Positions 1 through 64,000 of a stretch of 64,000 nt of DNA are shown here, piece by piece. Location: NCBI GenBank assembly GCA_011050675.1, contig DRFI01000020.1, positions 186,001 to 250,000 on the forward strand, written 5' to 3'. The first letter of the stretch is position 1. Each line of letters opens with the position of its first letter. Under the pieces are notes generated by a model. The model worked only from the letters and a program-made list of their open reading frames with translations, was not told the origin of the DNA and ran no database searches. The position numbers and the translations under genes were made by a program. This stretch comes from Maribacter sp. Its GTDB lineage: Bacteria > Bacteroidota > Bacteroidia > Flavobacteriales > Flavobacteriaceae.

Positions 1-768
1 ATATGGGCTTCTAGAGAAGGTAGAATAGAAAAAATAAAAGCGACGGTCGACCACATGTATGTGATTCTGCCATTTGAGAAAGAATTTTACGAAAAGAAAC
101 ACAATTACCCAGTCAATTTTGTTGGTCACCCATTATTGGATGCAATCGCAAACAGGCCAGAATTAATTGAACATACATTTAGGGCCGCTAATGGACTAGA
201 CCCTAATAAACCGATAATTGCACTATTACCAGGTAGTCGCAAACAAGAAGTGCAAAAAATGCTTACACTAATGCTTTCGTTAACCGAAGATTTTAGTGAT
301 TATGAATTTGTTATTGCCGGCGCACCTAGTTTAGACAAAGAGTTTTACGCTACATTTTTAAATGATGCGAATGTAAAATTCATTCAAAACAAAACGTACG
401 ATTTACTCACCATTTCAACTGCTGCATTAGTCACTAGTGGTACGGCAACTTTAGAAACAGCTCTATTTAAAGTGCCACAAGTTGTTTGCTATAAAGCAAA
501 TTGGATTTCTTATCAAATTGCAAAGCGAATAATCACTTTAGAATACATCTCTTTAGTGAACTTAATTATGCAGCAAGAAGTAGTTAAGGAATTAATACAA
601 GATGATTTTACCAAACAGAATCTAAAAAAAGAACTGAACTTGATCTTAAAAGGAGAAGAAAGATCAAAGCAAATAGATGCTTATGACGAGCTTATTACCA
701 AATTAGGAGGTTCTGGAGCAAGTTCAAAAGCTGCTTCGTTAATCATTAAAAATGCCAAAACTCATTAG
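1..768 (+). CDS. lpxB: Lipid-A-disaccharide synthase, 5'-truncated by window edge
   Basis: The reading frame is already open at base 1, so the start lies outside the window; 255 residues are visible of a family usually near 370-380. LpxB (GT19) condenses UDP-diacylglucosamine with lipid X to form the lipid A disaccharide at the inner membrane. Seen: the ATVDHMYVILPFE segment, NFVGHPLLD, the LPGSRKQEV motif at the start of the nucleotide-binding half, and a TSGTATLE segment typical of the C-terminal UDP-sugar site. An ATG at 55 is internal and should not be taken as the start. It is followed on the same strand by an NlpC/P60 lipoprotein gene. Confident identification. Confidence 0.95.
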   Translation: MWASREGRIEKIKATVDHMYVILPFEKEFYEKKHNYPVNFVGHPLLDAIANRPELIEHTFRAANGLDPNKPIIALLPGSRKQEVQKMLTLMLSLTEDFSDYEFVIAGAPSLDKEFYATFLNDANVKFIQNKTYDLLTISTAALVTSGTATLETALFKVPQVVCYKANWISYQIAKRIITLEYISLVNLIMQQEVVKELIQDDFTKQNLKKELNLILKGEERSKQIDAYDELITKLGGSGASSKAASLIIKNAKTH

Positions 769-795
769 GATTAATAATTTTAAAAAATAATTATA

Positions 796-803
796 TAATT
801 TTG
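796..803 (+). promoter_or_regulatory. Possible -7 promoter element (TAnnTTTG)
   Basis: TAATTTTG matches the Bacteroidota -7 consensus TAnnTTTG and lies 34 bases ahead of the NlpC/P60 start. No convincing -33 TTG is visible at the right distance, so the call is weak. Confidence 0.3.
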
Positions 804-837
804 AGGTTATACGTACTAAAGGGTACACTCTGTTTTT

Positions 838-1401
838 ATGCGCATACTACCATACTTTATTGTTATTTGCTTTTTAGCCAGTTGTGGAGTTAAAAAAAAC
901 ACTACTTCTGACAAGGAGCGAAAAATATCTGTTGCAGCTGCTAACAATGCACGAACTGGTAATACGACAGCCCCAACTAAAACAGAAGAACGTAGTGTCA
1001 ACAGTTCTATCACAAATACCAAGGCAGACGAAATAATTAACACAGCACTTTCATTTTCTGGCACCAGGTATAAGTTTGGCGGAACTACTAAAAAAGGAAT
1101 GGATTGCTCTGGTTTGCTTTATATTTCCTTTGGTGAGCATGATGTACTACTACCAAGAACTTCTTTTCATATGGCAGAAGAGGGGCACCGTGTTACGGTT
1201 AAAAATGTAGAAAAAGGTGATCTTTTATTTTTCAAAACTAGCAGAGGTTCTAAACGTATTAACCATGTAGGTATGGTTGTAGGAACCGATAATGACGAAA
1301 TAACTTTTATTCACGCATCAACATCTCGCGGCGTTACCGTCTCATCTTTAAGAGACGGCTTTTGGAACCAAGCATTTGTAAAGGCTACAAGAATTTTATA
1401 A
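838..1401 (+). CDS. NlpC/P60 (C40) peptidoglycan endopeptidase lipoprotein
   Basis: This 187-residue protein begins with a lipoprotein signal (CFLASC, lipidated Cys16), a low-complexity Ser/Thr/Asn linker, and an NlpC/P60 domain from about residue 62. The catalytic triad is visible: Cys90 in GMDCSG, His143 in NHVGMV and His159 in FIHAS. Such enzymes cleave gamma-D-glutamyl-diaminopimelate bonds in peptidoglycan stem peptides in the periplasm. The next gene, comEC, starts 1 base after this stop, suggesting co-transcription. The exact substrate cannot be read from sequence. Confidence 0.9.
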   Translation: MRILPYFIVICFLASCGVKKNTTSDKERKISVAAANNARTGNTTAPTKTEERSVNSSITNTKADEIINTALSFSGTRYKFGGTTKKGMDCSGLLYISFGEHDVLLPRTSFHMAEEGHRVTVKNVEKGDLLFFKTSRGSKRINHVGMVVGTDNDEITFIHASTSRGVTVSSLRDGFWNQAFVKATRIL

Positions 1402-1402
1402 C

Positions 1403-3415
1403 ATGAAACTCTTAGCGTTTATTCCTATCAGATTAACGCTTTTACTCATTGTTGGAATTTTAATAGGTCATTACTTTTCATTTGACCCTATACATCTCCT
1501 TTTTATAACTCTTTTTCTTTTTGTTCTTCTTACCACTATTTTCATTTTTGAAAAGAATACAAAATCAATTCTATTTGGAGCCATTGTTACATTATCATTT
1601 ATATTTTTAGGCATCTACAGTTATACTGCTGCTCAACCAATAAATAACCGTAATCACTACAGTAAAAACACTCAAACAAAAGACGCGCTTTGGAGTTTAA
1701 AAATAAAAGAAATACTAAAACCTAATCAATACTCAAATAGATATTTTGCATCGGTTGAAAGTATTGATGATAAGAAATTTAGTGGTAAACTATTAATTAC
1801 TATACCAAAAGACTCTACGCATCAAACCTTGAATGTTGATGATGAGCTGTTGACCTATTCAGATATTCAATCTATCTCCCCTCCTTTAAATCCGCATCAA
1901 TTTAATTACAAAAAGTATTTAGAAAATCTAGGGGTCTACCATAATATGAAGATTAACCCAGGTACATTTGTGAAGATAAAAAACTCACAAGTAACCCTAA
2001 TAGGTATTGCTGCTAAGGCGCGAAATCATATTATAAAAAAACTTAATCATAAAAATTTCGGAACTGATGAATTAAGTGTTATTCAAGCCTTGCTCTTAGG
2101 TCAACGTTCAGAAATTTCAGAGGAGACTTATACTAACTACCAGAAAGCAGGTGCCGTTCATATTTTAGCTGTATCGGGTTTGCATATTGGTATCTTATTA
2201 TTACTGATTCAGTTTTTACTAAGTCCACTACAATATTTCCCTAAGGGCAGAACCATTACCCTAATCCTATCTGTTATTTTGTTATGGGCATTCGCTTTTA
2301 TAGCAGGTCTATCTGCAAGTATTATACGTGCTACTACGATGTTTACTTTTGTAGCCTACGCACTCTATCTAAATAGACCCAGCAATACGTTTAATATTCT
2401 CGCACTTTCCATATTCTTCATACTCTTATTCATCAATCCCAACCTATTATTTCAAGTAGGGTTTCAAATGAGTTATGCTGCCGTATTTGCCATATTATGG
2501 ATATTTCCGTTGCTTAAAGAAATATGGTTTCCAAAGAATAAAGCGGTACGATATTTTTGGCAATTGTTCTGTGTTAGTGTTGCTGCTCAATTAGGGGTCT
2601 TACCTATTAGTCTGTATTATTTTCATCAGTTTCCAGGGTTGTTCTTTATTTCAAACTTAGTAATAGTACCTGCTTTGGGTGTAATTCTAGGTATGGGTAT
2701 TTTAGTGATATTCTTGACCTTGCTAAATTGGCTTCCTTATCCATTAGTATGGATTTACAACGAAATTATCGGTCTAATGAATAGTCTTATTGCATGGGTC
2801 GCAAAACAGGAAAATTTTATTTTCAGTGCAATCTCTTTTGATTTCATACAGCTATTACTATCAATTTTAGTTCTTGTGATAGGCGTTGAACTTTTCACAA
2901 AATTCAGCTATAAACGAATAATTTTCTTCCTAATGAGCATCTTATGTTTTCAAGGTTGGACGATATATCAAGATTTTGAGGCTAATAAAAAGTCAGAAAT
3001 ATTAGTCCTACATCAAACAAGAAAAACTATTATTATAAATAGAAACGGAATTAACCTATCCATCATAACCAACAAAAATAATACGCCAGATTATCTAATC
3101 TCCGATTACAAAACTGCCGAACGCATAGATAATATAAAATATGATTCTCTAAATAATAGCTATTCTTTTCATGAGAAATCGTTATTGATTATTGATAGTA
3201 TGGGGATTTATCCAAACTTAACATCTCCAAAAATCCTTCTAACCCAATCTCCAAGAATTAATTTAGACAGACTAATTGATAGTTTGATGCCAAATGAAAT
3301 TATTGCAGATGGAAGTAATTACAAAAGTTATATTAATCGTTGGAAAGCTACATGTATAAAAAACAAAATCCCCTTTCACTATACTGGCGAAAAGGGATAT
3401 TATAATTTTAAGTAA
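1403..3415 (+). CDS. comEC: ComEC/Rec2-family DNA-uptake channel protein
   Basis: The 670-residue polytopic membrane protein has N-terminal hydrophobic helices (about 10-75), a soluble OB-like (DUF4131) segment at about 90-190, and a Competence domain with many transmembrane helices from about 215 to 500, including the AVSGLHIGIL segment typical of ComEC. ComEC carries single-stranded DNA across the inner membrane during natural transformation. The C-terminal part (about 520-670) lacks an HxHxDH metal site, so the metallo-beta-lactamase nuclease domain of long ComEC proteins is absent or degenerate. It ends 6 bases before a convergent peptide transporter gene. Confidence 0.9.
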   Translation: MKLLAFIPIRLTLLLIVGILIGHYFSFDPIHLLFITLFLFVLLTTIFIFEKNTKSILFGAIVTLSFIFLGIYSYTAAQPINNRNHYSKNTQTKDALWSLKIKEILKPNQYSNRYFASVESIDDKKFSGKLLITIPKDSTHQTLNVDDELLTYSDIQSISPPLNPHQFNYKKYLENLGVYHNMKINPGTFVKIKNSQVTLIGIAAKARNHIIKKLNHKNFGTDELSVIQALLLGQRSEISEETYTNYQKAGAVHILAVSGLHIGILLLLIQFLLSPLQYFPKGRTITLILSVILLWAFAFIAGLSASIIRATTMFTFVAYALYLNRPSNTFNILALSIFFILLFINPNLLFQVGFQMSYAAVFAILWIFPLLKEIWFPKNKAVRYFWQLFCVSVAAQLGVLPISLYYFHQFPGLFFISNLVIVPALGVILGMGILVIFLTLLNWLPYPLVWIYNEIIGLMNSLIAWVAKQENFIFSAISFDFIQLLLSILVLVIGVELFTKFSYKRIIFFLMSILCFQGWTIYQDFEANKKSEILVLHQTRKTIIINRNGINLSIITNKNNTPDYLISDYKTAERIDNIKYDSLNNSYSFHEKSLLIIDSMGIYPNLTSPKILLTQSPRINLDRLIDSLMPNEIIADGSNYKSYINRWKATCIKNKIPFHYTGEKGYYNFK

Positions 3416-3421
3416 GTTAAA

Positions 3422-4954
3422 TTAATGAACTTTACCCATTAATTTTTTAATTAGAGGTGACGCCAAAAGGACTATTACCCCAGCACCTAAGGCGTATTTA
3501 GCTATTAACATAAACCCATCTGTATACACCGTTAGCGTTTCAAAACCACCAACATTTTTATCTGTACTTTCAATGGCTAATTGCTTACCAATAAAGCCTA
3601 CTATTTGAAAAGCAAACGCGGATGACAAAAACCAAACACCCATTATAAATGCTATTAAGCGTAATGGTGCTAAATCTGTCATTTTAGATAGCCCCACAGG
3701 AGACATAAATAACTCCCCAACAGATAACAAGAAATACATTAACAATAAGTATGCAAAAGGAACAAAGCCGCTTTCATTAGCACTACCCCCACTTAAGGCA
3801 AGTACATAGAAACTAATACCTGCAAAAAGCAATCCTAAACCAAATTTATATGGTGTTCTAGGATTCCATTTCTTCTTGCTCAACCATGTCCACATCATTG
3901 ATATTGGAATGGCTAATATAATAATGAACATGGAGTTCAATGAATTTGTTTGGGCTGCGGACATTATTCCATCTAAATCAATGTTTCTAGCAGCAAACAG
4001 TGTAATAACACTACCTGACAACTCATGGAAACCCCAAAATATGGTCATAAAGAATGTTAGCAATACTGCTACAAACAACTCTTTTCTCTCTTTAACATTG
4101 GCCTTAAACATTTCATAAGCCAAGTAAGCAAGTACTGCAATACCTATTCCTGTAAAGATTACGTTCACAATGTTTTGATCAGCGAACATACCATCGGTTG
4201 CTATAGCTTTATAAGATGCTAATAACAAAGCAATTAACGGTGCAGAAAGTACAGCTAATACAGGCACTAGAATACCCTGTTTTATACCTAACACCTTTTT
4301 TTCTAACACATGTTCATTTGGCGGTAATCCCCTATCACCAAATACATTGGTTTGGATACCTCTCCAAAAAACTATTAAGCCTGTTAGCATACCAATACCT
4401 GCCAAACCAAATCCGTAATGCCAACCATATGTAGCAGCTAACCAACCGCATAACAAAGGAGCTACCCAGCCGCCAATATTAATACCCATATAAAATATGG
4501 TAAAACCAGAATCCTTTTTAGGATCTCCTTTTTCATATAATGTTCCTACGAATGTTGAGATATTAGGTTTAAAAAAACCATTACCTACAATAATCAACGA
4601 TAATGCAAAGAAAAATGCCATGTTATCTTCAATAGCCAAAACAAAGTGACCAATAGACATTAAAATTCCACCTAAGAAAATTGAATTTCGCATTCCCAAT
4701 ATCTTATCAGATAATTTTCCACCTATAACCGTGGAAGCGTAAACTAATGATCCATAAGAGGAATATACCGCCGCCGTAGCGTAATCTCTTTCAGCCAAAG
4801 CTTGAAAGATTACATCTATCATATAAAGCGTAAGCAACGCACGCATACCGTAGAAGCTAAAACGCTCCCATAACTCGGCAAAAAATAAGTAAAACAGACC
4901 TTGTGGGTGTCCAAAAATCTGTTTCTGGTCTGAAATTTCAGTACTTTCAGTCAT
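3422..4954 (-). CDS. Proton-dependent oligopeptide (POT/PTR2) transporter
   Basis: This 510-residue MFS-type membrane protein carries the POT signature ELWERFSFYGMRALL near residue 30, with the ExxERF proton-coupling motif, and about 12-14 hydrophobic helices. The family imports di- and tripeptides with protons across the inner membrane. It lies 16 bases downstream of a dipeptidyl peptidase IV gene on the same strand, which fits a peptide-use operon in which the peptidase releases dipeptides that this carrier imports. The N-terminus is cytoplasmic and no signal peptide is present, as expected. Confidence 0.93.
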   Translation of the reverse strand: MTESTEISDQKQIFGHPQGLFYLFFAELWERFSFYGMRALLTLYMIDVIFQALAERDYATAAVYSSYGSLVYASTVIGGKLSDKILGMRNSIFLGGILMSIGHFVLAIEDNMAFFFALSLIIVGNGFFKPNISTFVGTLYEKGDPKKDSGFTIFYMGINIGGWVAPLLCGWLAATYGWHYGFGLAGIGMLTGLIVFWRGIQTNVFGDRGLPPNEHVLEKKVLGIKQGILVPVLAVLSAPLIALLLASYKAIATDGMFADQNIVNVIFTGIGIAVLAYLAYEMFKANVKERKELFVAVLLTFFMTIFWGFHELSGSVITLFAARNIDLDGIMSAAQTNSLNSMFIIILAIPISMMWTWLSKKKWNPRTPYKFGLGLLFAGISFYVLALSGGSANESGFVPFAYLLLMYFLLSVGELFMSPVGLSKMTDLAPLRLIAFIMGVWFLSSAFAFQIVGFIGKQLAIESTDKNVGGFETLTVYTDGFMLIAKYALGAGVIVLLASPLIKKLMGKVH

Positions 4955-4970
4955 AATTCAATTAGTTAGT

Positions 4971-7136
4971 TTATAATTTCTCTTTTATAAAATCGGTCAT
5001 TTTGTTATAAAGGTGAATTCTTGTATTTCCACCATAAATACCATGATTTTTATCTGGATAGATACCCCAATCGAACTGCTTGTCCGCTTGAATCAAAGCT
5101 TCTACCATACGCATAGAATTCTGTACATGTACATTGTCATCACCAGTACCATGTATCAACAAATAATCTCCTTCCAATAACTGTGGATAGTTAAATGGCG
5201 AGTTATCATCATATCCACTAGGATTTTCCTGTGGCGTTTGCATATAGCGCTCTGTATAAATTGTATCATAAAAAGCCCATGATGTAACTGGAGCAACTGC
5301 TATTGCCATTTCAAAAGTATCATTACCCTTTAAAATACAATTGGTTGACATAAAGCCACCATAACTCCAACCCCATATACCTGTTCTTTGTTCATCAATA
5401 TATGGTAAATTACTTAGTTTTATCGCAGCAGCTATCTGGTCTTCTACCTCGTACTTGCCTAATTCTTTTTGAGTAATTTTCTTGAAATCTCTTCCTTTAA
5501 AACCTGTACCACGACCATCTACACATGCAACAATATATCCTTCAGACACCAACATTTGGTGCCAATAATCATTAGCTCCCATCCAGCTATTAGAAACATT
5601 CTGTGAACCAGGACCGCTATATTGATACATAAATAAAGGATACTTTTTAGAAGGATCGAAATCTTTCGGCTTAATCATGTACATGTTAAGATCATTACCA
5701 TTTATAGAAATAGTAGAGAACTCTTTTGGACTAACAGCATAGCCATTCAATCTTTCCAATAACTGTTTATTGTCCTTTATATCTTTTACTTTCTTTCCAT
5801 TAATTGCCTGATGCAATGTAAACACTGGAGGTAATTCTGCACTAGAAAACGTATTAATGAAATATGTGAAATCTGTACTAAATGAAGCATTGTTTGCTCC
5901 TTTAGTAACCGCTAATGCCTTCTTGTCATCACCGCCGCTACTAATATTATAAACGCCACGGTTTATAGAACCATTTTCTGTAGATTGGTAATAGATTTTA
6001 TCTTCATCTTGGTCATAACCGTAATAGTTGGTTACTTCCCAATCTCCCTTGGTAATTTGGTTCATTAATTTACCATCTTCGCCATGTAAATAAATATGGT
6101 TCCATCCGTCCTTTTCACTAGACCAGATAAAACTATCATCTTCTAAAAATGTTAGGTTATCCGTTATGTCTACATACGCATCGTCTTTCTCTTCCAACAA
6201 AACAGAAACATCGCCTTTCTTAGCATCCACAGAATACATTGTTAAATGATTTTGATGTCTGTTCAAGGTTTGAACACTCAACATATTTTTATGGTTTTTC
6301 CATTTGATACGAGGTATGTAGTAAGCATCATTTAAATCAACGGCAGAAATAGCACCACTGGCAACATCTAAAAGATGTAAACTAACTATCGAGTTATTCT
6401 CCCCTGCTTTTGGATATTTAAAAACGTGTGGTTGTTGATATAATCCCGTTCCGTAAACATCCATAGAAAATTCTGGAACATTGGTTTCATCAAAACGAAG
6501 AAAAGCTATTTTAGAACCATCGGCATTCCATTCAAAGGCACGAACAAAGGCAAACTCCTCTTCATAAACCCAGTCTGTTACTCCGTTAATAATTTGATTT
6601 TTAGCTCCATCAACTGTAACCTGTTTGGTTTCACCTGTTGCTATGCTAAATAGGTAAATATTATTATCCTTTACGTATGCAACTTTCTTTCCATCTGGTG
6701 AAAGTGTCGGCTCTTGTATTTTAGCGTCGCTTATTCTTACTACCTGCTTAGAGTCTATATCATACACATAAAATATACCCAAAGTAGAGTGTCTGAATAT
6801 TGGCTCTATTTCAGTTGATAATATTATTATTTTTTCATCTGCACTAAAACTGTATGCTGAAAATGAAGAGATATCTGCTAAATCTGCAGATGATACTATT
6901 GTAGAAACCTTGTCTAAGGTCTTATAATCATATTTATCAACCGAAGTTGTTTGGTTAAATCTATTTCTGTTCAGAACGGTATATTGGGTGCCATTCTTCA
7001 TAGATCTTAGCGCATCCATCCCTTCAGTTCTAAAAGCGCCTTGATAAATCTCAGAAATTTCAATTTGTTTTTCCTGTGCCCAAGTAAATACGCTGAATGA
7101 AAGTAAAATCAACGCAAATAAGTGTGTTTTTCGCAT
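4971..7136 (-). CDS. Dipeptidyl peptidase IV-like S9 serine peptidase, secreted
   Basis: The 721-residue protein has a signal peptide (ending near VFTWAQ), an N-terminal beta-propeller (DPPIV_N, about 50-440) and a C-terminal alpha/beta-hydrolase domain. The catalytic Ser is in GWSYGG, the Asp in TGDDNVH and the His in DKNHGIYGG. A double-Glu segment (VYEEEFAF) matches the residues that hold the substrate N-terminus in DPP IV. It should cleave N-terminal dipeptides, mostly Xaa-Pro, in the periplasm or at the surface. It is the first gene of a two-gene leftward unit with the POT transporter. Confidence 0.93.
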   Translation of the reverse strand: MRKTHLFALILLSFSVFTWAQEKQIEISEIYQGAFRTEGMDALRSMKNGTQYTVLNRNRFNQTTSVDKYDYKTLDKVSTIVSSADLADISSFSAYSFSADEKIIILSTEIEPIFRHSTLGIFYVYDIDSKQVVRISDAKIQEPTLSPDGKKVAYVKDNNIYLFSIATGETKQVTVDGAKNQIINGVTDWVYEEEFAFVRAFEWNADGSKIAFLRFDETNVPEFSMDVYGTGLYQQPHVFKYPKAGENNSIVSLHLLDVASGAISAVDLNDAYYIPRIKWKNHKNMLSVQTLNRHQNHLTMYSVDAKKGDVSVLLEEKDDAYVDITDNLTFLEDDSFIWSSEKDGWNHIYLHGEDGKLMNQITKGDWEVTNYYGYDQDEDKIYYQSTENGSINRGVYNISSGGDDKKALAVTKGANNASFSTDFTYFINTFSSAELPPVFTLHQAINGKKVKDIKDNKQLLERLNGYAVSPKEFSTISINGNDLNMYMIKPKDFDPSKKYPLFMYQYSGPGSQNVSNSWMGANDYWHQMLVSEGYIVACVDGRGTGFKGRDFKKITQKELGKYEVEDQIAAAIKLSNLPYIDEQRTGIWGWSYGGFMSTNCILKGNDTFEMAIAVAPVTSWAFYDTIYTERYMQTPQENPSGYDDNSPFNYPQLLEGDYLLIHGTGDDNVHVQNSMRMVEALIQADKQFDWGIYPDKNHGIYGGNTRIHLYNKMTDFIKEKL

Positions 7137-7346
7137 AAATTATTGAATTTTGTTAAATCTCTCAAGTTTACCACTATTTCCTCAAAAAAACACGCTTTAC
7201 CCAAAAAAAGAAACCGCATTTAACGCTTTGCCAAGTTAAAATAGATTCTTGTCAATATGCTTATCTTTACTACCGTAATAACATGTACGATTTTTGTAAA
7301 TTTTGACCTTTACCTAACATCAACCATAGAAGAAAGTTATACCTAA

Positions 7347-8660
7347 ATGACCAAGCCAATAAGTGGTTTCTCCAAACTTACGAAAGAAGAAAAAATAGAT
7401 TGGATTACCGCAAGTTACACTCAAAATAAAGAACAATCAAAGAAAATTCTGCAAACGTATTGGAATCAAAACGAAAGCATTCAGCAGCTGCACGATGAAT
7501 TTATTGAAAACACACTCACCAACCTTTACATACCCCAAGGCATTGCACCAAATTTCTTGATTAATGATACGCTTTATGCTATACCAATGGCTATTGAAGA
7601 AAGTTCTGTCATTGCCGCAGCAAGTAAAGCTGCCAAGTTCTGGCTAAAAAGAGGTGGATTCAAAGCTGAAATTTTAGGTACTGAAAAAGTAGGTCAAGTT
7701 CATTTTATCTTTAAAGGTGATGCCACAAAATTGAAATCGTTTTTCACTTATTTAAAACCCATTTTATTTGCAGAAAGCGCTTCTTTAACGACTAGCATGG
7801 AAAAGAGAGGTGGAGGTATTTCAGATATAATTTTAAGAGATAAAACCTTAGAGTTAGATCACTACTTTCAACTTCATACAACCTTTCAAACGAAAGATGC
7901 CATGGGGGCCAATTTCATAAATAGTTGCTTAGAACAATTTGCCACTATCTTAAAAAAAGAGGCTGCAAGTTTTGACGGATTCTCCGCCCAGGAAAGAGAC
8001 GTAGAAGTAGTAATGAGCATACTATCCAACTATGTTCCTAATTGTACGGTACGCGCCACTGTCAGTTGCCCTTTAGAAGATTTAAAGTTAACTAATGAGC
8101 TAACTCCACAACAAACCGGTGAAAAAATAATACAAGCTATAAAAATTGCCCAAGTAGAGCCTTACCGTGCCGTCACTCATAACAAAGGAATCATGAACGG
8201 AATTGACGCTGTGGTTCTAGCTACAGGGAACGATTTTAGAGCCATTGAAGCAGGTGTACATGCCTATGCTTGCAGAAACGGACAATATAGTAGTTTAACA
8301 CACGCTGAGATTAATAACGGAATTTTCAAATTCTGGATTGAGCTACCATTGGCTTTAGGTACCGTTGGTGGACTTACAAATTTACATCCATTAGTAAAAT
8401 TGAATCTTGAAATTCTTCAACGTCCATCTGCAGAAGAATTAATGCAAATTGTTGCTGTCGCCGGACTTGCACAAAATTTTGCGGCAGTTAGCTCTTTGGT
8501 AACTACAGGTATTCAAAAAGGGCATATGAAAATGCACCTATTAAATATCTTAAACCAACTTGGAGCCGATGAGAATGAAAAAGCTACATTGGTAGAATAT
8601 TTTAAAACCAACCCTGTTACACATCACGGAGTTGAACTTCAACTGAAAAACCTGAGATAA
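7347..8660 (+). CDS. mvaA: Hydroxymethylglutaryl-CoA reductase, class II
   Basis: The 437-residue enzyme shows class II HMG-CoA reductase hallmarks: the catalytic Glu in MAIEESSV (about residue 91), DAMGANF, a NAD(P)-binding stretch GIDAVVLATGND, the GTVGGLTNLHP loop, and the C-terminal catalytic His in GHMKMH. It interconverts HMG-CoA and mevalonate. Databases often label this class 'degradative', but in Flavobacteriaceae the gene sits with a GHMP kinase, and the mevalonate pathway is their isoprenoid source, so a biosynthetic role is likely. The kinase gene follows after 14 bases. Divergent from the peptidase gene. Confidence 0.93.
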   Translation: MTKPISGFSKLTKEEKIDWITASYTQNKEQSKKILQTYWNQNESIQQLHDEFIENTLTNLYIPQGIAPNFLINDTLYAIPMAIEESSVIAAASKAAKFWLKRGGFKAEILGTEKVGQVHFIFKGDATKLKSFFTYLKPILFAESASLTTSMEKRGGGISDIILRDKTLELDHYFQLHTTFQTKDAMGANFINSCLEQFATILKKEAASFDGFSAQERDVEVVMSILSNYVPNCTVRATVSCPLEDLKLTNELTPQQTGEKIIQAIKIAQVEPYRAVTHNKGIMNGIDAVVLATGNDFRAIEAGVHAYACRNGQYSSLTHAEINNGIFKFWIELPLALGTVGGLTNLHPLVKLNLEILQRPSAEELMQIVAVAGLAQNFAAVSSLVTTGIQKGHMKMHLLNILNQLGADENEKATLVEYFKTNPVTHHGVELQLKNLR

Positions 8661-8674
8661 TAAGACGCTTATAA

Positions 8675-9586
8675 ATGACCAAGGAATTTTATAGTAACGG
8701 AAAATTATTGCTTACAGGTGAATATGCTATTCTTGATGGCGCTAAAGGCTTAGCCCTACCCACTAAATTCGGACAGTCCTTAACCTTATTAGGTTCAGAT
8801 TCCGAAAATTTTGTTTGGAACAGTTTAGATGAAAGCGATAATATTTGGTTTAGTTCTGAATTTTCGAAAAACGATTTAAAAACAATCCACACTTCGGATA
8901 GAGAAGTAGCATATCGATTATCTCAAATTCTTTTAGAAGCTAAAAAATTAAATCCATCGTTTTTACAACATTCAACAGATTTTTATTCGGCAGAAGCCAA
9001 AGCTACCTTCCCAAGAGATTGGGGATTAGGCACTTCTTCAACATTAATTGCAAATATTGCAACTTGGGCAGAAGTAAACCCCTACCAATTACTAGAGGCT
9101 ACTTTTGGTGGTAGCGGGTATGATATTGCTTGTGCAACCCATAATACCGCAATTACCTATCAAAGGAACGGTTTTAAACCAACAGTAGATAAAGTGGTTT
9201 TCGACCCTAACTTCAAGGACCAGCTGTTTTTTGTATACCTCAACCAGAAGAAGAATAGTAGAGATGCTATAAATAGTTATAGAAATTTAGATTTCAATAA
9301 AGAAAAGCTGATATTAAAAATAGACGAGATTACTGAGAAAATAATAACATGTGAGCATTTAGTAGATTTTGAACTTCTATTGAATGAACATGAAACTATA
9401 TTATCTAAAACACTTCAAATACCTACTGTAAAGAATTCTCTTTTTTCAGATTACAACGGTACTATTAAAAGCCTAGGAGCTTGGGGTGGTGATTTCGTCC
9501 TAGTTACGGGAACAGCTTCTGATATTTCTTATTTCAAGAACAAAGGCTACAATACTATTCTACCTTATCCAAAAATGATCTTATAA
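8675..9586 (+). CDS. GYDIA-family GHMP kinase (mevalonate-pathway type)
   Basis: The 303-residue protein has the GHMP N-terminal segment SNGKLLLTGEYAIL, the glycine-rich phosphate-binding motif DWGLGTSST (about 115-123), and the signature SGYDIAC that names this Bacteroidota family. GHMP kinases phosphorylate small alcohols such as mevalonate or phosphomevalonate. Its position directly after HMG-CoA reductase supports a mevalonate or phosphomevalonate kinase role, but which step cannot be told from sequence. Followed immediately by a bidirectional terminator. Confidence 0.88.
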   Translation: MTKEFYSNGKLLLTGEYAILDGAKGLALPTKFGQSLTLLGSDSENFVWNSLDESDNIWFSSEFSKNDLKTIHTSDREVAYRLSQILLEAKKLNPSFLQHSTDFYSAEAKATFPRDWGLGTSSTLIANIATWAEVNPYQLLEATFGGSGYDIACATHNTAITYQRNGFKPTVDKVVFDPNFKDQLFFVYLNQKKNSRDAINSYRNLDFNKEKLILKIDEITEKIITCEHLVDFELLLNEHETILSKTLQIPTVKNSLFSDYNGTIKSLGAWGGDFVLVTGTASDISYFKNKGYNTILPYPKMIL

Positions 9587-9587
9587 A

Positions 9588-9617
9588 AAAAAAGCACCCA
9601 AAAATGGATGCTTTTTT
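9588..9617. terminator. Bidirectional rho-independent terminator
   Basis: An A-run, then GCACCC, a short loop, GGATGC and a T-run form a stem with one C/A mismatch flanked by A and T tracts on both sides. It lies between the convergent GHMP kinase and PpiD-like genes and can end transcription on both strands. Confidence 0.8.
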
Positions 9618-9638
9618 ATATAACTCTTAAAATAACTA

Positions 9639-11756
9639 CTAGTAGAAAGTAGCTCTTTTATCCTCAATTTCAGAACCATCTTTCAACGCATTGTATACTG
9701 CAGTGTTTACTCGACTAGCTGCTCCTGTTTTTAAAGCATTAGCATATACACTATAATTATCCAATTTAGGAGCTTCTGTTTTCTTTACGATTTCTATTTT
9801 GAAAACTCCTGTATTACCTTGAATCAAACCAGAAGTTGCTCCAGCTGTCATTCCATAGGCAGTACCTACAACTACTGGTTCGCTACCTGCTCCTGGAATA
9901 GTTGGAGATTTTACAGTAAGCGCTGAAGCATTAGAGATACTTGCACCATTATCAGATGCAATTGCACTCATATCTTTACCCTTATTGGCTGCGATTATTT
10001 TTGCTGCCTTACGTTCTTTTCTAATGATTGGCAAAACAAGAACAGAAGCATCTTCAGCACTCATTACACCTTTAGCATAACTACCTGTTAACTGAACTAC
10101 TGCATAACCGTTATTGATGTTGAATCTTTTAATATCACCTACTTCAGTATCTGTACTGAAAGCCCACTGAACAATATTTCTTTGATTTGTTAGCCCTGGA
10201 AGATTTTCATCTAAAGCCTTAATCTTATTTACAGGACGAACTACATATTCCTCTTTTTTAGCCAATGCCGAAAATGCACTTTCATCATCTGTAGTTTCCA
10301 TTTCAAATTTAGTAGCATTTGTAAACAATGTATTTATTGTTTCTTCTGATGCCACTATTTCTCTAGCCATTGTAGCTATTTGAACTATATCTTCTTTATC
10401 ATCTATCTTAATAACATGAAAACCAAAATCAGTTTCAACCAACCCAATTGAACCTTCATTATTATTGAAAGCAAAATCATTGAATTTAGGTACCATAACA
10501 CCTTTTTGGAAATAACCTAAATCACCACCATTAGGTGCAGACGGTCCGTCTGAGTTATCCCTTGCCAATTCAGCAAACACAACTCCAGATTTTTTAGCCT
10601 CTCTCAATAATTCCTTTGCCTTAGCTTCTGCTTCTTCTTTAGTTCTTGTTACTGCAGGGTTAGCTCTTGTAGCACCTGTATAAGCCAAAAGAATATGACT
10701 TGCTTTTACAGAACCATTTGGCTTTCTAGCAATCATTTTAGAAATCTTGTATGAATTTCCATCTTTATAAGGACCATAGATCTGACCAACATTTAAGCTC
10801 ATTAAAGTATCAGCTACACTAGAAGGTAAATTTTTCTTTGCCTTATATATGGTATCAAATTTAGTATCAGAATATCTATCTAAAAATACAGTAACATCAT
10901 TTGTGTTTCTGAAACCTTTAATAGTATCGTTACGGTCTGTTTGAGAATTATATTCAACAGTATCATCTAAAAGTTTAGAAATCTCATCTCTAATAGCGGT
11001 TTGATCTGCTTCAGAAGGCTTCTCTTGAAAATATACATATTGTAAATCTCTAGCAGGATCTTGCTTGTACTCTTCTTTATGCTTACTAACGTAATCGGCA
11101 ATTTCGCTTTTCGTAACATTTATAGTACTATCTGGAATAGAAGCGTAAGGAACTCTTACATACTTAATATCCATTTTTTCGTTAGCCAATTTATAATCTA
11201 ACTCTCCTTCTTTCAAAGTAGCGCCAACACCAGCCTTTACCATATTAAAGTAAGTCTGTTCTTTTGCTAACTGAACGATTTCGTTTTCTGTTTGCAACCA
11301 AGCACTATATTGTGGTGGGTTATTAACTTTCCAATCAGCTACCGTTTGCTTAAAGATGTTTGGATCAAACTGACCATTTTGGTTTTGAAACTGAGGATTC
11401 TGTGCATATCCCGTAGTCCTAAGAAAATCAACAATTTGATCTTGCTCAATACCGATACCTAAATCTTCAAATTGTTCTCCTAAAATTGTTTGTCTAACCT
11501 TGTTCTCCCAAACTTGATTTACAACTTGCATAGAAGATGCCGTTGGACCAACTCTATTTGAAGCTACTTCAACTTCTTGTCTGAATTCATCAATAGAAAT
11601 ATCTTCTCCATTAATTTCAGCTACAGACGAGCCTACTTTTTCTCCTCCTAAATTGCTACTGGTAAAAACCCCAGAAATAACAAATGCAAAAAGCGCTAAA
11701 CCTATAATCAAGATCAACACTGTTGTACGTTTCCTAATATTTTCTAATACTGCCAT
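9639..11756 (-). CDS. PpiD/SurA-like periplasmic peptidyl-prolyl isomerase, membrane anchored
   Basis: The 705-residue protein starts with a short cytoplasmic stretch and one membrane helix (about 12-32), then a SurA_N-type chaperone region, and a parvulin (PPIC) domain at about 345-450 recognisable by VKASHILL, the GGDLGYF motif and MVPKFNDFAF. The overall plan is that of PpiD, a foldase for outer-membrane and periplasmic proteins anchored in the inner membrane. It is the last gene of the leftward envelope operon, which contains LptC and outer-membrane proteins that would need such a folding helper. Family length and topology match. Confidence 0.9.
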   Translation of the reverse strand: MAVLENIRKRTTVLILIIGLALFAFVISGVFTSSNLGGEKVGSSVAEINGEDISIDEFRQEVEVASNRVGPTASSMQVVNQVWENKVRQTILGEQFEDLGIGIEQDQIVDFLRTTGYAQNPQFQNQNGQFDPNIFKQTVADWKVNNPPQYSAWLQTENEIVQLAKEQTYFNMVKAGVGATLKEGELDYKLANEKMDIKYVRVPYASIPDSTINVTKSEIADYVSKHKEEYKQDPARDLQYVYFQEKPSEADQTAIRDEISKLLDDTVEYNSQTDRNDTIKGFRNTNDVTVFLDRYSDTKFDTIYKAKKNLPSSVADTLMSLNVGQIYGPYKDGNSYKISKMIARKPNGSVKASHILLAYTGATRANPAVTRTKEEAEAKAKELLREAKKSGVVFAELARDNSDGPSAPNGGDLGYFQKGVMVPKFNDFAFNNNEGSIGLVETDFGFHVIKIDDKEDIVQIATMAREIVASEETINTLFTNATKFEMETTDDESAFSALAKKEEYVVRPVNKIKALDENLPGLTNQRNIVQWAFSTDTEVGDIKRFNINNGYAVVQLTGSYAKGVMSAEDASVLVLPIIRKERKAAKIIAANKGKDMSAIASDNGASISNASALTVKSPTIPGAGSEPVVVGTAYGMTAGATSGLIQGNTGVFKIEIVKKTEAPKLDNYSVYANALKTGAASRVNTAVYNALKDGSEIEDKRATFY

Positions 11757-11866
11757 TCTAATTAACGTTTAAAATAATCGTTTGTGGTTATTGGGAGGCA
11801 AAACTACCATTTTTAATTGAAATAATAAAAACTAAAAAGACTCCTAATTTATTGATTGATGCACTG

Positions 11867-13153
11867 TTATTCTTGTTCCAAAACTTCTATTGAAATCAAA
11901 TCTATTTTGGTGTTAGAAACCTCTAATACCGTAAACTTGTAAGTATCTATGGTGAGCTCTACTTCTTTTTCAGGAATTTCACCTAATGTATGTACTAAAA
12001 GCCCGCCAAGTGTCTCATACTCATCCGACACTGGCAGATTTAATTTATAATTCTCATTAATATCATCTACCTCCAAACGTGCAGAAAAAAGAAAATTACG
12101 CTCATCTACTCGTTCTTCCCTTAAGTCAGTAGTATCATGCTCATCTTCAATTTCTCCAAAAAGTTCTTCTACAATATCTTCAACCGTAACTAAACCAGAG
12201 GTACCACCATATTCATCTAACACCACCGCAATACTTTTGCGCTTCTTTATCAACACATTAAGTATATCTTGAATTAGCATGGTTTCTGGAACAAACTCAA
12301 CAGGCAATAAAATACTTTTTATAGTCTTTGGTTTTTTGAACAACTCATAGGAATGTATATAACCAATGACATTATCTACAGTATCATTATATACCAGCAC
12401 TTTTGAATAACCGGTTTCGGTAAATATTTTTGCCAAATTTTTTGGAGTCTCATGCACTTCTACCGCTACGATTTCTGTTCTTGGAACCATAACCTCACGT
12501 GCTTTTACAGCCGCGAATTCTAATGCATTCTGAAAAATTTGGATTTCGGTATCTACCACATCCTCTTCTTCAATAGCTTCCATCTGTTCGGTAATATAAT
12601 CACCAAGCTCTAACTTACTAAATGCCAATTGCACCTCATCACCAGAAGTTCCAAATACATGCTTCAATATTAAATCTGATATCCAAATAATGAAATCTGA
12701 AATAAACGAGAACAGGATATAGAACAAAAAAGCAGGAATTGCCAATAACTTCAATAGGTTATTAGCATAAATCTGAAAAAGAACCTTAGGCAAAAATTCT
12801 GCAGTTATTAATATTATAAACGTAGATATCAAGGTTTGTGTCAACAGACTAAAATCTGTAATAAACAACTGTAAAATAGCATTATTAGGAACAATGCCAG
12901 TAAACCAATTCATGAGTAATTCCCCCATGAACAGTCCATAAATAACTAATGCTATATTGTTACCAATAAGCATAGTCGCTATAAATTTTGATGGTTTTTT
13001 GGTTAGCCTGGTAAGCACCATAGCCAAAAAACCTTCTTGTTTTTTCTCTATTTCAATGTGGATTTTATTCGCTGAAATAAAGGCAATTTCCATTCCTGAG
13101 AAAAATGCTGAAAAAACTAAGGAAAGTATAATGATAATACCGGCTGTACCCAC
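11867..13153 (-). CDS. CNNM/CorC-family transporter (hemolysin-like, CBS domains)
   Basis: The 428-residue protein has a DUF21/CNNM membrane domain with about four hydrophobic segments (1-185), a CBS pair (about 215-330, with VMVPRTEIV and LDEYGGTSGLVT), and a C-terminal CorC_HlyC domain. Members are linked to magnesium/cobalt export; some flavobacterial paralogs (GldE) are tied to gliding, but this one lacks the gliding-gene context. The start codon overlaps the stop of the upstream small gene by one base, indicating translational coupling within the envelope operon. Confidence 0.88.
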   Translation of the reverse strand: MGTAGIIIILSLVFSAFFSGMEIAFISANKIHIEIEKKQEGFLAMVLTRLTKKPSKFIATMLIGNNIALVIYGLFMGELLMNWFTGIVPNNAILQLFITDFSLLTQTLISTFIILITAEFLPKVLFQIYANNLLKLLAIPAFLFYILFSFISDFIIWISDLILKHVFGTSGDEVQLAFSKLELGDYITEQMEAIEEEDVVDTEIQIFQNALEFAAVKAREVMVPRTEIVAVEVHETPKNLAKIFTETGYSKVLVYNDTVDNVIGYIHSYELFKKPKTIKSILLPVEFVPETMLIQDILNVLIKKRKSIAVVLDEYGGTSGLVTVEDIVEELFGEIEDEHDTTDLREERVDERNFLFSARLEVDDINENYKLNLPVSDEYETLGGLLVHTLGEIPEKEVELTIDTYKFTVLEVSNTKIDLISIEVLEQE

Positions 13154-13359
13154 TATTTATTGTTATTATCCCGTTTACGTTGTTCGAATTTTTTTCGGTA
13201 GTTTCTTCTAAACAAAAACATTCCAATAGAAACTACTGCAAAAAATATGAAGAAATAAGCCATACTTCTATCAGTGTTCCAATCAGTAAATATTCTATAA
13301 ACTGAAAAACCCGCTACTAAAACATATAAGTACTCTGTATACCTTAAAATACTAATCAT
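13153..13359 (-). CDS. Small two-helix membrane protein, unknown function
   Basis: This 68-residue protein has two hydrophobic segments (about 8-24 and 34-50) and a very basic C-terminal tail rich in Arg, Lys and Asn. Its start overlaps the lptC stop by 8 bases, and its stop overlaps the next start by 1 base, so it is embedded and coupled in the operon. I do not recognise a named domain. Its position between LptC and a CNNM transporter suggests an envelope role, which is inference only. Confidence 0.75.
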   Translation of the reverse strand: MISILRYTEYLYVLVAGFSVYRIFTDWNTDRSMAYFFIFFAVVSIGMFLFRRNYRKKFEQRKRDNNNK

Positions 13360-13963
13360 TATCTTTTTCTTTATCTTCCTTAATCAACATTAAACCATAA
13401 GTTTTATGAGCATTTAAAAACTTAAGGTCTTTTTGAATATCCATACCTTCGCCATCCATTACCGTTCCATCATCAGGATTGGTAAACGTAAATTTTTCTT
13501 GAGTGAACGCCCACTCATTACCGCGATCGTAATATAGTTGTGATGTTGCTAACTTTTTACCATCATCACCTTTTATAAGTACATTACCGCGCAAATCTAC
13601 GATAGAAGTCTTAGAGTACAACACTCCATAATCTGCTTCTATGGTTGTTTTTTCATTTTTCTCATTAAAAATCTCTACTAACAAGCCTTCCGGGAAGGTT
13701 TGATATGGAAACGTAAGTTGTTCAAAATCATTTCTAATAGGACCGGACAATACTGCCAATATCTTAGAAGAACCTACATCCTCAGACCCTAATTTTTCTG
13801 GAGATTCGGTATATGTAAGCACAAAATCTTCAACCACACCTCTAGGGTATACTTTCTTTGCCGCCTCTTCACCAACTCTCTTGTAATTATCTTGACAAGA
13901 TAAAAAAAGCATTGCCATGGTAAATACCACGGCAATGCTTTTAAAAATATAAATCTGTTTCAT
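13352..13963 (-). CDS. lptC: LPS export ABC transporter periplasmic protein LptC
   Basis: The 203-residue protein has a lipoprotein-like signal (MLFLSC, Cys23) and an LptC/OstA-type beta-jellyroll region (about 45-190) with segments such as GVLYSKTSIVDLRGNVLIK and LYYDRGNEWAFT, which are typical of Bacteroidota LptC. LptC passes lipopolysaccharide from the LptBFG transporter to LptA. It sits 5 bases after a TPR protein gene and overlaps the following small membrane protein gene. Other lpt genes are not in the window. Confidence 0.85.
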   Translation of the reverse strand: MKQIYIFKSIAVVFTMAMLFLSCQDNYKRVGEEAAKKVYPRGVVEDFVLTYTESPEKLGSEDVGSSKILAVLSGPIRNDFEQLTFPYQTFPEGLLVEIFNEKNEKTTIEADYGVLYSKTSIVDLRGNVLIKGDDGKKLATSQLYYDRGNEWAFTQEKFTFTNPDDGTVMDGEGMDIQKDLKFLNAHKTYGLMLIKEDKEKDND

Positions 13964-13968
13964 TTTTT

Positions 13969-15342
13969 CTATAAAGAAGGTACTTTCACACTACCTCCAA
14001 CCCAACAGCCGAAAGTAACAGTTTTACCAGCCATACCAGAACTAAAGATCATTTCTTTAGATGGTGCTTTTGCACTATAGCTGTTTGCTGCTTGATTAGA
14101 AGAACCACTTAACGATGGATCTACTCTACCAGCTTTTCTAGCCATATCTGCAGCTTTCCAATACATTGCTCTCTTTTCAAAGGCGGTTGTACCACAATCA
14201 TTTGCACTAGTTGCGTACAAGTTAGCAATTAATAAATATGCACGACCATTAGATGCGTTAGCATCAATTGCTTTTTGTGCATAGCTACGTGCTGTAGACT
14301 TACTTCCTTTTCTTTTATTAATTACAGCTACTTTATAAGCAATCTTAGATTTTTTCTCATTATCAGTCTCTAAAGTCAATGCTTTATCGAAATCTACAAG
14401 AGCACCTTTTGTATCGCCATTCTTCATTTTCAAAGTACCTCCGTATACGTAAGCATCAGCAGATGGATCTAAAGCCAATTGAGCTTCAAATAATTTTTGA
14501 AACAATGGATCATCTGTACATTCTTTGTTGAACATAAGACCTACCGCTCTTTTCACCCAAACAACATCACCTTTTTTCTCTTCAAAACTCTTTTCGTATA
14601 AAGGTATAAGGTTACTACAATCTGCTAAAGGACCTAATTTAGAATCGATACTTCCTGCAATCTTACCATATACTTCTGAGTAAGAATTGTAAGACTTTAA
14701 ACGAGACTTCTCTTTAGAAGTTAAAGTACCAGCCTCTTCTTTAGGTAAAAGCTTAGCAATCTTTCCAGTTAATTTTTCGTTTTCATTTTCTATTTTCTCT
14801 GTAACCGCATCGTATACATCAAAAACTTCTTGCAAATCTTTTGAACCTGCTTTGTTTAAATCAACTAAACTAGAAAAATAGATGTATAATGCTTTTGGAT
14901 TTGTGAAGTGCTCTTTATCCTTAGTAAAAGCATCATTTAACATGCTATACATTTTAGCATCATCAGCCATTTTATTATCATACATAACCATTGCCTTATC
15001 GACATCAGTTTCGCCTTGACTAGTTTTAGATGCAAAATGCTTCATCTTATTGTCATAAAGACCCATAAGATCATTAGCAAATTTTTCTTTATCAGCACCA
15101 GTTGCCTTATCTAGCTTATCTTTAAGTATACGCTCTCCGTATACATAAATAGCATTATTTAATTGAGGACAAGTTTCATAAACCATCTTCCATGGCTCAT
15201 AAGCCGCATCATAATTTTTAACTTTTGCATGCTCAGAAAATATAGACAAGTTAGTCATACATTCAGGGTTTTGTGCCTGTGCATTGCTCACTCCCATCAT
15301 TCCAAGGAACATTATTGCCGTGAAGTAAAGTTTCGATTTCAT
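13969..15342 (-). CDS. Periplasmic tetratricopeptide-repeat protein
   Basis: The 457-residue protein has a Sec signal peptide ending near SNAQAQ, then mostly alpha-helical sequence with TPR-like pairs most evident at about 290-395 (AYVYGGTLKMKNGDTKGALVD, AIDANASNGRAYLLIANLY). The middle is Lys/Glu rich. TPR proteins hold protein partners; the operon context with an outer-membrane barrel and LptC points to the cell envelope. Specific partners cannot be inferred. It lies 38 bases downstream of the barrel gene. Confidence 0.8.
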   Translation of the reverse strand: MKSKLYFTAIMFLGMMGVSNAQAQNPECMTNLSIFSEHAKVKNYDAAYEPWKMVYETCPQLNNAIYVYGERILKDKLDKATGADKEKFANDLMGLYDNKMKHFASKTSQGETDVDKAMVMYDNKMADDAKMYSMLNDAFTKDKEHFTNPKALYIYFSSLVDLNKAGSKDLQEVFDVYDAVTEKIENENEKLTGKIAKLLPKEEAGTLTSKEKSRLKSYNSYSEVYGKIAGSIDSKLGPLADCSNLIPLYEKSFEEKKGDVVWVKRAVGLMFNKECTDDPLFQKLFEAQLALDPSADAYVYGGTLKMKNGDTKGALVDFDKALTLETDNEKKSKIAYKVAVINKRKGSKSTARSYAQKAIDANASNGRAYLLIANLYATSANDCGTTAFEKRAMYWKAADMARKAGRVDPSLSGSSNQAANSYSAKAPSKEMIFSSGMAGKTVTFGCWVGGSVKVPSL

Positions 15343-15380
15343 TTTTTCTCTTTTTAAATGGTTAATGTACTAATTTTTTA

Positions 15381-16667
15381 TTAATTGATTTTTCTTTTCT
15401 GGAACCAGCGATCGTTAAGCGAAAGACCTACATTAAACTTAAAATAACTCTCTTCGATTAAATTTGCTCTAGTAGTTCCTCTTTTACCAAATTCAAAACC
15501 TAAGTTAAGATTTGAGAAACTTCTACCCAGTGGTAACCCTAATCCAAAAGTTATGCCAAAGTTATTTATATCCACATCATCCACCAACATACCCGTCTGA
15601 TCCAAACGTAAACCAGCACGATAAGTAACTCTTTTTAAGTAACTTGAAAAAGAATTATGATCAGGTGTAATAAAAGCACCTAATGCAAATGAACTAGCAT
15701 CTTCGTAAGAGATATTATCTGCACCTAAGAAGGAATTCTCAAAAGAACTCATCTCTTGAAAGCTATATTCTGCACCAACAAACCATTTATAATCTTCTCC
15801 GTAACCTATACCTAATGTAGTAGTTGTAGGTATTTTTAATTCTGTATTACTTAAATTCTGAGAAGCCAAGTTCACCTCTATCTCTTCAATTGTACCGCCA
15901 TTGGCTACTGAAAAAGAACCTATTTGTCTTTCATTCCTAGATACCAAATTACCCTGTGTATTTACACGTATAGAAGTATGAAGCCTTTGTCTTCCTTTTA
16001 TTATAGGTGTATAATTTAAGGCATAATTAAAATCGAATCCGTTAACCCTAGAACTACGTCTATCAAAAGTTCCGAATTGTATATCCTCAACTTGCTGTAA
16101 TCTTTCACTATCCAAAGTACCAAAGTTGAAATTTATGGTTGCTCCAATACTTAAATCTTCTATAATTTCATATCCTACAGAATAAAAAGCACGCGTTAAC
16201 CCACCATCACCTGAGTATACATTAATTAAAGAACCGCTTGCGGTTGTCTGTTCATCTACCAAATTATAACCAACAGAAGAATAAGGCATAATACCAAAGC
16301 CCATACCCAATCCTTTACCAACACTAAAGCCTAATGCTAAATAGTCTAAGCTAGTAATTGAACTTTTCTGTTCTTCTGTAAAACTTTTAAGAGTATACTG
16401 CTTGTTAGAAACACCTGCAGTATAGGTTACCAAACCTTCTTTATCCATTACCTCTAAACCTAACTTACCATAAGCAGCTGGGTTTTTCAAGTTTAAATGA
16501 ATACTATCGGCATAGACGCCGATGCCTCCCATCATTTGATTTTCTACCGTACTGGTGTTTTTCAAATCACCGATTCCAAAGAAGGAATAAGGAGAAACAG
16601 TACCATCTTGAGCGTACATACCCACGGTGGTTATGTATACAATTGCAATTACAATTTTTCTGATCAT
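15381..16667 (-). CDS. Outer-membrane beta-barrel protein (FadL/PorV-like)
   Basis: The 428-residue protein begins with a signal peptide (ends near GMYAQDG) and continues with alternating hydrophobic/aromatic strands, including SPYSFFGIGD, GFGIMPYSSVGYN and a final NVGLSLNDRWFQKRKIN, as in long outer-membrane barrels. N-terminal NPAAYG-type sequence recalls the FadL/PorV superfamily. The substrate is unknown. Its start directly abuts the coaX stop with no spacer, so the two are very likely co-transcribed. Confidence 0.8.
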   Translation of the reverse strand: MIRKIVIAIVYITTVGMYAQDGTVSPYSFFGIGDLKNTSTVENQMMGGIGVYADSIHLNLKNPAAYGKLGLEVMDKEGLVTYTAGVSNKQYTLKSFTEEQKSSITSLDYLALGFSVGKGLGMGFGIMPYSSVGYNLVDEQTTASGSLINVYSGDGGLTRAFYSVGYEIIEDLSIGATINFNFGTLDSERLQQVEDIQFGTFDRRSSRVNGFDFNYALNYTPIIKGRQRLHTSIRVNTQGNLVSRNERQIGSFSVANGGTIEEIEVNLASQNLSNTELKIPTTTTLGIGYGEDYKWFVGAEYSFQEMSSFENSFLGADNISYEDASSFALGAFITPDHNSFSSYLKRVTYRAGLRLDQTGMLVDDVDINNFGITFGLGLPLGRSFSNLNLGFEFGKRGTTRANLIEESYFKFNVGLSLNDRWFQKRKIN

Positions 16668-17396
16668 TTAGTGCTTGTTGTATTCCAGCAAATAATTAAG
16701 CCCTTTCAGGAGAAATTTGGAATCCGCAAATATGGTATTTTTTAATCGTTTAGACAAAAATAGTGTGTCTCCTCCGGTTAAAATAACTGTTAAATTTTCA
16801 AATCTAGCTCTGTAGAGATCAATGACACCGTCTATTTCAAGAGTAATACCATTTATTACACCGCTATGAAGGCAATTCTCTGTAGTATTACCAATATAGT
16901 CCAATAGCTCTTTTTTTTCGAGTAAAGGCAACTTTGCGGTTTGTTGATGCATCGCATTATACCTCATTTGAACTCCCGGAGATATTGCACCACCCAAATA
17001 TTCATCAAAATCATTAAGCATATCATAAGTAACACATGTACCCGCATCAATTACCAAATTATTCTGATGAGAATTGAAATAATAAGCAGCCGTTGCCAAT
17101 GCCAACCGATCAACACCTAAGGTCTGTGGCGAGGCGTAAGAGTTCTTAAATGGCACTTTTGATGCATTAGAAAGCTCATGTAAATCACAAAAAACGGCTA
17201 CAACCTTCATTTGCTCCTTAGAAAGTGATCCAACACTAGAAACTATTGAAGATTTTATTATCGGATAATCTTTGAATATTTTTTTTACGGCTTCAACGAA
17301 CAAATCGACAACAACAGTCTCTAAATGAATTATTTCCGACTTTTTAAATATTGCTATTTTGACGTTTGTATTACCTGCATCAATTATTAAATTCAT
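16668..17396 (-). CDS. coaX: Type III pantothenate kinase
   Basis: The 242-residue enzyme phosphorylates pantothenate, the first step of coenzyme A synthesis. Type III markers are visible: the N-terminal phosphate loop DAGNTNVKIA, GVDRLALA near residue 95, VIDAGTCVTYD (about 115-125), and a C-terminal ILTGGD. Length fits the family. It is the first gene of the leftward envelope operon and its start lies about 100 bases from the divergent tRNA-Phe gene, so the promoter must fall in that gap. Confidence 0.93.
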   Translation of the reverse strand: MNLIIDAGNTNVKIAIFKKSEIIHLETVVVDLFVEAVKKIFKDYPIIKSSIVSSVGSLSKEQMKVVAVFCDLHELSNASKVPFKNSYASPQTLGVDRLALATAAYYFNSHQNNLVIDAGTCVTYDMLNDFDEYLGGAISPGVQMRYNAMHQQTAKLPLLEKKELLDYIGNTTENCLHSGVINGITLEIDGVIDLYRARFENLTVILTGGDTLFLSKRLKNTIFADSKFLLKGLNYLLEYNKH

Positions 17397-17446
17397 GTTG
17401 CAAAGATTAAAAATTAAAAAAACATTTCTCTTTTTTCACGATTTAG

Positions 17447-17477
17447 TTTGTAAATCCTAAAATTGAAATTATATTTG
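17447..17477 (+). promoter_or_regulatory. Bacteroidota-type promoter for tRNA-Phe
   Basis: TTTG at 17447-17450, a 19-base spacer and TATATTTG at 17470-17477 match the Bacteroidota consensus (-33 TTTG, -7 TAnnTTTG) exactly. The element ends 19 bases before the mature tRNA, which gives a short 5' leader. Confidence 0.8.
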
Positions 17478-17496
17478 CAGCCGCTTACAGCGACAT

Positions 17497-17569
17497 GGTG
17501 CCTTAGCTCAGTTGGTAGAGCAATGGACTGAAAATCCATGTGTCCCTGGTTCGATTCCTGGAGGCACCA
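17497..17569 (+). tRNA. tRNA-Phe (anticodon GAA)
   Basis: A full cloverleaf can be drawn over 73 bases: 7-bp acceptor stem GGTGCCT/AGGCACC, D arm GCTC/GAGC, anticodon stem ATGGA/TCCAT with loop CTGAAAA and anticodon GAA at 17530-17532, TTCGATT T-loop, and discriminator A. The genome does not encode the complete CCA end. The third pair of the T-stem is a T-T mismatch (17547/17559). It stands alone, with its own promoter and terminator. Confidence 0.96.
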
Positions 17570-17573
17570 CAAT

Positions 17574-17603
17574 AAATCCTTACTTAACGGTAAGGATTTT
17601 TTT
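17574..17603 (+). terminator. Rho-independent terminator of tRNA-Phe
   Basis: A perfect 10-bp stem (AAATCCTTAC / GTAAGGATTT) with a 6-base loop is followed by a run of T, starting 5 bases after the tRNA. Confidence 0.9.
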
Positions 17604-17644
17604 GTTTTAATACCTATCTTTCAAATTACGAAAATATATAGGTT

Positions 17645-18616
17645 GTGTTACAAATAAACGAAGACAGTACATTTATTTCTCTTCAAGATTACTTAATATC
17701 TAAAGGTTGGCTAAAAGACCAAGAGAAAATTACCCAGATTTCGAAAGCAGGAGAAGGTAATATGAATGTAGTGCTTCGCGTAGCTACTAATTTACGTTCC
17801 ATTATTGTAAAACAATCTAGGCCCTTTGTTCAAAAGTATCAGAACATTCCAGCCCCTATAGATAGAATTGCGGTAGAGAATACTTTTTACAAGGCTATTG
17901 AAAATAGCAACATCACCTCCCACATTCCAACAATCATCGGTTTTGACCCAGATACTCACATTCTAGTAATGGAGGACCTTGGTGATTGTGATGATATGAC
18001 TTTTTTATATAAACAACGAAATATCAGCAATAATCAGTTCAATATTCTTATTGCAATAATTCATCAAATCCATAACACTAAGCCCCCAAGCAATTTCCCT
18101 GACAATATTAAAATGCGCGAGCTTAATCATCAGCATATTTTCATTCTCCCATTTTTATCCGATAACGGATTTTCCCTAAATGACATTCAACTGGGGCTAC
18201 AAGAATTATCACTGCCTTACAAGGAAGATGAATCGCTTAAAGAAAAAATTACGTTCATTGGCGAACGCTATTTATCGCAAGGAAACACACTTTTACATGG
18301 CGATTATTACCCTGGTAGTTGGATGTTAAAAGACAATCAACTTTTTATTATTGACCCAGAATTTGGTTTTTTAGGCTTTAAAGAATTTGACCTTGGTGTA
18401 ATGGCCGCTCATCTTATAATTGCCACACATAACATATCCTATATCGAAAAAATAGAAACTTCTTATCCTTCTAAAATTGACAGTGAACTTCTCCAGAACA
18501 TTGCCGGTATAGAAATCATGAGAAGATTAATAGGTTTAGCACAGCTACCTATCAACAGAACCCTTTTAGAAAAAGCAGAATTATTAACCATGGCAAAAAA
18601 CCTGATTCTATCATGA
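17645..18616 (+). CDS. APH-fold phosphotransferase, 5-methylthioribose-kinase-like
   Basis: The 323-residue protein starts at a GTG; no ATG precedes residue 40. The order of motifs follows MTR kinase (MtnK) more closely than antibiotic kinases: KAGEGNMNVVLRV (35-47), IVKQ with Lys57, an Asp/Glu pair near 73-78, VMEDLGD (108-114), the catalytic HGDYYPGSW (218-226) with Trp where the usual Brenner motif has Asn, and the metal-binding DPEFGFLGFKEFDLG (237-251). MtnK phosphorylates the C1 hydroxyl of 5-methylthioribose. This protein is shorter than classical MtnK (about 400). The stop overlaps the next start by 4 bases. The true substrate is unknown, possibly a 5-substituted ribose. Confidence 0.75.
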   Translation: MLQINEDSTFISLQDYLISKGWLKDQEKITQISKAGEGNMNVVLRVATNLRSIIVKQSRPFVQKYQNIPAPIDRIAVENTFYKAIENSNITSHIPTIIGFDPDTHILVMEDLGDCDDMTFLYKQRNISNNQFNILIAIIHQIHNTKPPSNFPDNIKMRELNHQHIFILPFLSDNGFSLNDIQLGLQELSLPYKEDESLKEKITFIGERYLSQGNTLLHGDYYPGSWMLKDNQLFIIDPEFGFLGFKEFDLGVMAAHLIIATHNISYIEKIETSYPSKIDSELLQNIAGIEIMRRLIGLAQLPINRTLLEKAELLTMAKNLILS

Positions 18617-19884
18617 AATATTTATTCATCTTTATTTTTATTTGCTTAATAGGGTGCAAAAGTGATGCTGAAAAATTTGATATCCCCACTCCCTCTTCAA
18701 ATAACTATACAGACAATGTAGCTCAGTTACCAGATTCAGTTTACTACGATAAAGTTTTAGGAGCTTTAGTAGGCTCTGCAATTGGTGACGCTATGGGTGC
18801 ATCTACCGAAATGTGGCACAGAAAAGATATTCAATTAACATACGGATACATTACCGGACTAACGCCTGCCGTACGAGAACAATCGCCAGAAGGCACTTGG
18901 GAACACAATCTTTTAGCAGGAGCTACAACTGATGATACCCGATGGAAAAGCTTGATGGTTCATTATTTCAAAGCCAACCAGAACAAAACAAACCCTGATA
19001 ATTTTACTGAATTTATTATTGACTATTACTATACGCTTACAACATCACTAGGTGATGGAGAAATTCAAACCAGTACAGATGCACTAGACACCCAAATCGA
19101 AAAAATAGATTGGATCAAAGATTGGGCACGGGTATCATTGGCTTACAAAAAAGATAATGACAGCTATATACAAGCACAGAATCGTTTTTATGGCGGAGAA
19201 ATGTCTTGTGCCGGACAATTGTACTCACCAATGATCGGACTTATTTCTAAATCGCCATTGGAGGCATATGAAAAAGCGTATGACCTAAGCCTGTTTGATA
19301 TTGGTTATGCTAAAGATATTACCGCCTTGGTCTCGACAATGACATATATGGCAACAAGAACCCAAGATTTAGACTCTATAATGAATGCACCTAAGTTTGT
19401 AGACCCAATTGGTTACGCAGATAGTAGATTGGTTGGGCGTATACCTACCGGCATCTTAAATAGCGCTCAAATAAATGTACGCCGTATAAATGAAATAACT
19501 TTTGACTCCCTTTTACTACAGGACACACTTATTTACAAAGTACCTAAAGGCTTTTTAGGTACTAAGAAGGATTGGATTCGTCAAGAAATGCTTTTCCGCT
19601 TATTAGAAAAAGATGAACGTGGTATTGCATTTCATTCTGCAGAAATTTGGCAAATACTTGTTACTGCCCTAGAATACGGTCGCGGAGATTTCGAAAAAAC
19701 AATGCAATTTATTGTTAACTACGGGCGCGATAACGACACCGTAGCCGCCATTGCCGGTATGATACTCGGAGCCAAATTGGGCTACAAAGCTCTACCACTT
19801 CAACTGCGTGAAACTATTGTAAAAGTAAATAGAGAAAACATGGGCATAGACCTTGAAGTTTTAGCCCGTGAAATGTCTCAATAA
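18613..19884 (+). CDS. ADP-ribosylglycohydrolase-family lipoprotein
   Basis: The 423-residue protein has a lipoprotein signal (ICLIGC, Cys15) and an ADP-ribosylglycohydrolase (ARH/DraG) domain: GALVGSAIGDAMGASTE (about 50-66), the metal motif TTDDT (105-109) and C-terminal GRDNDT (371-376), which together bind two magnesium ions. ARH enzymes cleave the N- or O-glycosidic bond of ADP-ribose, but the family also includes other ribosyl hydrolases. A lipid-anchored, extracytoplasmic location is unusual for this family. It is translationally coupled (4-base overlap) to the MtnK-like kinase gene, suggesting a shared ribosyl substrate. Confidence 0.85.
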   Translation: MKYLFIFIFICLIGCKSDAEKFDIPTPSSNNYTDNVAQLPDSVYYDKVLGALVGSAIGDAMGASTEMWHRKDIQLTYGYITGLTPAVREQSPEGTWEHNLLAGATTDDTRWKSLMVHYFKANQNKTNPDNFTEFIIDYYYTLTTSLGDGEIQTSTDALDTQIEKIDWIKDWARVSLAYKKDNDSYIQAQNRFYGGEMSCAGQLYSPMIGLISKSPLEAYEKAYDLSLFDIGYAKDITALVSTMTYMATRTQDLDSIMNAPKFVDPIGYADSRLVGRIPTGILNSAQINVRRINEITFDSLLLQDTLIYKVPKGFLGTKKDWIRQEMLFRLLEKDERGIAFHSAEIWQILVTALEYGRGDFEKTMQFIVNYGRDNDTVAAIAGMILGAKLGYKALPLQLRETIVKVNRENMGIDLEVLAREMSQ

Positions 19885-19887
19885 AGA

Positions 19888-21471
19888 CTAATCCCAAACA
19901 CGTTCTACCTTATGCTCTGTAAAATCATCGATTTCAAATTTTTCTTCTGATGTGTTTACTATGAATATTGCCCTATAAAATTCATTAGGAAATATTTGAT
20001 TTGTCATCACATACTGGCCACCGTTAATAAATAACTCTATTGAAGAATGATCTAATATAAAAACAATTTCAATTGGTCCATCTGGGATATTAGGAATCTG
20101 CATTTGCTGAATACCCGAAGAAAATTTATCACTAAAATCAACCTTACCAGATTTTCTTCTATCAAAAGTTACTAGTTTTTTATCACGGTTAATATCAATA
20201 CTTAAACTATCTCCATTTTCGCTCCTAAAATAGACTTGAGTATTAGGTACTTTTAATGTGAACTTCGTTTTACTTTGGTTACTGTATTTAAGTGGAATTA
20301 TTCTTTTTCTAGTCGGCAATATTTGAAATACACTTTCAGGATACGCCAAGGCAACATGCTTCTCAAAGTTTTTAAGTGGATAATTGAACAATGACACCTC
20401 ATCACCAACTTTACGCAAAGTTAATTCTCTTGGCACGGTCATCGCGCTACGCCATTTTTCTGTTGGCGTGTCACGTGCATAATCCCAATTACTCATCCAA
20501 CCTATAAAAACACGTTCATCATTTGGCGCGTCATTGTAAGTTACACCAGCATAATTGTCCCTACCTAAATCTACCCACTTATTCACTTTTTGATCTGTTG
20601 TAAATGTTGTTCCATCAAAATCTCCAATAAAATATTGTGTACCACTACCCCCATTTGGAGCACCAGGATTAATACTAATTAAAAGCACCCATTTCACTTC
20701 TTCTGTACCTTCAATTTTTAAAGGAAACAGATCTGGACATTCCCATACACCTCCATGCGCACCTTTATCCTTGCCAAATACACTTACTTTTTTCCAGTTT
20801 TTTAAATCCGGGGAATTCCATATTTGCAAATGATCACCCGCCACTAAAAGCATAGTCCAATTTTCATCAATCTCATTCCAAAAAACTTTAGGGTCTCTAA
20901 AGTCTTTGACTCCCGAATTACCTATAACTGGATTACCCTTATACTTGGTCCAACTATCCCCATTATCTAAACTGTATGCAATACCTTGAGTTTGAAAATC
21001 TTTTTTCCCAGCTTGCTCACTTTCCATATCGTGATAAGTAAATATCGCCACCATTGCCGGATTGTCTTCTGTTCCAAAACCAGAAGTATTATTATGATCC
21101 ATAACCGCACTCCCAGAAAAAATTAAACCGTTTTTATCAGGAAAAAGTGCAATAGGCTTATGCTTCCATTTCATCATGTCTTCGCTTACGGCATGCCCCC
21201 AATGCATAGGCCCCCAAACAGTACTATCGGGATAATATTGATAAAACAAATGATATACTCCGTCATTATAAACGAGACCATTTGGGTCATTCATCCATTT
21301 CTCTTCTGGTGTAAAATGAAACTGAGACCTATATGGCTCTACATAATGTCCCGTAACCTCTACTTCACCTGTAACAATCTCATTCTTCGCTTCTTCCTTA
21401 CAACTAAAATTGCATAAGACACATAGCAGTATAACTACCCCTAAACCGCTATTTCGTATAGTTTTAACCAT
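19888..21471 (-). CDS. GH32 fructan hydrolase lipoprotein (levanase/inulinase/invertase)
   Basis: The 527-residue protein has a lipoprotein signal (CNFSCK, Cys24) and a GH32 five-blade propeller followed by a beta-sandwich. The catalytic residues are in WMNDPNG (nucleophile Asp62), FRDPKV (transition-state Asp) and WECPDLF (acid/base Glu). It should release fructose from sucrose, levan or inulin at the cell surface. No SusC/SusD pair or fructokinase flanks it, so it is an isolated GH32 gene. Convergent with the ADP-ribosylglycohydrolase gene, 3 bases apart. Confidence 0.93.
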   Translation of the reverse strand: MVKTIRNSGLGVVILLCVLCNFSCKEEAKNEIVTGEVEVTGHYVEPYRSQFHFTPEEKWMNDPNGLVYNDGVYHLFYQYYPDSTVWGPMHWGHAVSEDMMKWKHKPIALFPDKNGLIFSGSAVMDHNNTSGFGTEDNPAMVAIFTYHDMESEQAGKKDFQTQGIAYSLDNGDSWTKYKGNPVIGNSGVKDFRDPKVFWNEIDENWTMLLVAGDHLQIWNSPDLKNWKKVSVFGKDKGAHGGVWECPDLFPLKIEGTEEVKWVLLISINPGAPNGGSGTQYFIGDFDGTTFTTDQKVNKWVDLGRDNYAGVTYNDAPNDERVFIGWMSNWDYARDTPTEKWRSAMTVPRELTLRKVGDEVSLFNYPLKNFEKHVALAYPESVFQILPTRKRIIPLKYSNQSKTKFTLKVPNTQVYFRSENGDSLSIDINRDKKLVTFDRRKSGKVDFSDKFSSGIQQMQIPNIPDGPIEIVFILDHSSIELFINGGQYVMTNQIFPNEFYRAIFIVNTSEEKFEIDDFTEHKVERVWD

Positions 21472-21513
21472 AAATTCACTTTTATACCGATACTTCTTAT
21501 ATTCTAATTATAG

Positions 21514-21521
21514 TACCTTTG
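21514..21521 (+). promoter_or_regulatory. Possible -7 element just ahead of rhodanese start
   Basis: TACCTTTG fits TAnnTTTG exactly and ends 5 bases before the chosen ATG at 21527. If used, the transcript would be leaderless or nearly so. No good -33 element is visible. Confidence 0.35.
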
Positions 21522-21526
21522 TGAGT

Positions 21527-22033
21527 ATGAATTTAATCAATTATAAATTAACATTCTGCTTACTCATCTTCCTTTCAATTTCCAAAATAAGTTTAGGACA
21601 AGATGAAATTTCCAAGGTTTTAAATACTTGGAACAAAGGCACTATACCTTATGCATATTTCGACAATTTACCTGAATCTGATTCCATCTTATTTTTAGAC
21701 ACCAGAGAAAAAGAAGAATTTGAAATTAGCCATCTAAAGAATTCCATTTGGGTAGGCTATAAAAAATTCGATGAAGAAAAAGTGCTTCAAACCATAACTG
21801 AAAAATCACAACCAATTATCGTCTATTGTTCTATAGGAGTTAGATCAGAAAATATTGGTGAAAAATTAAAAAAACTAGGATATACTAAAATTCTCAACCT
21901 GCATGGTGGTATTTTTGAATGGAAGAATAAAGGAGGAGAAGTTTTTAACGACAAAGAAATAGTTACCGATAGTGTTCATGCTTTTAACAAACATTGGGGA
22001 AAGCTACTACATGAAGGGGTTAAAGTTTATTAG
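21527..22033 (+). CDS. Rhodanese-like domain protein, exported
   Basis: I chose ATG 21527 rather than upstream in-frame codons because it gives a clean signal peptide (MNLINYKLTFCLLIFLSISK, ending near SLGQ). The 168-residue product has one rhodanese domain with Cys101 in the active-site loop YCSIGVRS and the final GGIFEWKNKGG. Rhodaneses move sulfane sulfur; with an exported single-domain protein the acceptor is unknown. It begins the set TIGR04282 glycosyltransferase - nucleoside phosphorylase - TIGR04283 glycosyltransferase and is probably co-transcribed with it (22-base gap). Confidence 0.88.
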   Translation: MNLINYKLTFCLLIFLSISKISLGQDEISKVLNTWNKGTIPYAYFDNLPESDSILFLDTREKEEFEISHLKNSIWVGYKKFDEEKVLQTITEKSQPIIVYCSIGVRSENIGEKLKKLGYTKILNLHGGIFEWKNKGGEVFNDKEIVTDSVHAFNKHWGKLLHEGVKVY

Positions 22034-22055
22034 TTAGCATAATTAAAAAATTACT

Positions 22056-22733
22056 TTGGGAATATTACAGAATAACAAAGCGGAGCGAGACGATAAAGTC
22101 ATAGATTTTACACTTGCAAATTCAAACAATCTTTTGCTTATTTTCACTCGAAATCCTGAACTTGGCAAGGGAAAAAGGCGCTTGGCTGCCACTGTTGGTG
22201 ACGATGCGGCATTAGACATTTATAAATTTCTATTAGATCATACCGTGGCTATTACCAGCCAATTATACGCTGAAAAACTGGTGTATTATTCTGAGGAAAT
22301 TTGGCAAAATGATATTTGGGATAATAAAAAATTCGGAAAGAAACTTCAAGTTGGCGAGGATTTAGGAATCCGTATGGCAAATGCCTTTCAGGAAGGTTTT
22401 CAAAACGAATATCAAAAAATCATTATCATTGGCAGCGACATGCTAGACCTTTCCCAAGAAGATTTAGAAAATGCTTTTAAGTCTTTAGAAAAAAATGACT
22501 TTGTAGTTGGTCCTGCTGAAGATGGCGGTTATTATTTACTGGGCATGAAAAAGTTTATGCCAGCACTTTTCAAAAATAAAACTTGGGGAACGGAAACCGT
22601 TTTAAAGGACACATTAGCTGATCTTGAAAATGAAACCACTGCCTTATTAGAAACAAAAAACGATGTAGATTATTACGAGGACATAAAGGATACTAAAGCC
22701 TTTGAGCCTTTTTTAAAACATATGAAGTTATGA
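22056..22733 (+). CDS. TIGR04282-family (DUF2064) glycosyltransferase, arsenosugar type
   Basis: The 225-residue protein starts at TTG; the first internal ATG is far inside the domain. It shows the family opening LLLIFTRNPELGKGKRRLA and the nucleotide-binding IIIIGSDMLDLS followed by VVGPAEDGGYYLLGM, all typical of DUF2064. NCBI names this family after its co-occurrence with arsenosugar genes. The usual GKVKTRLA reads GKGKRRLA here. It overlaps the next gene by 4 bases (ATGA). The assignment to arsenosugar synthesis rests on family and neighbours, not on direct evidence. Confidence 0.85.
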   Translation: MGILQNNKAERDDKVIDFTLANSNNLLLIFTRNPELGKGKRRLAATVGDDAALDIYKFLLDHTVAITSQLYAEKLVYYSEEIWQNDIWDNKKFGKKLQVGEDLGIRMANAFQEGFQNEYQKIIIIGSDMLDLSQEDLENAFKSLEKNDFVVGPAEDGGYYLLGMKKFMPALFKNKTWGTETVLKDTLADLENETTALLETKNDVDYYEDIKDTKAFEPFLKHMKL

Positions 22734-23545
22734 TGAAAGAAGAACTTTTAGAATCTGTAGCATACCTTAAAAATAAAGGTTTTGATAAACCAGAAATCGG
22801 TATTGTATTAGGTACTGGATTAGGGAAATTAGTAAATAGTGTTGAAGACCCTATTGAAGCACATTATAATCATATTCCATTTTTTCCATTAGCAACTGTA
22901 GAGTTCCATACTGGTAAATTAGTATATGGAACAATTAGCGGCAAAAAGGTTGTGGTTATGCAAGGTCGTTTTCACTTATACGAAGGATATGACTTTTTAG
23001 ATATTACCTACCCTATTCGTGTAATGCACATGTTAGGTATTTCTAAACTGTTTATATCTAATGCAGCGGGTGCCGTAAACCTTGATTTGAAAAAAGGTGA
23101 TATGATGCTCATTGAAGATCATATTAATTTACAAGGTGGATCGCCCTTGGCATTTAAAGGTGTTAGCGAATTTGGCGAGCGTTTTGCAGACATGTCCGAA
23201 CCTTACGATTTAGATATGCGAAACAAGCTAATGGCTATAGCTAAAGAGCATAATATTTCATTAAAAAGTGGCGTATACGCCTCTGTTGTTGGACCTCAGT
23301 TAGAAACTAAGGCAGAATATAGAATGATTAAATTAATTGGTGCAGATGCTGTTGGTATGAGTACTGTGCCAGAGGTTATTGTTGCCAATCATTTATCGCT
23401 ACCTATTATAGCTGTTTCTGTTTTAACCGATGAATGTGACCCAGACAATCTTAAACCTGTTGATATAAGTGAGATTATCTCAATTGCAGAAAAAACCGAA
23501 CCTAAAATGGTGAAGTTATTTCAAGAATTGATCAAACAATTGTAA
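22730..23545 (+). CDS. Purine-nucleoside phosphorylase, class I trimeric type
   Basis: The 271-residue enzyme matches the PNP/MTAP family I: GTGLG phosphate loop (28-32), EFHTGKL, GRFHLYEGYD, SNAAGAVN (about 110), the VGPQLETKAEYRM segment and DAVGMSTVPEV. It splits inosine, guanosine or related nucleosides with phosphate to base and ribose-1-phosphate. It is coupled to the TIGR04282 gene and followed by a TIGR04283 gene. In that setting it could act on the adenosyl-arsenical made by ArsS, releasing a 5-substituted ribose-1-phosphate; this is inference. No second copy is in the window. Confidence 0.92.
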   Translation: MMKEELLESVAYLKNKGFDKPEIGIVLGTGLGKLVNSVEDPIEAHYNHIPFFPLATVEFHTGKLVYGTISGKKVVVMQGRFHLYEGYDFLDITYPIRVMHMLGISKLFISNAAGAVNLDLKKGDMMLIEDHINLQGGSPLAFKGVSEFGERFADMSEPYDLDMRNKLMAIAKEHNISLKSGVYASVVGPQLETKAEYRMIKLIGADAVGMSTVPEVIVANHLSLPIIAVSVLTDECDPDNLKPVDISEIISIAEKTEPKMVKLFQELIKQL

Positions 23546-23589
23546 GGATTTCTAGTAATTGGCTACCATAAGAAAGCAAACATTGTCCT

Positions 23590-24294
23590 ATGAGTGCTAA
23601 GCAGCCAACCATAAGTATTATTATTCCGGTGTTGAATGAAGAGAAGTACATCTTTGATGTACTTCTCTCTATATCTACTAATGCAAGCACAGATTGTATT
23701 AAAGAAATACTTGTAGTAGATGGTGGTAGCACAGACCTAACCGTTGAAAATGCCCTAGAATACGGAGCATCTGTAATAAAGAGCAAAAAAGGACGTGCAA
23801 CTCAAATGAATATTGGTGCTAATAGGGCTACAGGCGATATTCTCTATTTTCTACATGTAGATTCCTTACCTCCTAAAGATTATGACCAAGCTATTTTAAA
23901 TGAAATTGACCAAGGTTTTGAAGTAGGTTGTTTTCAAATGCGTTTTAATAGTGATAGTCGATTTTTAAAATTCTTCGCTTGGTGCACTCGTATTAACCAT
24001 CAAATTTGTCGTGGCGGTGATCAATCACTTTTTATTACTCACAAACTATTTCATGACATTAATGGCTTCAATGAAAATTTCGTCATTTATGAAGACAATG
24101 AATTCATTCAACGGGTATATAAATTAAGACCTTTTAAGATTATTTCTTCTGCCGTTACAACATCTGCTAGACGTTATGAAGAACGTGGAACGGTTCGATT
24201 ACAATGGCATTTTGGAATGATTCATCTAAAATATTACTTAGGTGCAAAGCCAACAGAGCTACATCAGTATTATTTAAAATACATTGCAGCATAA
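23590..24294 (+). CDS. TIGR04283-family GT2 glycosyltransferase, arsenosugar type
   Basis: The 234-residue protein has a GT-A fold: ISIIIPVLNEEKYI, VVDGGSTDLT (sugar-nucleotide site), GRATQMNIGANRATGDILYFLHVDS with the DxD-like motif at about 93, and a compact C-terminus without membrane helices. This pattern, especially KGRATQMN, marks TIGR04283, a family named for arsenosugar clusters. It is the fourth gene of the set and converges with an amidase gene 3 bases away. The sugar donor and acceptor are not known from sequence. Confidence 0.87.
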   Translation: MSAKQPTISIIIPVLNEEKYIFDVLLSISTNASTDCIKEILVVDGGSTDLTVENALEYGASVIKSKKGRATQMNIGANRATGDILYFLHVDSLPPKDYDQAILNEIDQGFEVGCFQMRFNSDSRFLKFFAWCTRINHQICRGGDQSLFITHKLFHDINGFNENFVIYEDNEFIQRVYKLRPFKIISSAVTTSARRYEERGTVRLQWHFGMIHLKYYLGAKPTELHQYYLKYIAA

Positions 24295-24297
24295 CCT

Positions 24298-25347
24298 TTA
24301 CTTTTCTTCAAAATCCAGTAAAACACCTTCACTGATCCACTTAGCAAGCGCTTGACGATTATCTGGGTCTACAATTCTTACTTGATCCTTGGCATTTCTA
24401 ATATTTCCGATTTCAATAAAAGCCATTGCGGGGTGTGTTTTCTTTACTAAATAAAGAGATGTTCTATCTTCAAAAGTACCTGCATAACTTCTATTTGGCT
24501 GATATTTCTTATACTTTGCTTCGAAGGTTTTATGAATACTCTCCGCTAGCTTTTTACCGTTCTTACTATGCTCATGATGGTAAAAGAAGACATCAATGTT
24601 TTGACCTTCACTTCTACTATCTACATGGGTAACAATTAGTCGTTGATACTTTCCCTTATTAGATTTATACAGGTTATTTACAATTTCTACACGCTGTTTT
24701 AGGCGTGCTACTTGGTTTAAAGGAATTATTTTATCTGGATAAGCGACCTCATCATGGTCTATTTCTAGAACAAAATCATCTCTAATTCCGTCATTTTCAT
24801 CTTGGATAATAATATAAACCTTTGCCCCGTGAGCTATTAATTCTTTGGCCAATCGCAGCGTAATATCATACGCATATTCATCTTCAGCAATTGTCTTACC
24901 TGCGTAAACACCCATTGCACCAGGATCAGGACCACCATGACCGCTAACCAAATAGTAAATATTATCTTTTAAACGTTCGCTTTTAGATATAACCGTTTTA
25001 TGCTTCTTTCCAAAAATATCATAAGAAGCACTCTCTATTTTTTTAATTTCCTTTGCTTGTTGCTGTAAAGAATCTACAATGGCAACGGTATCTAATTTCA
25101 CATTCGGAATTACATATATTTTGCCTGCAATTAAATGTACACTATCACGTAAATCGTGATTATTTAAGGTTACAAATTCATCATAAACATCATATGGGTT
25201 AACCCCGTGTTTTCTCAATAGAGACAAAATTCCGTCGCCAGGTTCAGCCACAACGGTTTTAAGCGAATCTTGTGCAGTACAAAAAACACTCAAAAACAAA
25301 AATAATCCGCTAGTAAAAATGCTATATTTCATGATATGATTGAACAC
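24298..25347 (-). CDS. N-acetylmuramoyl-L-alanine amidase (Amidase_3), secreted
   Basis: The 349-residue protein has a signal peptide (ending near FCTAQDS), an N-terminal LysM-like stretch (AEPGDGILSLLRKHGVNP to GKIYVIPN), and an Amidase_3 domain from about residue 127. Zinc ligands are visible as the His in SGHGGPDPGA, the Glu in AEDEYAY and the His in VTHVDSRSE; the catalytic Glu lies in FIEIGNIRN. It cleaves the bond between MurNAc and L-Ala of peptidoglycan during cell separation or remodelling. The gene is monocistronic by spacing. Confidence 0.88.
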   Translation of the reverse strand: MFNHIMKYSIFTSGLFLFLSVFCTAQDSLKTVVAEPGDGILSLLRKHGVNPYDVYDEFVTLNNHDLRDSVHLIAGKIYVIPNVKLDTVAIVDSLQQQAKEIKKIESASYDIFGKKHKTVISKSERLKDNIYYLVSGHGGPDPGAMGVYAGKTIAEDEYAYDITLRLAKELIAHGAKVYIIIQDENDGIRDDFVLEIDHDEVAYPDKIIPLNQVARLKQRVEIVNNLYKSNKGKYQRLIVTHVDSRSEGQNIDVFFYHHEHSKNGKKLAESIHKTFEAKYKKYQPNRSYAGTFEDRTSLYLVKKTHPAMAFIEIGNIRNAKDQVRIVDPDNRQALAKWISEGVLLDFEEK

Positions 25348-25398
25348 AAGGTCTATGCCATACCTAATTTATGACATTTAATTACTAGACAAAGATTG

Positions 25399-26664
25399 CT
25401 AAAAATATTGACCAATACCAAAGACAATTCCATTGTCTCCATCTTTTGTGATACCATAACCGTAGTCTATTCTAAATATGGCATTGAAAATTCGTTTGTG
25501 CATAAACCGAATACCTACACCTGGATAAATTCGAAGATTGTCTGTCTTCAACAAATCATCGAAATCACCGCCAGGGTTACGCCAAGTACCACCATCAATA
25601 AAAATATTTCCCTGTAACACAAACTTATTTCGATCTATTAAGGTTTGCCTATACTCTGTATTCAACACTATCATGCCCGTACCTCTGTCAATAGTATTAC
25701 CTACACCACGTATATTTAAATTATTATCTACAGTAAATGGTGCAAACGGACTATCTACATTACTTGCCAAACCTAAGCGTAACCTGTTCGCCCAATTACC
25801 TCTGTCTCCAATTCTTTTGAAATAGGTAAAATCATTGAAACCTATTAAAAATTCTGGCAGGTTTTCATCTGTACTACCCACATATTGTAAATTAAGCTGG
25901 CTTCTAAAACCGTCTAAATAATGATAGAAGTAATTCAACCCATTGTAATCATAAATAAATTTGAACAAATGCTTATCTACATTTAAAGCTAAAGGCACTT
26001 CTGCATTTGTAGCTCCGGCAATGTAATTATAGTCTTCTGTGAAAAAACTAAAACCTAGCTCTACACGATTTTTAAAATTAAGCTCATACAATCCCAACAG
26101 TTCAACTCCTGTATTACTATACTTATAATCAGCAGTATTATCCTGAAAAAAAACAGGCTCTAGTGTAGTGAAATTATTATAATTTAATGCAAGTCCAATC
26201 TTATTAGAAAATAAGTATGGAGCTCGAACACTTACACCGTACGAACTATAGTTATCGTATTGATAAAATGCGCCTAACGAAATATTTCGCCCAAGAAAAT
26301 TAAACTCTTGAAGCCCAATTCTAAAAGCAAAATCATCGTTTGATGAGCTAAAAAGGTTCGCAAATGGAATTAAAGTAAAGTTTTCTTCAATAACATATTT
26401 TACCTCACACCTATCATCATTCAATAAGTTTACATGATAAGTAGCATGAGATATAGAGGGTAATCTTTTAAGACGCTGAATATCTCTTTCCATAATCAAG
26501 GTATCTAACAACATACCTTGTTTGGCTTCTACAAGATTATTAATAAAAGAGATTTTTGTGCGATTTGAGCCTAGAATATCTAATTTTTCAACCCTTTTAC
26601 CTTGCCCATTCATTGAGAAATACGCAAGTATTAGAATTAACAAGGGTAGAAATTTTATGTTCAT
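25399..26664 (-). CDS. Omp85-superfamily outer-membrane protein with one POTRA
   Basis: The 421-residue protein has a signal peptide (ends near SMNGQG), one POTRA-like domain (about 24-95, with VEKLDILGSNRTK and RDIQRLKRLPSISHATYHV), and a BamA/TamA-like barrel. The late barrel has the Omp85-style segments NIRGVGNTIDRGTG, LNTEYRQTL and IDGGTWRNPGGD, and the chain ends in an aromatic residue. It is much shorter than BamA (one POTRA), so it resembles the small Omp85/patatin-like or FhaC-type group. Partner or substrate unknown. Confidence 0.82.
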   Translation of the reverse strand: MNIKFLPLLILILAYFSMNGQGKRVEKLDILGSNRTKISFINNLVEAKQGMLLDTLIMERDIQRLKRLPSISHATYHVNLLNDDRCEVKYVIEENFTLIPFANLFSSSNDDFAFRIGLQEFNFLGRNISLGAFYQYDNYSSYGVSVRAPYLFSNKIGLALNYNNFTTLEPVFFQDNTADYKYSNTGVELLGLYELNFKNRVELGFSFFTEDYNYIAGATNAEVPLALNVDKHLFKFIYDYNGLNYFYHYLDGFRSQLNLQYVGSTDENLPEFLIGFNDFTYFKRIGDRGNWANRLRLGLASNVDSPFAPFTVDNNLNIRGVGNTIDRGTGMIVLNTEYRQTLIDRNKFVLQGNIFIDGGTWRNPGGDFDDLLKTDNLRIYPGVGIRFMHKRIFNAIFRIDYGYGITKDGDNGIVFGIGQYF

Positions 26665-26766
26665 TTATAGAATGCTCATACTATATTATTCTTTATATAG
26701 GTTTTCAATATAGAACAAAATAAGCGCTCCATCAATTTTCATTAAAATCTACGAACTATTAAAACC

Positions 26767-26804
26767 AAAAAAGAGCTTAGTTGCATGACACAACCAAAGC
26801 TCTT
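26767..26804 (-). terminator. Rho-independent terminator (leftward)
   Basis: On the minus strand an 8-bp stem (AAGAGCTT / AAGCTCTT), extended by GTTG/CAAC after a bulge, is followed by a T-run. It lies 22 bases past the stop of the barrel gene at 26826 and ends the DUF547-barrel transcript. Confidence 0.85.
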
Positions 26805-26825
26805 ATAAGGAACACTCAAATTTTA

Positions 26826-27701
26826 TTAAAAAATACCTCTCAACCCTAAATTAAAAGTTTGCCCAAGACCAGTATTATTACCACGAACAAAATTGGTATA
26901 AAGTACTTCTAGATTTAAAGCATCTGTAAGTTGATATTTTGCACCACCACCCAAAGCTGTAAAATCTTGTGTAAAATTATTCCCTAAATCTAGGCGCTGA
27001 GAATGCTGGGCCAATGCCAAAATGGTAAATTTATTACTTGGGAAATAACTAAGAAATAAACCCGGGCTAAGATTTAAACTGTTGTTTGCAAAACTCTCTT
27101 CTTTATCACCAAAACTTAATTCTGAGTTAAGCTCACTAAAAAGCTGCCATTTATCTCCAGGAAATGTATAGTCATAAAAAAACCTGTTCTGCCAGATATA
27201 CCCTTTTTGATCCAAAAAAACTCCGTTTTCAGATTCGTTATCTACCAAAGGAATAAAGAATGAACTTTGAATAGAAAAATTACTTACTGAAGCTATAGGC
27301 ACAAATTTCACTGAAGGTGCAATAGAAGTAAGTCCTGATCTTGCGGTATTATTTTCTCCATCAAATTTAAAGACATCTAAAGCATCTCTATCGCCGACCA
27401 CGTTAGATCTAAATTCTAATATTGCACCTACATTCCATCTGTTATTTTTACCAACACCGGTATAACCTTCTAATGTAGATGTAAAAAAAGTTTGTCTAGG
27501 CTGGGTGCCAGATGCAAAAGTGCTCTTAGTTTCGGTGTATAAATTATTAAACCACTTCACATCATACTGCCCTTGACCTACCAATTTTGATGGTGTATAT
27601 TGTTGAATATTACTTTTCTGTTGTATGCTATCTTGTGAATGGCCTTTAAAAAAGAAACAAAGGATTACTACAAGAAATACATTTCTAGTTAAAACACTCA
27701 T
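26826..27701 (-). CDS. Outer-membrane beta-barrel protein, transporter-like
   Basis: The 291-residue protein has a signal peptide (ends near KGHSQDS) and a repetitive strand pattern with aromatic girdle residues, ending in NLGLRGIF with a C-terminal Phe as in outer-membrane barrels. Segments such as VPIASVSNFSIQSSFFIPL and YQLTDALNLEVLYTNF resemble the phenol-degradation MetA/transporter barrel family. Substrate unknown. It follows the DUF547 gene by 22 bases and is probably co-expressed with it, divergent from the FAD oxidoreductase operon. Confidence 0.78.
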   Translation of the reverse strand: MSVLTRNVFLVVILCFFFKGHSQDSIQQKSNIQQYTPSKLVGQGQYDVKWFNNLYTETKSTFASGTQPRQTFFTSTLEGYTGVGKNNRWNVGAILEFRSNVVGDRDALDVFKFDGENNTARSGLTSIAPSVKFVPIASVSNFSIQSSFFIPLVDNESENGVFLDQKGYIWQNRFFYDYTFPGDKWQLFSELNSELSFGDKEESFANNSLNLSPGLFLSYFPSNKFTILALAQHSQRLDLGNNFTQDFTALGGGAKYQLTDALNLEVLYTNFVRGNNTGLGQTFNLGLRGIF

Positions 27702-27723
27702 TTTTAGTTTTTTAAAATGTTGG

Positions 27724-28440
27724 TTATTTAGCCTCGTTTAAAGACCAGTCATATGGGTAATAAGAAAGCTTTGCGTTTTCTGGCAATTTCTCTTTTCTAT
27801 ACGTATTGATAAAATCTAGAGTAGTTCCCTTTTGCTCAAAATCACCTTTATACCATTCAAATAATTGTGAGATTTTGACTTTATTCTCGTTTACCTTTAT
27901 AAAGTTAGCATTGTTCAATGCTAAAATTGTTTGCTTTTGCAATTGACTATCTAGTGTATTTGGTCTGTACCCCTTATTTATTATTGGTGGGCACCCTAAA
28001 CCCGCACATACCAATACAAAGTGAAATCTTGCTTCAGACGAGAATTTTGCTCTCAATAAATCATTTTCTATTTCGTTCAATGTTACGGACTTACCTCCTA
28101 TTTTATGCTTTGTTTTATCAAAAAAACCAACAACATCCAAAGGGGATTTCAATGGGTAATTCTTAACGATACCATCAATTACAAGTAGGTTATACGCATT
28201 GATCCAAAAAGCTTGGTATGTAGTAGCATCAGATTCTGATACCGAAATACCTTTTGCAGATTCTAAAATAGTATTCAACGCTTCTGGATTACCTTTTATA
28301 TCAGCATACTTTACTTTACCATTAACCACATTAGTTTTAAAAAAACTATCGGCACTATTAAAAAAATCGTTTAGATCTTGTGCAGATAAATTGGTTACCG
28401 TCAGAAATAAAAACAAAGTCTGTATAAAAATTCTTTTCAT
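27724..28440 (-). CDS. DUF547 domain protein, exported
   Basis: The 238-residue protein has a signal peptide (ends near NLSAQD) and a DUF547 domain identified by YQAFWINAYNLLVIDGIV, SLxDV-like SPLDVVGFFDKTKHKIGG, LNEIENDLLR, and the FHFVLVCAGLGCPPI segment with a Cys pair. The biochemical role of DUF547 is not established. It shares an intergenic region with the divergent FAD oxidoreductase gene, and such proteins often neighbour redox or arsenic-related genes in marine Bacteroidota as I recall. First gene of the leftward pair with a barrel protein. Confidence 0.85.
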   Translation of the reverse strand: MKRIFIQTLFLFLTVTNLSAQDLNDFFNSADSFFKTNVVNGKVKYADIKGNPEALNTILESAKGISVSESDATTYQAFWINAYNLLVIDGIVKNYPLKSPLDVVGFFDKTKHKIGGKSVTLNEIENDLLRAKFSSEARFHFVLVCAGLGCPPIINKGYRPNTLDSQLQKQTILALNNANFIKVNENKVKISQLFEWYKGDFEQKGTTLDFINTYRKEKLPENAKLSYYPYDWSLNEAK

Positions 28441-28580
28441 AGTATTTGAAATTTAATATCGCTTTTGAGTTTGTTTAGGTCGGTGTTATTGTGAAAACCA
28501 TACAGTCGAAAACAAAAATTAATAATATTCTTCAAAATTTTTCAATCAACTATCGCTTGGTTTTCTGCGTGTTACGAAAT

Positions 28581-28601
28581 CGTTTTAAGTCGATTAAAAC
28601 G
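28581..28601. promoter_or_regulatory. Palindromic operator candidate in divergent promoter region
   Basis: CGTTTTAA - 5 bases - TTAAAACG is a perfect 8-bp inverted repeat. It lies between the divergent DUF547 (start 28440) and FAD oxidoreductase (start near 28709) genes, where a shared regulator could bind. No regulator gene is adjacent. The rest of 28441-28708 shows no coding sequence. Confidence 0.45.
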
Positions 28602-28708
28602 CAAACTACGCTTAAAAGTATCACAGAGTTATAACAAGTTTATAATCTTTCTAAATAAAAATATAGCTGTTAAGTTATTACCTTTAATACCGACACACCC
28701 ATCAACAA

Positions 28709-30064
28709 ATGTATTTTATGGATCATATTGTAATTATTGGCAATGGTATTTCTGGCGTCACTTTAGCGAGACATATTCGAAAACTATCAGACAAAAAAAT
28801 AACTATTATTTCTGCTGAAAGCGACTATTTTTTCTCACGTACCGCATTAATGTATGTATACATGGGCCACATGAAGTTTGAACACACACAACCTTATGAG
28901 AATTGGTTCTGGAAAAAAAACAGGATAGATTTAGTTAATGGTTTTGTAGAAAAAGTAGAAACCGACACTAAGAAGCTTGTTTTAAAAGACGGCACTACTA
29001 TACCATATGATAAACTAGTTATTGCTACAGGCTCTAAACCAAATAAATTTGGCTGGCCAGGGCAAGACTTAAAAGGTGTACAAGGTCTATATTCTAAGCA
29101 AGATTTAGAATTATTACAGGAAAATGCACCTAACAATAAAATTTGTAACCGCGCTGTGATCGTAGGTGGCGGACTTATAGGTATTGAAATGGCAGAAATG
29201 TTGCGTTCTCGAGAAATACCGGTAACCTTTCTTGTTCGCGAAAATAGTTTTTGGAACGGGGTTCTACCTGCTGGAGAATCTGCCATGATCAATGAACATA
29301 TTCTAGACCATCACATTGACCTACAGTTAGAAACCAACTTAGAAAAAATTATAGCTGACGAAAACGGGCGAGCAAAAGCTGTTGTGACCGATAAAGGCGA
29401 AACTATTGAATGTAATGTGGTTGGTTTAACCGCCGGCGTTACCCCTAACATAGATTTTCTTAAAGATTCTGGTATTGAATTAGGCAGAGGGGTCAAGGTA
29501 AATAGGTTTTTAGAGACCAACGTAAAAGATATATTTGCCATTGGCGATTGTGCAGAACAACACGAAGGCATTGGTAGTAGAAGACCAATTGAAGCAGTTT
29601 GGTATACAGGTAGAATGATGGGAGAAGCCCTTGCGCAAACGTTATGCGACAAGCCTAGAGAATATACACCAGGGCACTGGTTCAACTCCGCTAAATTTTT
29701 AGATATTGAATACCAAACCTACGGATGGGTATTTAGCGAACGTAGCAAAAAAGATAATGAACAACATTTTCATTGGCGACACCCTTCTGAAAAAATATGT
29801 ATTACAGTAGCATTCGATAAAGACAGCCATCAATTTTTAGGGTTAAATACTTTTGGCATACGAATGCGACATGAAATTTTTGACCAATGGTTGACAGAGA
29901 ATAGAGATATAGATCACGTAATGACCTATTTAAGGGATGCTAATTTTGACCCTGAGTTCTTTAAACTCTACGAAGAAGAAATTGTAGCCAAATACAATGC
30001 TGATTTTAATAAAAATATCAGTCCGAAGAAAAAAAGCTGGAAACGTATTTTCAGTATCGCCTAA
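28709..30064 (+). CDS. NAD(P)/FAD-dependent pyridine nucleotide-disulfide-type oxidoreductase
   Basis: The 451-residue flavoprotein has an N-terminal FAD-binding GNGISG motif (about 10-15), the ATGSKPNKFGWPG segment, a second dinucleotide fold GGGLIGIEMAEML (about 155) for NAD(P)H, and the FAD-contacting IFAIGDCAE (about 278). It lacks a CxxxxC redox disulfide, so it resembles rubredoxin/ferredoxin reductases and the NirB N-terminus. An ATG at 28718 is an alternative start (MDHIVIIG). It is followed after 29 bases by a membrane 4Fe-4S protein that could accept or supply its electrons. Confidence 0.87.
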   Translation: MYFMDHIVIIGNGISGVTLARHIRKLSDKKITIISAESDYFFSRTALMYVYMGHMKFEHTQPYENWFWKKNRIDLVNGFVEKVETDTKKLVLKDGTTIPYDKLVIATGSKPNKFGWPGQDLKGVQGLYSKQDLELLQENAPNNKICNRAVIVGGGLIGIEMAEMLRSREIPVTFLVRENSFWNGVLPAGESAMINEHILDHHIDLQLETNLEKIIADENGRAKAVVTDKGETIECNVVGLTAGVTPNIDFLKDSGIELGRGVKVNRFLETNVKDIFAIGDCAEQHEGIGSRRPIEAVWYTGRMMGEALAQTLCDKPREYTPGHWFNSAKFLDIEYQTYGWVFSERSKKDNEQHFHWRHPSEKICITVAFDKDSHQFLGLNTFGIRMRHEIFDQWLTENRDIDHVMTYLRDANFDPEFFKLYEEEIVAKYNADFNKNISPKKKSWKRIFSIA

Positions 30065-30093
30065 CTAAATAACAAACACAAACAACACCTACT

Positions 30094-31677
30094 ATGGGTA
30101 ATTTTGACAGAAGTATGTCACTTGCGGGAGAGCCGCCAAAAGCATTAAATACCGGTCAGAAATTGGCTGTTTTAACAGGAATGACCGGTATGGGTATTCT
30201 CATATTACAATTGTTCAATTTAAACTTGGGCAATACCGCATTATGGCTTTCGGTTGCTATTCTTGCCATATTCACAGGTATTATATGGTTTTCTCAAGCT
30301 GCATATGCCCATAAACAAAAAGGGATTAAGAATGATGGTATTTGGTTTAAGTCAATGTCCAGTCGTGGTGTACTAGCTTGGATGGCAGGTATTGCGTTAA
30401 CAGGGTTTTACATTGTACTTTATTTCTACCCTCATTATTTAGGCTTGGTAAAAGACGGTGACAATACCGGCTTAATTGCATTGTTCGATCCATTAAGTAA
30501 AGGTTTGAGCGGTAACCCTGCCAGCCAATGGTTTGTTTACGGTACCATGTACACCGTTGCTATTTTAGCTTTTGGAGTTAAATTCATATGGAAATATCGT
30601 CATAATAAATATGAGCAATTGAGAACGGTAAGTGTTATGTTTTTTCAAACTGCCTTTGCCTTCTTTATTCCAGAAATTATGGCAAGGTTAAATGGAGACT
30701 TACCGTACTATGATCTTAAGAATATGTGGCCTTTAAACTATTATAACTTTGAACGTTATCGTATTAATGGCTTTATAGATTCTGGTAGTGTAGGTATGAC
30801 GATGCTGTTCTTCGGTATTATATCCATCTTTGTGATATCACCATTTTTAACGTACAAATACGGTAAACGTTGGTATTGTTCTTGGGTATGTGGTTGTGGC
30901 GGATTGGCTGAAACTGCAGGAGATTCTTTTCGCCAGTTAAGCGATAAATCTAAATTTGCCTGGAAAGTAGAACGTTGGGTAGTACATAGTGTTGTAGTAT
31001 TTGTAACCTTAATGACTACTGCTGTAATTTATTCTTATTTGGGTAATGATACCAGCAAATACTGGCTTACAAAAACCGTATTTATTTCTGGAGTAGCTTT
31101 TATACTAACAGCGGTTTTCGCTTGGGTAATGATTTACAAAAGAGAAGAACTAGCAAAAGATGCCAAATATGGTGCTATCGGCTACTTCACCATTATCGTT
31201 GTATTAATAGGAATGCACTTTTTTAGTGACTCAGGAAACATATTCATTTTTAAAGCAGAGACTTTACGTTCTACATACAGCTTTTTAATAGGTAGTATTT
31301 TCTCTGGTGTTATTGGAACCGGATTTTACCCGATTTTAGGTAATAGGGTATGGTGTAGGTTTGGATGTCCAATGGCTGCAGTTTTAGGTTTTCAGCAACG
31401 TATGTTCTCTAAATTTAGAATTACTACCAATGGTGGTCAATGTATTTCATGTGGTAACTGTTCTACATATTGCGAAATGGGCATCGATGTTCGCGCATAC
31501 GCTCAAAAAGGAGAAAATATTGTACGTTCTAGTTGTGTAGGCTGTGGTATTTGTTCTGCGGTTTGCCCAAGGGGCGTTTTAAAATTAGAAAACGGACCAG
31601 AAAAAGGACGTATCAATTCTAATGATGTCTTATTAGGTAATGATGTTGATTTAATGGACCTAGTAAATAACAAGTAG
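30094..31677 (+). CDS. Membrane-bound polyferredoxin-like 4Fe-4S protein (NapH/NosR/CcoG-like)
   Basis: The 527-residue protein has several membrane helices (about 27-70, 95-115, 150-170, 235-255, 300-345, 370-420) and four Cys clusters. These are WYCSWVCGCGG (about 263), WCRFGCPMA (about 423), and two classical CxxCxxCxxxC ferredoxin motifs, CISCGNCSTYC and CVGCGICSAVCP, in the C-terminal 80 residues. The architecture matches quinol- or flavin-linked electron-transfer proteins such as NapH, NosR and CcoG. In operon with the FAD oxidoreductase it probably forms a membrane redox chain. The final acceptor is unknown. Confidence 0.87.
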   Translation: MGNFDRSMSLAGEPPKALNTGQKLAVLTGMTGMGILILQLFNLNLGNTALWLSVAILAIFTGIIWFSQAAYAHKQKGIKNDGIWFKSMSSRGVLAWMAGIALTGFYIVLYFYPHYLGLVKDGDNTGLIALFDPLSKGLSGNPASQWFVYGTMYTVAILAFGVKFIWKYRHNKYEQLRTVSVMFFQTAFAFFIPEIMARLNGDLPYYDLKNMWPLNYYNFERYRINGFIDSGSVGMTMLFFGIISIFVISPFLTYKYGKRWYCSWVCGCGGLAETAGDSFRQLSDKSKFAWKVERWVVHSVVVFVTLMTTAVIYSYLGNDTSKYWLTKTVFISGVAFILTAVFAWVMIYKREELAKDAKYGAIGYFTIIVVLIGMHFFSDSGNIFIFKAETLRSTYSFLIGSIFSGVIGTGFYPILGNRVWCRFGCPMAAVLGFQQRMFSKFRITTNGGQCISCGNCSTYCEMGIDVRAYAQKGENIVRSSCVGCGICSAVCPRGVLKLENGPEKGRINSNDVLLGNDVDLMDLVNNK

Positions 31678-31760
31678 AATTTATTTATAAACGGTACTAT
31701 ATATTGAAGCAAAAGGATATTTTTTGTCATGTTTGCCTAAATTATATATCAGGAAAAAGT

Positions 31761-31794
31761 TCATGAAAGACTGGTTTTCGCTAATCTTTCATGA
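31761..31794. repeat. Inverted repeat upstream of GH78-like gene
   Basis: TCATGAAAGA and TCTTTCATGA form a perfect 10-bp inverted repeat around a 14-base loop, 36 bases ahead of the glycosidase start. No T-run follows on the plus strand, so an operator or mRNA leader structure is as likely as a terminator. Confidence 0.5.
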
Positions 31795-31829
31795 CCTTTA
31801 CAACCTATAAACACCAACTTATACTAATA

Positions 31830-34235
31830 ATGAATCGCTTATTTATTTTCATATTTATAGTTTCCCTGCATGTTCAATCACAGAAAGAAGTCAATTATCC
31901 TGAGGTTGTTTATGGTAAAGAAAACATAAGCGCCGCTTGGGTAAGCCACCCAGACATTAAAGGCGGTGAAGATGTTGCTGTTTTATTTCGTAATACATTT
32001 AATATTGATGATTTAAGAGAAGATTTCATCATTAATATTTCTGCTGACAACCATTACTTTTTATATGTAAACGGTCAATTTATTACTCACGGACCGCAGT
32101 TGAGCGATATTCAGCACTACAAATACGAAACCTTAAACTTGAAAGACTACCTTATAAAAGGCAAAAACATTATTGCCGTTAAGGTGATTAATTTTGGCAA
32201 AAGAAGGTTTTTAGGTATGCAGTCCATTTTTACCAGTTTAATGGTAAACGGTATTTCTTATAATGCTCAATATATCAACACCACTGGTTTTAACGACACT
32301 TGGGTAAGTAAAATAGATGAGTCGTATATAGCGAATGAAGTGGTATGGCGTGGAAATAAAGAAAAGGCTATTGTTGGTGGATTTTACGCCAACAACCCTA
32401 CCGATATTGTGGACATGAACAAATACCCTACCCATTGGGAAACATTAGATTTTAATGATTCTGATTGGAAAAAAGTTGAGTTTTTTGAGAATGCCAGTAG
32501 TATGGGCGGGTCGATTGCCTATTTGCTTGAGCCTCGTAATCTGCCTTTACTTTCTTGGGACGAGGAAAGAATTGCAAATATCGTTCGATCATCGAAACCT
32601 ATTGCTACCGAGTTTCCGATATTGGGCGAGTTAAAAATTGCTCCTAACACCAAAACTACTTTTCTATTAGATCAACAATATGTCACTAACGGATTCCCAG
32701 AATTGGTCTTCCGAAAAGGAAAATCGGCTAAAATTATCATCAAATATGCTGAGAATCTTTTTGGGCCCAATAACGAAAAAGGTAACCGTAACGATTTAGA
32801 AAACAAACAGCTTTTAGGCTACTACGATGAAATCATATCTAACGGAGAAGATGCGCAGAAATTTATACCGAACTGGATGCGTACTTTCAGGTTCATCGAA
32901 TTTGAAATTGAGACGAAAGACCAAGAACTTGTTCTAGAGAAATTTGTAAACCATAGATCAAGAACCACAATCCCTTCCATTGCAGAATTCACATCAGATG
33001 ATGAAACGTACAATGAGATTTTTGATATCTGTAAACGCACAATCGATATATGCACACAAGATTACTTTTTAAGTGATGCCTATTACGAAACCATGCAGTA
33101 TGTTGGTGACACCAAAATACAGGGGTTAATTTGGCAAGCTATGAGCGGTAATGCCGAGCATACTAAAAATGCCATTAGACAATTTGATCATTCTAGAGAT
33201 TCTGAAGGGAACATCTTAGGTGCATATCCGCTTCGTTCTACATTTATTTACCCTACCTATTCTTTGGTTTGGGTAGACATGATTGCCGACTATTACAAAA
33301 CGTCTGGCGACAAAGAATTTATTCACACCTATAAAGACGGAATCGTAAATACGATGGCTGGTTTTGAAAAAAACATGAACGAGCTAAATTTGGTCAATAA
33401 AACTTCTTACCGCTATTTTGTAGATTGGTATACAGGTCCAAATAATGGCAGTGGTACGGCAACAAAAAATGACGGACTAAACTCTGCAGTAGTAAGTTTA
33501 CATTATGTTCATGCTTTACAAAATGCATCTCGCCTGTTTCAAGAAATTGGAGATGAACAAACTTCGGTAACATTTAAAAATCGTGCCGAGGAAATCAAAA
33601 AATCGGTTTATAACCTGTGTTACGATACCGAAAGAAATCTTTTTGCCGAAAGACCAGACAAGACCATTTATGATCAGCACACCAATATCATGGCGATATT
33701 GACAGATGCTATCCCCGAGAATGAGCAAAGAGCACTTTTAGATAAAATCTTAAATGAAGAAGATTTGCTACAAGCTACCTATTACTACCGCTTTTACCTT
33801 TTTGAGGCAATTAAAAAGGTAGGTGCGCCAGAATTATTCGATGACGCCCAAAAACCTTGGGAGAAAATGATTGATGATAATATGACGACTACTTTAGAAC
33901 GTTTTGAAAGTGTAGAAAAACCAACACGATCAGAGGTTCACCCATGGAGTGCATCACCTGCATATTTCTATTTTAATTACTTAGCAGGCATCCAATCGGT
34001 AAAAAATGACTTTGAAGAGGTGCGTATTGCTCCTGTATTCGGTAAATTAAATGATATGGAAGGCTTATTACCTACACCGAAGGGGAATATAACATTTAAG
34101 CTGAAAAGGACTAAGAATAAACTATCCGCAGAAATAACGACTCCCGATGCAATGACAGGTACGTTAGTATGGCAGGGAACTGAAATTGCGCTTAGCAAAG
34201 GAAATAAAACATATAAACTTAAGGGTACAAAATAG
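31830..34235 (+). CDS. GH78-like alpha-L-rhamnosidase-family protein, secreted
   Basis: I chose ATG 31830, 13 codons inside the longest frame, because it yields a signal peptide (MNRLFIFIFIVSLHVQSQ). The 801-residue protein has an N-terminal beta-sandwich (NISADNHYFLYVNGQFI), a concanavalin-like region, an (alpha/alpha)6 barrel (about 390-720) and a C-terminal beta domain. HPWSASPAYFYFNYLAGI is the typical GH78 C-terminal barrel edge. The usual DCPxRDE acid motif of GH78 reads SDAYYETMQYVGDT here, so activity on rhamnose is uncertain. No polysaccharide utilisation genes flank it. Confidence 0.75.
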   Translation: MNRLFIFIFIVSLHVQSQKEVNYPEVVYGKENISAAWVSHPDIKGGEDVAVLFRNTFNIDDLREDFIINISADNHYFLYVNGQFITHGPQLSDIQHYKYETLNLKDYLIKGKNIIAVKVINFGKRRFLGMQSIFTSLMVNGISYNAQYINTTGFNDTWVSKIDESYIANEVVWRGNKEKAIVGGFYANNPTDIVDMNKYPTHWETLDFNDSDWKKVEFFENASSMGGSIAYLLEPRNLPLLSWDEERIANIVRSSKPIATEFPILGELKIAPNTKTTFLLDQQYVTNGFPELVFRKGKSAKIIIKYAENLFGPNNEKGNRNDLENKQLLGYYDEIISNGEDAQKFIPNWMRTFRFIEFEIETKDQELVLEKFVNHRSRTTIPSIAEFTSDDETYNEIFDICKRTIDICTQDYFLSDAYYETMQYVGDTKIQGLIWQAMSGNAEHTKNAIRQFDHSRDSEGNILGAYPLRSTFIYPTYSLVWVDMIADYYKTSGDKEFIHTYKDGIVNTMAGFEKNMNELNLVNKTSYRYFVDWYTGPNNGSGTATKNDGLNSAVVSLHYVHALQNASRLFQEIGDEQTSVTFKNRAEEIKKSVYNLCYDTERNLFAERPDKTIYDQHTNIMAILTDAIPENEQRALLDKILNEEDLLQATYYYRFYLFEAIKKVGAPELFDDAQKPWEKMIDDNMTTTLERFESVEKPTRSEVHPWSASPAYFYFNYLAGIQSVKNDFEEVRIAPVFGKLNDMEGLLPTPKGNITFKLKRTKNKLSAEITTPDAMTGTLVWQGTEIALSKGNKTYKLKGTK

Positions 34236-34292
34236 CAAAATGACTTTTGGTGTTTTAACGATGATGAAGATCTTAACCTGAAATAATTTAAA

Positions 34293-34784
34293 ATGAAACT
34301 ATTAAAACCAGTATACCTCGTACTTATTTGTTTTGGATTGTTAGCTTTTATAAATCCTGAAGACAAACGTTACGAACGCACCTTTTATGATGACGGCACT
34401 TTAGAAAGCGAAGGGTGGATGCGTTATAATACAAAAACAGATTATTGGACTTTTTATCATAAAAACGGTCATAAGTCTGAACAGGGTTTTTTCGCTTATG
34501 GTAAAAGAGAAAAATATTGGTTCTTTTTCGATGAAAACCGCATAAGAACAAAAGAAGGTAGATTCGCTGAACATGAAGAAATAGGCTGGTGGTTGTTCTA
34601 CGACAAAAAAGGACGCATTAACCATAAATGTCAATTAACAAAAGGCGTTAAAGATGGTTACTGTCTAAAATACGAAGATGCTAAATTGATATCTGCCGAG
34701 AAATATAGCAAAGGTGAAAAAATAAAAGAGTGGAAATCTTTTAGTGCTTTTACCCATGAAAATAGTTTATCTGATTTAAAATAA
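34293..34784 (+). CDS. MORN/YwqK-like repeat protein, membrane anchored or exported
   Basis: The 163-residue protein has an N-terminal hydrophobic segment (about 5-21) and then tandem MORN_2-like repeats such as FYDDGTLESEGWMRYN, FYHKNGHKSEQGFFAYG, FFDENRIRTKEGRFAE and FYDKKGRIN, each about 22 residues. MORN-like repeats form extended beta sheets; in Bacteroidota they are often annotated as YwqK-family antitoxins without experimental support. The stop overlaps the next gene's start by one base, so it is coupled to the GT2 glycosyltransferase. Function unknown. Confidence 0.75.
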   Translation: MKLLKPVYLVLICFGLLAFINPEDKRYERTFYDDGTLESEGWMRYNTKTDYWTFYHKNGHKSEQGFFAYGKREKYWFFFDENRIRTKEGRFAEHEEIGWWLFYDKKGRINHKCQLTKGVKDGYCLKYEDAKLISAEKYSKGEKIKEWKSFSAFTHENSLSDLK

Positions 34785-35473
34785 TGACAGACATTAAAGT
34801 AATTATACCAGCTTTTAACGAAGCAGATTCCATTGCCCATGTCATCAACGAAATACCAAAAACGGTATCTGAGGTTATCGTGGTGAATAATAATTCTACA
34901 GACGATACTGTAAAAAATGCAGAAATAGCAGGTGCCACTGTGCTTACCGAAACTAGAAAAGGATATGGATACGCCTGCCTTAAAGGGCTAGAATACGTTG
35001 CTGGGAAATCTAAACAACCAGATATTATCGTATTTATTGATGGGGACTATTCCGATTATCCAGAGGAACTGGACAAGGTAGTTGCTCCAATTTTAGAAAA
35101 TGATATCGATTTTGTGGTAGGCGCTAGAACTAAAAGCTTGCGAGAAGAAGGTTCTATGACCCCACAACAGATATTTGGCAACTGGTTGGCAACATTTTTA
35201 ATGAGTTTATTTTTTGGCGCAAAATTTACGGATTTAGGTCCTTTTAGGGCAATTAAGTACGAAAAGCTCAAAGAATTGAACATGGAAGACAAAACTTATG
35301 GATGGACGGTTGAAATGCAACTGAAAGTTCTTAAGAAAAAAATGACATATACCGAAGTACCAGTACGTTACAAACGAAGAATTGGCATATCAAAAGTGTC
35401 AGGAACCGTAAAAGGTAGTATATTTGCGGGCATAAAAATTTTGGGGTGGATCTTCAAATACAGTATAAAATAA
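34784..35473 (+). CDS. GT2 glycosyltransferase, DPM1-like
   Basis: The 229-residue protein has the GT-A opening KVIIPAFNEADSIAHVI, VVNNNSTDDT, ARKGYGYACLKGLE-like sequence and the metal-binding DGDYSDYPEEL (about 86), and it ends in KVSGTVKGSIFAGIKILGWI. This resembles polyprenyl-phosphate mannose/glucose synthases, although the C-terminal helices are short or absent. It is sandwiched between a MORN-like protein gene (1-base overlap) and a cellulose-synthase-like gene (1-base gap), suggesting one glycan assembly unit. Donor sugar unknown. Confidence 0.85.
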   Translation: MTDIKVIIPAFNEADSIAHVINEIPKTVSEVIVVNNNSTDDTVKNAEIAGATVLTETRKGYGYACLKGLEYVAGKSKQPDIIVFIDGDYSDYPEELDKVVAPILENDIDFVVGARTKSLREEGSMTPQQIFGNWLATFLMSLFFGAKFTDLGPFRAIKYEKLKELNMEDKTYGWTVEMQLKVLKKKMTYTEVPVRYKRRIGISKVSGTVKGSIFAGIKILGWIFKYSIK

Positions 35474-35474
35474 T

Positions 35475-36959
35475 ATGGCATTAGCTCTTGCGTATCTTAT
35501 CATCGTAATTTATAGTATTTCTTTACTATTGATTTTCTTTTATAGCTTGGCGCAGCTGAATCTTTTGATCAATTATTTATCGCAAAAAAGGGAGAACACT
35601 ACAGCACCTAAATTTAATTTACTAGACCCAAAAGAGATTCCATTCGTAACTATTCAGCTTCCTGTTTTTAACGAGGAGTATGTGATGGATAGATTATTGG
35701 AGAATATTGCTAAAATAGAATATCCAAAAAGCAAGCTAGAAATTCAGGTATTAGACGATTCTACAGATGAAACTGTAATTACTACCGCTGCCAATGTTGC
35801 AAAACTACAAGAGACCGGTTTAGATATTCAACATATTACAAGAACAGATAGATCTGGTTTTAAAGCAGGAGCCTTAAAAGAAGGCCTTAAAGTAGCAAAG
35901 GGTGAATTCATCGCTATTTTTGATGCCGATTTTCTACCAGCATCAGATTGGTTGAAAAAAACAGTCATCTATTTTAAAGATAAAGAAATAGGTGTTGTAC
36001 AAACCCGTTGGGGACACTTGAACAGAGATTACTCTACATTAACAAAAATACAGGCATTTGCCTTAGATGCGCATTTTACTTTAGAACAAGTTGGGCGTAA
36101 TAGCAAAGGACATTTCATCAACTTTAACGGTACTGCAGGTATTTGGCGTAAAGAATGTATTATAGATGCTGGCAACTGGGAAGGCGATACGCTTACAGAA
36201 GATCTTGACCTTAGCTACCGTGCACAATTAAAAGACTGGAAATTCAAGTATTTAGAAGATGTTGAAACTCCTGCAGAACTTCCTGTTGTTATTAGTGCCG
36301 CGCGTTCTCAACAATTTCGTTGGAACAAAGGTGGCGCAGAAAACTTTAGAAAAACAGTTTGGAGCGTTGTTAAAGCTAAAAACATACCTTTTAAAACAAA
36401 GTTTCATGGCGTAATGCATTTACTGAACAGTTCTATGTTCTTGTGTGTTTTCTTAGTAGCATTGTTAAGTATACCATCGCTTTATATCAAGAACACTTAC
36501 GGTCATTTAGACTGGGTATTTTCACTATTAAGCTTGTTTACCGTAAGTACCATTATTTTGTTTGTTTGCTATTGGTTTACCTATAAGAGTATTCAAGGTA
36601 GTGGGTTTAATAACTTTGTAGACTACATAAGAATATTCTTTACGTTCTTCTCTGTAGCCTTAGGCTTTTCTTTACACAATACCATTGCCGTAATTGAAGG
36701 TCATATGGGTAAAAGAAGTGAATTTGTACGTACGCCTAAATTCAACATCAGCACCATTAAACAAAGCTGGAAAGGCAATAAGTATTTAGCTAAAAAATTA
36801 TCGCCTAACATGATTTTAGAATTTGCCCTAATGATTTATTTTATTTTCGGTATGTACAGCGCAATACCATTAAATGATTTCGGGTTGTTTCCGTTTCACT
36901 TTATGCTGTTCTTAGGCTTTGGGTTTGTATTTTTTAAATCATTGACCTCAAGAGCTTAA
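35475..36959 (+). CDS. Processive GT2 glycosyltransferase, cellulose-synthase/CslA-like
   Basis: The 494-residue membrane protein has one N-terminal helix, a cytoplasmic GT2 domain (about 55-300) and four or five C-terminal helices (about 315-490). Processive-family residues are all visible: VLDDSTDET, IAIFDADFLP, TEDLDLSYRAQ and QQFRWNKGG (the QxxRW motif). Such enzymes make beta-linked chains such as cellulose or mannan, or act as ceramide glucosyltransferases. There is no PilZ domain or BcsB partner, so cellulose itself is unlikely. A strong terminator follows. Confidence 0.87.
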   Translation: MALALAYLIIVIYSISLLLIFFYSLAQLNLLINYLSQKRENTTAPKFNLLDPKEIPFVTIQLPVFNEEYVMDRLLENIAKIEYPKSKLEIQVLDDSTDETVITTAANVAKLQETGLDIQHITRTDRSGFKAGALKEGLKVAKGEFIAIFDADFLPASDWLKKTVIYFKDKEIGVVQTRWGHLNRDYSTLTKIQAFALDAHFTLEQVGRNSKGHFINFNGTAGIWRKECIIDAGNWEGDTLTEDLDLSYRAQLKDWKFKYLEDVETPAELPVVISAARSQQFRWNKGGAENFRKTVWSVVKAKNIPFKTKFHGVMHLLNSSMFLCVFLVALLSIPSLYIKNTYGHLDWVFSLLSLFTVSTIILFVCYWFTYKSIQGSGFNNFVDYIRIFFTFFSVALGFSLHNTIAVIEGHMGKRSEFVRTPKFNISTIKQSWKGNKYLAKKLSPNMILEFALMIYFIFGMYSAIPLNDFGLFPFHFMLFLGFGFVFFKSLTSRA

Positions 36960-36979
36960 AACCAAGCTTAACGATATTT

Positions 36980-37012
36980 AAAAAAAGGATAGCCAATAGC
37001 TATCCTTTTTTT
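36980..37012 (+). terminator. Rho-independent terminator
   Basis: A run of A, the 7-bp perfect stem GGATAGC/GCTATCC with a 5-base loop, and a T7 run lie 20 bases after the GT2 stop. It closes the MORN-GT2-GT2 unit. Confidence 0.92.
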
Positions 37013-37037
37013 ATTTCAATTATTCTAATTTGTTTAA

Positions 37038-37535
37038 TTTACATGTTCTTATTGTGATGAAATTCACAGGGGAGTTCCTAATTTAGGAAGCAATGCTCCA
37101 AATTACTATTTCTCAATTCCTGATGAAGAAATTAAAAAAAGAACCTTTTTAACTTCTGACACCTGTGTAATTGATGATGTACATTTTTTTGTTAGAGGAT
37201 GCTTAGAGATACCATTAATTGGAAATGAAGAAGTTTTTAGCTTTGGAGCCTGGGTTTCATTAAGTAAAGAAAATTTTGAGAAATTTGAATCTTTATATGA
37301 CGTGAAAGAACGTAGAGATAACGAACCAATGTTTGGATGGTTTTCTTCTTGGGTCTGGCCTTTTTATACAGACACAGAAAATATCAAATCTATAATTCAT
37401 TTAAGAAATGATGGAATCAGACCTTATATAGAACTTGAACCAACAGAACACCCGCTAGCTTTAATACAATCTGAAGGTATTTCTTCTGAACAAGTAATTA
37501 AGATGTATGAATACTATGTACACGGGAAAAAATAA
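37038..37535 (+). pseudogene. DUF2199 domain protein, 5'-truncated relic
   Basis: The frame is open from 37038 but has no start codon: an in-frame TAA stands at 37035 and the first possible start is a GTG at 37302, deep in the domain. The translation nevertheless aligns with a nearly whole DUF2199 domain: a zinc-finger-like YCDEIHRG start, APNYYFSIPDEE, TSDTCVIDDVHFFVRGCLEIP, FGAWVSLSKENF, FGWFSSWVWPFY and IELEPTEHPLALIQSEGIS. I read this as a gene that lost its first codons, or a relic started by an unusual codon. DUF2199 proteins have no settled function. Confidence 0.75.
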
Positions 37536-37639
37536 TCATTAAAAAAGTTATAATGAATACGGAGTTTTGTTTTTTTCATACTTCGGTGACAATTGAAAAG
37601 TTCGCCACGACTAATTAGAAAAATAAAGAGATATACAGC

Positions 37640-38362
37640 TTGCAAATAGAAATTAAAAATTCAAGAATTAAATGTTACAAATGCATGAGACCTACAAGTA
37701 CATGTATTTGTAAACACATTAACCCTTTTAAGACAAAGGCTCGTTTTATTATTCTTATGCACCCGAAGGAGTACAAAAAAGAAAAAAATGGAACGGGACA
37801 TATGACTAAGCTTCAACTTGAAAATTCAGAAATTATAGTGGGTGTCGATTTCACCAATAATAATCGTGTAAATGAAATACTGACTAAAGAAAAAAGTTCT
37901 TTTTTACTTTATCCGGGAAAAGATAATTTCAACTTATCTATAAGAGAAAGTTCAGAAATAAATTCATTTATGGGTACTAACCCACACATCTTCATTCTAG
38001 ATGGTACATGGCCCTGCGCCCGTAAAATGCTTAAACTTAGTAAGAACTTACAAAACTTAAAAAGAGTGAGTTTTGATAATAAAATAAAATCAAAATTCAT
38101 CATCAAACAGCAGCCAAATTCTCTCTGCCTTAGCACTATCGAATCTGTTTATACGGTCTTAAATTTACTTAAAGAAGGTGACCTGGAACATTGCGAGACT
38201 AAGGGATTTCTTATTCCTTTTGAAAAAATGATTGAGTATCAACTCGAATATATGTTAAACCCAAACAGTAAAAACTATTCTTCAACGGCAAACAGAGTGG
38301 TTATTACTAAGGACATGTATAAGAAAAGTACGGAAAGGAATATAATTTTTGAACAAGAATAG
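37640..38362 (+). CDS. DTW-domain tRNA-uridine aminocarboxypropyltransferase-like protein
   Basis: The 240-residue protein uses a TTG start; an ATG-initiated form would cut the zinc site. It has the Cys cluster CYKCMRPTSTCIC (about 12-24) and the DTW signature as LDGTWPCARKM (about 119-129). The family (TapT/TuaA/YfiP) adds the aminocarboxypropyl group of SAM to tRNA uridine (acp3U). It lies inside a stretch of broken genes, has no obvious promoter, and is AT-rich with Lys/Asn-heavy composition, which together suggest an acquired gene that is still intact. Confidence 0.8.
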   Translation: MQIEIKNSRIKCYKCMRPTSTCICKHINPFKTKARFIILMHPKEYKKEKNGTGHMTKLQLENSEIIVGVDFTNNNRVNEILTKEKSSFLLYPGKDNFNLSIRESSEINSFMGTNPHIFILDGTWPCARKMLKLSKNLQNLKRVSFDNKIKSKFIIKQQPNSLCLSTIESVYTVLNLLKEGDLEHCETKGFLIPFEKMIEYQLEYMLNPNSKNYSSTANRVVITKDMYKKSTERNIIFEQE

Positions 38363-38429
38363 ATGTATTTAGGGAAATCAAAATCAGGAAACAAAAATAG
38401 AAATGGCAATTTTAGAAGTAAATAACTAA

Positions 38430-38894
38430 ACACAACATAGAATAAAAAATGAAGACGAAAAGGGAATTGTTTTTAGAACAACCTTAGAAAGTTTAACGCC
38501 ACTAAAAGGAAAGAATAACGATTGGAATATTGCACAGAATAATCAAGAAAATAGTATTCCCAAATTAAGTGAAATCATTAAAACTTATCTATTCCCTGTG
38601 TTTGAAAAATTTGAAAACGTAGAAAATATTGTAAATGAAATCACAAATGACGGTTTAAATATCAATGCCCATTTTAATACTAAAAATGAAAATTTACCAA
38701 TTGACTTCTTACTATACTTTGGAAACTTTGAAATTACACAAACAGCCTTTAATAAATATTTAAACGAGCAAAAATTAAAAGGAAATGCAAAATCATGTTA
38801 TAAAAACTATGAGGAGAATGAAAATATTCCATATCGATTTATAACAGACATAACAATGAAAAAAGCATTTTTAAATGCATTGGAAATTTTATAA
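38430..38894 (+). pseudogene. Truncated hypothetical protein, DUF4304-like
   Basis: An open frame of 154 codons runs from 38430 (stop at 38427) to 38894 without ATG; the only plausible start is GTG 38598, giving 98 residues. The part upstream of that GTG looks coding (FRTTLESLTPLKGKNNDWNI), so the gene probably lost its 5' end. The pattern of a W-x-I strand followed by a long helix with FPVFEKFENVENI recalls DUF4304-type proteins, but I am not sure. Very rich in Asn, Lys and Glu. Confidence 0.45.
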
Positions 38895-38905
38895 TAGAAT
38901 AAAAT

Positions 38906-38994
38906 TTTACGTTTAAAGAAAAAGACAAACATCAGCAAGTACAAAGCAATTGATAATTGCACGAAATGCACAATCGAAAATACTTAAACGTAAA
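38906..38994. repeat. Nested inverted repeat in spacer (attC-like shape)
   Basis: Outer arms TTTACGTTTAA (38906-38916) and TTAAACGTAAA (38984-38994) are perfect 11-bp complements 67 bases apart. Inside lies the hairpin GCAATT-GAT-AATTGC. It sits between two broken accessory genes. The shape recalls integron attC sites, but the core GTTRRRY/RYYYAAC boxes are not in canonical form. Confidence 0.5.
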
Positions 38995-39006
38995 TTAAAA
39001 TATAAC

Positions 39007-39336
39007 ATGGGGATATTCAATTTTTAAAAAAAACGAGATGAACAACCTGATAATATACTCGATGATTTAAATAGTGATTTCAATTTAAAAAAATTAAGTA
39101 AATACATCGAAAGTCCTGTAGCAATAGAACCTTTCTCGAATGAAATTTATACTATTTCGAATAATACAGAATATGATGTTGAAGCCAAAGTTAATGAGTT
39201 ATTGAAAATTTATATGTCTTTTGATGATAGTCAAAAAAGGACTAGAGAAGGTAGATATATTATTTCATGTATTGCAGAGACTTACTTTTCTGAAAAAAAG
39301 CTTGAAGAGGCATTTGAGAATTTCAATTCCTACTAA
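39007..39336 (+). pseudogene. Small hypothetical gene with in-frame TAA at codon 7
   Basis: ATG 39007 is followed by five codons (GIFNF), then TAA at 39025-39027, and the same frame continues for 102 sense codons to TAA 39334. The continuation (KKRDEQPDNILDDLNSDF and onward) looks like normal protein. A single base change from TTA (Leu) to TAA would explain it. A base-calling error in the A-run is also possible. No domain is recognised. The remaining gap 39337-39623 holds a 25-codon open frame (39378-39455) that may be another fragment. Confidence 0.5.
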
Positions 39337-39465
39337 AATTTAAGAATACCATTGGCACCCCATTTATCCACCTTAGAATGGGACAATTGAATTGCATGAT
39401 TCAAAATCCAGATGGCACAAAAATAATTCAAAAATTAAAAGATAGTTTCTTATAAAATAATTGTC

Positions 39466-39519
39466 GCAAACTCAATTACCGCTATTACAATTAATAGTTA
39501 ATAAAGGTCATTGAGTTGC
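39466..39519. repeat. Nested inverted repeat in spacer
   Basis: GCAAACTCAAT (39466-39476) pairs with ATTGAGTTGC (39510-39519) with one bulged A; inside, CTATT and AATAG form a second small hairpin. It is the second structured spacer in this island. Its sequence differs from the one at 38906-38994. Confidence 0.45.
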
Positions 39520-39584
39520 TTTGCAGTCAATTTCGATTCTTGAAATCATCACAAATAATGTGATGTAGTGTAACATAAGCACTA

Positions 39585-39592
39585 TAAATTTG
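39585..39592 (+). promoter_or_regulatory. Possible -7 promoter element for YHYH gene
   Basis: TAAATTTG fits the Bacteroidota -7 consensus TAnnTTTG and ends 31 bases before the YHYH-protein start. No clear -33 TTG is seen. Confidence 0.35.
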
Positions 39593-39623
39593 TTAACTTC
39601 AAAATACTTACCAATACAAATTT

Positions 39624-40679
39624 ATGATGTTGAAAGTTCAAATTAAAAGCATAGTTGTAGGTCTATTACTAATATCCTTTACAGCTTGTAAAAACGGAAA
39701 GTCAGATACTAAAACAGATGCTGATAATGAAGTAACCATTTCTGTAAAGAAAGAGAACTTTTTATCTGGTGGTTTAGTAGAACCAATTTCTATTGTTAGT
39801 AAAGAATTATCTGATGGTTCTACTGCAGATTGCTATAAAATAGTAGTCACCTCTACCCCAACTGATCATGATATGGGACCATGGTGTCCAGATAATATTG
39901 CTGATGATGCATCTGCTGGTGGCATTTGGTTAGAAGATGGTAAAGTGTATGATGTAGATGGTGCCTTTGTAAAAAACTTAGGAACGTTCTATGATGATGA
40001 GACTTGGATGATGTACAATAGTGAAACGGGAAAAATCACTAAAACAAGTACTAAAGAAGAATGTAACGATGCCGCTAACCCTAATGTAGGCGAAGAATAT
40101 CAAAATTTTTGTGTTGAATGTTTGCCGTCTTACGTCACTGATATTACACACACGTATTATATACCTGTTACTCCTAAAAAAGCTAAAACTCCATATCCGT
40201 TTTCTAACGGACCAGCTGGCGGACCACCTCCTGGTGATGGACCAGATGATGGACATGAAAGACCAGGACCACCTCCTGGTGGACCAGAAGGTAATTCTAC
40301 AACCCCCTCTGATAGAGGACTTGCATTTAATGGAGTTGTTTTTAATGCTCCTGCCCCTACCGATGACATATTAGCTGCCTACACATTAGCTCCTTTTGAT
40401 GATGCTGGTGGACATATAAACTTACATGCAGGGTATCATTACCATGCCGCTACCGGTGTATCAAAAAAAATAGAACAGACAGATAATCATTCCGCAATGA
40501 TCGGTTATGCTTTTGACGGTTATGGAATATTTGAAAACTCAGATAAAGAAGGAAATGAATACACAGATCTAGATGATTCTAGAGGTCATTATGATGAAAC
40601 TAGAGGATATCATTACCATGTAGACAAAGCCGGAAACAATAATTTCATTGATGGCTTACGTGGTGAATATGCTTTATAA
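39624..40679 (+). CDS. YHYH-domain lipoprotein
   Basis: The 351-residue protein has a lipoprotein signal (ISFTACKNG, Cys22 or 21 depending on which of two adjacent ATG codons is used). It has a low-complexity Gly/Pro/Asp-rich linker at about 192-230 and a YHYH domain at the C-terminus with NLHAGYHYHAATG and RGYHYHVDK, the paired motifs that name the family. YHYH proteins are often extracytoplasmic in marine bacteria; the His/Tyr motifs suggest metal binding, but no activity is established. The next gene overlaps its 3' end by 11 bases. Confidence 0.87.
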   Translation: MMLKVQIKSIVVGLLLISFTACKNGKSDTKTDADNEVTISVKKENFLSGGLVEPISIVSKELSDGSTADCYKIVVTSTPTDHDMGPWCPDNIADDASAGGIWLEDGKVYDVDGAFVKNLGTFYDDETWMMYNSETGKITKTSTKEECNDAANPNVGEEYQNFCVECLPSYVTDITHTYYIPVTPKKAKTPYPFSNGPAGGPPPGDGPDDGHERPGPPPGGPEGNSTTPSDRGLAFNGVVFNAPAPTDDILAAYTLAPFDDAGGHINLHAGYHYHAATGVSKKIEQTDNHSAMIGYAFDGYGIFENSDKEGNEYTDLDDSRGHYDETRGYHYHVDKAGNNNFIDGLRGEYAL

Positions 40680-41298
40680 AACAAGAAGATTTAAAGTATT
40701 ATTTTTCAGTTTACTGTGGATAGGAAACGTTGCTCTTGCTCACAGTCCCGATTTTTCAAGTATCATAATATCCAAAACCGAAAACGGTCTAATTGTTTTA
40801 CAACTAAACAGTTCATTGACAGCTTTTCAACAAGAAGTAAATTATGTTAATGGGGAAGGTGCTTATAAATCGCCAGAAGAATTTCAAAACCTAGTACTTG
40901 ACATCTTTAAGTCTAGGTTTTCTTTTATCATTAATGGGAAAGACACAGTACACTTCAAAAACTCTAAAGTCCTTTTAGGTCATGAAACTAAAATTGTCGC
41001 AGAAGTTATAGGTCTTCCAGAAGAGATAAATATTATCCAATTAAAGAACGAGGTATTTAAGGATGTTCATCGTAACCAGTCTGTAGTCATATTTTTATTG
41101 GACGGGTTTCCAAAAGAAAAATTCACTTTACAAAAAGACAATCAACACAGCATAAATCTAAGTTTAGAAAAAGGAAAGTGGATAACACCTAGTCTTGAAG
41201 AGCATTCATCTAAATTAAACTTTGTACCCTATCTAATTACTTTAATACTTGGCAGTTTGTTATTTTATATTTTCGGAAAAACAAAAACATACCAATGA
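40669..41298 (+). CDS. Exported protein with C-terminal membrane anchor, unknown function
   Basis: I chose ATG 40669, which overlaps the YHYH stop by 11 bases and gives a good signal peptide (ending near VALAHSP); codons at 40648/40651 are alternatives. The 209-residue product has an extracytoplasmic beta-rich region and a C-terminal helix (YLITLILGSLLFYIFG) with a basic tail, so it is anchored to the inner membrane facing the periplasm. No known domain is recognised. Gene order suggests that it works with the YHYH lipoprotein. The stop overlaps the next start in ATGA. Confidence 0.7.
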   Translation: MLYKTRRFKVLFFSLLWIGNVALAHSPDFSSIIISKTENGLIVLQLNSSLTAFQQEVNYVNGEGAYKSPEEFQNLVLDIFKSRFSFIINGKDTVHFKNSKVLLGHETKIVAEVIGLPEEINIIQLKNEVFKDVHRNQSVVIFLLDGFPKEKFTLQKDNQHSINLSLEKGKWITPSLEEHSSKLNFVPYLITLILGSLLFYIFGKTKTYQ

Positions 41299-41450
41299 AG
41301 AAACCAAACCTAGCGGTTTACATGGCTTTAGCCGTTGTGGTCATCGGCTTGATTTTTCAATTCATGGAAATGGGAGTATTCAGTGAAAATCAAATACCTG
41401 CTATTACAAAATACAATCAGCTTTTTTTCTGGAGTGGAGTAAGCATCTGA
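41295..41450 (+). CDS. Small membrane protein, interrupted by in-frame TGA
   Basis: ATG 41295 overlaps the previous stop (ATGA). The 51-codon product has one hydrophobic segment (LAVYMALAVVVIGLIFQF). After TGA at 41448-41450 the same frame continues 19 codons (AFGYMNTKAAKKKDSEKDL) to TGA 41508. A Trp codon TGG changed to TGA would restore a 71-residue protein with a basic tail. It is therefore a recently shortened small protein or a sequencing error. It is the third gene of the YHYH unit. Confidence 0.55.
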   Translation: MKKPNLAVYMALAVVVIGLIFQFMEMGVFSENQIPAITKYNQLFFWSGVSI

Positions 41451-41602
41451 GCATTTGGTTATATGAATACAAAAGCAGCTAAAAAAAAGGATAGCGAAAA
41501 AGACTTGTGAACTAATCAACTATCTATTTGGTCCGTTTGATTTTAAATACCACCTGAAATCAACTAAACCATTCGCTACCCTCTATTTTTAAAATTTAAA
41601 TT

Positions 41603-42019
41603 CTATTTGAATAAATGCACAGAAGATTCCTTTAGATTTAATTTTGCTGGTTCTGGAAACTCTGCATGAACTATTAATACATTTTCATGATGCTGTTCTA
41701 ATTCGCTTAATATATTTCTGTTCAATAATAATATTGTAGAATGACCATGATGGTCTAATTTATCTAAAATTGTTTTTCCGTTGAACTCACATATCCAATG
41801 GGTTTCAGACATATTTTCTTCGTAAAACACCTCAATAGTAGGTACTTGATAATAATCGTGCTCACCAATTCCTTCAAGATCAAAAACCAAACGAAGTAAT
41901 CCGCCTTCAACATCAATACCTTCATTCTTAATCCCTAATTCCTCAAAAGATACTTTACCAGAAGTTGGCTCATTGAATTTCACTTTAATCTCTCCTTGAT
42001 TTATCTCTACCTTGTTCAT
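41603..42019 (-). CDS. Hypothetical cytosolic protein, unknown function
   Basis: The 138-residue protein has no signal peptide or membrane helix and is acidic and beta-rich, with many Asp, Glu and His residues (DKLDHHGHSTILLLN, SELEQHHEN). I do not recognise the family. It may be a small regulatory or metal-handling protein, but that is a guess. It lies downstream of a methyltransferase gene on the same strand, with a long AT-rich inverted repeat between them. Confidence 0.6.
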   Translation of the reverse strand: MNKVEINQGEIKVKFNEPTSGKVSFEELGIKNEGIDVEGGLLRLVFDLEGIGEHDYYQVPTIEVFYEENMSETHWICEFNGKTILDKLDHHGHSTILLLNRNILSELEQHHENVLIVHAEFPEPAKLNLKESSVHLFK

Positions 42020-42063
42020 CTAGTTTTGTTTTTATGATACTATCAAAGCTAGATAACAGTTGT

Positions 42064-42115
42064 AATTTATTCTATGATATTTATCAGGATAGCAATATCA
42101 TTTATAGAATAAATT
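42064..42115. repeat. Long AT-rich inverted repeat at methyltransferase 3' end
   Basis: AATTTATTCTAT (42064-42075) is perfectly complementary to ATAGAATAAATT (42104-42115), with GATAT/ATATC pairing further inside after a bulge. It covers the stop codon of the methyltransferase gene. It lacks a T-run and may act as an mRNA-stabilising 3' hairpin or weak terminator. Confidence 0.45.
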
Positions 42116-42794
42116 TAGGTTGGTCAATTTTATACATCGTAGTTACGATAACTCCCTTTCCATCACTCACCGACAATAATTGTTTTTCTTCAGTTACGTT
42201 CAAATTAAAAGGAGTTGCCATAAGATCAATGCCACTTTGCTTTTTTAGGCGGGTTCCTTGTCCCGAAATAATATCGATATTGGGCACAAAGTCATTCTCA
42301 GGTACATGCTCTGTAACTATTAGATATTTATAATCATATAACTTTTCGACAACGTTCTTAACCTCTGCATTTGATATGTGTTGCAGCACTTGGCGAAGCA
42401 TAGCACAATCTGCAATAGGCAACTCATCTACGGCAATATCTATACATTTAAATTCTAGATTTGGAAATTTAAACTCCTTCTTGTTTCGCTCAATTAGTTC
42501 AGGCACAATATCAACGGCAACGTAGTTATTGGTATAACTCACCAATTCTTTGCCTACATTAAAATCTCCGCATCCTAAATCGCACACCGAAACCGGACTT
42601 TCAAATGCGTTTAAAAATTTGACCAACGCTACAATATAAGGCGTTATAATTTCTTTACGATGCGAACCATCACCCGAATAAAAATTAGTGGTACCACTAC
42701 CCCACAGGTCCATTTCATATACCTGTTGCATGGCATCTTTAGTAGGCCAAGGTTTTTTATCCACTTTAGTTTTAGTCTCCTTTTTACTCACCAA
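42102..42794 (-). CDS. Class I SAM-dependent methyltransferase
   Basis: The 230-residue protein has the Rossmann-type SAM motif VCDLGCGDFNVGKEL (about 68-82), VAVDIVPEL (motif II acidic residue), CIDIAVDELP, and MLRQVLQHISNAEV (motif IV/post), as in Methyltransf_23/25 families. The N-terminus is Lys-rich and lacks a signal. The substrate cannot be read from sequence. It follows the DUF885 gene after a terminator and so probably has its own promoter. Confidence 0.82.
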   Translation of the reverse strand: MVSKKETKTKVDKKPWPTKDAMQQVYEMDLWGSGTTNFYSGDGSHRKEIITPYIVALVKFLNAFESPVSVCDLGCGDFNVGKELVSYTNNYVAVDIVPELIERNKKEFKFPNLEFKCIDIAVDELPIADCAMLRQVLQHISNAEVKNVVEKLYDYKYLIVTEHVPENDFVPNIDIISGQGTRLKKQSGIDLMATPFNLNVTEEKQLLSVSDGKGVIVTTMYKIDQPKFIL

Positions 42795-42803
42795 TCTCTT
42801 ATT

Positions 42804-42841
42804 AAAAAGTACACGCCATAAACTTTCATTTATGGCGTGTA
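42804..42841 (-). terminator. Rho-independent terminator of DUF885 gene
   Basis: A perfect 13-bp stem (TACACGCCATAAA / TTTATGGCGTGTA, 6-base loop) is followed on the minus strand by five T. It starts 30 bases after the DUF885 stop. Confidence 0.92.
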
Positions 42842-42870
42842 TCTTATATTTTAAAATAACAATGTGCTGT

Positions 42871-44661
42871 TTATTTCTGAGTTGCTATCCAAGTCTTTAC
42901 TCTACGTTCTAACAATTCTAATGGCAAAGCACCTCCGCCAAGTATAGTGTCGTGAAATCCTTTGATATCAAATTTATCACCTAATTCGGTTTCTGCCATT
43001 TTACGCAATTCTTGAATTTTAAGCATTCCTATTTTATAAGAAGTTGCTTGTCCTGGCATTACCATGTAACGCTGAACTTCTGCTTTTATAGCTCCTTTAG
43101 AAATAGAAGAATTCTCTGTGAAATATTTTATAGCATCTGCTTCGGTCCATCCTTTTGCATGTATTCCTGTATCTACAACCAAACGTATTGCTCTCCAGAT
43201 TTCGTTCACTAAACGACCAAAATCATAGTATGGGTTTTGGTAACCGCCCATTTCCTTAGCCAAAGCCTCTGAATATAATCCCCAACCTTCGCTATATACA
43301 CTAAAACCAGCCTGAGTTCTAAACTTAGGCACCGCATCTAATTCTTGTGCAATAGAAATTTGCATGTGATGTCCTGGGTTACCTTCATGATACGCAACAC
43401 CTTCCATCGTAGTTTTTGGCATAGCGTTCATATCTGATAAATGTACATAATAGGTGCCTTTTCTAGAACCATCGGGCGTACCTGCAGAATAGTGCTGTGG
43501 CGCACCATCTTGTTCACGAAATGCCTCTACCCTTTTTACCTGCAACTTTGCTTTTGGCAAAATACCGAAGTAGTCTGGTAGCTTCTTCGTTAGATCATCT
43601 AAATACTTAGTAGACTCATCTAAATACCCTTGTCTACCTTCATCTGTATTAGGAAAGAAAAACTGCGGGTCTGTATTTACAAATTTGAAGAAGGCATTTA
43701 AATCACCATCAAAGCCTACCTTTTCTTTGATCGCCATCATTTCTCCCTTTATCCTTGCTACCTCTTCCAGACCGATTTCATGAATCTCTTCTGCCGTTAA
43801 CCCCGTTGTAGTAAAAACCTTTAAACGATAGTTATAAAAATCTTTACCATGGTTATGACGACTTACTCCTGTTGGTGTTTCTTCTGCATTATCCACTTCA
43901 CTTTCTAACCAAGCCAACAACTTATCATATGATGGTGAAAAATAATCATTAAGGACCTTTACCGATTGTTCTTTAAGTGAAGTAGCCTCTTCTGCCGTAA
44001 TTTCTTCGGATGCTACAAGCGCATCAATTTTACCGTTCATATCATTAAGCAATGGAGCACCATCCTTCAATGATTTTGTTTGAGCGATAACTGTAGTAAA
44101 TGCAAATTTAGGAGGTAAATTTCCAGCCACTGCTTGTTCCTTTGCTCGTTCTACCAATTGATCAATTCCTCTTGAGACCTCTTTAACCCTAGAGATATAA
44201 GCGTTCATATCAGAAAGACTATCTACCTTATGAAAATTGATTAAATAACTTGGTAAACGAGTATGCATACCTCGCATTTGATCAAAAACATAATCTAAAT
44301 TTTCAAAAGTAGCACCTTCTTTTAGCGTTTCGTATTGGTAGACCCATAAATCATAAGAAGTTTTATCTGCATCGTTTAAACTATCGTAATCAAATTTCTC
44401 TTTAAGTTCATTGGTGGTCTTAGTATACCATTCCAATTCCTTTTTCTCTGCAGCTTTACTTAAATCATCAATTTTGTCATACTGATCTTTTCTGCCTTGA
44501 GCGGTAAGTCCTAGCGGACTCATTTGTAATTGCTCCTCGTATTTTTCATCGAACCAATTGTTTAATTCTGCTGTTTGGTCTATGACCGGTTTTGGTTCTT
44601 CTTTACAAGAAGAAAGTACTAAAAATGCAATTGCAATACCGGTAGTGACAAGTTTTTTCAT
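42871..44661 (-). CDS. DUF885 family lipoprotein, metallopeptidase-like
   Basis: I chose the ATG at 44661 because it gives a lipoprotein signal (MKKLVTTGIAIAFLVLSSCK); longer forms would bury it. The 596-residue protein is almost all alpha-helical, with the DUF885 metal motif VAYHEGNPGHHMQ (HExxxHH-like) near residue 395 and HAKGWTEADAI further on. Related to M32/M3-like zincin folds, DUF885 proteins are probably zinc peptidases acting on peptides in the periplasm. Length fits the family. Confidence 0.88.
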   Translation of the reverse strand: MKKLVTTGIAIAFLVLSSCKEEPKPVIDQTAELNNWFDEKYEEQLQMSPLGLTAQGRKDQYDKIDDLSKAAEKKELEWYTKTTNELKEKFDYDSLNDADKTSYDLWVYQYETLKEGATFENLDYVFDQMRGMHTRLPSYLINFHKVDSLSDMNAYISRVKEVSRGIDQLVERAKEQAVAGNLPPKFAFTTVIAQTKSLKDGAPLLNDMNGKIDALVASEEITAEEATSLKEQSVKVLNDYFSPSYDKLLAWLESEVDNAEETPTGVSRHNHGKDFYNYRLKVFTTTGLTAEEIHEIGLEEVARIKGEMMAIKEKVGFDGDLNAFFKFVNTDPQFFFPNTDEGRQGYLDESTKYLDDLTKKLPDYFGILPKAKLQVKRVEAFREQDGAPQHYSAGTPDGSRKGTYYVHLSDMNAMPKTTMEGVAYHEGNPGHHMQISIAQELDAVPKFRTQAGFSVYSEGWGLYSEALAKEMGGYQNPYYDFGRLVNEIWRAIRLVVDTGIHAKGWTEADAIKYFTENSSISKGAIKAEVQRYMVMPGQATSYKIGMLKIQELRKMAETELGDKFDIKGFHDTILGGGALPLELLERRVKTWIATQK

Positions 44662-44897
44662 GTGTACTAATTTTGATTTAGTCAATAATTGAAGCGTTAG
44701 TTTAGGGGAATTTAAATACATCATCTGGGGGATGTTTTAAAGATATAGCAATTTGTTTAATTCCCTATTCTACACTAAATGTTTATTGCTGACCAATACC
44801 AGTCAAAAACAGTCTAGTCAATAGATTACAGACTAAAAAACTAGTGTTCTTAGGTGAAGATTAAATCCGCTAAAAGATTTATTACATAAAAAAGAGA

Positions 44898-45248
44898 TTA
44901 ACCTTTATAAAAAATATAGATCCAGATTGATCTTGATATTCTAAAATTGACTGTACTCAACAAAATAGATATTGCCGCTATAATTGCAAACACGCGTAGT
45001 GGAGACAAATCAACAAAGTACCAAAACAAGACTAAGCTCGCTATCATCTGTGCTACAGTTAAAGCATAGCTTACAAACATTGCCCCAAAAAAGAAACCCG
45101 TTTCCTTTTCAAATTTAAAATCGCACTCGGTACACCTTTTATTCATCTTAGGCATTCTAAACATTAGAATATTGCCTTGATCATTAAAAACCTTTCCTTT
45201 TTTGCAATTAGGACATTTACATTTCAATACATCCAAAACTTTGCTCAT
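44898..45248 (-). CDS. DUF983 family membrane protein
   Basis: The 116-residue protein has two CxxC pairs, CKCPNC (about 9-14) and CTEC (about 39-42), forming a rubredoxin-like zinc knuckle, then ETGFFFGAMFVSYALTV and two membrane helices (about 53-75, 80-105). This is the DUF983 pattern. Function is unknown; alphaproteobacterial members lie near cytochrome oxidase genes. Divergent from an AraC regulator gene. The 236 bases between it and the DUF885 start (44662-44897) contain no gene I can support. Confidence 0.83.
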   Translation of the reverse strand: MSKVLDVLKCKCPNCKKGKVFNDQGNILMFRMPKMNKRCTECDFKFEKETGFFFGAMFVSYALTVAQMIASLVLFWYFVDLSPLRVFAIIAAISILLSTVNFRISRSIWIYIFYKG

Positions 45249-45340
45249 AGTTACAATTTATAATACTGCAAAATTAAGACACAAAGTCATCGTTTCGATT
45301 ATATAATTAGCTCTATTATTTGTACTTTTAGGACATTACT

Positions 45341-46216
45341 ATGAAAATACCAGCTTTAAATATTCATCAGTTTTTAGACAATAAGCCTTTAGACAGCTTA
45401 TACGTTAATTCTTTTGCCTCCCATATTATACACAACCAAGAACTAATTAATAAACAACATAGCCATAATTTTTATTTGTGCGTTGTATTCATAAAAGGCA
45501 CTGGCACACATGAAATCGACTTTAACACTTACACCATTGAACCCGGAATGGTGTTTTTTCTAAAACCTGGGCAAACTCATTTTTGGAAATTCGACTCTCA
45601 ACCAGAAGGGTATATTTTCTTTCACTCTCAAGAATTTTACGAATTAAAGTATTTGGACCATACTCTTAGTTCTTTTCCTTTTTATTATTCAAATCAGAAT
45701 CCGCCATTTCTAAAATTGACCCAAGAAAAGCTTGGAAATTTATCAATACACATTAAAGAGCTTTTTACTGAATACCAAGAAAACAATGTATTACGAGAAG
45801 CTAAAATTACCAACCTCATCAATTATATCTACATTGAATTGACCCGTGTTTATACGGCAGATGTTACAATAGAAAAATTTGGTTCTACCAACTATTCTCA
45901 AATACTAGAGCAATTAGAAAGCTTAATCAACATTCATTTTTACACACAAAAATTACCCAAATTTTATGCCTCGCAGCTTCATATCACCACAAAACATTTG
46001 AATAGGGTAGTTCAAAAAACAATTAATAAAACTACCACCCAATTAATATCTGAACGAATATTACTTGAAGCTAAAAGACTAATTGTACATTCTAAAGATA
46101 ATCTTGCAGGTATTGCAAATACCCTTGAGTTTTCTGATTATGCTTATTTTTCAAAATTCTTTAAATCCAAAATAGGAATGACCCCTATGGAATTTAGAAA
46201 AACGTATTTTCACTAA
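45341..46216 (+). CDS. AraC-family transcriptional regulator
   Basis: The 291-residue protein has an N-terminal cupin-like sensor domain (about 25-110, with HSHNFYLCVVFIKGTGTHEID and PGMVFFLKPGQTHFW) and a C-terminal double helix-turn-helix (about 195-290) ending in the AraC signature AYFSKFFKSKIGMTPMEFRK. It probably binds a small molecule in the cupin and controls neighbouring genes. It precedes a SnoaL-like gene (27-base gap) and an agmatinase gene (29-base gap) on the same strand. Confidence 0.9.
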   Translation: MKIPALNIHQFLDNKPLDSLYVNSFASHIIHNQELINKQHSHNFYLCVVFIKGTGTHEIDFNTYTIEPGMVFFLKPGQTHFWKFDSQPEGYIFFHSQEFYELKYLDHTLSSFPFYYSNQNPPFLKLTQEKLGNLSIHIKELFTEYQENNVLREAKITNLINYIYIELTRVYTADVTIEKFGSTNYSQILEQLESLINIHFYTQKLPKFYASQLHITTKHLNRVVQKTINKTTTQLISERILLEAKRLIVHSKDNLAGIANTLEFSDYAYFSKFFKSKIGMTPMEFRKTYFH

Positions 46217-46243
46217 AATAATCACCTTAAGAACATCAATATT

Positions 46244-46621
46244 ATGAACCTAGAGAGAAACAAAGAGAATGCCATTGCATTTTACAAAACAGCTTATTTA
46301 GGACAACCAAAATTGGCTATAGAAAAATATGTAGGAAACGAATATATTCAACATAACCCAGATGTTGCCAATGGTACACAAGGTTTCATTGATTATTTTG
46401 AACGCATGAAGACAGAATACCCAGAAAAATCGATTGAGTTTGTACGATGTATCGCCGAAGGTGATTTAGTTGCATTACATACCCACCAAATATGGCCTGG
46501 CAATGACCAATATATTACTATGGATTTTTTTAGATTTGATACTAACGGTAAAATTTGTGAACATTGGGATTCTATTCAACAAATACCCGAAAAATCTGAG
46601 AACCCAAATACCATGTATTAA
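46244..46621 (+). CDS. SnoaL-like/NTF2-fold protein
   Basis: The 125-residue protein has a SnoaL-type pattern: AIAFYKTAYLGQPKLAIEKYVG, EYIQHNPDVANG with the typical HNP, DLVALHTHQIWPG and a closing FFRFDTNGKICEHWDSIQ. The cone-shaped NTF2 fold is used by many small isomerases, hydrolases and binding proteins, so no specific reaction can be given. It stands between the AraC regulator and the agmatinase gene and is probably co-transcribed. Confidence 0.83.
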   Translation: MNLERNKENAIAFYKTAYLGQPKLAIEKYVGNEYIQHNPDVANGTQGFIDYFERMKTEYPEKSIEFVRCIAEGDLVALHTHQIWPGNDQYITMDFFRFDTNGKICEHWDSIQQIPEKSENPNTMY

Positions 46622-46650
46622 TACAGTAACTGACAAAAGAACTCAACTTT

Positions 46651-47433
46651 ATGAAAAATATTAATATTCAAGGTCTTAATTGGGATGCTAAATCATCGTT
46701 TCAAAAAGGACCAGCAAAAGCTCCATCTTTAATTAGAAAAGCACTTTATAGCGATTCTATGAATCTGTGTACCGAATTCGGGATATCTATTGAGAATGAC
46801 AACATAGCAGATAAAGGCGATTTTAAAATTGACGAGTATTTTGATATAACATCCATCACTAAAAAACATATTGCAGGAGGTGCAAAACTTCTGTCTTTAG
46901 GCGGTGACCATTCGGTTACTTTTCCCATTATAAAAGCTTTTCATGACCAATATCCAAAACTAGATATTCTTCATATAGATGCTCATGCAGATCTTTATCA
47001 TGACTATGAAGGTGACCCTTATTCTCATGCATGTCCATTTGCAAGAATTATGGAAAATGGATTTGCCGTAAAACTGGTACAAGTAGGTATAAGAACTTTA
47101 AATCCGCATCAAGCTTCACAGGCAGAAAAATATAAGGTAGATGTTCATGAAATGAGAAATCTAAACTTGAGTTCTATTAAAAAGTTCGAAAATCCTTTAT
47201 ATATTTCTTTAGACATGGATGGTTTCGATCCTGCGTTTGCTCCCGGAGTTTCTCATCATGAGCCAGGCGGACTCTCATCTCGTCAAGTCATCGATCTAAT
47301 TCACAGCATAAATACAGAAATAGTTGGTGCAGATATTGTGGAATACAACCCTGATCGCGACTTTAACGACATGACCGCTTACTTAGCTGCAAAAATGATG
47401 AAGGAGATTTTAGGAAAAATGATGGAACGTTGA
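46651..47433 (+). CDS. Ureohydrolase-family protein, agmatinase-like
   Basis: The 260-residue protein has the manganese-binding motifs of the arginase/agmatinase family: SLGGDHSVTFP, HIDAHADLYHD and SLDMDGFDPAFAPG. The first Asp pair of the last motif is D-M-D-G-F-D rather than the commoner D-I-D-x-x-D. Family members hydrolyse agmatine, arginine, formimidoylglutamate or guanidinobutyrate to release urea or formamide. Agmatinase is the likeliest by length and motif spacing, but substrate is open. Third gene after the AraC regulator; the arginine biosynthesis cluster lies 1.5 kb downstream. Confidence 0.83.
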   Translation: MKNINIQGLNWDAKSSFQKGPAKAPSLIRKALYSDSMNLCTEFGISIENDNIADKGDFKIDEYFDITSITKKHIAGGAKLLSLGGDHSVTFPIIKAFHDQYPKLDILHIDAHADLYHDYEGDPYSHACPFARIMENGFAVKLVQVGIRTLNPHQASQAEKYKVDVHEMRNLNLSSIKKFENPLYISLDMDGFDPAFAPGVSHHEPGGLSSRQVIDLIHSINTEIVGADIVEYNPDRDFNDMTAYLAAKMMKEILGKMMER

Positions 47434-47489
47434 AATCATTTTTCAATAAAAAACCATTAAATTGACTAGTCTCTAAACCAAAGCCCCTA

Positions 47490-48833
47490 ATGCCAACTAA
47501 TTTTAAAACTTTTTTGAAACTCCATCGAGTTTCCTTGATATTAGCGGTATTAAGCTTTGTCTTTTATTACACCTTTGCATATCATTTGCAGCGTACAGAT
47601 TTCGTTAAGTTACTAACGCTTTTTGTTGCACTTTTCTTTTTTTGCTTTAAATTGATTCAGTTCGAGAAACTGAACTTTAGATTCCTATTAGGGTTAGGCA
47701 TTATTTTTAGACTCGTTTTTCTATTTATCGAACCCAATCTTTCTCAAGATTTTTATCGATTTATATGGGACGGCCATTTAGTCGCTAACGGAGATAACCC
47801 CTATTTATATACGCCAGACGACCTAATGAAAAACATGGTCTCAATAATACCCAATGCCGATGTCCTTTACGAAGGTATGGGGAGTTTAAGCGCTCGACAT
47901 TACAGTAATTACCCACCATTAAACCAACTCCTTTTTGCACTAGCAGCATTTATTGGCGGTAAAAGTATGTTTGGGTCTTTATTGGTTCTAAGATCAACTA
48001 TTATTCTTGCAGATATTGGCGTATTTTATTTTGGTAGAAGGTTGCTGAAAAACCTCAATAAATCTCCTCACTTAATATTCTGGTATTTTTTAAATCCGCT
48101 AGTAATTGTTGAGCTAACAGGAAATCTTCATTTTGAAGGGGTTATGCTATTTTTCTTCATCCTTTCTATGTTTCTATTGTCTATCAACAAATGGAAGGTT
48201 GCAGCCGTTGTTATGGCATGTTCCATTTCGGTAAAACTAGTTCCCTTGTTATTTCTACCGTTATTTTTTAAATATTTAGGATGGAAAAAGAGTATCGTTT
48301 TCTATAGTATTATTGGAATAACCTCTGTTGTTTTGTTTCTACCTTTTAATACACCCGAGTTTATAGACAACTATACAAAAACGATCAGCTTGTGGTTTTC
48401 TAATTTTGAATTCAATTCTAGCATTTACAATATTGCTAAAAAAATAGCTATACATTTTGATGCCAAACCATGGGAGTTTATAAAAGAGTATGGTAAAATT
48501 ACTCCCATACTTACAATTGCTGCAGTAGCATTGTTTACATTCTTACCTAAAAAATATGATTTAAACAGAGTGCTTTGGTCTATGATGTGGGTAATGACCA
48601 TTTATTATTTCATTTCTACTACAGTACACCCTTGGTATCCTATTTTTCTAGTATTGCTTTCTATTTTTACCACATACAGATACGCAATCATATGGTCTGC
48701 AGCCATTGTTTTGAGTTATTTCGCGTATTCTCAAACAGATTTCAATGAAAACTTATGGTTACTCGCCATTGAATATACTTCAGTGTACGGCTTCTTAGTT
48801 TATGAAATTGTTACACATCATAACAAAAAGTGA
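47490..48833 (+). CDS. Polytopic membrane glycosyltransferase (GT-C, mannosyltransferase-like)
   Basis: The 447-residue protein has about 10-12 membrane helices and an early luminal loop with QDFYRFIWDGHLVANGDNPY, the acidic/aromatic motif seen in polyprenyl-phosphate-sugar-dependent GT-C enzymes (GT87/DUF2029-like). It probably moves a mannose or similar sugar from a polyprenyl carrier onto an extracytoplasmic acceptor. It stands alone on the plus strand. The gap that follows holds the arginine leader ORF. Confidence 0.75.
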   Translation: MPTNFKTFLKLHRVSLILAVLSFVFYYTFAYHLQRTDFVKLLTLFVALFFFCFKLIQFEKLNFRFLLGLGIIFRLVFLFIEPNLSQDFYRFIWDGHLVANGDNPYLYTPDDLMKNMVSIIPNADVLYEGMGSLSARHYSNYPPLNQLLFALAAFIGGKSMFGSLLVLRSTIILADIGVFYFGRRLLKNLNKSPHLIFWYFLNPLVIVELTGNLHFEGVMLFFFILSMFLLSINKWKVAAVVMACSISVKLVPLLFLPLFFKYLGWKKSIVFYSIIGITSVVLFLPFNTPEFIDNYTKTISLWFSNFEFNSSIYNIAKKIAIHFDAKPWEFIKEYGKITPILTIAAVALFTFLPKKYDLNRVLWSMMWVMTIYYFISTTVHPWYPIFLVLLSIFTTYRYAIIWSAAIVLSYFAYSQTDFNENLWLLAIEYTSVYGFLVYEIVTHHNKK

Positions 48834-48861
48834 GGTTTTTGTAAAAATTTTCTCATGCGGG

Positions 48862-48890
48862 TTGTCAAATAAATATAATTTGTACATTTA
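48862..48890 (+). promoter_or_regulatory. Candidate promoter of the arginine/proline operon
   Basis: TTG (48862-48864), an 18-base spacer and TACATTTA (48883-48890) resemble the Bacteroidota promoter, with A instead of G at the last position of the -7 element. Transcription would start within a few bases of the leader ATG at 48898, so the leader would be leaderless or nearly so. Confidence 0.4.
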
Positions 48891-48897
48891 CCCTGTA

Positions 48898-48984
48898 ATG
48901 AACGAAAAAATCTACTTTTTAAATAGTACCGTGAGCCCAGTTGCTCTTGCGCGTCCGTTCACATCTCGCCGTCGCCGCCCGTAA
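48898..48984 (+). CDS. Arginine-rich leader peptide (28 codons), attenuator candidate
   Basis: A 28-codon frame runs from ATG 48898 to TAA 48982-48984, upstream of the arginine gene cluster. It starts MNEKIYFLN and ends S-R-R-R-R-P. Five of 28 codons are Arg, four of them consecutive, and all are CGT or CGC, in a GC-rich patch unlike its AT-rich surroundings. Such a run is what a ribosome-stalling sensor of arginyl-tRNA would need. The stop lies 85 bases before the first structural gene. No similar peptide function is asserted from databases; the role is inferred from position and composition. Confidence 0.7.
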   Translation: MNEKIYFLNSTVSPVALARPFTSRRRRP

Positions 48985-49069
48985 GGGTAAGATATATTTA
49001 TGGAATTAGGTGAGTCCATTTCCGCACAGAAAATCAAAACTTTTTTTACACTTTTAAATCTAACTGGCA
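48985..49069 (+). promoter_or_regulatory. Leader RNA region after the Arg-rich peptide
   Basis: CTCGCC in the Arg-codon region (48965-48970) can pair with GGTGAG (49009-49014, one G-U pair). This competes with a local hairpin ATGGA/TCCAT (49000-49004 / 49015-49019) that would place GGTGAG in its loop. A T7 run follows at 49041-49047, but no strong GC hairpin stands directly before it. The competing pairings would fit attenuation; the terminator is weak as read by eye. Confidence 0.35.
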
Positions 49070-49702
49070 ATGAACTTAATTGTTGCTAACGAATCACATT
49101 TTAAATACGCTCAGGATATCTGCGACACCATAGCAGATTCGGCTAAAGTTCGCGGAACAGGTATTGCGAAACGTACACCAGAATACATCCAGAGAAAACT
49201 TTCTAACGGCAATGCTATTTTAGCTTTGGACGGAGAGAAATTTGCAGGTTTTTGCTACATCGAGGTTTGGGGACATGAGAAATTTGTTGCCAATTCTGGA
49301 CTTATAGTACACCCTGATTATAGGGGCCAAGGACTTGCAAAAAGCATAAAAGCTAGAATTTTCGAGCTCAGCAGAGAAAAATTTCCTGATGCCAAAATAT
49401 TTGGAATTACCACTGGTTTAGCCGTTATGAAAATTAACTACGAGCTTGGCTACAAACCTGTTACCTTCTCTGAGCTTACAGATGATCCCGAATTTTGGAA
49501 AGGCTGCCAAACCTGTAAAAATTTCGATATCCTTACCAGAACAGAACAGAAAATGTGCTTATGTACCGGTATGCTCTATGATGGTAATGTTAAGAAAAAA
49601 ACTGAGGAAGTAAAGCAAATGAATAGTAAAGCTTTTACCAGATTAAAAAGCATTAAAGAAAGTCTGTTCCTTAAAAAGAAAGTCGAAAAAAGTAAATCAT
49701 AA
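49070..49702 (+). CDS. GNAT acetyltransferase, candidate N-acetylglutamate synthase
   Basis: The 210-residue protein has a GNAT fold at about 10-130 with acetyl-CoA motif VHPDYRGQGLAKSIK (80-94). A Cys-rich tail follows: C146xxC149 and C163xC165, which could bind zinc or an iron-sulfur cluster. It is the first gene of the arginine cluster, where argA would be expected, and no argJ or classical argA is present in the window. N-acetylglutamate synthase is therefore a good guess for the first step, glutamate plus acetyl-CoA. Gene symbol left blank because the family is not proven here. Confidence 0.78.
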   Translation: MNLIVANESHFKYAQDICDTIADSAKVRGTGIAKRTPEYIQRKLSNGNAILALDGEKFAGFCYIEVWGHEKFVANSGLIVHPDYRGQGLAKSIKARIFELSREKFPDAKIFGITTGLAVMKINYELGYKPVTFSELTDDPEFWKGCQTCKNFDILTRTEQKMCLCTGMLYDGNVKKKTEEVKQMNSKAFTRLKSIKESLFLKKKVEKSKS

Positions 49703-49823
49703 TTCTGAAAAGAGATAAGAACGGGCTTCAATTTTAAAACATAGTTGTTCTCAAATAAAATCTATTCTCTATTCAAATTGAATCATATAATTACCCGGTT
49801 ACATTGGGATTGAAAATATTAAA

Positions 49824-51014
49824 ATGAAAAAATTAGTACTAGCATACAGTGGCGGATTAGATACATCTTATTGCGCAAAACATTTATCAAAAGACAAAGG
49901 CTTTGAAGTTCATGCAGTAAGTGTAAATACTGGTGGTTTTTCATCAGATGAAATAAAGGAAATTGAAGAAAAGGCGATTCAGTTGGGTGCTACTTCTTAT
50001 ACCTCTATTGATGCCGTACAAACGTTTTATGACAAGGTAGTTAAGTATCTTATTTTCGGAAACGTTCTAAAAAACAATACATACCCTCTTTCTGTTAGTG
50101 CAGAAAGAATAGTACAGGCTATTGAAATTGTAAACCACGCCAAAAAAGTTGGTGCTAAATATATCGCCCATGGTAGTACAGGCGCAGGAAATGACCAAGT
50201 ACGTTTCGATATGATTTTCCAAATTATAGCACCTGAAATTGAAATCATTACCCCTATAAGAGACAACAAATTGGCTAGGGAAGAAGAGATTGCTTACCTA
50301 AAAGAAAACGGAGTAGATTACCCTTGGGAAAAGGCAAAATACTCTATCAATAGAGGTCTATGGGGAACATCTGTAGGTGGCGAAGAAACTCTGACTTCAG
50401 ATAAAGCCTTGCCAGATAGTGCTTACCCAAGCCAGTTACAAGAAAAAAATCCGACAGATATCACCTTAACTTTTGAAAAAGGAGAGTTGGTAGCTGTTAA
50501 TGGAGAAAAAGATACGCCAGTAAATAACATTGAAAAAGTTGAAGCCCTTGCTTCTAAATATGCTATTGGCAGAGATATCCATGTTGGTGACACTATTATA
50601 GGTACTAAAGGAAGAGTTGGCTTTGAAGCTCCTGCTTCATTAATCATCATAAAAGCACACCACCTATTAGAAAAGCATACGCTTACCAAATGGCAACAAT
50701 ACCAAAAAGAACAACAAGGTAATTTCTACGGCATGTTGTTACATGAAGGTAGTTACCTAGATGCGGTAATGAGAAATATAGAAACCTTTTTGACCGACAC
50801 TCAAAAAACTGTTTCTGGTGATGTATATGTTGGCTTATATCCTTTTCAGTTTAGGCTGCACGGTATTTCATCTAAACATGATTTAATGACAGATGCTTTC
50901 GGTAAATATGGAGAAGTAAATAAAGGCTGGTCTGCAGATGATGCTAAAGGCTTTATAAAAATTCTTTCCAATTCAGGTAAAATATATAACCACGTAAATT
51001 CATCTGATGATTAA
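49824..51014 (+). CDS. argG: Argininosuccinate synthase
   Basis: The 396-residue enzyme has the ATP-PPi loop LAYSGGLDTSYC at residues 4-15, the AHGSTGAGNDQVRFD segment (about 112-126), and NRGLWGTSVGGEE. It joins citrulline and aspartate with ATP to give argininosuccinate, the penultimate step of arginine synthesis. The length is normal. The 121-base gap from the GNAT gene is the largest in the first half of the cluster; the 8-base overlap with argC downstream indicates coupling. Confidence 0.96.
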   Translation: MKKLVLAYSGGLDTSYCAKHLSKDKGFEVHAVSVNTGGFSSDEIKEIEEKAIQLGATSYTSIDAVQTFYDKVVKYLIFGNVLKNNTYPLSVSAERIVQAIEIVNHAKKVGAKYIAHGSTGAGNDQVRFDMIFQIIAPEIEIITPIRDNKLAREEEIAYLKENGVDYPWEKAKYSINRGLWGTSVGGEETLTSDKALPDSAYPSQLQEKNPTDITLTFEKGELVAVNGEKDTPVNNIEKVEALASKYAIGRDIHVGDTIIGTKGRVGFEAPASLIIIKAHHLLEKHTLTKWQQYQKEQQGNFYGMLLHEGSYLDAVMRNIETFLTDTQKTVSGDVYVGLYPFQFRLHGISSKHDLMTDAFGKYGEVNKGWSADDAKGFIKILSNSGKIYNHVNSSDD

Positions 51015-51981
51015 AACAGGAATTATTGGTGGATCTGGTTATACGGGTGGCGAACTTATTCGAATTCTATTGAATCACCCCGCAGTAGAAATAGATTTTG
51101 TTTACAGCACCACCAGAGCAGGAAAAAAGGTTACTACGACACACCCAGACCTTTTAGGAACAACAGATCTTGAATTTACAGGAAATGTAAACTTGAATGT
51201 CAATGTTGTTTTTCTTTGCCTGGGTCATGGTAATTCTACGGCTTTCTTAAAGGAGCATAGCTTTTCTACGGATACCATTATTATTGATTTAAGTAACGAT
51301 TTCAGATTACTTGCCGATGCTAATTTTAATGGCAAACAGTTTGTATACGGATTACCAGAATTGAACAAAAGTGACATAGAGAACGCAAAAAATATCGCAA
51401 ACCCTGGTTGTTTTGCCACTGCTATTCAACTAGCCCTGCTTCCATTAGCAAAAGCAAATTTCTTAGAAAATGAAGTGCACATAAATGCTGTAACTGGTAG
51501 TACAGGCGCAGGTGTTAGTCCGTCAGCCACTTCTCACTTTTCATGGCGAAATAATAATGTAAGTTGGTACAAACCTTTTACGCATCAGCATTTGGGAGAA
51601 ATCAACGAAAGTTTACATTCGCTTCAAGAGAATACTGGAAACTTATTTTTCATGCCCAACAGAGGAAATTTCACTCGTGGAATTTTAGCTACTTCGTATA
51701 CCAAATTCGACGGGGATTTATCAGAAGCAAACGCACTGTATCAAGATTTTTACAAAGATGCCGTTTTTACTCAAATTTCTGATGAACCCATCAACTTAAA
51801 ACAAGTGGTGAATACCAATCAGTGTCATGTGCACTTACATAAACACGATGATTTATTACTGGTTACCTCGGCAATTGATAACTTATTAAAAGGTGCATCG
51901 GGACAAGCAGTACAAAACATGAATTTGATTTTGGGACTAGAAGAAAATTTAGGACTGAATTTAAAGGCAGGGGTCTTTTAA
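51007..51981 (+). CDS. argC: N-acetyl-gamma-glutamyl-phosphate reductase
   Basis: The 324-residue enzyme has the NADP-binding IGGSGYTGGELIRIL (about 6-20), the catalytic Cys in NPGCFATAIQLALLP (about 136), and the C-terminal HxH segment NQCHVHLHKHD. It reduces N-acetylglutamyl phosphate to the semialdehyde. It overlaps argG by 8 bases. The proC gene follows after 42 bases. Length fits the family. Confidence 0.95.
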   Translation: MIKTGIIGGSGYTGGELIRILLNHPAVEIDFVYSTTRAGKKVTTTHPDLLGTTDLEFTGNVNLNVNVVFLCLGHGNSTAFLKEHSFSTDTIIIDLSNDFRLLADANFNGKQFVYGLPELNKSDIENAKNIANPGCFATAIQLALLPLAKANFLENEVHINAVTGSTGAGVSPSATSHFSWRNNNVSWYKPFTHQHLGEINESLHSLQENTGNLFFMPNRGNFTRGILATSYTKFDGDLSEANALYQDFYKDAVFTQISDEPINLKQVVNTNQCHVHLHKHDDLLLVTSAIDNLLKGASGQAVQNMNLILGLEENLGLNLKAGVF

Positions 51982-52023
51982 CTTCGGCTACATTCAGTAA
52001 TTTTTACAAACACTAATAACAAC

Positions 52024-52818
52024 ATGAAAATAGCCATTATAGGTGCCGGTAATTTAGGACTTTCCATTGCAAACGGAATTTTAAAAAGTAATGGTGCCAC
52101 TAGCATGTACCTTACTAAAAGAGATACCAAGTCTATTGCTGATTTTGAAAAATTTGACAAGGTTACCGTTACGAACGATAACCGTTTGGCTGTGCAAAAT
52201 TCAGATATTTTAATATTTGCCGTGCAACCTGTTCATTTTGCTGAAATATTAGAAAGTGTTAAAGATCTACTGAATGAAAATCATGTGATAATTTCAACGA
52301 TAACGGGTTTCGGAATCGAAAAAATAGAGGCTGTTATCGGCAAAGATAATTACATAGTTAGAAGCATGCCAAATACGGCTATTTCTGTTGGTAAATCTAT
52401 GACCTGTATCTGCAGTAATGAAAAAGGTAAAAAACGTATCGATTTAACAAAGGCTATCTTCAACAGAATGGGTCATTCTATGGAAATACCTGAAAACCAA
52501 ATGCAAGCCGCAACGGTTATTTGTGCCAGTGGCATTGCTTTCTGGATGCGCTTAATACGTGCAACTACCCAAGGCGCCATACAATTAGGGTTTGATGCAA
52601 AAGAGGCCCAAGAACTAGCTATGCATACCTGTAATGGAGCCGCAAGTTTACTTATAGAATCGGGCAACCACCCCGAAGAGGAAATAGACCGTGTTACTAC
52701 ACCAATGGGCTGTACCATAACCGGATTAAACGAAATGGAACACCAAGGTTTAAGCTCATCTTTAATACGTGGCATTATTGCTTCTTATGATAAGATTACC
52801 GAATTTAAAACCAAGTAA
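52024..52818 (+). CDS. proC: Pyrroline-5-carboxylate reductase
   Basis: The 264-residue enzyme has the Rossmann motif IIGAGNLGLSIANGIL at the N-terminus, RSMPNTAISVGKSM (about 113) and the C-terminal P5CR dimerisation signature TTPMGCTITGLNEME. It reduces pyrroline-5-carboxylate to proline with NAD(P)H. Its place inside an arginine cluster means both pathways are expressed together. Confidence 0.95.
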   Translation: MKIAIIGAGNLGLSIANGILKSNGATSMYLTKRDTKSIADFEKFDKVTVTNDNRLAVQNSDILIFAVQPVHFAEILESVKDLLNENHVIISTITGFGIEKIEAVIGKDNYIVRSMPNTAISVGKSMTCICSNEKGKKRIDLTKAIFNRMGHSMEIPENQMQAATVICASGIAFWMRLIRATTQGAIQLGFDAKEAQELAMHTCNGAASLLIESGNHPEEEIDRVTTPMGCTITGLNEMEHQGLSSSLIRGIIASYDKITEFKTK

Positions 52819-52865
52819 AACAAGCTGTTAAATGAGTTCTTTTTTGAACTTGAATCTTTTGAATT

Positions 52866-53990
52866 ATGAAATTATTCGACGTTTACCCATTATATAATGT
52901 TACCCCTGTTTCCGCTAAAGGAATTGTAGTGACCGACGATAAAGGTCAAGATTATTTAGATTTTTACGGCGGGCATGCCGTAATATCCATTGGTCATACA
53001 CACCCACATTATGTGAAACGTTTAAAAGACCAATTAGATAAAATAGGGTTTTACAGTAACGCTGTTCAAAACCCGTTACAACAGGAATTAGCAGAAAAGC
53101 TTGGTGTAGCTTCTAATTGTGAAGATTACAATCTCTTTATGTGTAACTCTGGTGCCGAAGCAAACGAAAATGCCTTAAAAATGGCATCGTTCGTAACAGG
53201 AAAATCAAAAATTATTGCATTTAATAATGGCTTTCATGGGCGTACTTCTGCCGCAGTTGCCGCAACTGACAATCCGTCTATCAACGCAGAAATCAATCAA
53301 CAGCATGAAGTGGTTTTTCTTGACTTGAATGACATTAAAAATTTTGAAGGAGAAATTTCTAAGAATGTCTGTGCCGTAATCATAGAAACTATACAAGGTG
53401 TAGGTGGACTAGATGAACCTACCACAGAATTTTTACAGAAAGTAGCAGCCCTATGTAAAGAAAATGATGCTTTATTAATTGCTGATGAAGTACAATCTGG
53501 CTTTGGCAGAAGTGGTAAATTCTTTGGATTTCAGCATCATAACATACAGCCAGATATCATTAGTATCGCTAAAGGTATGGGGAATGGTTTCCCTGTTGGC
53601 GGTGTACTTATCCACGAAAGTATTAAGGCAAAATATGGAATGCTAGGGACCACTTTTGGTGGTAATCATTTAGCTTGTGTAGCTACATTGGCAGTTTTAG
53701 AGGTCATTGAAAATGAAAACTTAATTACCAATGCCGAAGAACTGGGAGTTTATTTCAATGAAAAGGCAAAAGAAATTCCGCAAGTAAAACGAGTAAAAGG
53801 AAAAGGTTTAATGCTAGGATTAGAATTTGATTTTCAAGTAGCTGATCTACGCAAAAAATTAATTCACGAGCACCACCTTTTTACCGGTGGCGCAAAAGAT
53901 AAAACGGTACTTAGGGTACTACCGGCATTGAATATTACCAAACAAGATTTAGACGTATTTTTCACAGCTCTTAAGACTGCTTTATCATGA
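52866..53990 (+). CDS. argD: Acetylornithine (N-acyl-ornithine) aminotransferase
   Basis: The 374-residue class III aminotransferase has GGHAVISIGHTHP near the start, the PLP-binding segment ADEVQSGFGRSGKFFG (about 205) and the Schiff-base Lys in SIAKGMGNGFPVGG (about 240). It transfers the amino group of glutamate to N-acetylglutamate semialdehyde. The 4-base ATGA overlap with proA indicates coupling. Acyl group preference (acetyl or succinyl) cannot be told by eye. Confidence 0.93.
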   Translation: MKLFDVYPLYNVTPVSAKGIVVTDDKGQDYLDFYGGHAVISIGHTHPHYVKRLKDQLDKIGFYSNAVQNPLQQELAEKLGVASNCEDYNLFMCNSGAEANENALKMASFVTGKSKIIAFNNGFHGRTSAAVAATDNPSINAEINQQHEVVFLDLNDIKNFEGEISKNVCAVIIETIQGVGGLDEPTTEFLQKVAALCKENDALLIADEVQSGFGRSGKFFGFQHHNIQPDIISIAKGMGNGFPVGGVLIHESIKAKYGMLGTTFGGNHLACVATLAVLEVIENENLITNAEELGVYFNEKAKEIPQVKRVKGKGLMLGLEFDFQVADLRKKLIHEHHLFTGGAKDKTVLRVLPALNITKQDLDVFFTALKTALS

Positions 53991-55186
53991 TAAAAACGCT
54001 CAGCTTAGCAAAAAGAAATGCCGTATTAAAACGTATGGCTGAATTGGTACAGCAAGAAGAATCAATTTTAGTGTCTGCCAATGAAAAAGATTTAAATTCT
54101 TTCGAATCTGCTGATATTGCAATGATCGACCGCTTAAAGGTGGATAAAAATAAGGTTAGAGAAATGGTTTCTTCCTTAAAAAAATTAGCTGCACTAGCCG
54201 ATCCTTTGCATGTAGAACGATTTCAATTTACTCATGACAACGGTTTAGAAATTAGTAATAAAACGGCCCCATTCGGTACTATTATGATTATCTATGAATC
54301 TAGACCAGATGTCACTATCGAAGCGGCAGGTATTGCTTTTAAATCTGGCAATAAGATTTTATTAAAAGGAGGAAAAGAATCGGTAAACTCTAACTTAGTT
54401 TTAGTCAATTTGTGGCATAAAGCTTTAGAGTCATGCGATTGTTCTGAAGATTGGATTACATATCTCAACTATTCACGAGAAGAAACGCAGCAGTTTCTTG
54501 AAAAACCAACTCAAAAATTAGATTTAATAGTTCCTCGTGGTGGTGAAAAACTAATTGCATTTGTAAAGAAACATGCGCAATGTCCAGTAATCGTTAGTGG
54601 TCGTGGTAATAACTTTGTGTATGTATCTCATGAGGCTGACTTACAAATGGCATTAGATATCATCATCAATGCAAAGACCACTAAAATATCTGCTTGCAAT
54701 GCGGTTGACAAGGTGATTATCTCTAGAGATTTACCCCGTAAAATGGAATTTTTAAATCACTTGGTTCAGACACTTAAAAAACATAATGTAGCAATTTTAA
54801 CCGATGCTAAATTATCAGGGTTAGATGGCACCTCGCAAATGGAAGATGAGTCTGTTTGGTATGAGGAGTTTTTAGATTACAAAATTGTTTTAGGCCAAGT
54901 GCCCAATGTGGAAGAGGCCATAACGCATATTAACACCTATGGCGGCGGACATTCTGCTGTAATTATTACCAAAGACGAAGAAGAGGCAGATGTATTTATG
55001 CAATCTGTTGATAGTGCTACGGTTTACCATAACGCATCTACCCGTTTTACAGATGGCGGTCAATTTGGACTTGGTGGTGAACTAGCAATTAGCACAGATA
55101 AATTACACCAACGCGGACCAATTGGTTTACAGCACTTAGTTACCAATAAATGGTACGTAAAAGGAAATGGTCAAGTTAGAAGCTAG
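53987..55186 (+). CDS. proA: Glutamate-5-semialdehyde dehydrogenase (gamma-glutamyl phosphate reductase)
   Basis: The 399-residue enzyme shows IMIIYESRPDVTIEAA (about 98), GGKESVNSN, IVPRGGEKLI and the catalytic Cys in KISACNAVDKV (about 245). It reduces glutamyl-5-phosphate made by ProB. Translation is coupled to argD by a 4-base overlap. The proB gene follows after 31 bases. Family length is about 410-420, so this is full length. Confidence 0.95.
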   Translation: MIKTLSLAKRNAVLKRMAELVQQEESILVSANEKDLNSFESADIAMIDRLKVDKNKVREMVSSLKKLAALADPLHVERFQFTHDNGLEISNKTAPFGTIMIIYESRPDVTIEAAGIAFKSGNKILLKGGKESVNSNLVLVNLWHKALESCDCSEDWITYLNYSREETQQFLEKPTQKLDLIVPRGGEKLIAFVKKHAQCPVIVSGRGNNFVYVSHEADLQMALDIIINAKTTKISACNAVDKVIISRDLPRKMEFLNHLVQTLKKHNVAILTDAKLSGLDGTSQMEDESVWYEEFLDYKIVLGQVPNVEEAITHINTYGGGHSAVIITKDEEEADVFMQSVDSATVYHNASTRFTDGGQFGLGGELAISTDKLHQRGPIGLQHLVTNKWYVKGNGQVRS

Positions 55187-55217
55187 ACATTTACAGTCTA
55201 GCAAAATCTAAAAGAGA

Positions 55218-55985
55218 ATGTTGAAAAAGAGAATTTTATTAAAATTAGGCTCCAATACCTTAACGAAAGACACTGATCATATATCCCGTGGTAAAATTGA
55301 GGATATAGGCAGACAAATAGCTGCTTTGAAAGATAAATATGAATTCATCATTGTTAGTTCTGGGGCTATTGCAGCAGCAAAACAATTCGTGAAATTGGAA
55401 CATAATGGCGAGGAAATTAATGTTAAACAGGCGCTAGCATCCATTGGACAGCCACACCTTATGCGTATTTTTCAAGAGAATTTTAGGGAGCTTGGGCTTT
55501 TTACATCCCAATGTTTGTTGTCTTATTCAGATTTCGAAAAAGAACAGTCTAGGCTGAATATTAAAAACACAATCAACGTCTTGGTTGCTAATAACTTCAT
55601 ACCTATTATCAATGAAAATGATACCGTTGCGACCGATGAAATCAAGTTTGGGGATAATGACAAATTAGCTGGTTTAACAGCATCGCTTTTATCTGCAGAT
55701 ATATTGATTATTGCCACAAATACAAATGGCATCTACACCAAAGCCTCTTTAGCATCGACCACTCCAAAAACAATTGAACTAGTTTCTGATTTGAGCGAAC
55801 TATTAAAAGAAATTGGGGAATCTAAATCTACTCATGGCACAGGCGGTATGCAATCTAAAATAGATGCGGCAACCATTGCCCAAACCGCAGGTATTGAAAC
55901 CTGGATTACCAATGGTTTAAATGATAATTTTATAACGGACGCCATTGATAACAAAAGCACATTTACGAAAATAAAAACATCATGA
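55218..55985 (+). CDS. proB: Glutamate 5-kinase, without PUA domain
   Basis: The 255-residue amino-acid kinase begins KKRILLKLGSNTLTKD, has IVSSGAIAAAKQF, the substrate segment IPIINENDTVATDEIKFGDNDKLAG (read in two parts, about 132-157), and GTGGMQSKIDAA. It phosphorylates glutamate, the first proline step. E. coli ProB has a C-terminal PUA domain of about 100 residues that is missing here; shorter ProB proteins occur in other phyla. Feedback by proline may therefore differ. Overlaps argF' by 4 bases. Confidence 0.94.
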   Translation: MLKKRILLKLGSNTLTKDTDHISRGKIEDIGRQIAALKDKYEFIIVSSGAIAAAKQFVKLEHNGEEINVKQALASIGQPHLMRIFQENFRELGLFTSQCLLSYSDFEKEQSRLNIKNTINVLVANNFIPIINENDTVATDEIKFGDNDKLAGLTASLLSADILIIATNTNGIYTKASLASTTPKTIELVSDLSELLKEIGESKSTHGTGGMQSKIDAATIAQTAGIETWITNGLNDNFITDAIDNKSTFTKIKTS

Positions 55986-56920
55986 ATTACCTTTCAATAA
56001 ACGATATCGACTCTTTATCCACTTGGGTAAAAGAAGCAATATCTCTTAAAAATCAGCCTAAAAAACATAAATCTCTTGGTAATGATAAAACTATAGGACT
56101 TTTGTTTTTCAATAACTCTCTTCGTACCCGTTTAAGCACTCAGAAAGCGGCAATGAATCTAGGCATGGAAGTAATTGTCATGAATTTTGGAAGCGAAGGT
56201 TGGGCTTTGGAATATGCTGATGGCACTATTATGGACCAAGGCACATCTGAGCATATAAAAGAAGCAGCTCAGGTTATTTCTCAATATTGCGATATAATTG
56301 CAATTCGTGCTTTTGCCGGTTTGGTAGATAAAGAACTAGATGAAGCAGAAGAAGTTCTTAATGGATTTAAAACATATGCTACTGTACCCATCGTAAATAT
56401 GGAAAGTTCTGTTGGTCACCCATTACAGGCACTTACCGATGCTATTACACTAGAGGAACATAATTTCAAGAACAATCCGAAAATCGTCTTATCATGGGCA
56501 CCACACCCAAGAGCATTACCACATGCGGTTGCCAATTCTTTTGTGCAAATGATGCAGAAACAAAATGCTGAATTTGTAATTACGCATCCCGAAGGATATG
56601 ATCTCGATCCAAACATCACTAAAGATTGTAAAATAGAATATGACCAAGAGAAAGCTTTGGAAAATGCTGATTTTGTTTATGTAAAAAACTGGAGCAGCTA
56701 TACCGATTATGGACAGATAAAATCACAGGACACTAATTGGCAAATGACCTTAAAAAAATTGGGCAAAGCTAAATTCATGCACTGCCTACCTGTTCGAAGA
56801 AATGTAGTGGTTGCCGATGAAGTTTTGGACAGCAAACAATCACTGGTCATAGAGCAGGCTAATAATAGAACGTATGCCGCTCAATTAGTTTTAAAGAAAA
56901 TACTAGAAGATTTAAAATAA
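55982..56920 (+). CDS. argF': N-acetyl- (or N-succinyl-) ornithine carbamoyltransferase
   Basis: The 312-residue transcarbamylase has a carbamoyl-phosphate motif NNSLRTRLSTQ (about 41-51), where ordinary ornithine transcarbamylases read STRT, and HCLPVRRNVVV near residue 261. The region FGSEGWALEYADGTIMDQG and the HCLPVRR ending match the acyl-ornithine class of Bacteroidota and Xanthomonas, which act on N-acyl-ornithine before deacylation. The acetyl versus succinyl preference depends on a few loop residues that I cannot place with certainty. The 7-base gap to the SDR gene keeps it in the operon. Confidence 0.9.
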   Translation: MNYLSINDIDSLSTWVKEAISLKNQPKKHKSLGNDKTIGLLFFNNSLRTRLSTQKAAMNLGMEVIVMNFGSEGWALEYADGTIMDQGTSEHIKEAAQVISQYCDIIAIRAFAGLVDKELDEAEEVLNGFKTYATVPIVNMESSVGHPLQALTDAITLEEHNFKNNPKIVLSWAPHPRALPHAVANSFVQMMQKQNAEFVITHPEGYDLDPNITKDCKIEYDQEKALENADFVYVKNWSSYTDYGQIKSQDTNWQMTLKKLGKAKFMHCLPVRRNVVVADEVLDSKQSLVIEQANNRTYAAQLVLKKILEDLK

Positions 56921-56926
56921 AAAATA

Positions 56927-57679
56927 GTGCAAAAACTTGAGAACAAAGTAGCAATTATTACAGGAGCAACTAGCGGAATGGGTAAAGCCATAGCTACTTC
57001 ATTTGTTGCAAATGGCGCCAAAGTAATTTTATCTGGTCGTGATGAAACTCGAGGTAATGCTTTATCTGCTGAACTAGGTGAAAATGCTGTTTTTGTAGCT
57101 GGCGATATTAGAATTTCTGAATACAACGAACAATTGGTCAAAGCTGCCATTCATCATTTTGAAAAACTGGACATTGTTTCCATGAATGCAGGCATACTTG
57201 GCATAGGTAGTGTAACAGATTTACCAGATGAATTATGGAAGAATACAATGGACACCAATTTGTCTTCCATTTTCTATTTATCAAAATATGCAATCCCTGA
57301 ACTCCAAAAAAACGAAGGGTCTTCTATTTTAATAAATGCCTCTATAGCCGCTTACAAAAGTTTTCCTAACCACCCTGCCTATTGTGCTTCTAAAGCTGGA
57401 GCATTAGCACTAATGCGCCAATTGGCCGTAGAGTATGCACCTGAAATTAGGGTCAATGCAATATGCCCAGGCCCAGTAGATACTCCGCTACTTTGGGATT
57501 CGGCAAAAGCTTTTGACAACCCGAACAAAGCTGTAGAAAACGCAGCGAACAAAACATTATTAAAACGACTGGGCAAACCAAAAGACATTGCCAATCTTGC
57601 TTTATTTCTAGTATCAGAAGATGCTTCATGGATTACTGGAACGGCAATGACGATAGATGGCGGAATTTTAAATGCTTAA
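56927..57679 (+). CDS. SDR-family oxidoreductase inside the arginine cluster
   Basis: The 250-residue protein starts at GTG 56927. It has the NAD(P) motif TGATSGMGKAIA (about 13-24), NAG in MNAGILG, the catalytic Ser near INASIAAYKS and the YCASKAG (YxxxK) pair about residue 147, and ends IDGGILNA as in FabG-like dehydrogenases. No arginine or proline step needs such an enzyme. It lies between argF' and argB and its stop overlaps the argB start by 8 bases, so it is firmly part of the transcript. Substrate unknown. Confidence 0.88.
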   Translation: MQKLENKVAIITGATSGMGKAIATSFVANGAKVILSGRDETRGNALSAELGENAVFVAGDIRISEYNEQLVKAAIHHFEKLDIVSMNAGILGIGSVTDLPDELWKNTMDTNLSSIFYLSKYAIPELQKNEGSSILINASIAAYKSFPNHPAYCASKAGALALMRQLAVEYAPEIRVNAICPGPVDTPLLWDSAKAFDNPNKAVENAANKTLLKRLGKPKDIANLALFLVSEDASWITGTAMTIDGGILNA

Positions 57680-58460
57680 CATGAAAGAAAAACTATCCGT
57701 AGTAAAAATTGGAGGAAATGTCATAGAAGATGAAAAAGCATTAGATAACTTTCTGACTGCATTTTCTAAACTAGATGGACTTAAAATATTAGTACATGGC
57801 GGTGGAAAATTAGCCACTCAATTAGCAACCAAAATGGGTATTGAATCTAAAATGATTGATGGCAGGCGTATTACCGATGCCGAAACCGTAGATATTATCA
57901 CCATGGTATATGGGGGTTTAGCCAACAAGAAAATCGTAGCTCAATTACAATCTAAAAAAGTCAATGCCATTGGTTTAAGTGGCGCAGATGGCAACAGTAT
58001 ACAAGCTCATAAACGTCCTGTAAAACAAATTGACTACGGCTTTGTTGGAGATATTGACGGTGTTAATTCTGAATTAATAAAGAACCTACTATCTATAAAC
58101 CTTACTCCTATTTTCTGTGCTCTTTCTCATGATGGCGCTGGACAATTACTAAATACCAACGCTGACACTATTGCCTCTGAAATTGCAATTGGTATGGCAT
58201 CGATTTTTGAAACTACGCTTTATTATTGCTTTGAAAAAAAAGGTGTTTTATTGGAAATTTCCGATGATAATAGCGTGGTTAAAAATATTGATACAACCAA
58301 ATACAAAGAACTTTTATCTAAAGGTGTTATAGCTGACGGCATGCTTCCTAAGCTTCATAACTGCTTTCATGCATTAAATAACAAGGTTGAAAAGGTTTGC
58401 TTAGGCGATGTTAGTATGCTAGATAAAAACACAGAACTGTTCACCACTTTAAAATTATAA
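57672..58460 (+). CDS. argB: Acetylglutamate kinase
   Basis: The 262-residue amino-acid kinase begins SVVKIGGNVIED, has LVHGGGKLATQLA (about 39-51), GLSGADGNSI and NTNADTIASEIA. It phosphorylates N-acetylglutamate, the second arginine step. Two starts are possible: ATG 57672, which overlaps the SDR stop, or ATG 57681 three codons later. ArgB of this length lacks a long N-terminal extension linked to arginine feedback in some bacteria. Confidence 0.94.
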   Translation: MLNMKEKLSVVKIGGNVIEDEKALDNFLTAFSKLDGLKILVHGGGKLATQLATKMGIESKMIDGRRITDAETVDIITMVYGGLANKKIVAQLQSKKVNAIGLSGADGNSIQAHKRPVKQIDYGFVGDIDGVNSELIKNLLSINLTPIFCALSHDGAGQLLNTNADTIASEIAIGMASIFETTLYYCFEKKGVLLEISDDNSVVKNIDTTKYKELLSKGVIADGMLPKLHNCFHALNNKVEKVCLGDVSMLDKNTELFTTLKL

Positions 58461-58461
58461 G

Positions 58462-59526
58462 ATGAACCAAACAGAACTTACAGAAAGCGCTATAGAATTA
58501 TTGAAGGAATTGATTTCAATAGAATCTTTTTCTAAAGAGGAAGATCAAACCGCAGATGCTGTACAGGCTTGGTTGGGAAAATACAATATCCCAACTGAAA
58601 GGGACCTCAACAATATCATCGCCAAGAACAAATATTGGGACGAATCAAAACCTACACTACTTTTAAATTCTCATCACGATACCGTAAAGCCAAATACTGC
58701 ATATACCAAAGACCCATTTCTACCACATATTGAAGATGGTAAATTATTCGGGTTAGGCAGCAATGATGCTGGCGGACCTCTAGTTTCCTTATTGGCAACT
58801 TTTGTTACTTATTATAATTCTGAAGACCTTAACCATAATATTTTAATGGTAGCTTCTGCAGAAGAAGAGAATGCTGGAGAAAATAGCCTACGTGGATTAC
58901 TACCAAAACTACCACATATTGATGTTGCAATTGTTGGCGAACCCACCCTAATGCAACTTGCCATAGCCGAAAAAGGGCTTGTGGTTTTTGATGCCGTAAT
59001 AAAAGGTACACCATCACATGCAGCCCACCCAAATGATAACAATTCCATTTATAAATCCATTAAAGTATTAGAATGGTTTAAAAATTATAAATTCGAGAAA
59101 AGCTCTGAAGCTTTAGGTGATGTAAAAATGACCGTTACCCAAATAAATGCAGGAACACAGCACAACGTGGTACCTGCACATGTTGACTTGGTAGTTGATG
59201 TAAGGGTAAACGATGCCTATAGTAACAAAGAAATTGCAGATTTGCTGAAGAAGGATGCTCCATGCGAATTAAAGGAACGATCTTTACGTCTAAATTCATC
59301 GAAAATAAATAAAGACCATCCGTTAGTGCAGTCTGGTGTTGCGCTAGGCAGAACAACTTATGGATCTCCTACTCTTTCGGATCAAGCAGCGTTAAGTTGT
59401 CAATCATTAAAATTAGGACCAGGAGATAGTACACGTTCCCATTCTGCTAATGAATTTATTTATGTTGATGAAATTGAAGAAGGTATAGATTTGTATATTA
59501 AAATATTAAAAGGATTTTTGCACTAA
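58462..59526 (+). CDS. argE: M20-family N-acetyl(acyl)ornithine/citrulline deacetylase
   Basis: The 354-residue metallopeptidase has the zinc motifs LLNSHHDTVKP (about 69-79), GSNDAGGPLVSL (about 98-109) and ASAEEENAGENS (about 130-141), and the dimerisation region GTPSHAAHPN. It removes the acyl group. In pathways that use acyl-ornithine carbamoyltransferase the substrate is N-acylcitrulline, as expected here. It follows argB by 1 base. Confidence 0.92.
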   Translation: MNQTELTESAIELLKELISIESFSKEEDQTADAVQAWLGKYNIPTERDLNNIIAKNKYWDESKPTLLLNSHHDTVKPNTAYTKDPFLPHIEDGKLFGLGSNDAGGPLVSLLATFVTYYNSEDLNHNILMVASAEEENAGENSLRGLLPKLPHIDVAIVGEPTLMQLAIAEKGLVVFDAVIKGTPSHAAHPNDNNSIYKSIKVLEWFKNYKFEKSSEALGDVKMTVTQINAGTQHNVVPAHVDLVVDVRVNDAYSNKEIADLLKKDAPCELKERSLRLNSSKINKDHPLVQSGVALGRTTYGSPTLSDQAALSCQSLKLGPGDSTRSHSANEFIYVDEIEEGIDLYIKILKGFLH

Positions 59527-59617
59527 GCTTACAGCTAGCAATTAAAAAATTATAAAGAGCTGGTATCATATTTTATAAAACAAAATTGATATTTGTTCTT
59601 GAACTTGAACTTGACTT

Positions 59618-60895
59618 ATGAAACTCTGGGATAAAGGATTTAGCACCGATAAGAAGATTGACCATTTTACTGTAGGAAATGATAGAAAACTTGATTTGCA
59701 TTTAGCGAAGTATGATGTAATTGCATCTAAAGCACACGCTAAAATGCTAGGTGAAATTGGTTTAATTACTCCCAAAGAAACCAAAGAGCTTGTAAATGAA
59801 CTAGATCATATTGCGGCACGAATAGAAAAAGGTACATTCTCTATAGAGAAATCTTTTGAGGACATGCATTCAAAAATTGAATACATGCTTACGCTTAGTT
59901 TAGGTGATACAGGCAAAAAAATACATACAGCGAGGTCAAGAAACGATCAAGTTTTAGTGGCTATGCATCTTTATTTAAAAGATGAACTAGAAGAAATAAA
60001 ATCAATGACCAAATCGCTTTTTAACCTTCTTCTGGTAAAAGCGCAGGAACATAAAGATGTAATGCTACCGGGCTATACGCACTTACAAATTGCTATGCCG
60101 TCTTCTTTCGGACTTTGGTTTTCTGCCTATGCGGAAAGTTTAATAGACGATCTTTATTTTATTGAAGCTGCATATAAAGTTGTCGATCAGAACCCTTTAG
60201 GTAGTGCTGCCGGGTACGGTAGTTCATTTGCTATCGACCGTAGATTCACCACCAAAGAAATGGGTTTTAGCACTTTAAAATATAACGTAGTTGCTGCTCA
60301 AATGAGTAGAGGGAAAGCTGAAAAGGCAACCGCTTTCGGTATTGCAAACATTGCTGCTACCCTATCGAAAATGGCAATGGACATTTGCTTGTACATGAGT
60401 CAGAATTTTGATTTCATCTCATTCCCGGATGAATTGACTACAGGTTCTAGCATTATGCCACATAAGAAAAATCCAGACGTTTTTGAGTTGGTTCGCGGTA
60501 AGTGTAATAAGCTACAATCTATACCCAACCAATTAACTTTAATCATAAATAACCTACCAAGTGGTTATCATAGAGATTTACAATTGGTGAAAGAAATCAT
60601 TGTTCCGGCTATTCAAGACATGAAAGCTTGTTTGGAGATTTTGACCTTTAGTCTAAAAGAAATTAGAGTAAATAAAAACATTCTAGACGACCCTAAGTAT
60701 GACTACTTATTTAGTGTAGATACCCTAAATGAATTGGTACAGAATGGAATGCCTTTTAGAGATGCTTACAAGAAAATGGGGCAAGAAATAAATGATGGTA
60801 CATTTATTCCAAAAAGAGATATTCATCATACTCATGAAGGTAGTTTAGGTAATTTATGCTTGAAAGAAATTCATGATAAGATGAAAAAGGTTTAA
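59618..60895 (+). CDS. argH: Argininosuccinate lyase
   Basis: The 425-residue enzyme has TARSRNDQVLVAMHLYLK, the loop signature GSSIMPHKKNPDVFEL (about 281-296) and the PLGSAAGYGSS segment. It splits argininosuccinate to arginine and fumarate, the final step. The 91-base gap before it contains tandem CTTGAA repeats close to the start. It ends overlapping the convergent YihY gene by 4 bases. Confidence 0.95.
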   Translation: MKLWDKGFSTDKKIDHFTVGNDRKLDLHLAKYDVIASKAHAKMLGEIGLITPKETKELVNELDHIAARIEKGTFSIEKSFEDMHSKIEYMLTLSLGDTGKKIHTARSRNDQVLVAMHLYLKDELEEIKSMTKSLFNLLLVKAQEHKDVMLPGYTHLQIAMPSSFGLWFSAYAESLIDDLYFIEAAYKVVDQNPLGSAAGYGSSFAIDRRFTTKEMGFSTLKYNVVAAQMSRGKAEKATAFGIANIAATLSKMAMDICLYMSQNFDFISFPDELTTGSSIMPHKKNPDVFELVRGKCNKLQSIPNQLTLIINNLPSGYHRDLQLVKEIIVPAIQDMKACLEILTFSLKEIRVNKNILDDPKYDYLFSVDTLNELVQNGMPFRDAYKKMGQEINDGTFIPKRDIHHTHEGSLGNLCLKEIHDKMKKV

Positions 60896-61773
60896 TTCAC
60901 CTTTACATACTTATCTGAATATATCTTGGTAAACTGTGCTCCAAAAGTGACTATTAAACTAGAATAGGACACCCATAGCATTACCAAGATTATACTACCT
61001 GCCGCACCATAAGTAGAGCCTGGTTCTGCCTTACCAAAGTAAAAAGCTAGCGCGTATTTACCTACTAAAAACAAGAAAGCTGTAAGTGCTGCACCAACCT
61101 TAACCGCTTTCCAGCGCACATGGGTACTAGGCAAGTATTTGAACATTGCACCGAATAGTAGGTAGATAAAGGTCAAAGAAATAATAATATCCAACACAAA
61201 ACCCAATTCCAACATTCCCTCTGGCAGAAGCCTAGATAATTGATCTGAAAACGCCGATAAAAAAGACGTAAGCACAAAACTGATTAGTAACAGAAATCCG
61301 AAAATAAGAATAAACCCGAATCCTTTTAATCGCATAAAAAGTGTAGATAATATTTCATTAGTATATTTTGGTTTCGATTTCCAAATATCATTCAACGCAT
61401 TTTGTAATTGGTAAAATACTCCCGTAGCTCCATATATTAATACTCCTACACCTAATACCGTAGCTATGATAGATGTATTCTCACTACCTCTATCCGCAAT
61501 CATTTCTTGTATAGATTGCGCAGTTTCCGGTCCCATAGCGGATGAAATTTCAGCAAATAATTCTCCACGTACTATTTCTTTGCCCCAAATACCACCAACT
61601 AATTCTAATATTAAAATAAGGAGACCTGGCAGTGATAAAATTGCATAATAAGCTATAACCGCACTTATTTGAAAAGGCTCTTTTTCCATCCAAGAATTAT
61701 AGGTGTTAACCAATAATTTGGGTAGATGTTGAATTCCAAATTTCATATGATTCACTTCCTTTTCTTGAGACAT
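60892..61773 (-). CDS. YihY/BrkB-family inner-membrane protein
   Basis: The 293-residue protein has six hydrophobic segments and the family's N-terminal KLLVNTYNSWMEKEPFQISAVIAYYAILSLPGLL region (two stretches, about 14-60). It also has GVLIYGATGVFYQLQNALNDIW and the closing GAAGSIILVMLWVSYSSLIVTFGAQFTKIY portion. Function is unsettled; the old name ribonuclease BN is wrong for this family. It stands alone between two convergent/relic regions. Confidence 0.88.
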   Translation of the reverse strand: MSQEKEVNHMKFGIQHLPKLLVNTYNSWMEKEPFQISAVIAYYAILSLPGLLILILELVGGIWGKEIVRGELFAEISSAMGPETAQSIQEMIADRGSENTSIIATVLGVGVLIYGATGVFYQLQNALNDIWKSKPKYTNEILSTLFMRLKGFGFILIFGFLLLISFVLTSFLSAFSDQLSRLLPEGMLELGFVLDIIISLTFIYLLFGAMFKYLPSTHVRWKAVKVGAALTAFLFLVGKYALAFYFGKAEPGSTYGAAGSIILVMLWVSYSSLIVTFGAQFTKIYSDKYVKVN

Positions 61774-61853
61774 CTATAGCAGTATTTAAACTAAGTTTAA
61801 AAATAAGACAAGTAGCATATTGACTGTAATCCGATAAGATTAAATACTACCTC

Positions 61854-61876
61854 TTAAAAGGTTTTTAACCTTTTAA
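61854..61876. repeat. 10-bp perfect hairpin left of PorP/SprF relic
   Basis: TTAAAAGGTT-TTT-AACCTTTTAA forms a perfect stem. A related hairpin (AAGGTTTTAA/TTAAAACCTT) lies at 62232-62257 on the other side of the relic. Confidence 0.5.
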
Positions 61877-61942
61877 AATATTGACTTCTATGTAGTTGAT
61901 TAGAAAAAGTAGATTTTATAAAATAATAAAAACCCATATTTG

Positions 61943-62230
61943 GTGAATTCTAAAAATATTTATGTTGGTGTTTCTACGCCTAACTTCATCGGAGACATGC
62001 TTGATTAGGATGATAATGTAGAAATCAATATTCCTTATTATGGATATTTAGGTTATCTTTTTTTCTGACAAATTTAAATTGGAAATTGGTTACAGAACCA
62101 ATCCCTCTATAAATTTATTGGCAGGCGGCCACCTTTTCAAATATATTAGGATAATATATAGTTACAATTTAGCCATGAACGATTCCCCTTAAGAAATACA
62201 CATGGCATTATTGCAACTTATCGATTTAGT
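61943..62230 (+). pseudogene. Decayed PorP/SprF-family (type IX secretion) C-terminal relic
   Basis: From GTG 61943 the frame reads NSKNIYVGVSTPNFIGDML, meets TAG at 62006, continues to TGA at 62066, and a second frame from about 62055 reads FFSDKFKLEIGYRTNPS, INLLAGGHLFKYIRIIYSYN and, after another stop, EIHMALLQLI. The blocks YxGVSxPN, SDKFxLxxxYR, LLAGxxL, RIxYSYN and HEIxL-like are the C-terminal signature of PorP/SprF proteins, which bind type IX secretion components. At least two stops and one frameshift make it non-functional. The N-terminal two thirds are gone. Confidence 0.7.
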
Positions 62231-62231
62231 G

Positions 62232-62257
62232 AAGGTTTTAACAGTAATTAAAACCTT
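62232..62257. repeat. 10-bp perfect hairpin right of PorP/SprF relic
   Basis: AAGGTTTTAA-CAGTAA-TTAAAACCTT lies between the relic and the pseudouridine synthase 3' end. No T-run follows on either strand, so terminator function is doubtful. Confidence 0.45.
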
Positions 62258-62277
62258 ATACAAGTTATTGGAAAATA

Positions 62278-63120
62278 CTATTTAATCATCTTAAGGTTTA
62301 TAACCTCTTGATCTGTTAAATACCTCCAGTGTCCTCTTGGTAAATCTTTTTTAGTAAGACCACCATAAACAACTCTATCAAGCCTTTGAACCTTATAACC
62401 TAAGGTTTCAAACAAACGCTCTACAATTTTATTTCTAGAACTAAATATTTCTATACCCACTTCTCGTTTAGGAGCATCGGCAATAAAACTAACATCCTGT
62501 ACTCTTACTACTTTTTCGTCAACTATGACTCCTTCTTGAATTTTCTTTAAATCGGCACTTCTTAATTCTTGCTCCAATACCAAATGATAAATCTTACGCA
62601 TACCATTTATAGGACTCTTTAGAACCTTTGTCATGCTACCATCATTGGTAAATAAAAGTAGACCTGTATGTTCTTTCTCCAATTTATCTACCGGCAGCAA
62701 TTTAGATTTAGAAGCACTAGATATCAATCCAGAAACGTGTCTTTTCCCTTTTTCATCACGTATAGTTGTAACAAAATCTTTTGGCTTGTTAAGCAAAACG
62801 TATTCTTTCTTAACAGGATTTAATAATTGACCGTCGAATTTTACCTCATCGCTCAACTTAACCTTATATCCCATTTCTGTGATAGGCTTCCCATTAACAG
62901 TTACATTACCAGCAGAAATATAAATATCCGCATCTCTTCTAGAGCATACTCCAGAATTAGCTACATATTTATTAAGTCTAATTGAATTTGGATCCATTGG
63001 CTTACTCGGCGTCACATTCTTCTTAATGGGCGCATTACCTCGAGCATAGCTCTTCTTTTTGAAATTACCTCCTTGTCTGCCTGAAGCATTCTTTCCCCTA
63101 TTAGAATCATCCCTACTCAT
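62278..63120 (-). CDS. RsuA/RluB-type pseudouridine synthase with altered catalytic site
   Basis: I chose ATG 63120 (MSRDDSNRG) over the upstream ATG 63141. The 280-residue protein has a basic, low-complexity N-terminus, an S4 RNA-binding domain (about 45-90, RLNKYVANSGVCSRRDAD) and a pseudouridine synthase domain. The catalytic motif usually reads GRLDxxTxGLL; here it reads DKLEKEHTGLL, with Glu in place of the invariant Asp. The later GRNRxVRRMFE motif reads SRNKIVERLFE. Both changes touch conserved residues, so it may be an inactive or altered paralog. Confidence 0.87.
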   Translation of the reverse strand: MSRDDSNRGKNASGRQGGNFKKKSYARGNAPIKKNVTPSKPMDPNSIRLNKYVANSGVCSRRDADIYISAGNVTVNGKPITEMGYKVKLSDEVKFDGQLLNPVKKEYVLLNKPKDFVTTIRDEKGKRHVSGLISSASKSKLLPVDKLEKEHTGLLLFTNDGSMTKVLKSPINGMRKIYHLVLEQELRSADLKKIQEGVIVDEKVVRVQDVSFIADAPKREVGIEIFSSRNKIVERLFETLGYKVQRLDRVVYGGLTKKDLPRGHWRYLTDQEVINLKMIK

Positions 63121-63195
63121 AACTGTACTAATTTTGTACAAAGGTAGGAAATTGCATTGCCGTTCAAATAGTTATATGTAACATATTACGAACAA

Positions 63196-64000
63196 CTATA
63201 GTATTCTGTTTAAAACAAGGTGTACATCTATTAAAAGAATGCTGAAGACACCCATTACAATAATAAGTTTAAGAATATTATGCAGCCAAACATAGTCTTT
63301 TCGTGCTTGAGCTTTAAAAAGTAGAAAAATAAACAACATCATTAGTAAGACACAAAGCACAAAATAGAAGTTCATAAACCCCACATCAAACTTAAAAATT
63401 AGAAGTAACGATGGAATAAGGGTCAATAACATTAAAAAAATAATTAGCAATTTAGATATTCGTGCTCCGTATATAATGGGGATAGTTTTATAATTCTGAG
63501 CTAAATCTCCAGAAATATTCTCCAAATCTTTAATCATTTCCCGTGCAAGAATCAATAAAAAGAGAAATATAGCATGTACAAATATGACTGGCTGCAAATT
63601 CTTGTAATACACAAACACTACAAAGAAGGGCGTAATTGCCAAGGTGGCTGAAATGAAATTCCCTAGAAACGGAATTCTTTTCAACTTATGTGAATAAATC
63701 CAAATACCGAAAATATAAGATGAGAAAAAGAAAACGGCCCTAAAAGAAACATAGCTAGCTGCTATAACCGCCATGAAATTCAACACAAAATACGTTGTTA
63801 ACTTAAATCGTTGGCTCACCAAACGATCCAACATACTTTTACGTGGTTTATTAATAAGGTCTTTTTCTGCGTCGTAGAAATTATTTATAATATAACCTCC
63901 TGCAATTACCATGGCAGATGCCAATACAATTACAAAAAGATTAATATCGAACACCACTTTACGCACTGGCAATTCTGGGGCCAAAATATAAATGGATGCC
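63196..64000 (-). CDS. UbiA-family prenyltransferase, 5'-truncated by window edge
   Basis: The frame is open to the window end (codons Ala-Ser-Ile-Tyr-Ile-Leu precede the internal TTG at 63984), so the start lies outside. The visible part has several membrane helices and the prenyl-diphosphate motif NNFYDAEKDLINKP (NDxxDxxxD type). A second Asp-rich motif, REMIKDLENISGD, follows in the middle. UbiA enzymes attach prenyl chains to aromatic or glycerol-phosphate acceptors; flavobacterial members of this type are often called geranylgeranylglycerol-phosphate geranylgeranyltransferase. Acceptor not determined. Confidence 0.88.
   Translation of the reverse strand, partial: ASIYILAPELPVRKVVFDINLFVIVLASAMVIAGGYIINNFYDAEKDLINKPRKSMLDRLVSQRFKLTTYFVLNFMAVIAASYVSFRAVFFFSSYIFGIWIYSHKLKRIPFLGNFISATLAITPFFVVFVYYKNLQPVIFVHAIFLFLLILAREMIKDLENISGDLAQNYKTIPIIYGARISKLLIIFLMLLTLIPSLLLIFKFDVGFMNFYFVLCVLLMMLFIFLLFKAQARKDYVWLHNILKLIIVMGVFSILLIDVHLVLNRIL

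Follow-up and report, generated by a model that had tools for sequence, protein, structure and literature searches.

In the pyrBI leader of Escherichia coli, a ribosome on the leader open reading frame (ORF) prevents a downstream hairpin from forming, UTP is sensed through pausing of RNA polymerase, and the terminator is a normal one. Leader ORFs with arginine codons are already known for other genes, namely, as far as the available texts describe them, orf34 of Salmonella speF (PMC6386406) and the rbfL uORF of Staphylococcus aureus (PMC13009471). According to the available part of a 2010 report, the only leader-peptide systems known to its authors until their own Firmicutes case were in Proteobacteria and Actinobacteria (PMC2965389). 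The Bacteroidota initiate translation without Shine-Dalgarno pairing, and the available text of a study of Flavobacterium psychrophilum reports strong clues that leader-peptide attenuators precede amino-acid operons, which is to say that such control is already suspected in flavobacteria (PMC9723704). The original prediction for the locus described here was ribosome-mediated attenuation sensing arginyl-tRNA, a control mode that it called little described for Bacteroidota; this is a fair statement, but one that has to be read beside the F. psychrophilum clues already in print (PMC9723704). A search of the open-access literature on leader-peptide attenuation, Bacteroidota and arginine codons returned no published description of this arginine element.

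The locus lies in a window of 64,000 nt from a Maribacter genome, the window being the whole stretch of DNA that was analysed. The element found there is probably an arginine attenuator that acts in cis, is mediated by the ribosome and has a non-canonical output.

Leader reading frame and downstream cluster

The features at the 5' end of the locus and the genes that follow them are these (an asterisk in a peptide denotes the stop):

48862..48890, + strand: promoter-like element, with TTG at 48862-48864, 18 nt, and TACATTTA at 48883-48890
48898..48984, + strand: leader ORF of 28 codons, MNEKIYFLNSTVSPVALARPFTSRRRRP, ending in ...SRRRRP, with start ATG at 48898 and stop TAA at 48982-48984
48952 (CGT), 48967 (CGC), 48970 (CGT), 48973 (CGC) and 48976 (CGC), + strand: putative regulatory Arg codons of the leader ORF
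49070..49702, + strand: GNAT acetyltransferase, first gene of the cluster (PF00583, PF13508)
49824-51014, + strand: argG (by Pfam)
51007-51981, + strand: argC-type semialdehyde dehydrogenase (by Pfam)
52024-52818, + strand: proC (by Pfam)
52866-53990, + strand: class III aminotransferase of argD type (by Pfam)
53987..60895, + strand: rest of the cluster, ORFs named by reading their translations, presumably proA, proB, an argF-type gene, an SDR gene, argB, an argE-type gene and argH

The elementary claims about the ORF are borne out by the sequence: its 28 codons end in RRRRP and stop, all five Arg codons are CGN, and 85 nt separate the stop from the GNAT start at 49070. The GC-rich patch in an AT-rich genome is equally real, with 69% GC over the final 36 nt of the ORF against 35% for the window. 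Among window ORFs with an ATG start, 10-40 codons and at least four Arg in the last six codons, it is the single example, while dinucleotide shuffles (n = 40) give a mean of 0.075 and a maximum of 1.

The cognate operon stands on the same strand, and a promoter, recognised by motif only, precedes the leader. The sequence TACATTTA (48883-48890) is close to the Bacteroidota consensus TAnnTTTG and leaves 7 nt between its end and the leader ATG. A box TAnnTTT[GA] ending 5-10 nt 5' of the leader ATG recurs in 113 of the 141 loci (out of 208) that have an ATG-started leader of the RRP type, against 8.3 after shuffling (maximum 15); a TTG 16-21 nt upstream of the box accompanies just 26 of these 113. 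The available text of PMC9723704 places the promoter box at -12 to -5, which would put the transcription start at about 48895, 3 nt 5' of the leader ATG, and would make the leader mRNA almost leaderless; the same text counts 5.5% of F. psychrophilum mRNAs as leaderless.

Two features of the surroundings may be recorded here. The GNAT protein (49070-49702) has a Cys-rich C-terminal part (GCQTCKNF...KMCLCTG), odd for a plain acetyltransferase and possibly a metal site. A ureohydrolase-like gene (46651-47433), which by its GGDHS and DAHAD motifs reads as a member of the arginase or agmatinase family, lies in the same orientation about 1.6 kb 5' of the arginine cluster.

The GNAT gene was found in 44 of 60 relatives and in 168 of 249 genomes of the family. 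A leader ORF precedes it in all 36 loci that come, the window counted in, from this genus or from one sister genus, and a leader is listed for 79 of 80 named loci (Maribacter, Zobellia, Pricia, Arenibacter, Cellulophaga, Flagellimonas and others); it reads ...APRRRRP* in L094, and in L128, which stops at a contig edge, it is visible only at its end. A leader criterion (an ORF of 15-50 aa that begins with ATG, GTG or TTG and has three or more Arg among its final 14 codons) was applied to 127 Flavobacteriaceae loci, the best-matching of the 168, about 38 weaker ones being left out. The conserved short ORF with terminal Arg codons that the original prediction proposed to look for in other Flavobacteriaceae is indeed there: 124 of the 127 loci pass, against 12.5 after shuffling, the three failures being L156, L179 and L260. 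With ATG alone the count is 109/127 against 6.6, and 13/127 on the reverse strand (ATG). Codons for the product amino acid are thus clustered in a leader ORF that is kept in relatives.

Beyond the family, 5 of 8 loci of the order pass (0.7 expected; with ATG only, 3/8 against 0.2). From the class, 51 loci (L284-L334) were drawn, of which 9 were dropped for want of a usable gene start; of the 42 judged, 31 pass against 6.9 expected; in 16 of these 42 (L310 on) the gene start comes from a weak match in a short stretch. ATG starts alone give 30/42 against 3.0, and the reverse strand 7/42. Many class leaders show no sequence relationship, for instance MNQQSLNKPITRVIFAPVAAAWVLTVAIFSPSRRRPYMPRA (L308) and MKQVLLNYRSLRRRPYAAG (L320), and these counts suggest that arginine is widely sensed through leader peptides across the class.

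Within the family the peptide start drifts and its N-terminal half is variable; beyond the cognate codons, only the terminal R-R-P is widely kept, RRP* closing 126 of 149 leaders. These 149, out of 150 non-redundant family loci, are those with a script-found leader, and in their last 12 codons 585 of 611 Arg codons are CGY (CGC or CGT), compared with 50 of 147 across 18 window genes. This bias is partly demanded by a hairpin described below (hairpin A), but only the last Arg codon sits in its arm, and the Arg codons of the window leader outside that arm are CGY too.

Departures from the single-leader arrangement also occur. In genus g146 the GNAT gene stands without Arg leader or hairpin B at L260 and L283 (both G184) and at L282 (G404); the leader seems to have been lost there and, since the gene occurs without it in two genomes, would be dispensable in some genomes. 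Conversely, tandem leaders, in which a first, separate Arg-rich ORF such as MKNLKNKIRCTIPGLPVRSRRRF lies upstream of the RRP leader, are seen at about 49 family loci out of the 127 (50 were listed, of which L149 is false, being the tail of an upstream gene; no chance control stands behind the count), and in L187, L196, L202, L206, L209 and other loci the first leader lies some 300 to 226 nt 5' of the gene.

The arginine repressor ArgR (PF02863) was found in none of the 60 relatives, this genome included, while 8 of 14 control genomes have it. Its absence from the sampled genomes means that something else must adjust arginine synthesis, and the leader is a concrete, conserved candidate regulator with defined codons and hairpins. 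Across the class, 8 of 149 genomes carry ArgR. An argR-like gene adjoins the GNAT gene in L316, L326, L332 and L334 (G376, G410, G336 and G441), where ArgR may do the leader's job; the ArgR match is distant and marginal in G413, and G343, G382 and G416 are absent from the listed GNAT matches. The two ArgR-adjacent loci with a usable gene start (L332, L334) have no Arg leader, which is consistent, in very few cases, with ArgR and leader being alternatives.

Hairpins and the search for a terminator

Three features of the leader end and the spacer bear on the output:

48977..48988, + strand: hairpin A, GCCC-GTAA-GGGT, -6.1 kcal/mol
49002..49023, + strand: hairpin B, GGAATT, bulged A, GG, loop TGAGT, CC, ATTTCC, with motif AGGTGHGTCC
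49041..49047, + strand: T7 run, without a hairpin before it and not conserved

Hairpin A holds the stop codon in its loop, its 5' arm being part of the last Arg codon and part of the Pro codon. In relatives it is mostly CGCCC-GTAA-GGGTG, with the stem CGCCC/GGGTG in 92 and the loop GTAA in 105 of 150 loci. Swap tests started from 208 loci, of which 8 lacked a strict loop within 180 nt or gave too short a stretch, and 150 of the other 200 were kept as non-redundant. Own arms of hairpin A form 4.88 pairs against 3.97 after swapping (maximum 4.13 of 300), a difference biased upwards since the own arms were those of each sequence's best hairpin. In A4, an alignment fitted to a model (100 rows, 99 sources, with one spurious weak match, L138, at 11.8 bits), the hairpin is mostly invariant: one of its pairs reads GU:87/GC:10 and another CG:94/AU:3, and the outermost pair does not form in 22 of 97 rows, this locus among them. 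A stem is retained in the cases read where the loop loses TAA and the ORF continues, as RRPLGV* or RRTFVRA* (L169, L174, L238, L248, L254), and in other families a stop codon was again seen by eye inside a hairpin loop of different sequence (L294, L295, L309, L322). Hairpin A is thus conserved with modest covariation.

The second structure, hairpin B (49002-49023), folds alone at -4.4 kcal/mol and carries one T.T mismatch in this genus; relatives show GGAAAT-A-GG-TGAGT-CC-ATTTCC plus many variants. In the swap test, which needs no alignment, own flanks give 6.34 pairs against 4.39 (maximum 4.72 of 300; 150 loci). There are 71 distinct stems, and the A before GG is present in 143 of 150 loci, these being selected by the loop motif. 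Two-sided changes occur on A4 at 7/7 outer and 1/2 inner pairs, GG/CC changes jointly to GA/TC in 4 rows, and the outermost pair fails in 44 of 99. For both hairpins together, 93.7% of A4 cells pair against 85.5% shuffled, 110 cells against 28.4 have two-sided changes, and the covariation score is 0.295 against 0.135; none of 500 shuffles is as high in any of the five measures, and the signal is lost when partners are slid, although related sequences can beat shuffles even without structure. A4 favours the structure used to fit it, so the alignment-free swap test of hairpin B shares the burden of the claim. A4 replaced the MAFFT alignment A2, on which RNAalifold found 2 pairs because the spacers misalign the stems. 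Hairpin B covaries strongly in the compared sequences.

The strict loop of hairpin B is present in 121 of 127 family loci (GGTGHGTCC 115, GATGYGTTC 4, GGTGYGCCC 2) and absent from L198, L200, L202, L235, L259 and L260, of which L202 has a degenerate form; in 108 of the 121, the distance to the GNAT start falls between -57 and -72. In other families, judged by eye on 18 loci picked from 40, the second hairpin often shows a pentaloop such as TACGC, TACGT or TGCGC. The model R1, built from 98 of the 127 family loci plus the window, has a single match in the genome; in 295 class genomes it yields under strict filters 10 matches at E <=0.1, four of them in family members at E <=0.005, the six non-family matches (E 0.01-0.07) being taken for chance. 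That hairpin B might be a repeated element was rejected on the one model match in the genome and on GGTGHGTCC occurring 18 times against 14 for a reversed control; of the 17 other sites, L266 and L267 have 5-6-pair stems, and no CGY run stands in the 75 nt shown. A reading of AGGTGA as a Shine-Dalgarno mimic, suggested by complementarity, was likewise dropped, the joint GG/CC to GA/TC changes favouring a stem instead. The leader region has no Rfam match at gathering score, neither to a T-box or riboswitch nor to another family; two sub-threshold matches (E 1.7 and 3.9) are to sRNA families and leave the hairpins uncovered.

The switch of the original prediction fares less well than its sensor. 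The T7 run exists at 49041-49047, but no hairpin abuts it and, among 30 loci, L006 and L020-L030 have it shortened or interrupted; it is probably not a terminator tail. No terminator-like site was recognised between leader and first gene in the window. In the Flavobacteriaceae, terminator-like sites occur at 9 of 150 loci against 4.2 expected, near chance and with the window not among the nine, and outside the family at 9 of 40 against 1.2, above chance. The stretch 23-38 nt 3' of hairpin B is generally T-rich, as is the spacer (52% T, 25% A; 121 loci); a U-tract after hairpin B is absent as a rule, L211 being the only case with B as a terminator-like hairpin. An extension of B by its flanks into a terminator was discarded, with 6.8 enclosing pairs against 8.2 for shuffled flanks. 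Five loci (L170, L226, L250, L252, L262) resemble a terminator made of hairpin A and the T-rich spacer.

The proposed antiterminator was a pairing of the Arg-codon region with 49009-49014, in competition with a local hairpin at 49000-49019. A hairpin at that place is possible (-2.5 kcal/mol), but the one that is conserved is the overlapping hairpin B. The pairing too is possible, CTCGCC (48965-48970) with GGTGAG (49009-49014), and enters the minimum-energy fold of the region; as an antiterminator it was not clearly supported, the comparison with permuted loops showing no more than a weak trend. Of 150 relatives, 47.3% have a 6-bp partner of the B loop 5' of hairpin A, against 42.4% +/- 2.8 with permuted loops (28/500 as high), and, with the A arm included, 52.0% have one, against 47.8% +/- 2.7 (40/500 as high). 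A scan of leader-hairpin pairings in 12-nt windows that stopped short of the GNAT start codon region, partners swapped among the 150 loci, found no helix: the top gain was 0.37 kcal/mol (-1.38 vs -1.01), and z of -3 to -5, from 12 permutations, was scattered over weak windows. The strongest mean pairing energy, between the A 5' arm and the loop of B, equals its swapped value (-7.19 vs -7.17 kcal/mol) because both sides are invariant. At 18 loci of other families, chosen by eye, the stop region pairs with B at -4.36 (own) and -4.27 (swapped; 203/500 as low), and the last 8 codons at -6.44 and -6.16 (152/500 as low); at the single loci L291, L292, L294, L295 and L299 an alternative helix looks convincing. 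The covarying pairings that the prediction had suggested looking for exist in B and, modestly, in A; its antiterminator shows that weak trend at most.

Attenuators of canonical appearance occur in this genome and in the comparison set. Upstream of hisG in the same genome (L335, contig C23 of G000), the leader MKNRTTHHHIHTHAQAR* precedes a 12-bp intrinsic terminator of -16.6 kcal/mol with a competing helix of -14.2 kcal/mol, to all appearance a textbook his attenuator; the flavobacterial arginine leader thus differs from the arrangement that the same cells apparently employ for histidine. In the stretch read at the ilvD locus of this genome, no recognisable Ile/Val/Leu leader was seen. In another Bacteroidia family (f53), the Arg leaders of L312 and L320 are followed by a canonical 11-bp terminator with U-tract (-18.0 and -17.6 kcal/mol) and a strong competing helix (-14.9 and -19.5 kcal/mol), a classical form of the same arginine control; a third f53 locus, L291, has an Arg leader without such a terminator.

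Proposed mechanism and rival explanations

In the preferred reading, transcription would start a few bases 5' of the leader ATG, and translation of the ORF would begin at a nearly leaderless 5' end. As long as Arg-tRNA is ample, the ribosome would pass the CGY codons, reach the stop and leave, upon which hairpin A could form over the codon-Pro-stop region and hairpin B behind it, and transcription into the arginine genes would be cut down. With scarce Arg-tRNA(CGY), a ribosome stalled at the Arg codons would cover A with its footprint, A would not form, and RNA polymerase would proceed into the operon. We hold with considerable confidence that the leader ORF senses arginine: conserved CGY codons, a cognate cluster and the lack of ArgR in 60 relatives are what ribosome sensing of Arg-tRNA predicts, and this part of the original prediction stands, while its antiterminator-terminator switch is not supported. 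Premature termination as the output is somewhat favoured, the analogues being this genome's his leader and the two arginine leaders of the other Bacteroidia family. Whether the ribosome directly occludes hairpin A is evenly balanced, a counterpoint being that a ribosome at the stop codon also covers A briefly. As A and B carry no U-tract, termination could be due to Rho, to hairpin A acting as a weak intrinsic terminator or to a factor that recognises the B loop, and the missing terminator raises the question of how transcription stops in this phylum. A bolder version remains tentative and on balance doubtful: a new architecture in which the ribosome gates a stop-codon hairpin, and a terminator-less B with its bulged A and near-invariant pentaloop is read by a trans-acting factor, be it an RNA-binding protein, Rho or RNA polymerase, the whole system standing in for ArgR in this lineage. 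If true, this would be a termination mode not described so far.

Several other accounts share parts of this evidence. In a Rho-dependent scheme, reminiscent of tnaC control, the C-rich leader end (CGY CGY CGC CCG) would be a Rho loading site hidden by the stalled ribosome, with B as a pause or processing hairpin. The C-rich codon run and the near-chance terminator count suit this scheme, as does the involvement of Rho with the consecutive Arg codons of Salmonella orf34 in the available account (PMC6386406), but Rho loading leaves the near-invariant B loop unexplained and, as orf34 translation protects from Rho, the sign may differ here; we regard it as unlikely. In another account B, with its bulged A, GG/CC and fixed loop, would be the binding site of a trans-acting protein, the leader ORF merely setting its exposure. 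The A before GG persists while the outer stem takes 71 forms, the strict loop recurs in 121/127 family loci without motif selection, GG/CC turns into GA/TC jointly in four rows, and the model matches once in the genome. Set against this are the want of a candidate protein, the fact that loops of very stable hairpins can be kept for folding alone, and the other pentaloops seen by eye in other families, and this sequence-based reading is distinctly unlikely in our estimation.

Control of translation or mRNA stability, in which the leader ribosome would shield or expose a region that sets GNAT mRNA decay or initiation, agrees with the distance between B and the GNAT start that the family keeps and with the ending of the speF case in RNase G decay (PMC6386406, available text); that distance is not kept in other families, and the account is improbable. 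The RRP* end in 126/149 leaders might also point to nascent-peptide arrest by the basic RRRRP without codon reading, but hairpin A also requires the final Arg codon and the Pro codon, the variants RRPLGV*, PRP* and SRP* occur, and the rest of the peptide is not conserved, which makes arrest very improbable. A functionless chance ORF is a negligible prospect in view of its frequency in the window (1 vs 0.075), its conservation (124/127 vs 12.5) and the covariation.

Comparison with known systems

The attenuator reading shares with E. coli pyrBI a leader-ORF ribosome that blocks a hairpin, and differs from it in that pyrBI senses UTP and has a normal terminator. Salmonella orf34 has in common with this locus consecutive Arg codons that sense arginine, no intrinsic terminator found, and a hairpin 3' of the stop, whereas gene, phylum and RNA differ, speF is not an arginine biosynthetic gene, and Rho and RNase G have been demonstrated for speF, the present case being built on sequence comparison (PMC6386406, available text). 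The locus is not of the orf34 type, in which a DUF2618 leader precedes speF: the downstream gene is a GNAT acetyltransferase, and the HIRRT*HIMM core given in the available text of PMC6386406 was not seen by eye in the leader peptide. The S. aureus rbfL uORF is likewise an Arg-codon leader peptide that senses arginine limitation, but it uses AGA/AGG codons and occludes the rbf start site, whereas CGY codons lie here 85 nt from the gene (PMC13009471, available text).

Closer in phylogeny, the putative attenuators of F. psychrophilum share the phylum and the link with amino-acid operons; the available text names no operon, codon or hairpin, and the element described here may be among the 64 structured 5' regions reported there (PMC9723704). 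The Bacteroid-trp RNA (RF01692) also shares the phylum, and the GUCCY-hairpin, an RNA name in the available text of the same source, is compared here by name alone (PMC2864571).

From attenuators of the his/trp type, the element departs in sensing arginine, in placing the stop codon within the loop of hairpin A, in having a hairpin B usually without U-tract and in its lack of a supported antiterminator, whereas it shares with them a short leader ORF, clustered cognate codons, a cognate operon and a conserved RNA structure.
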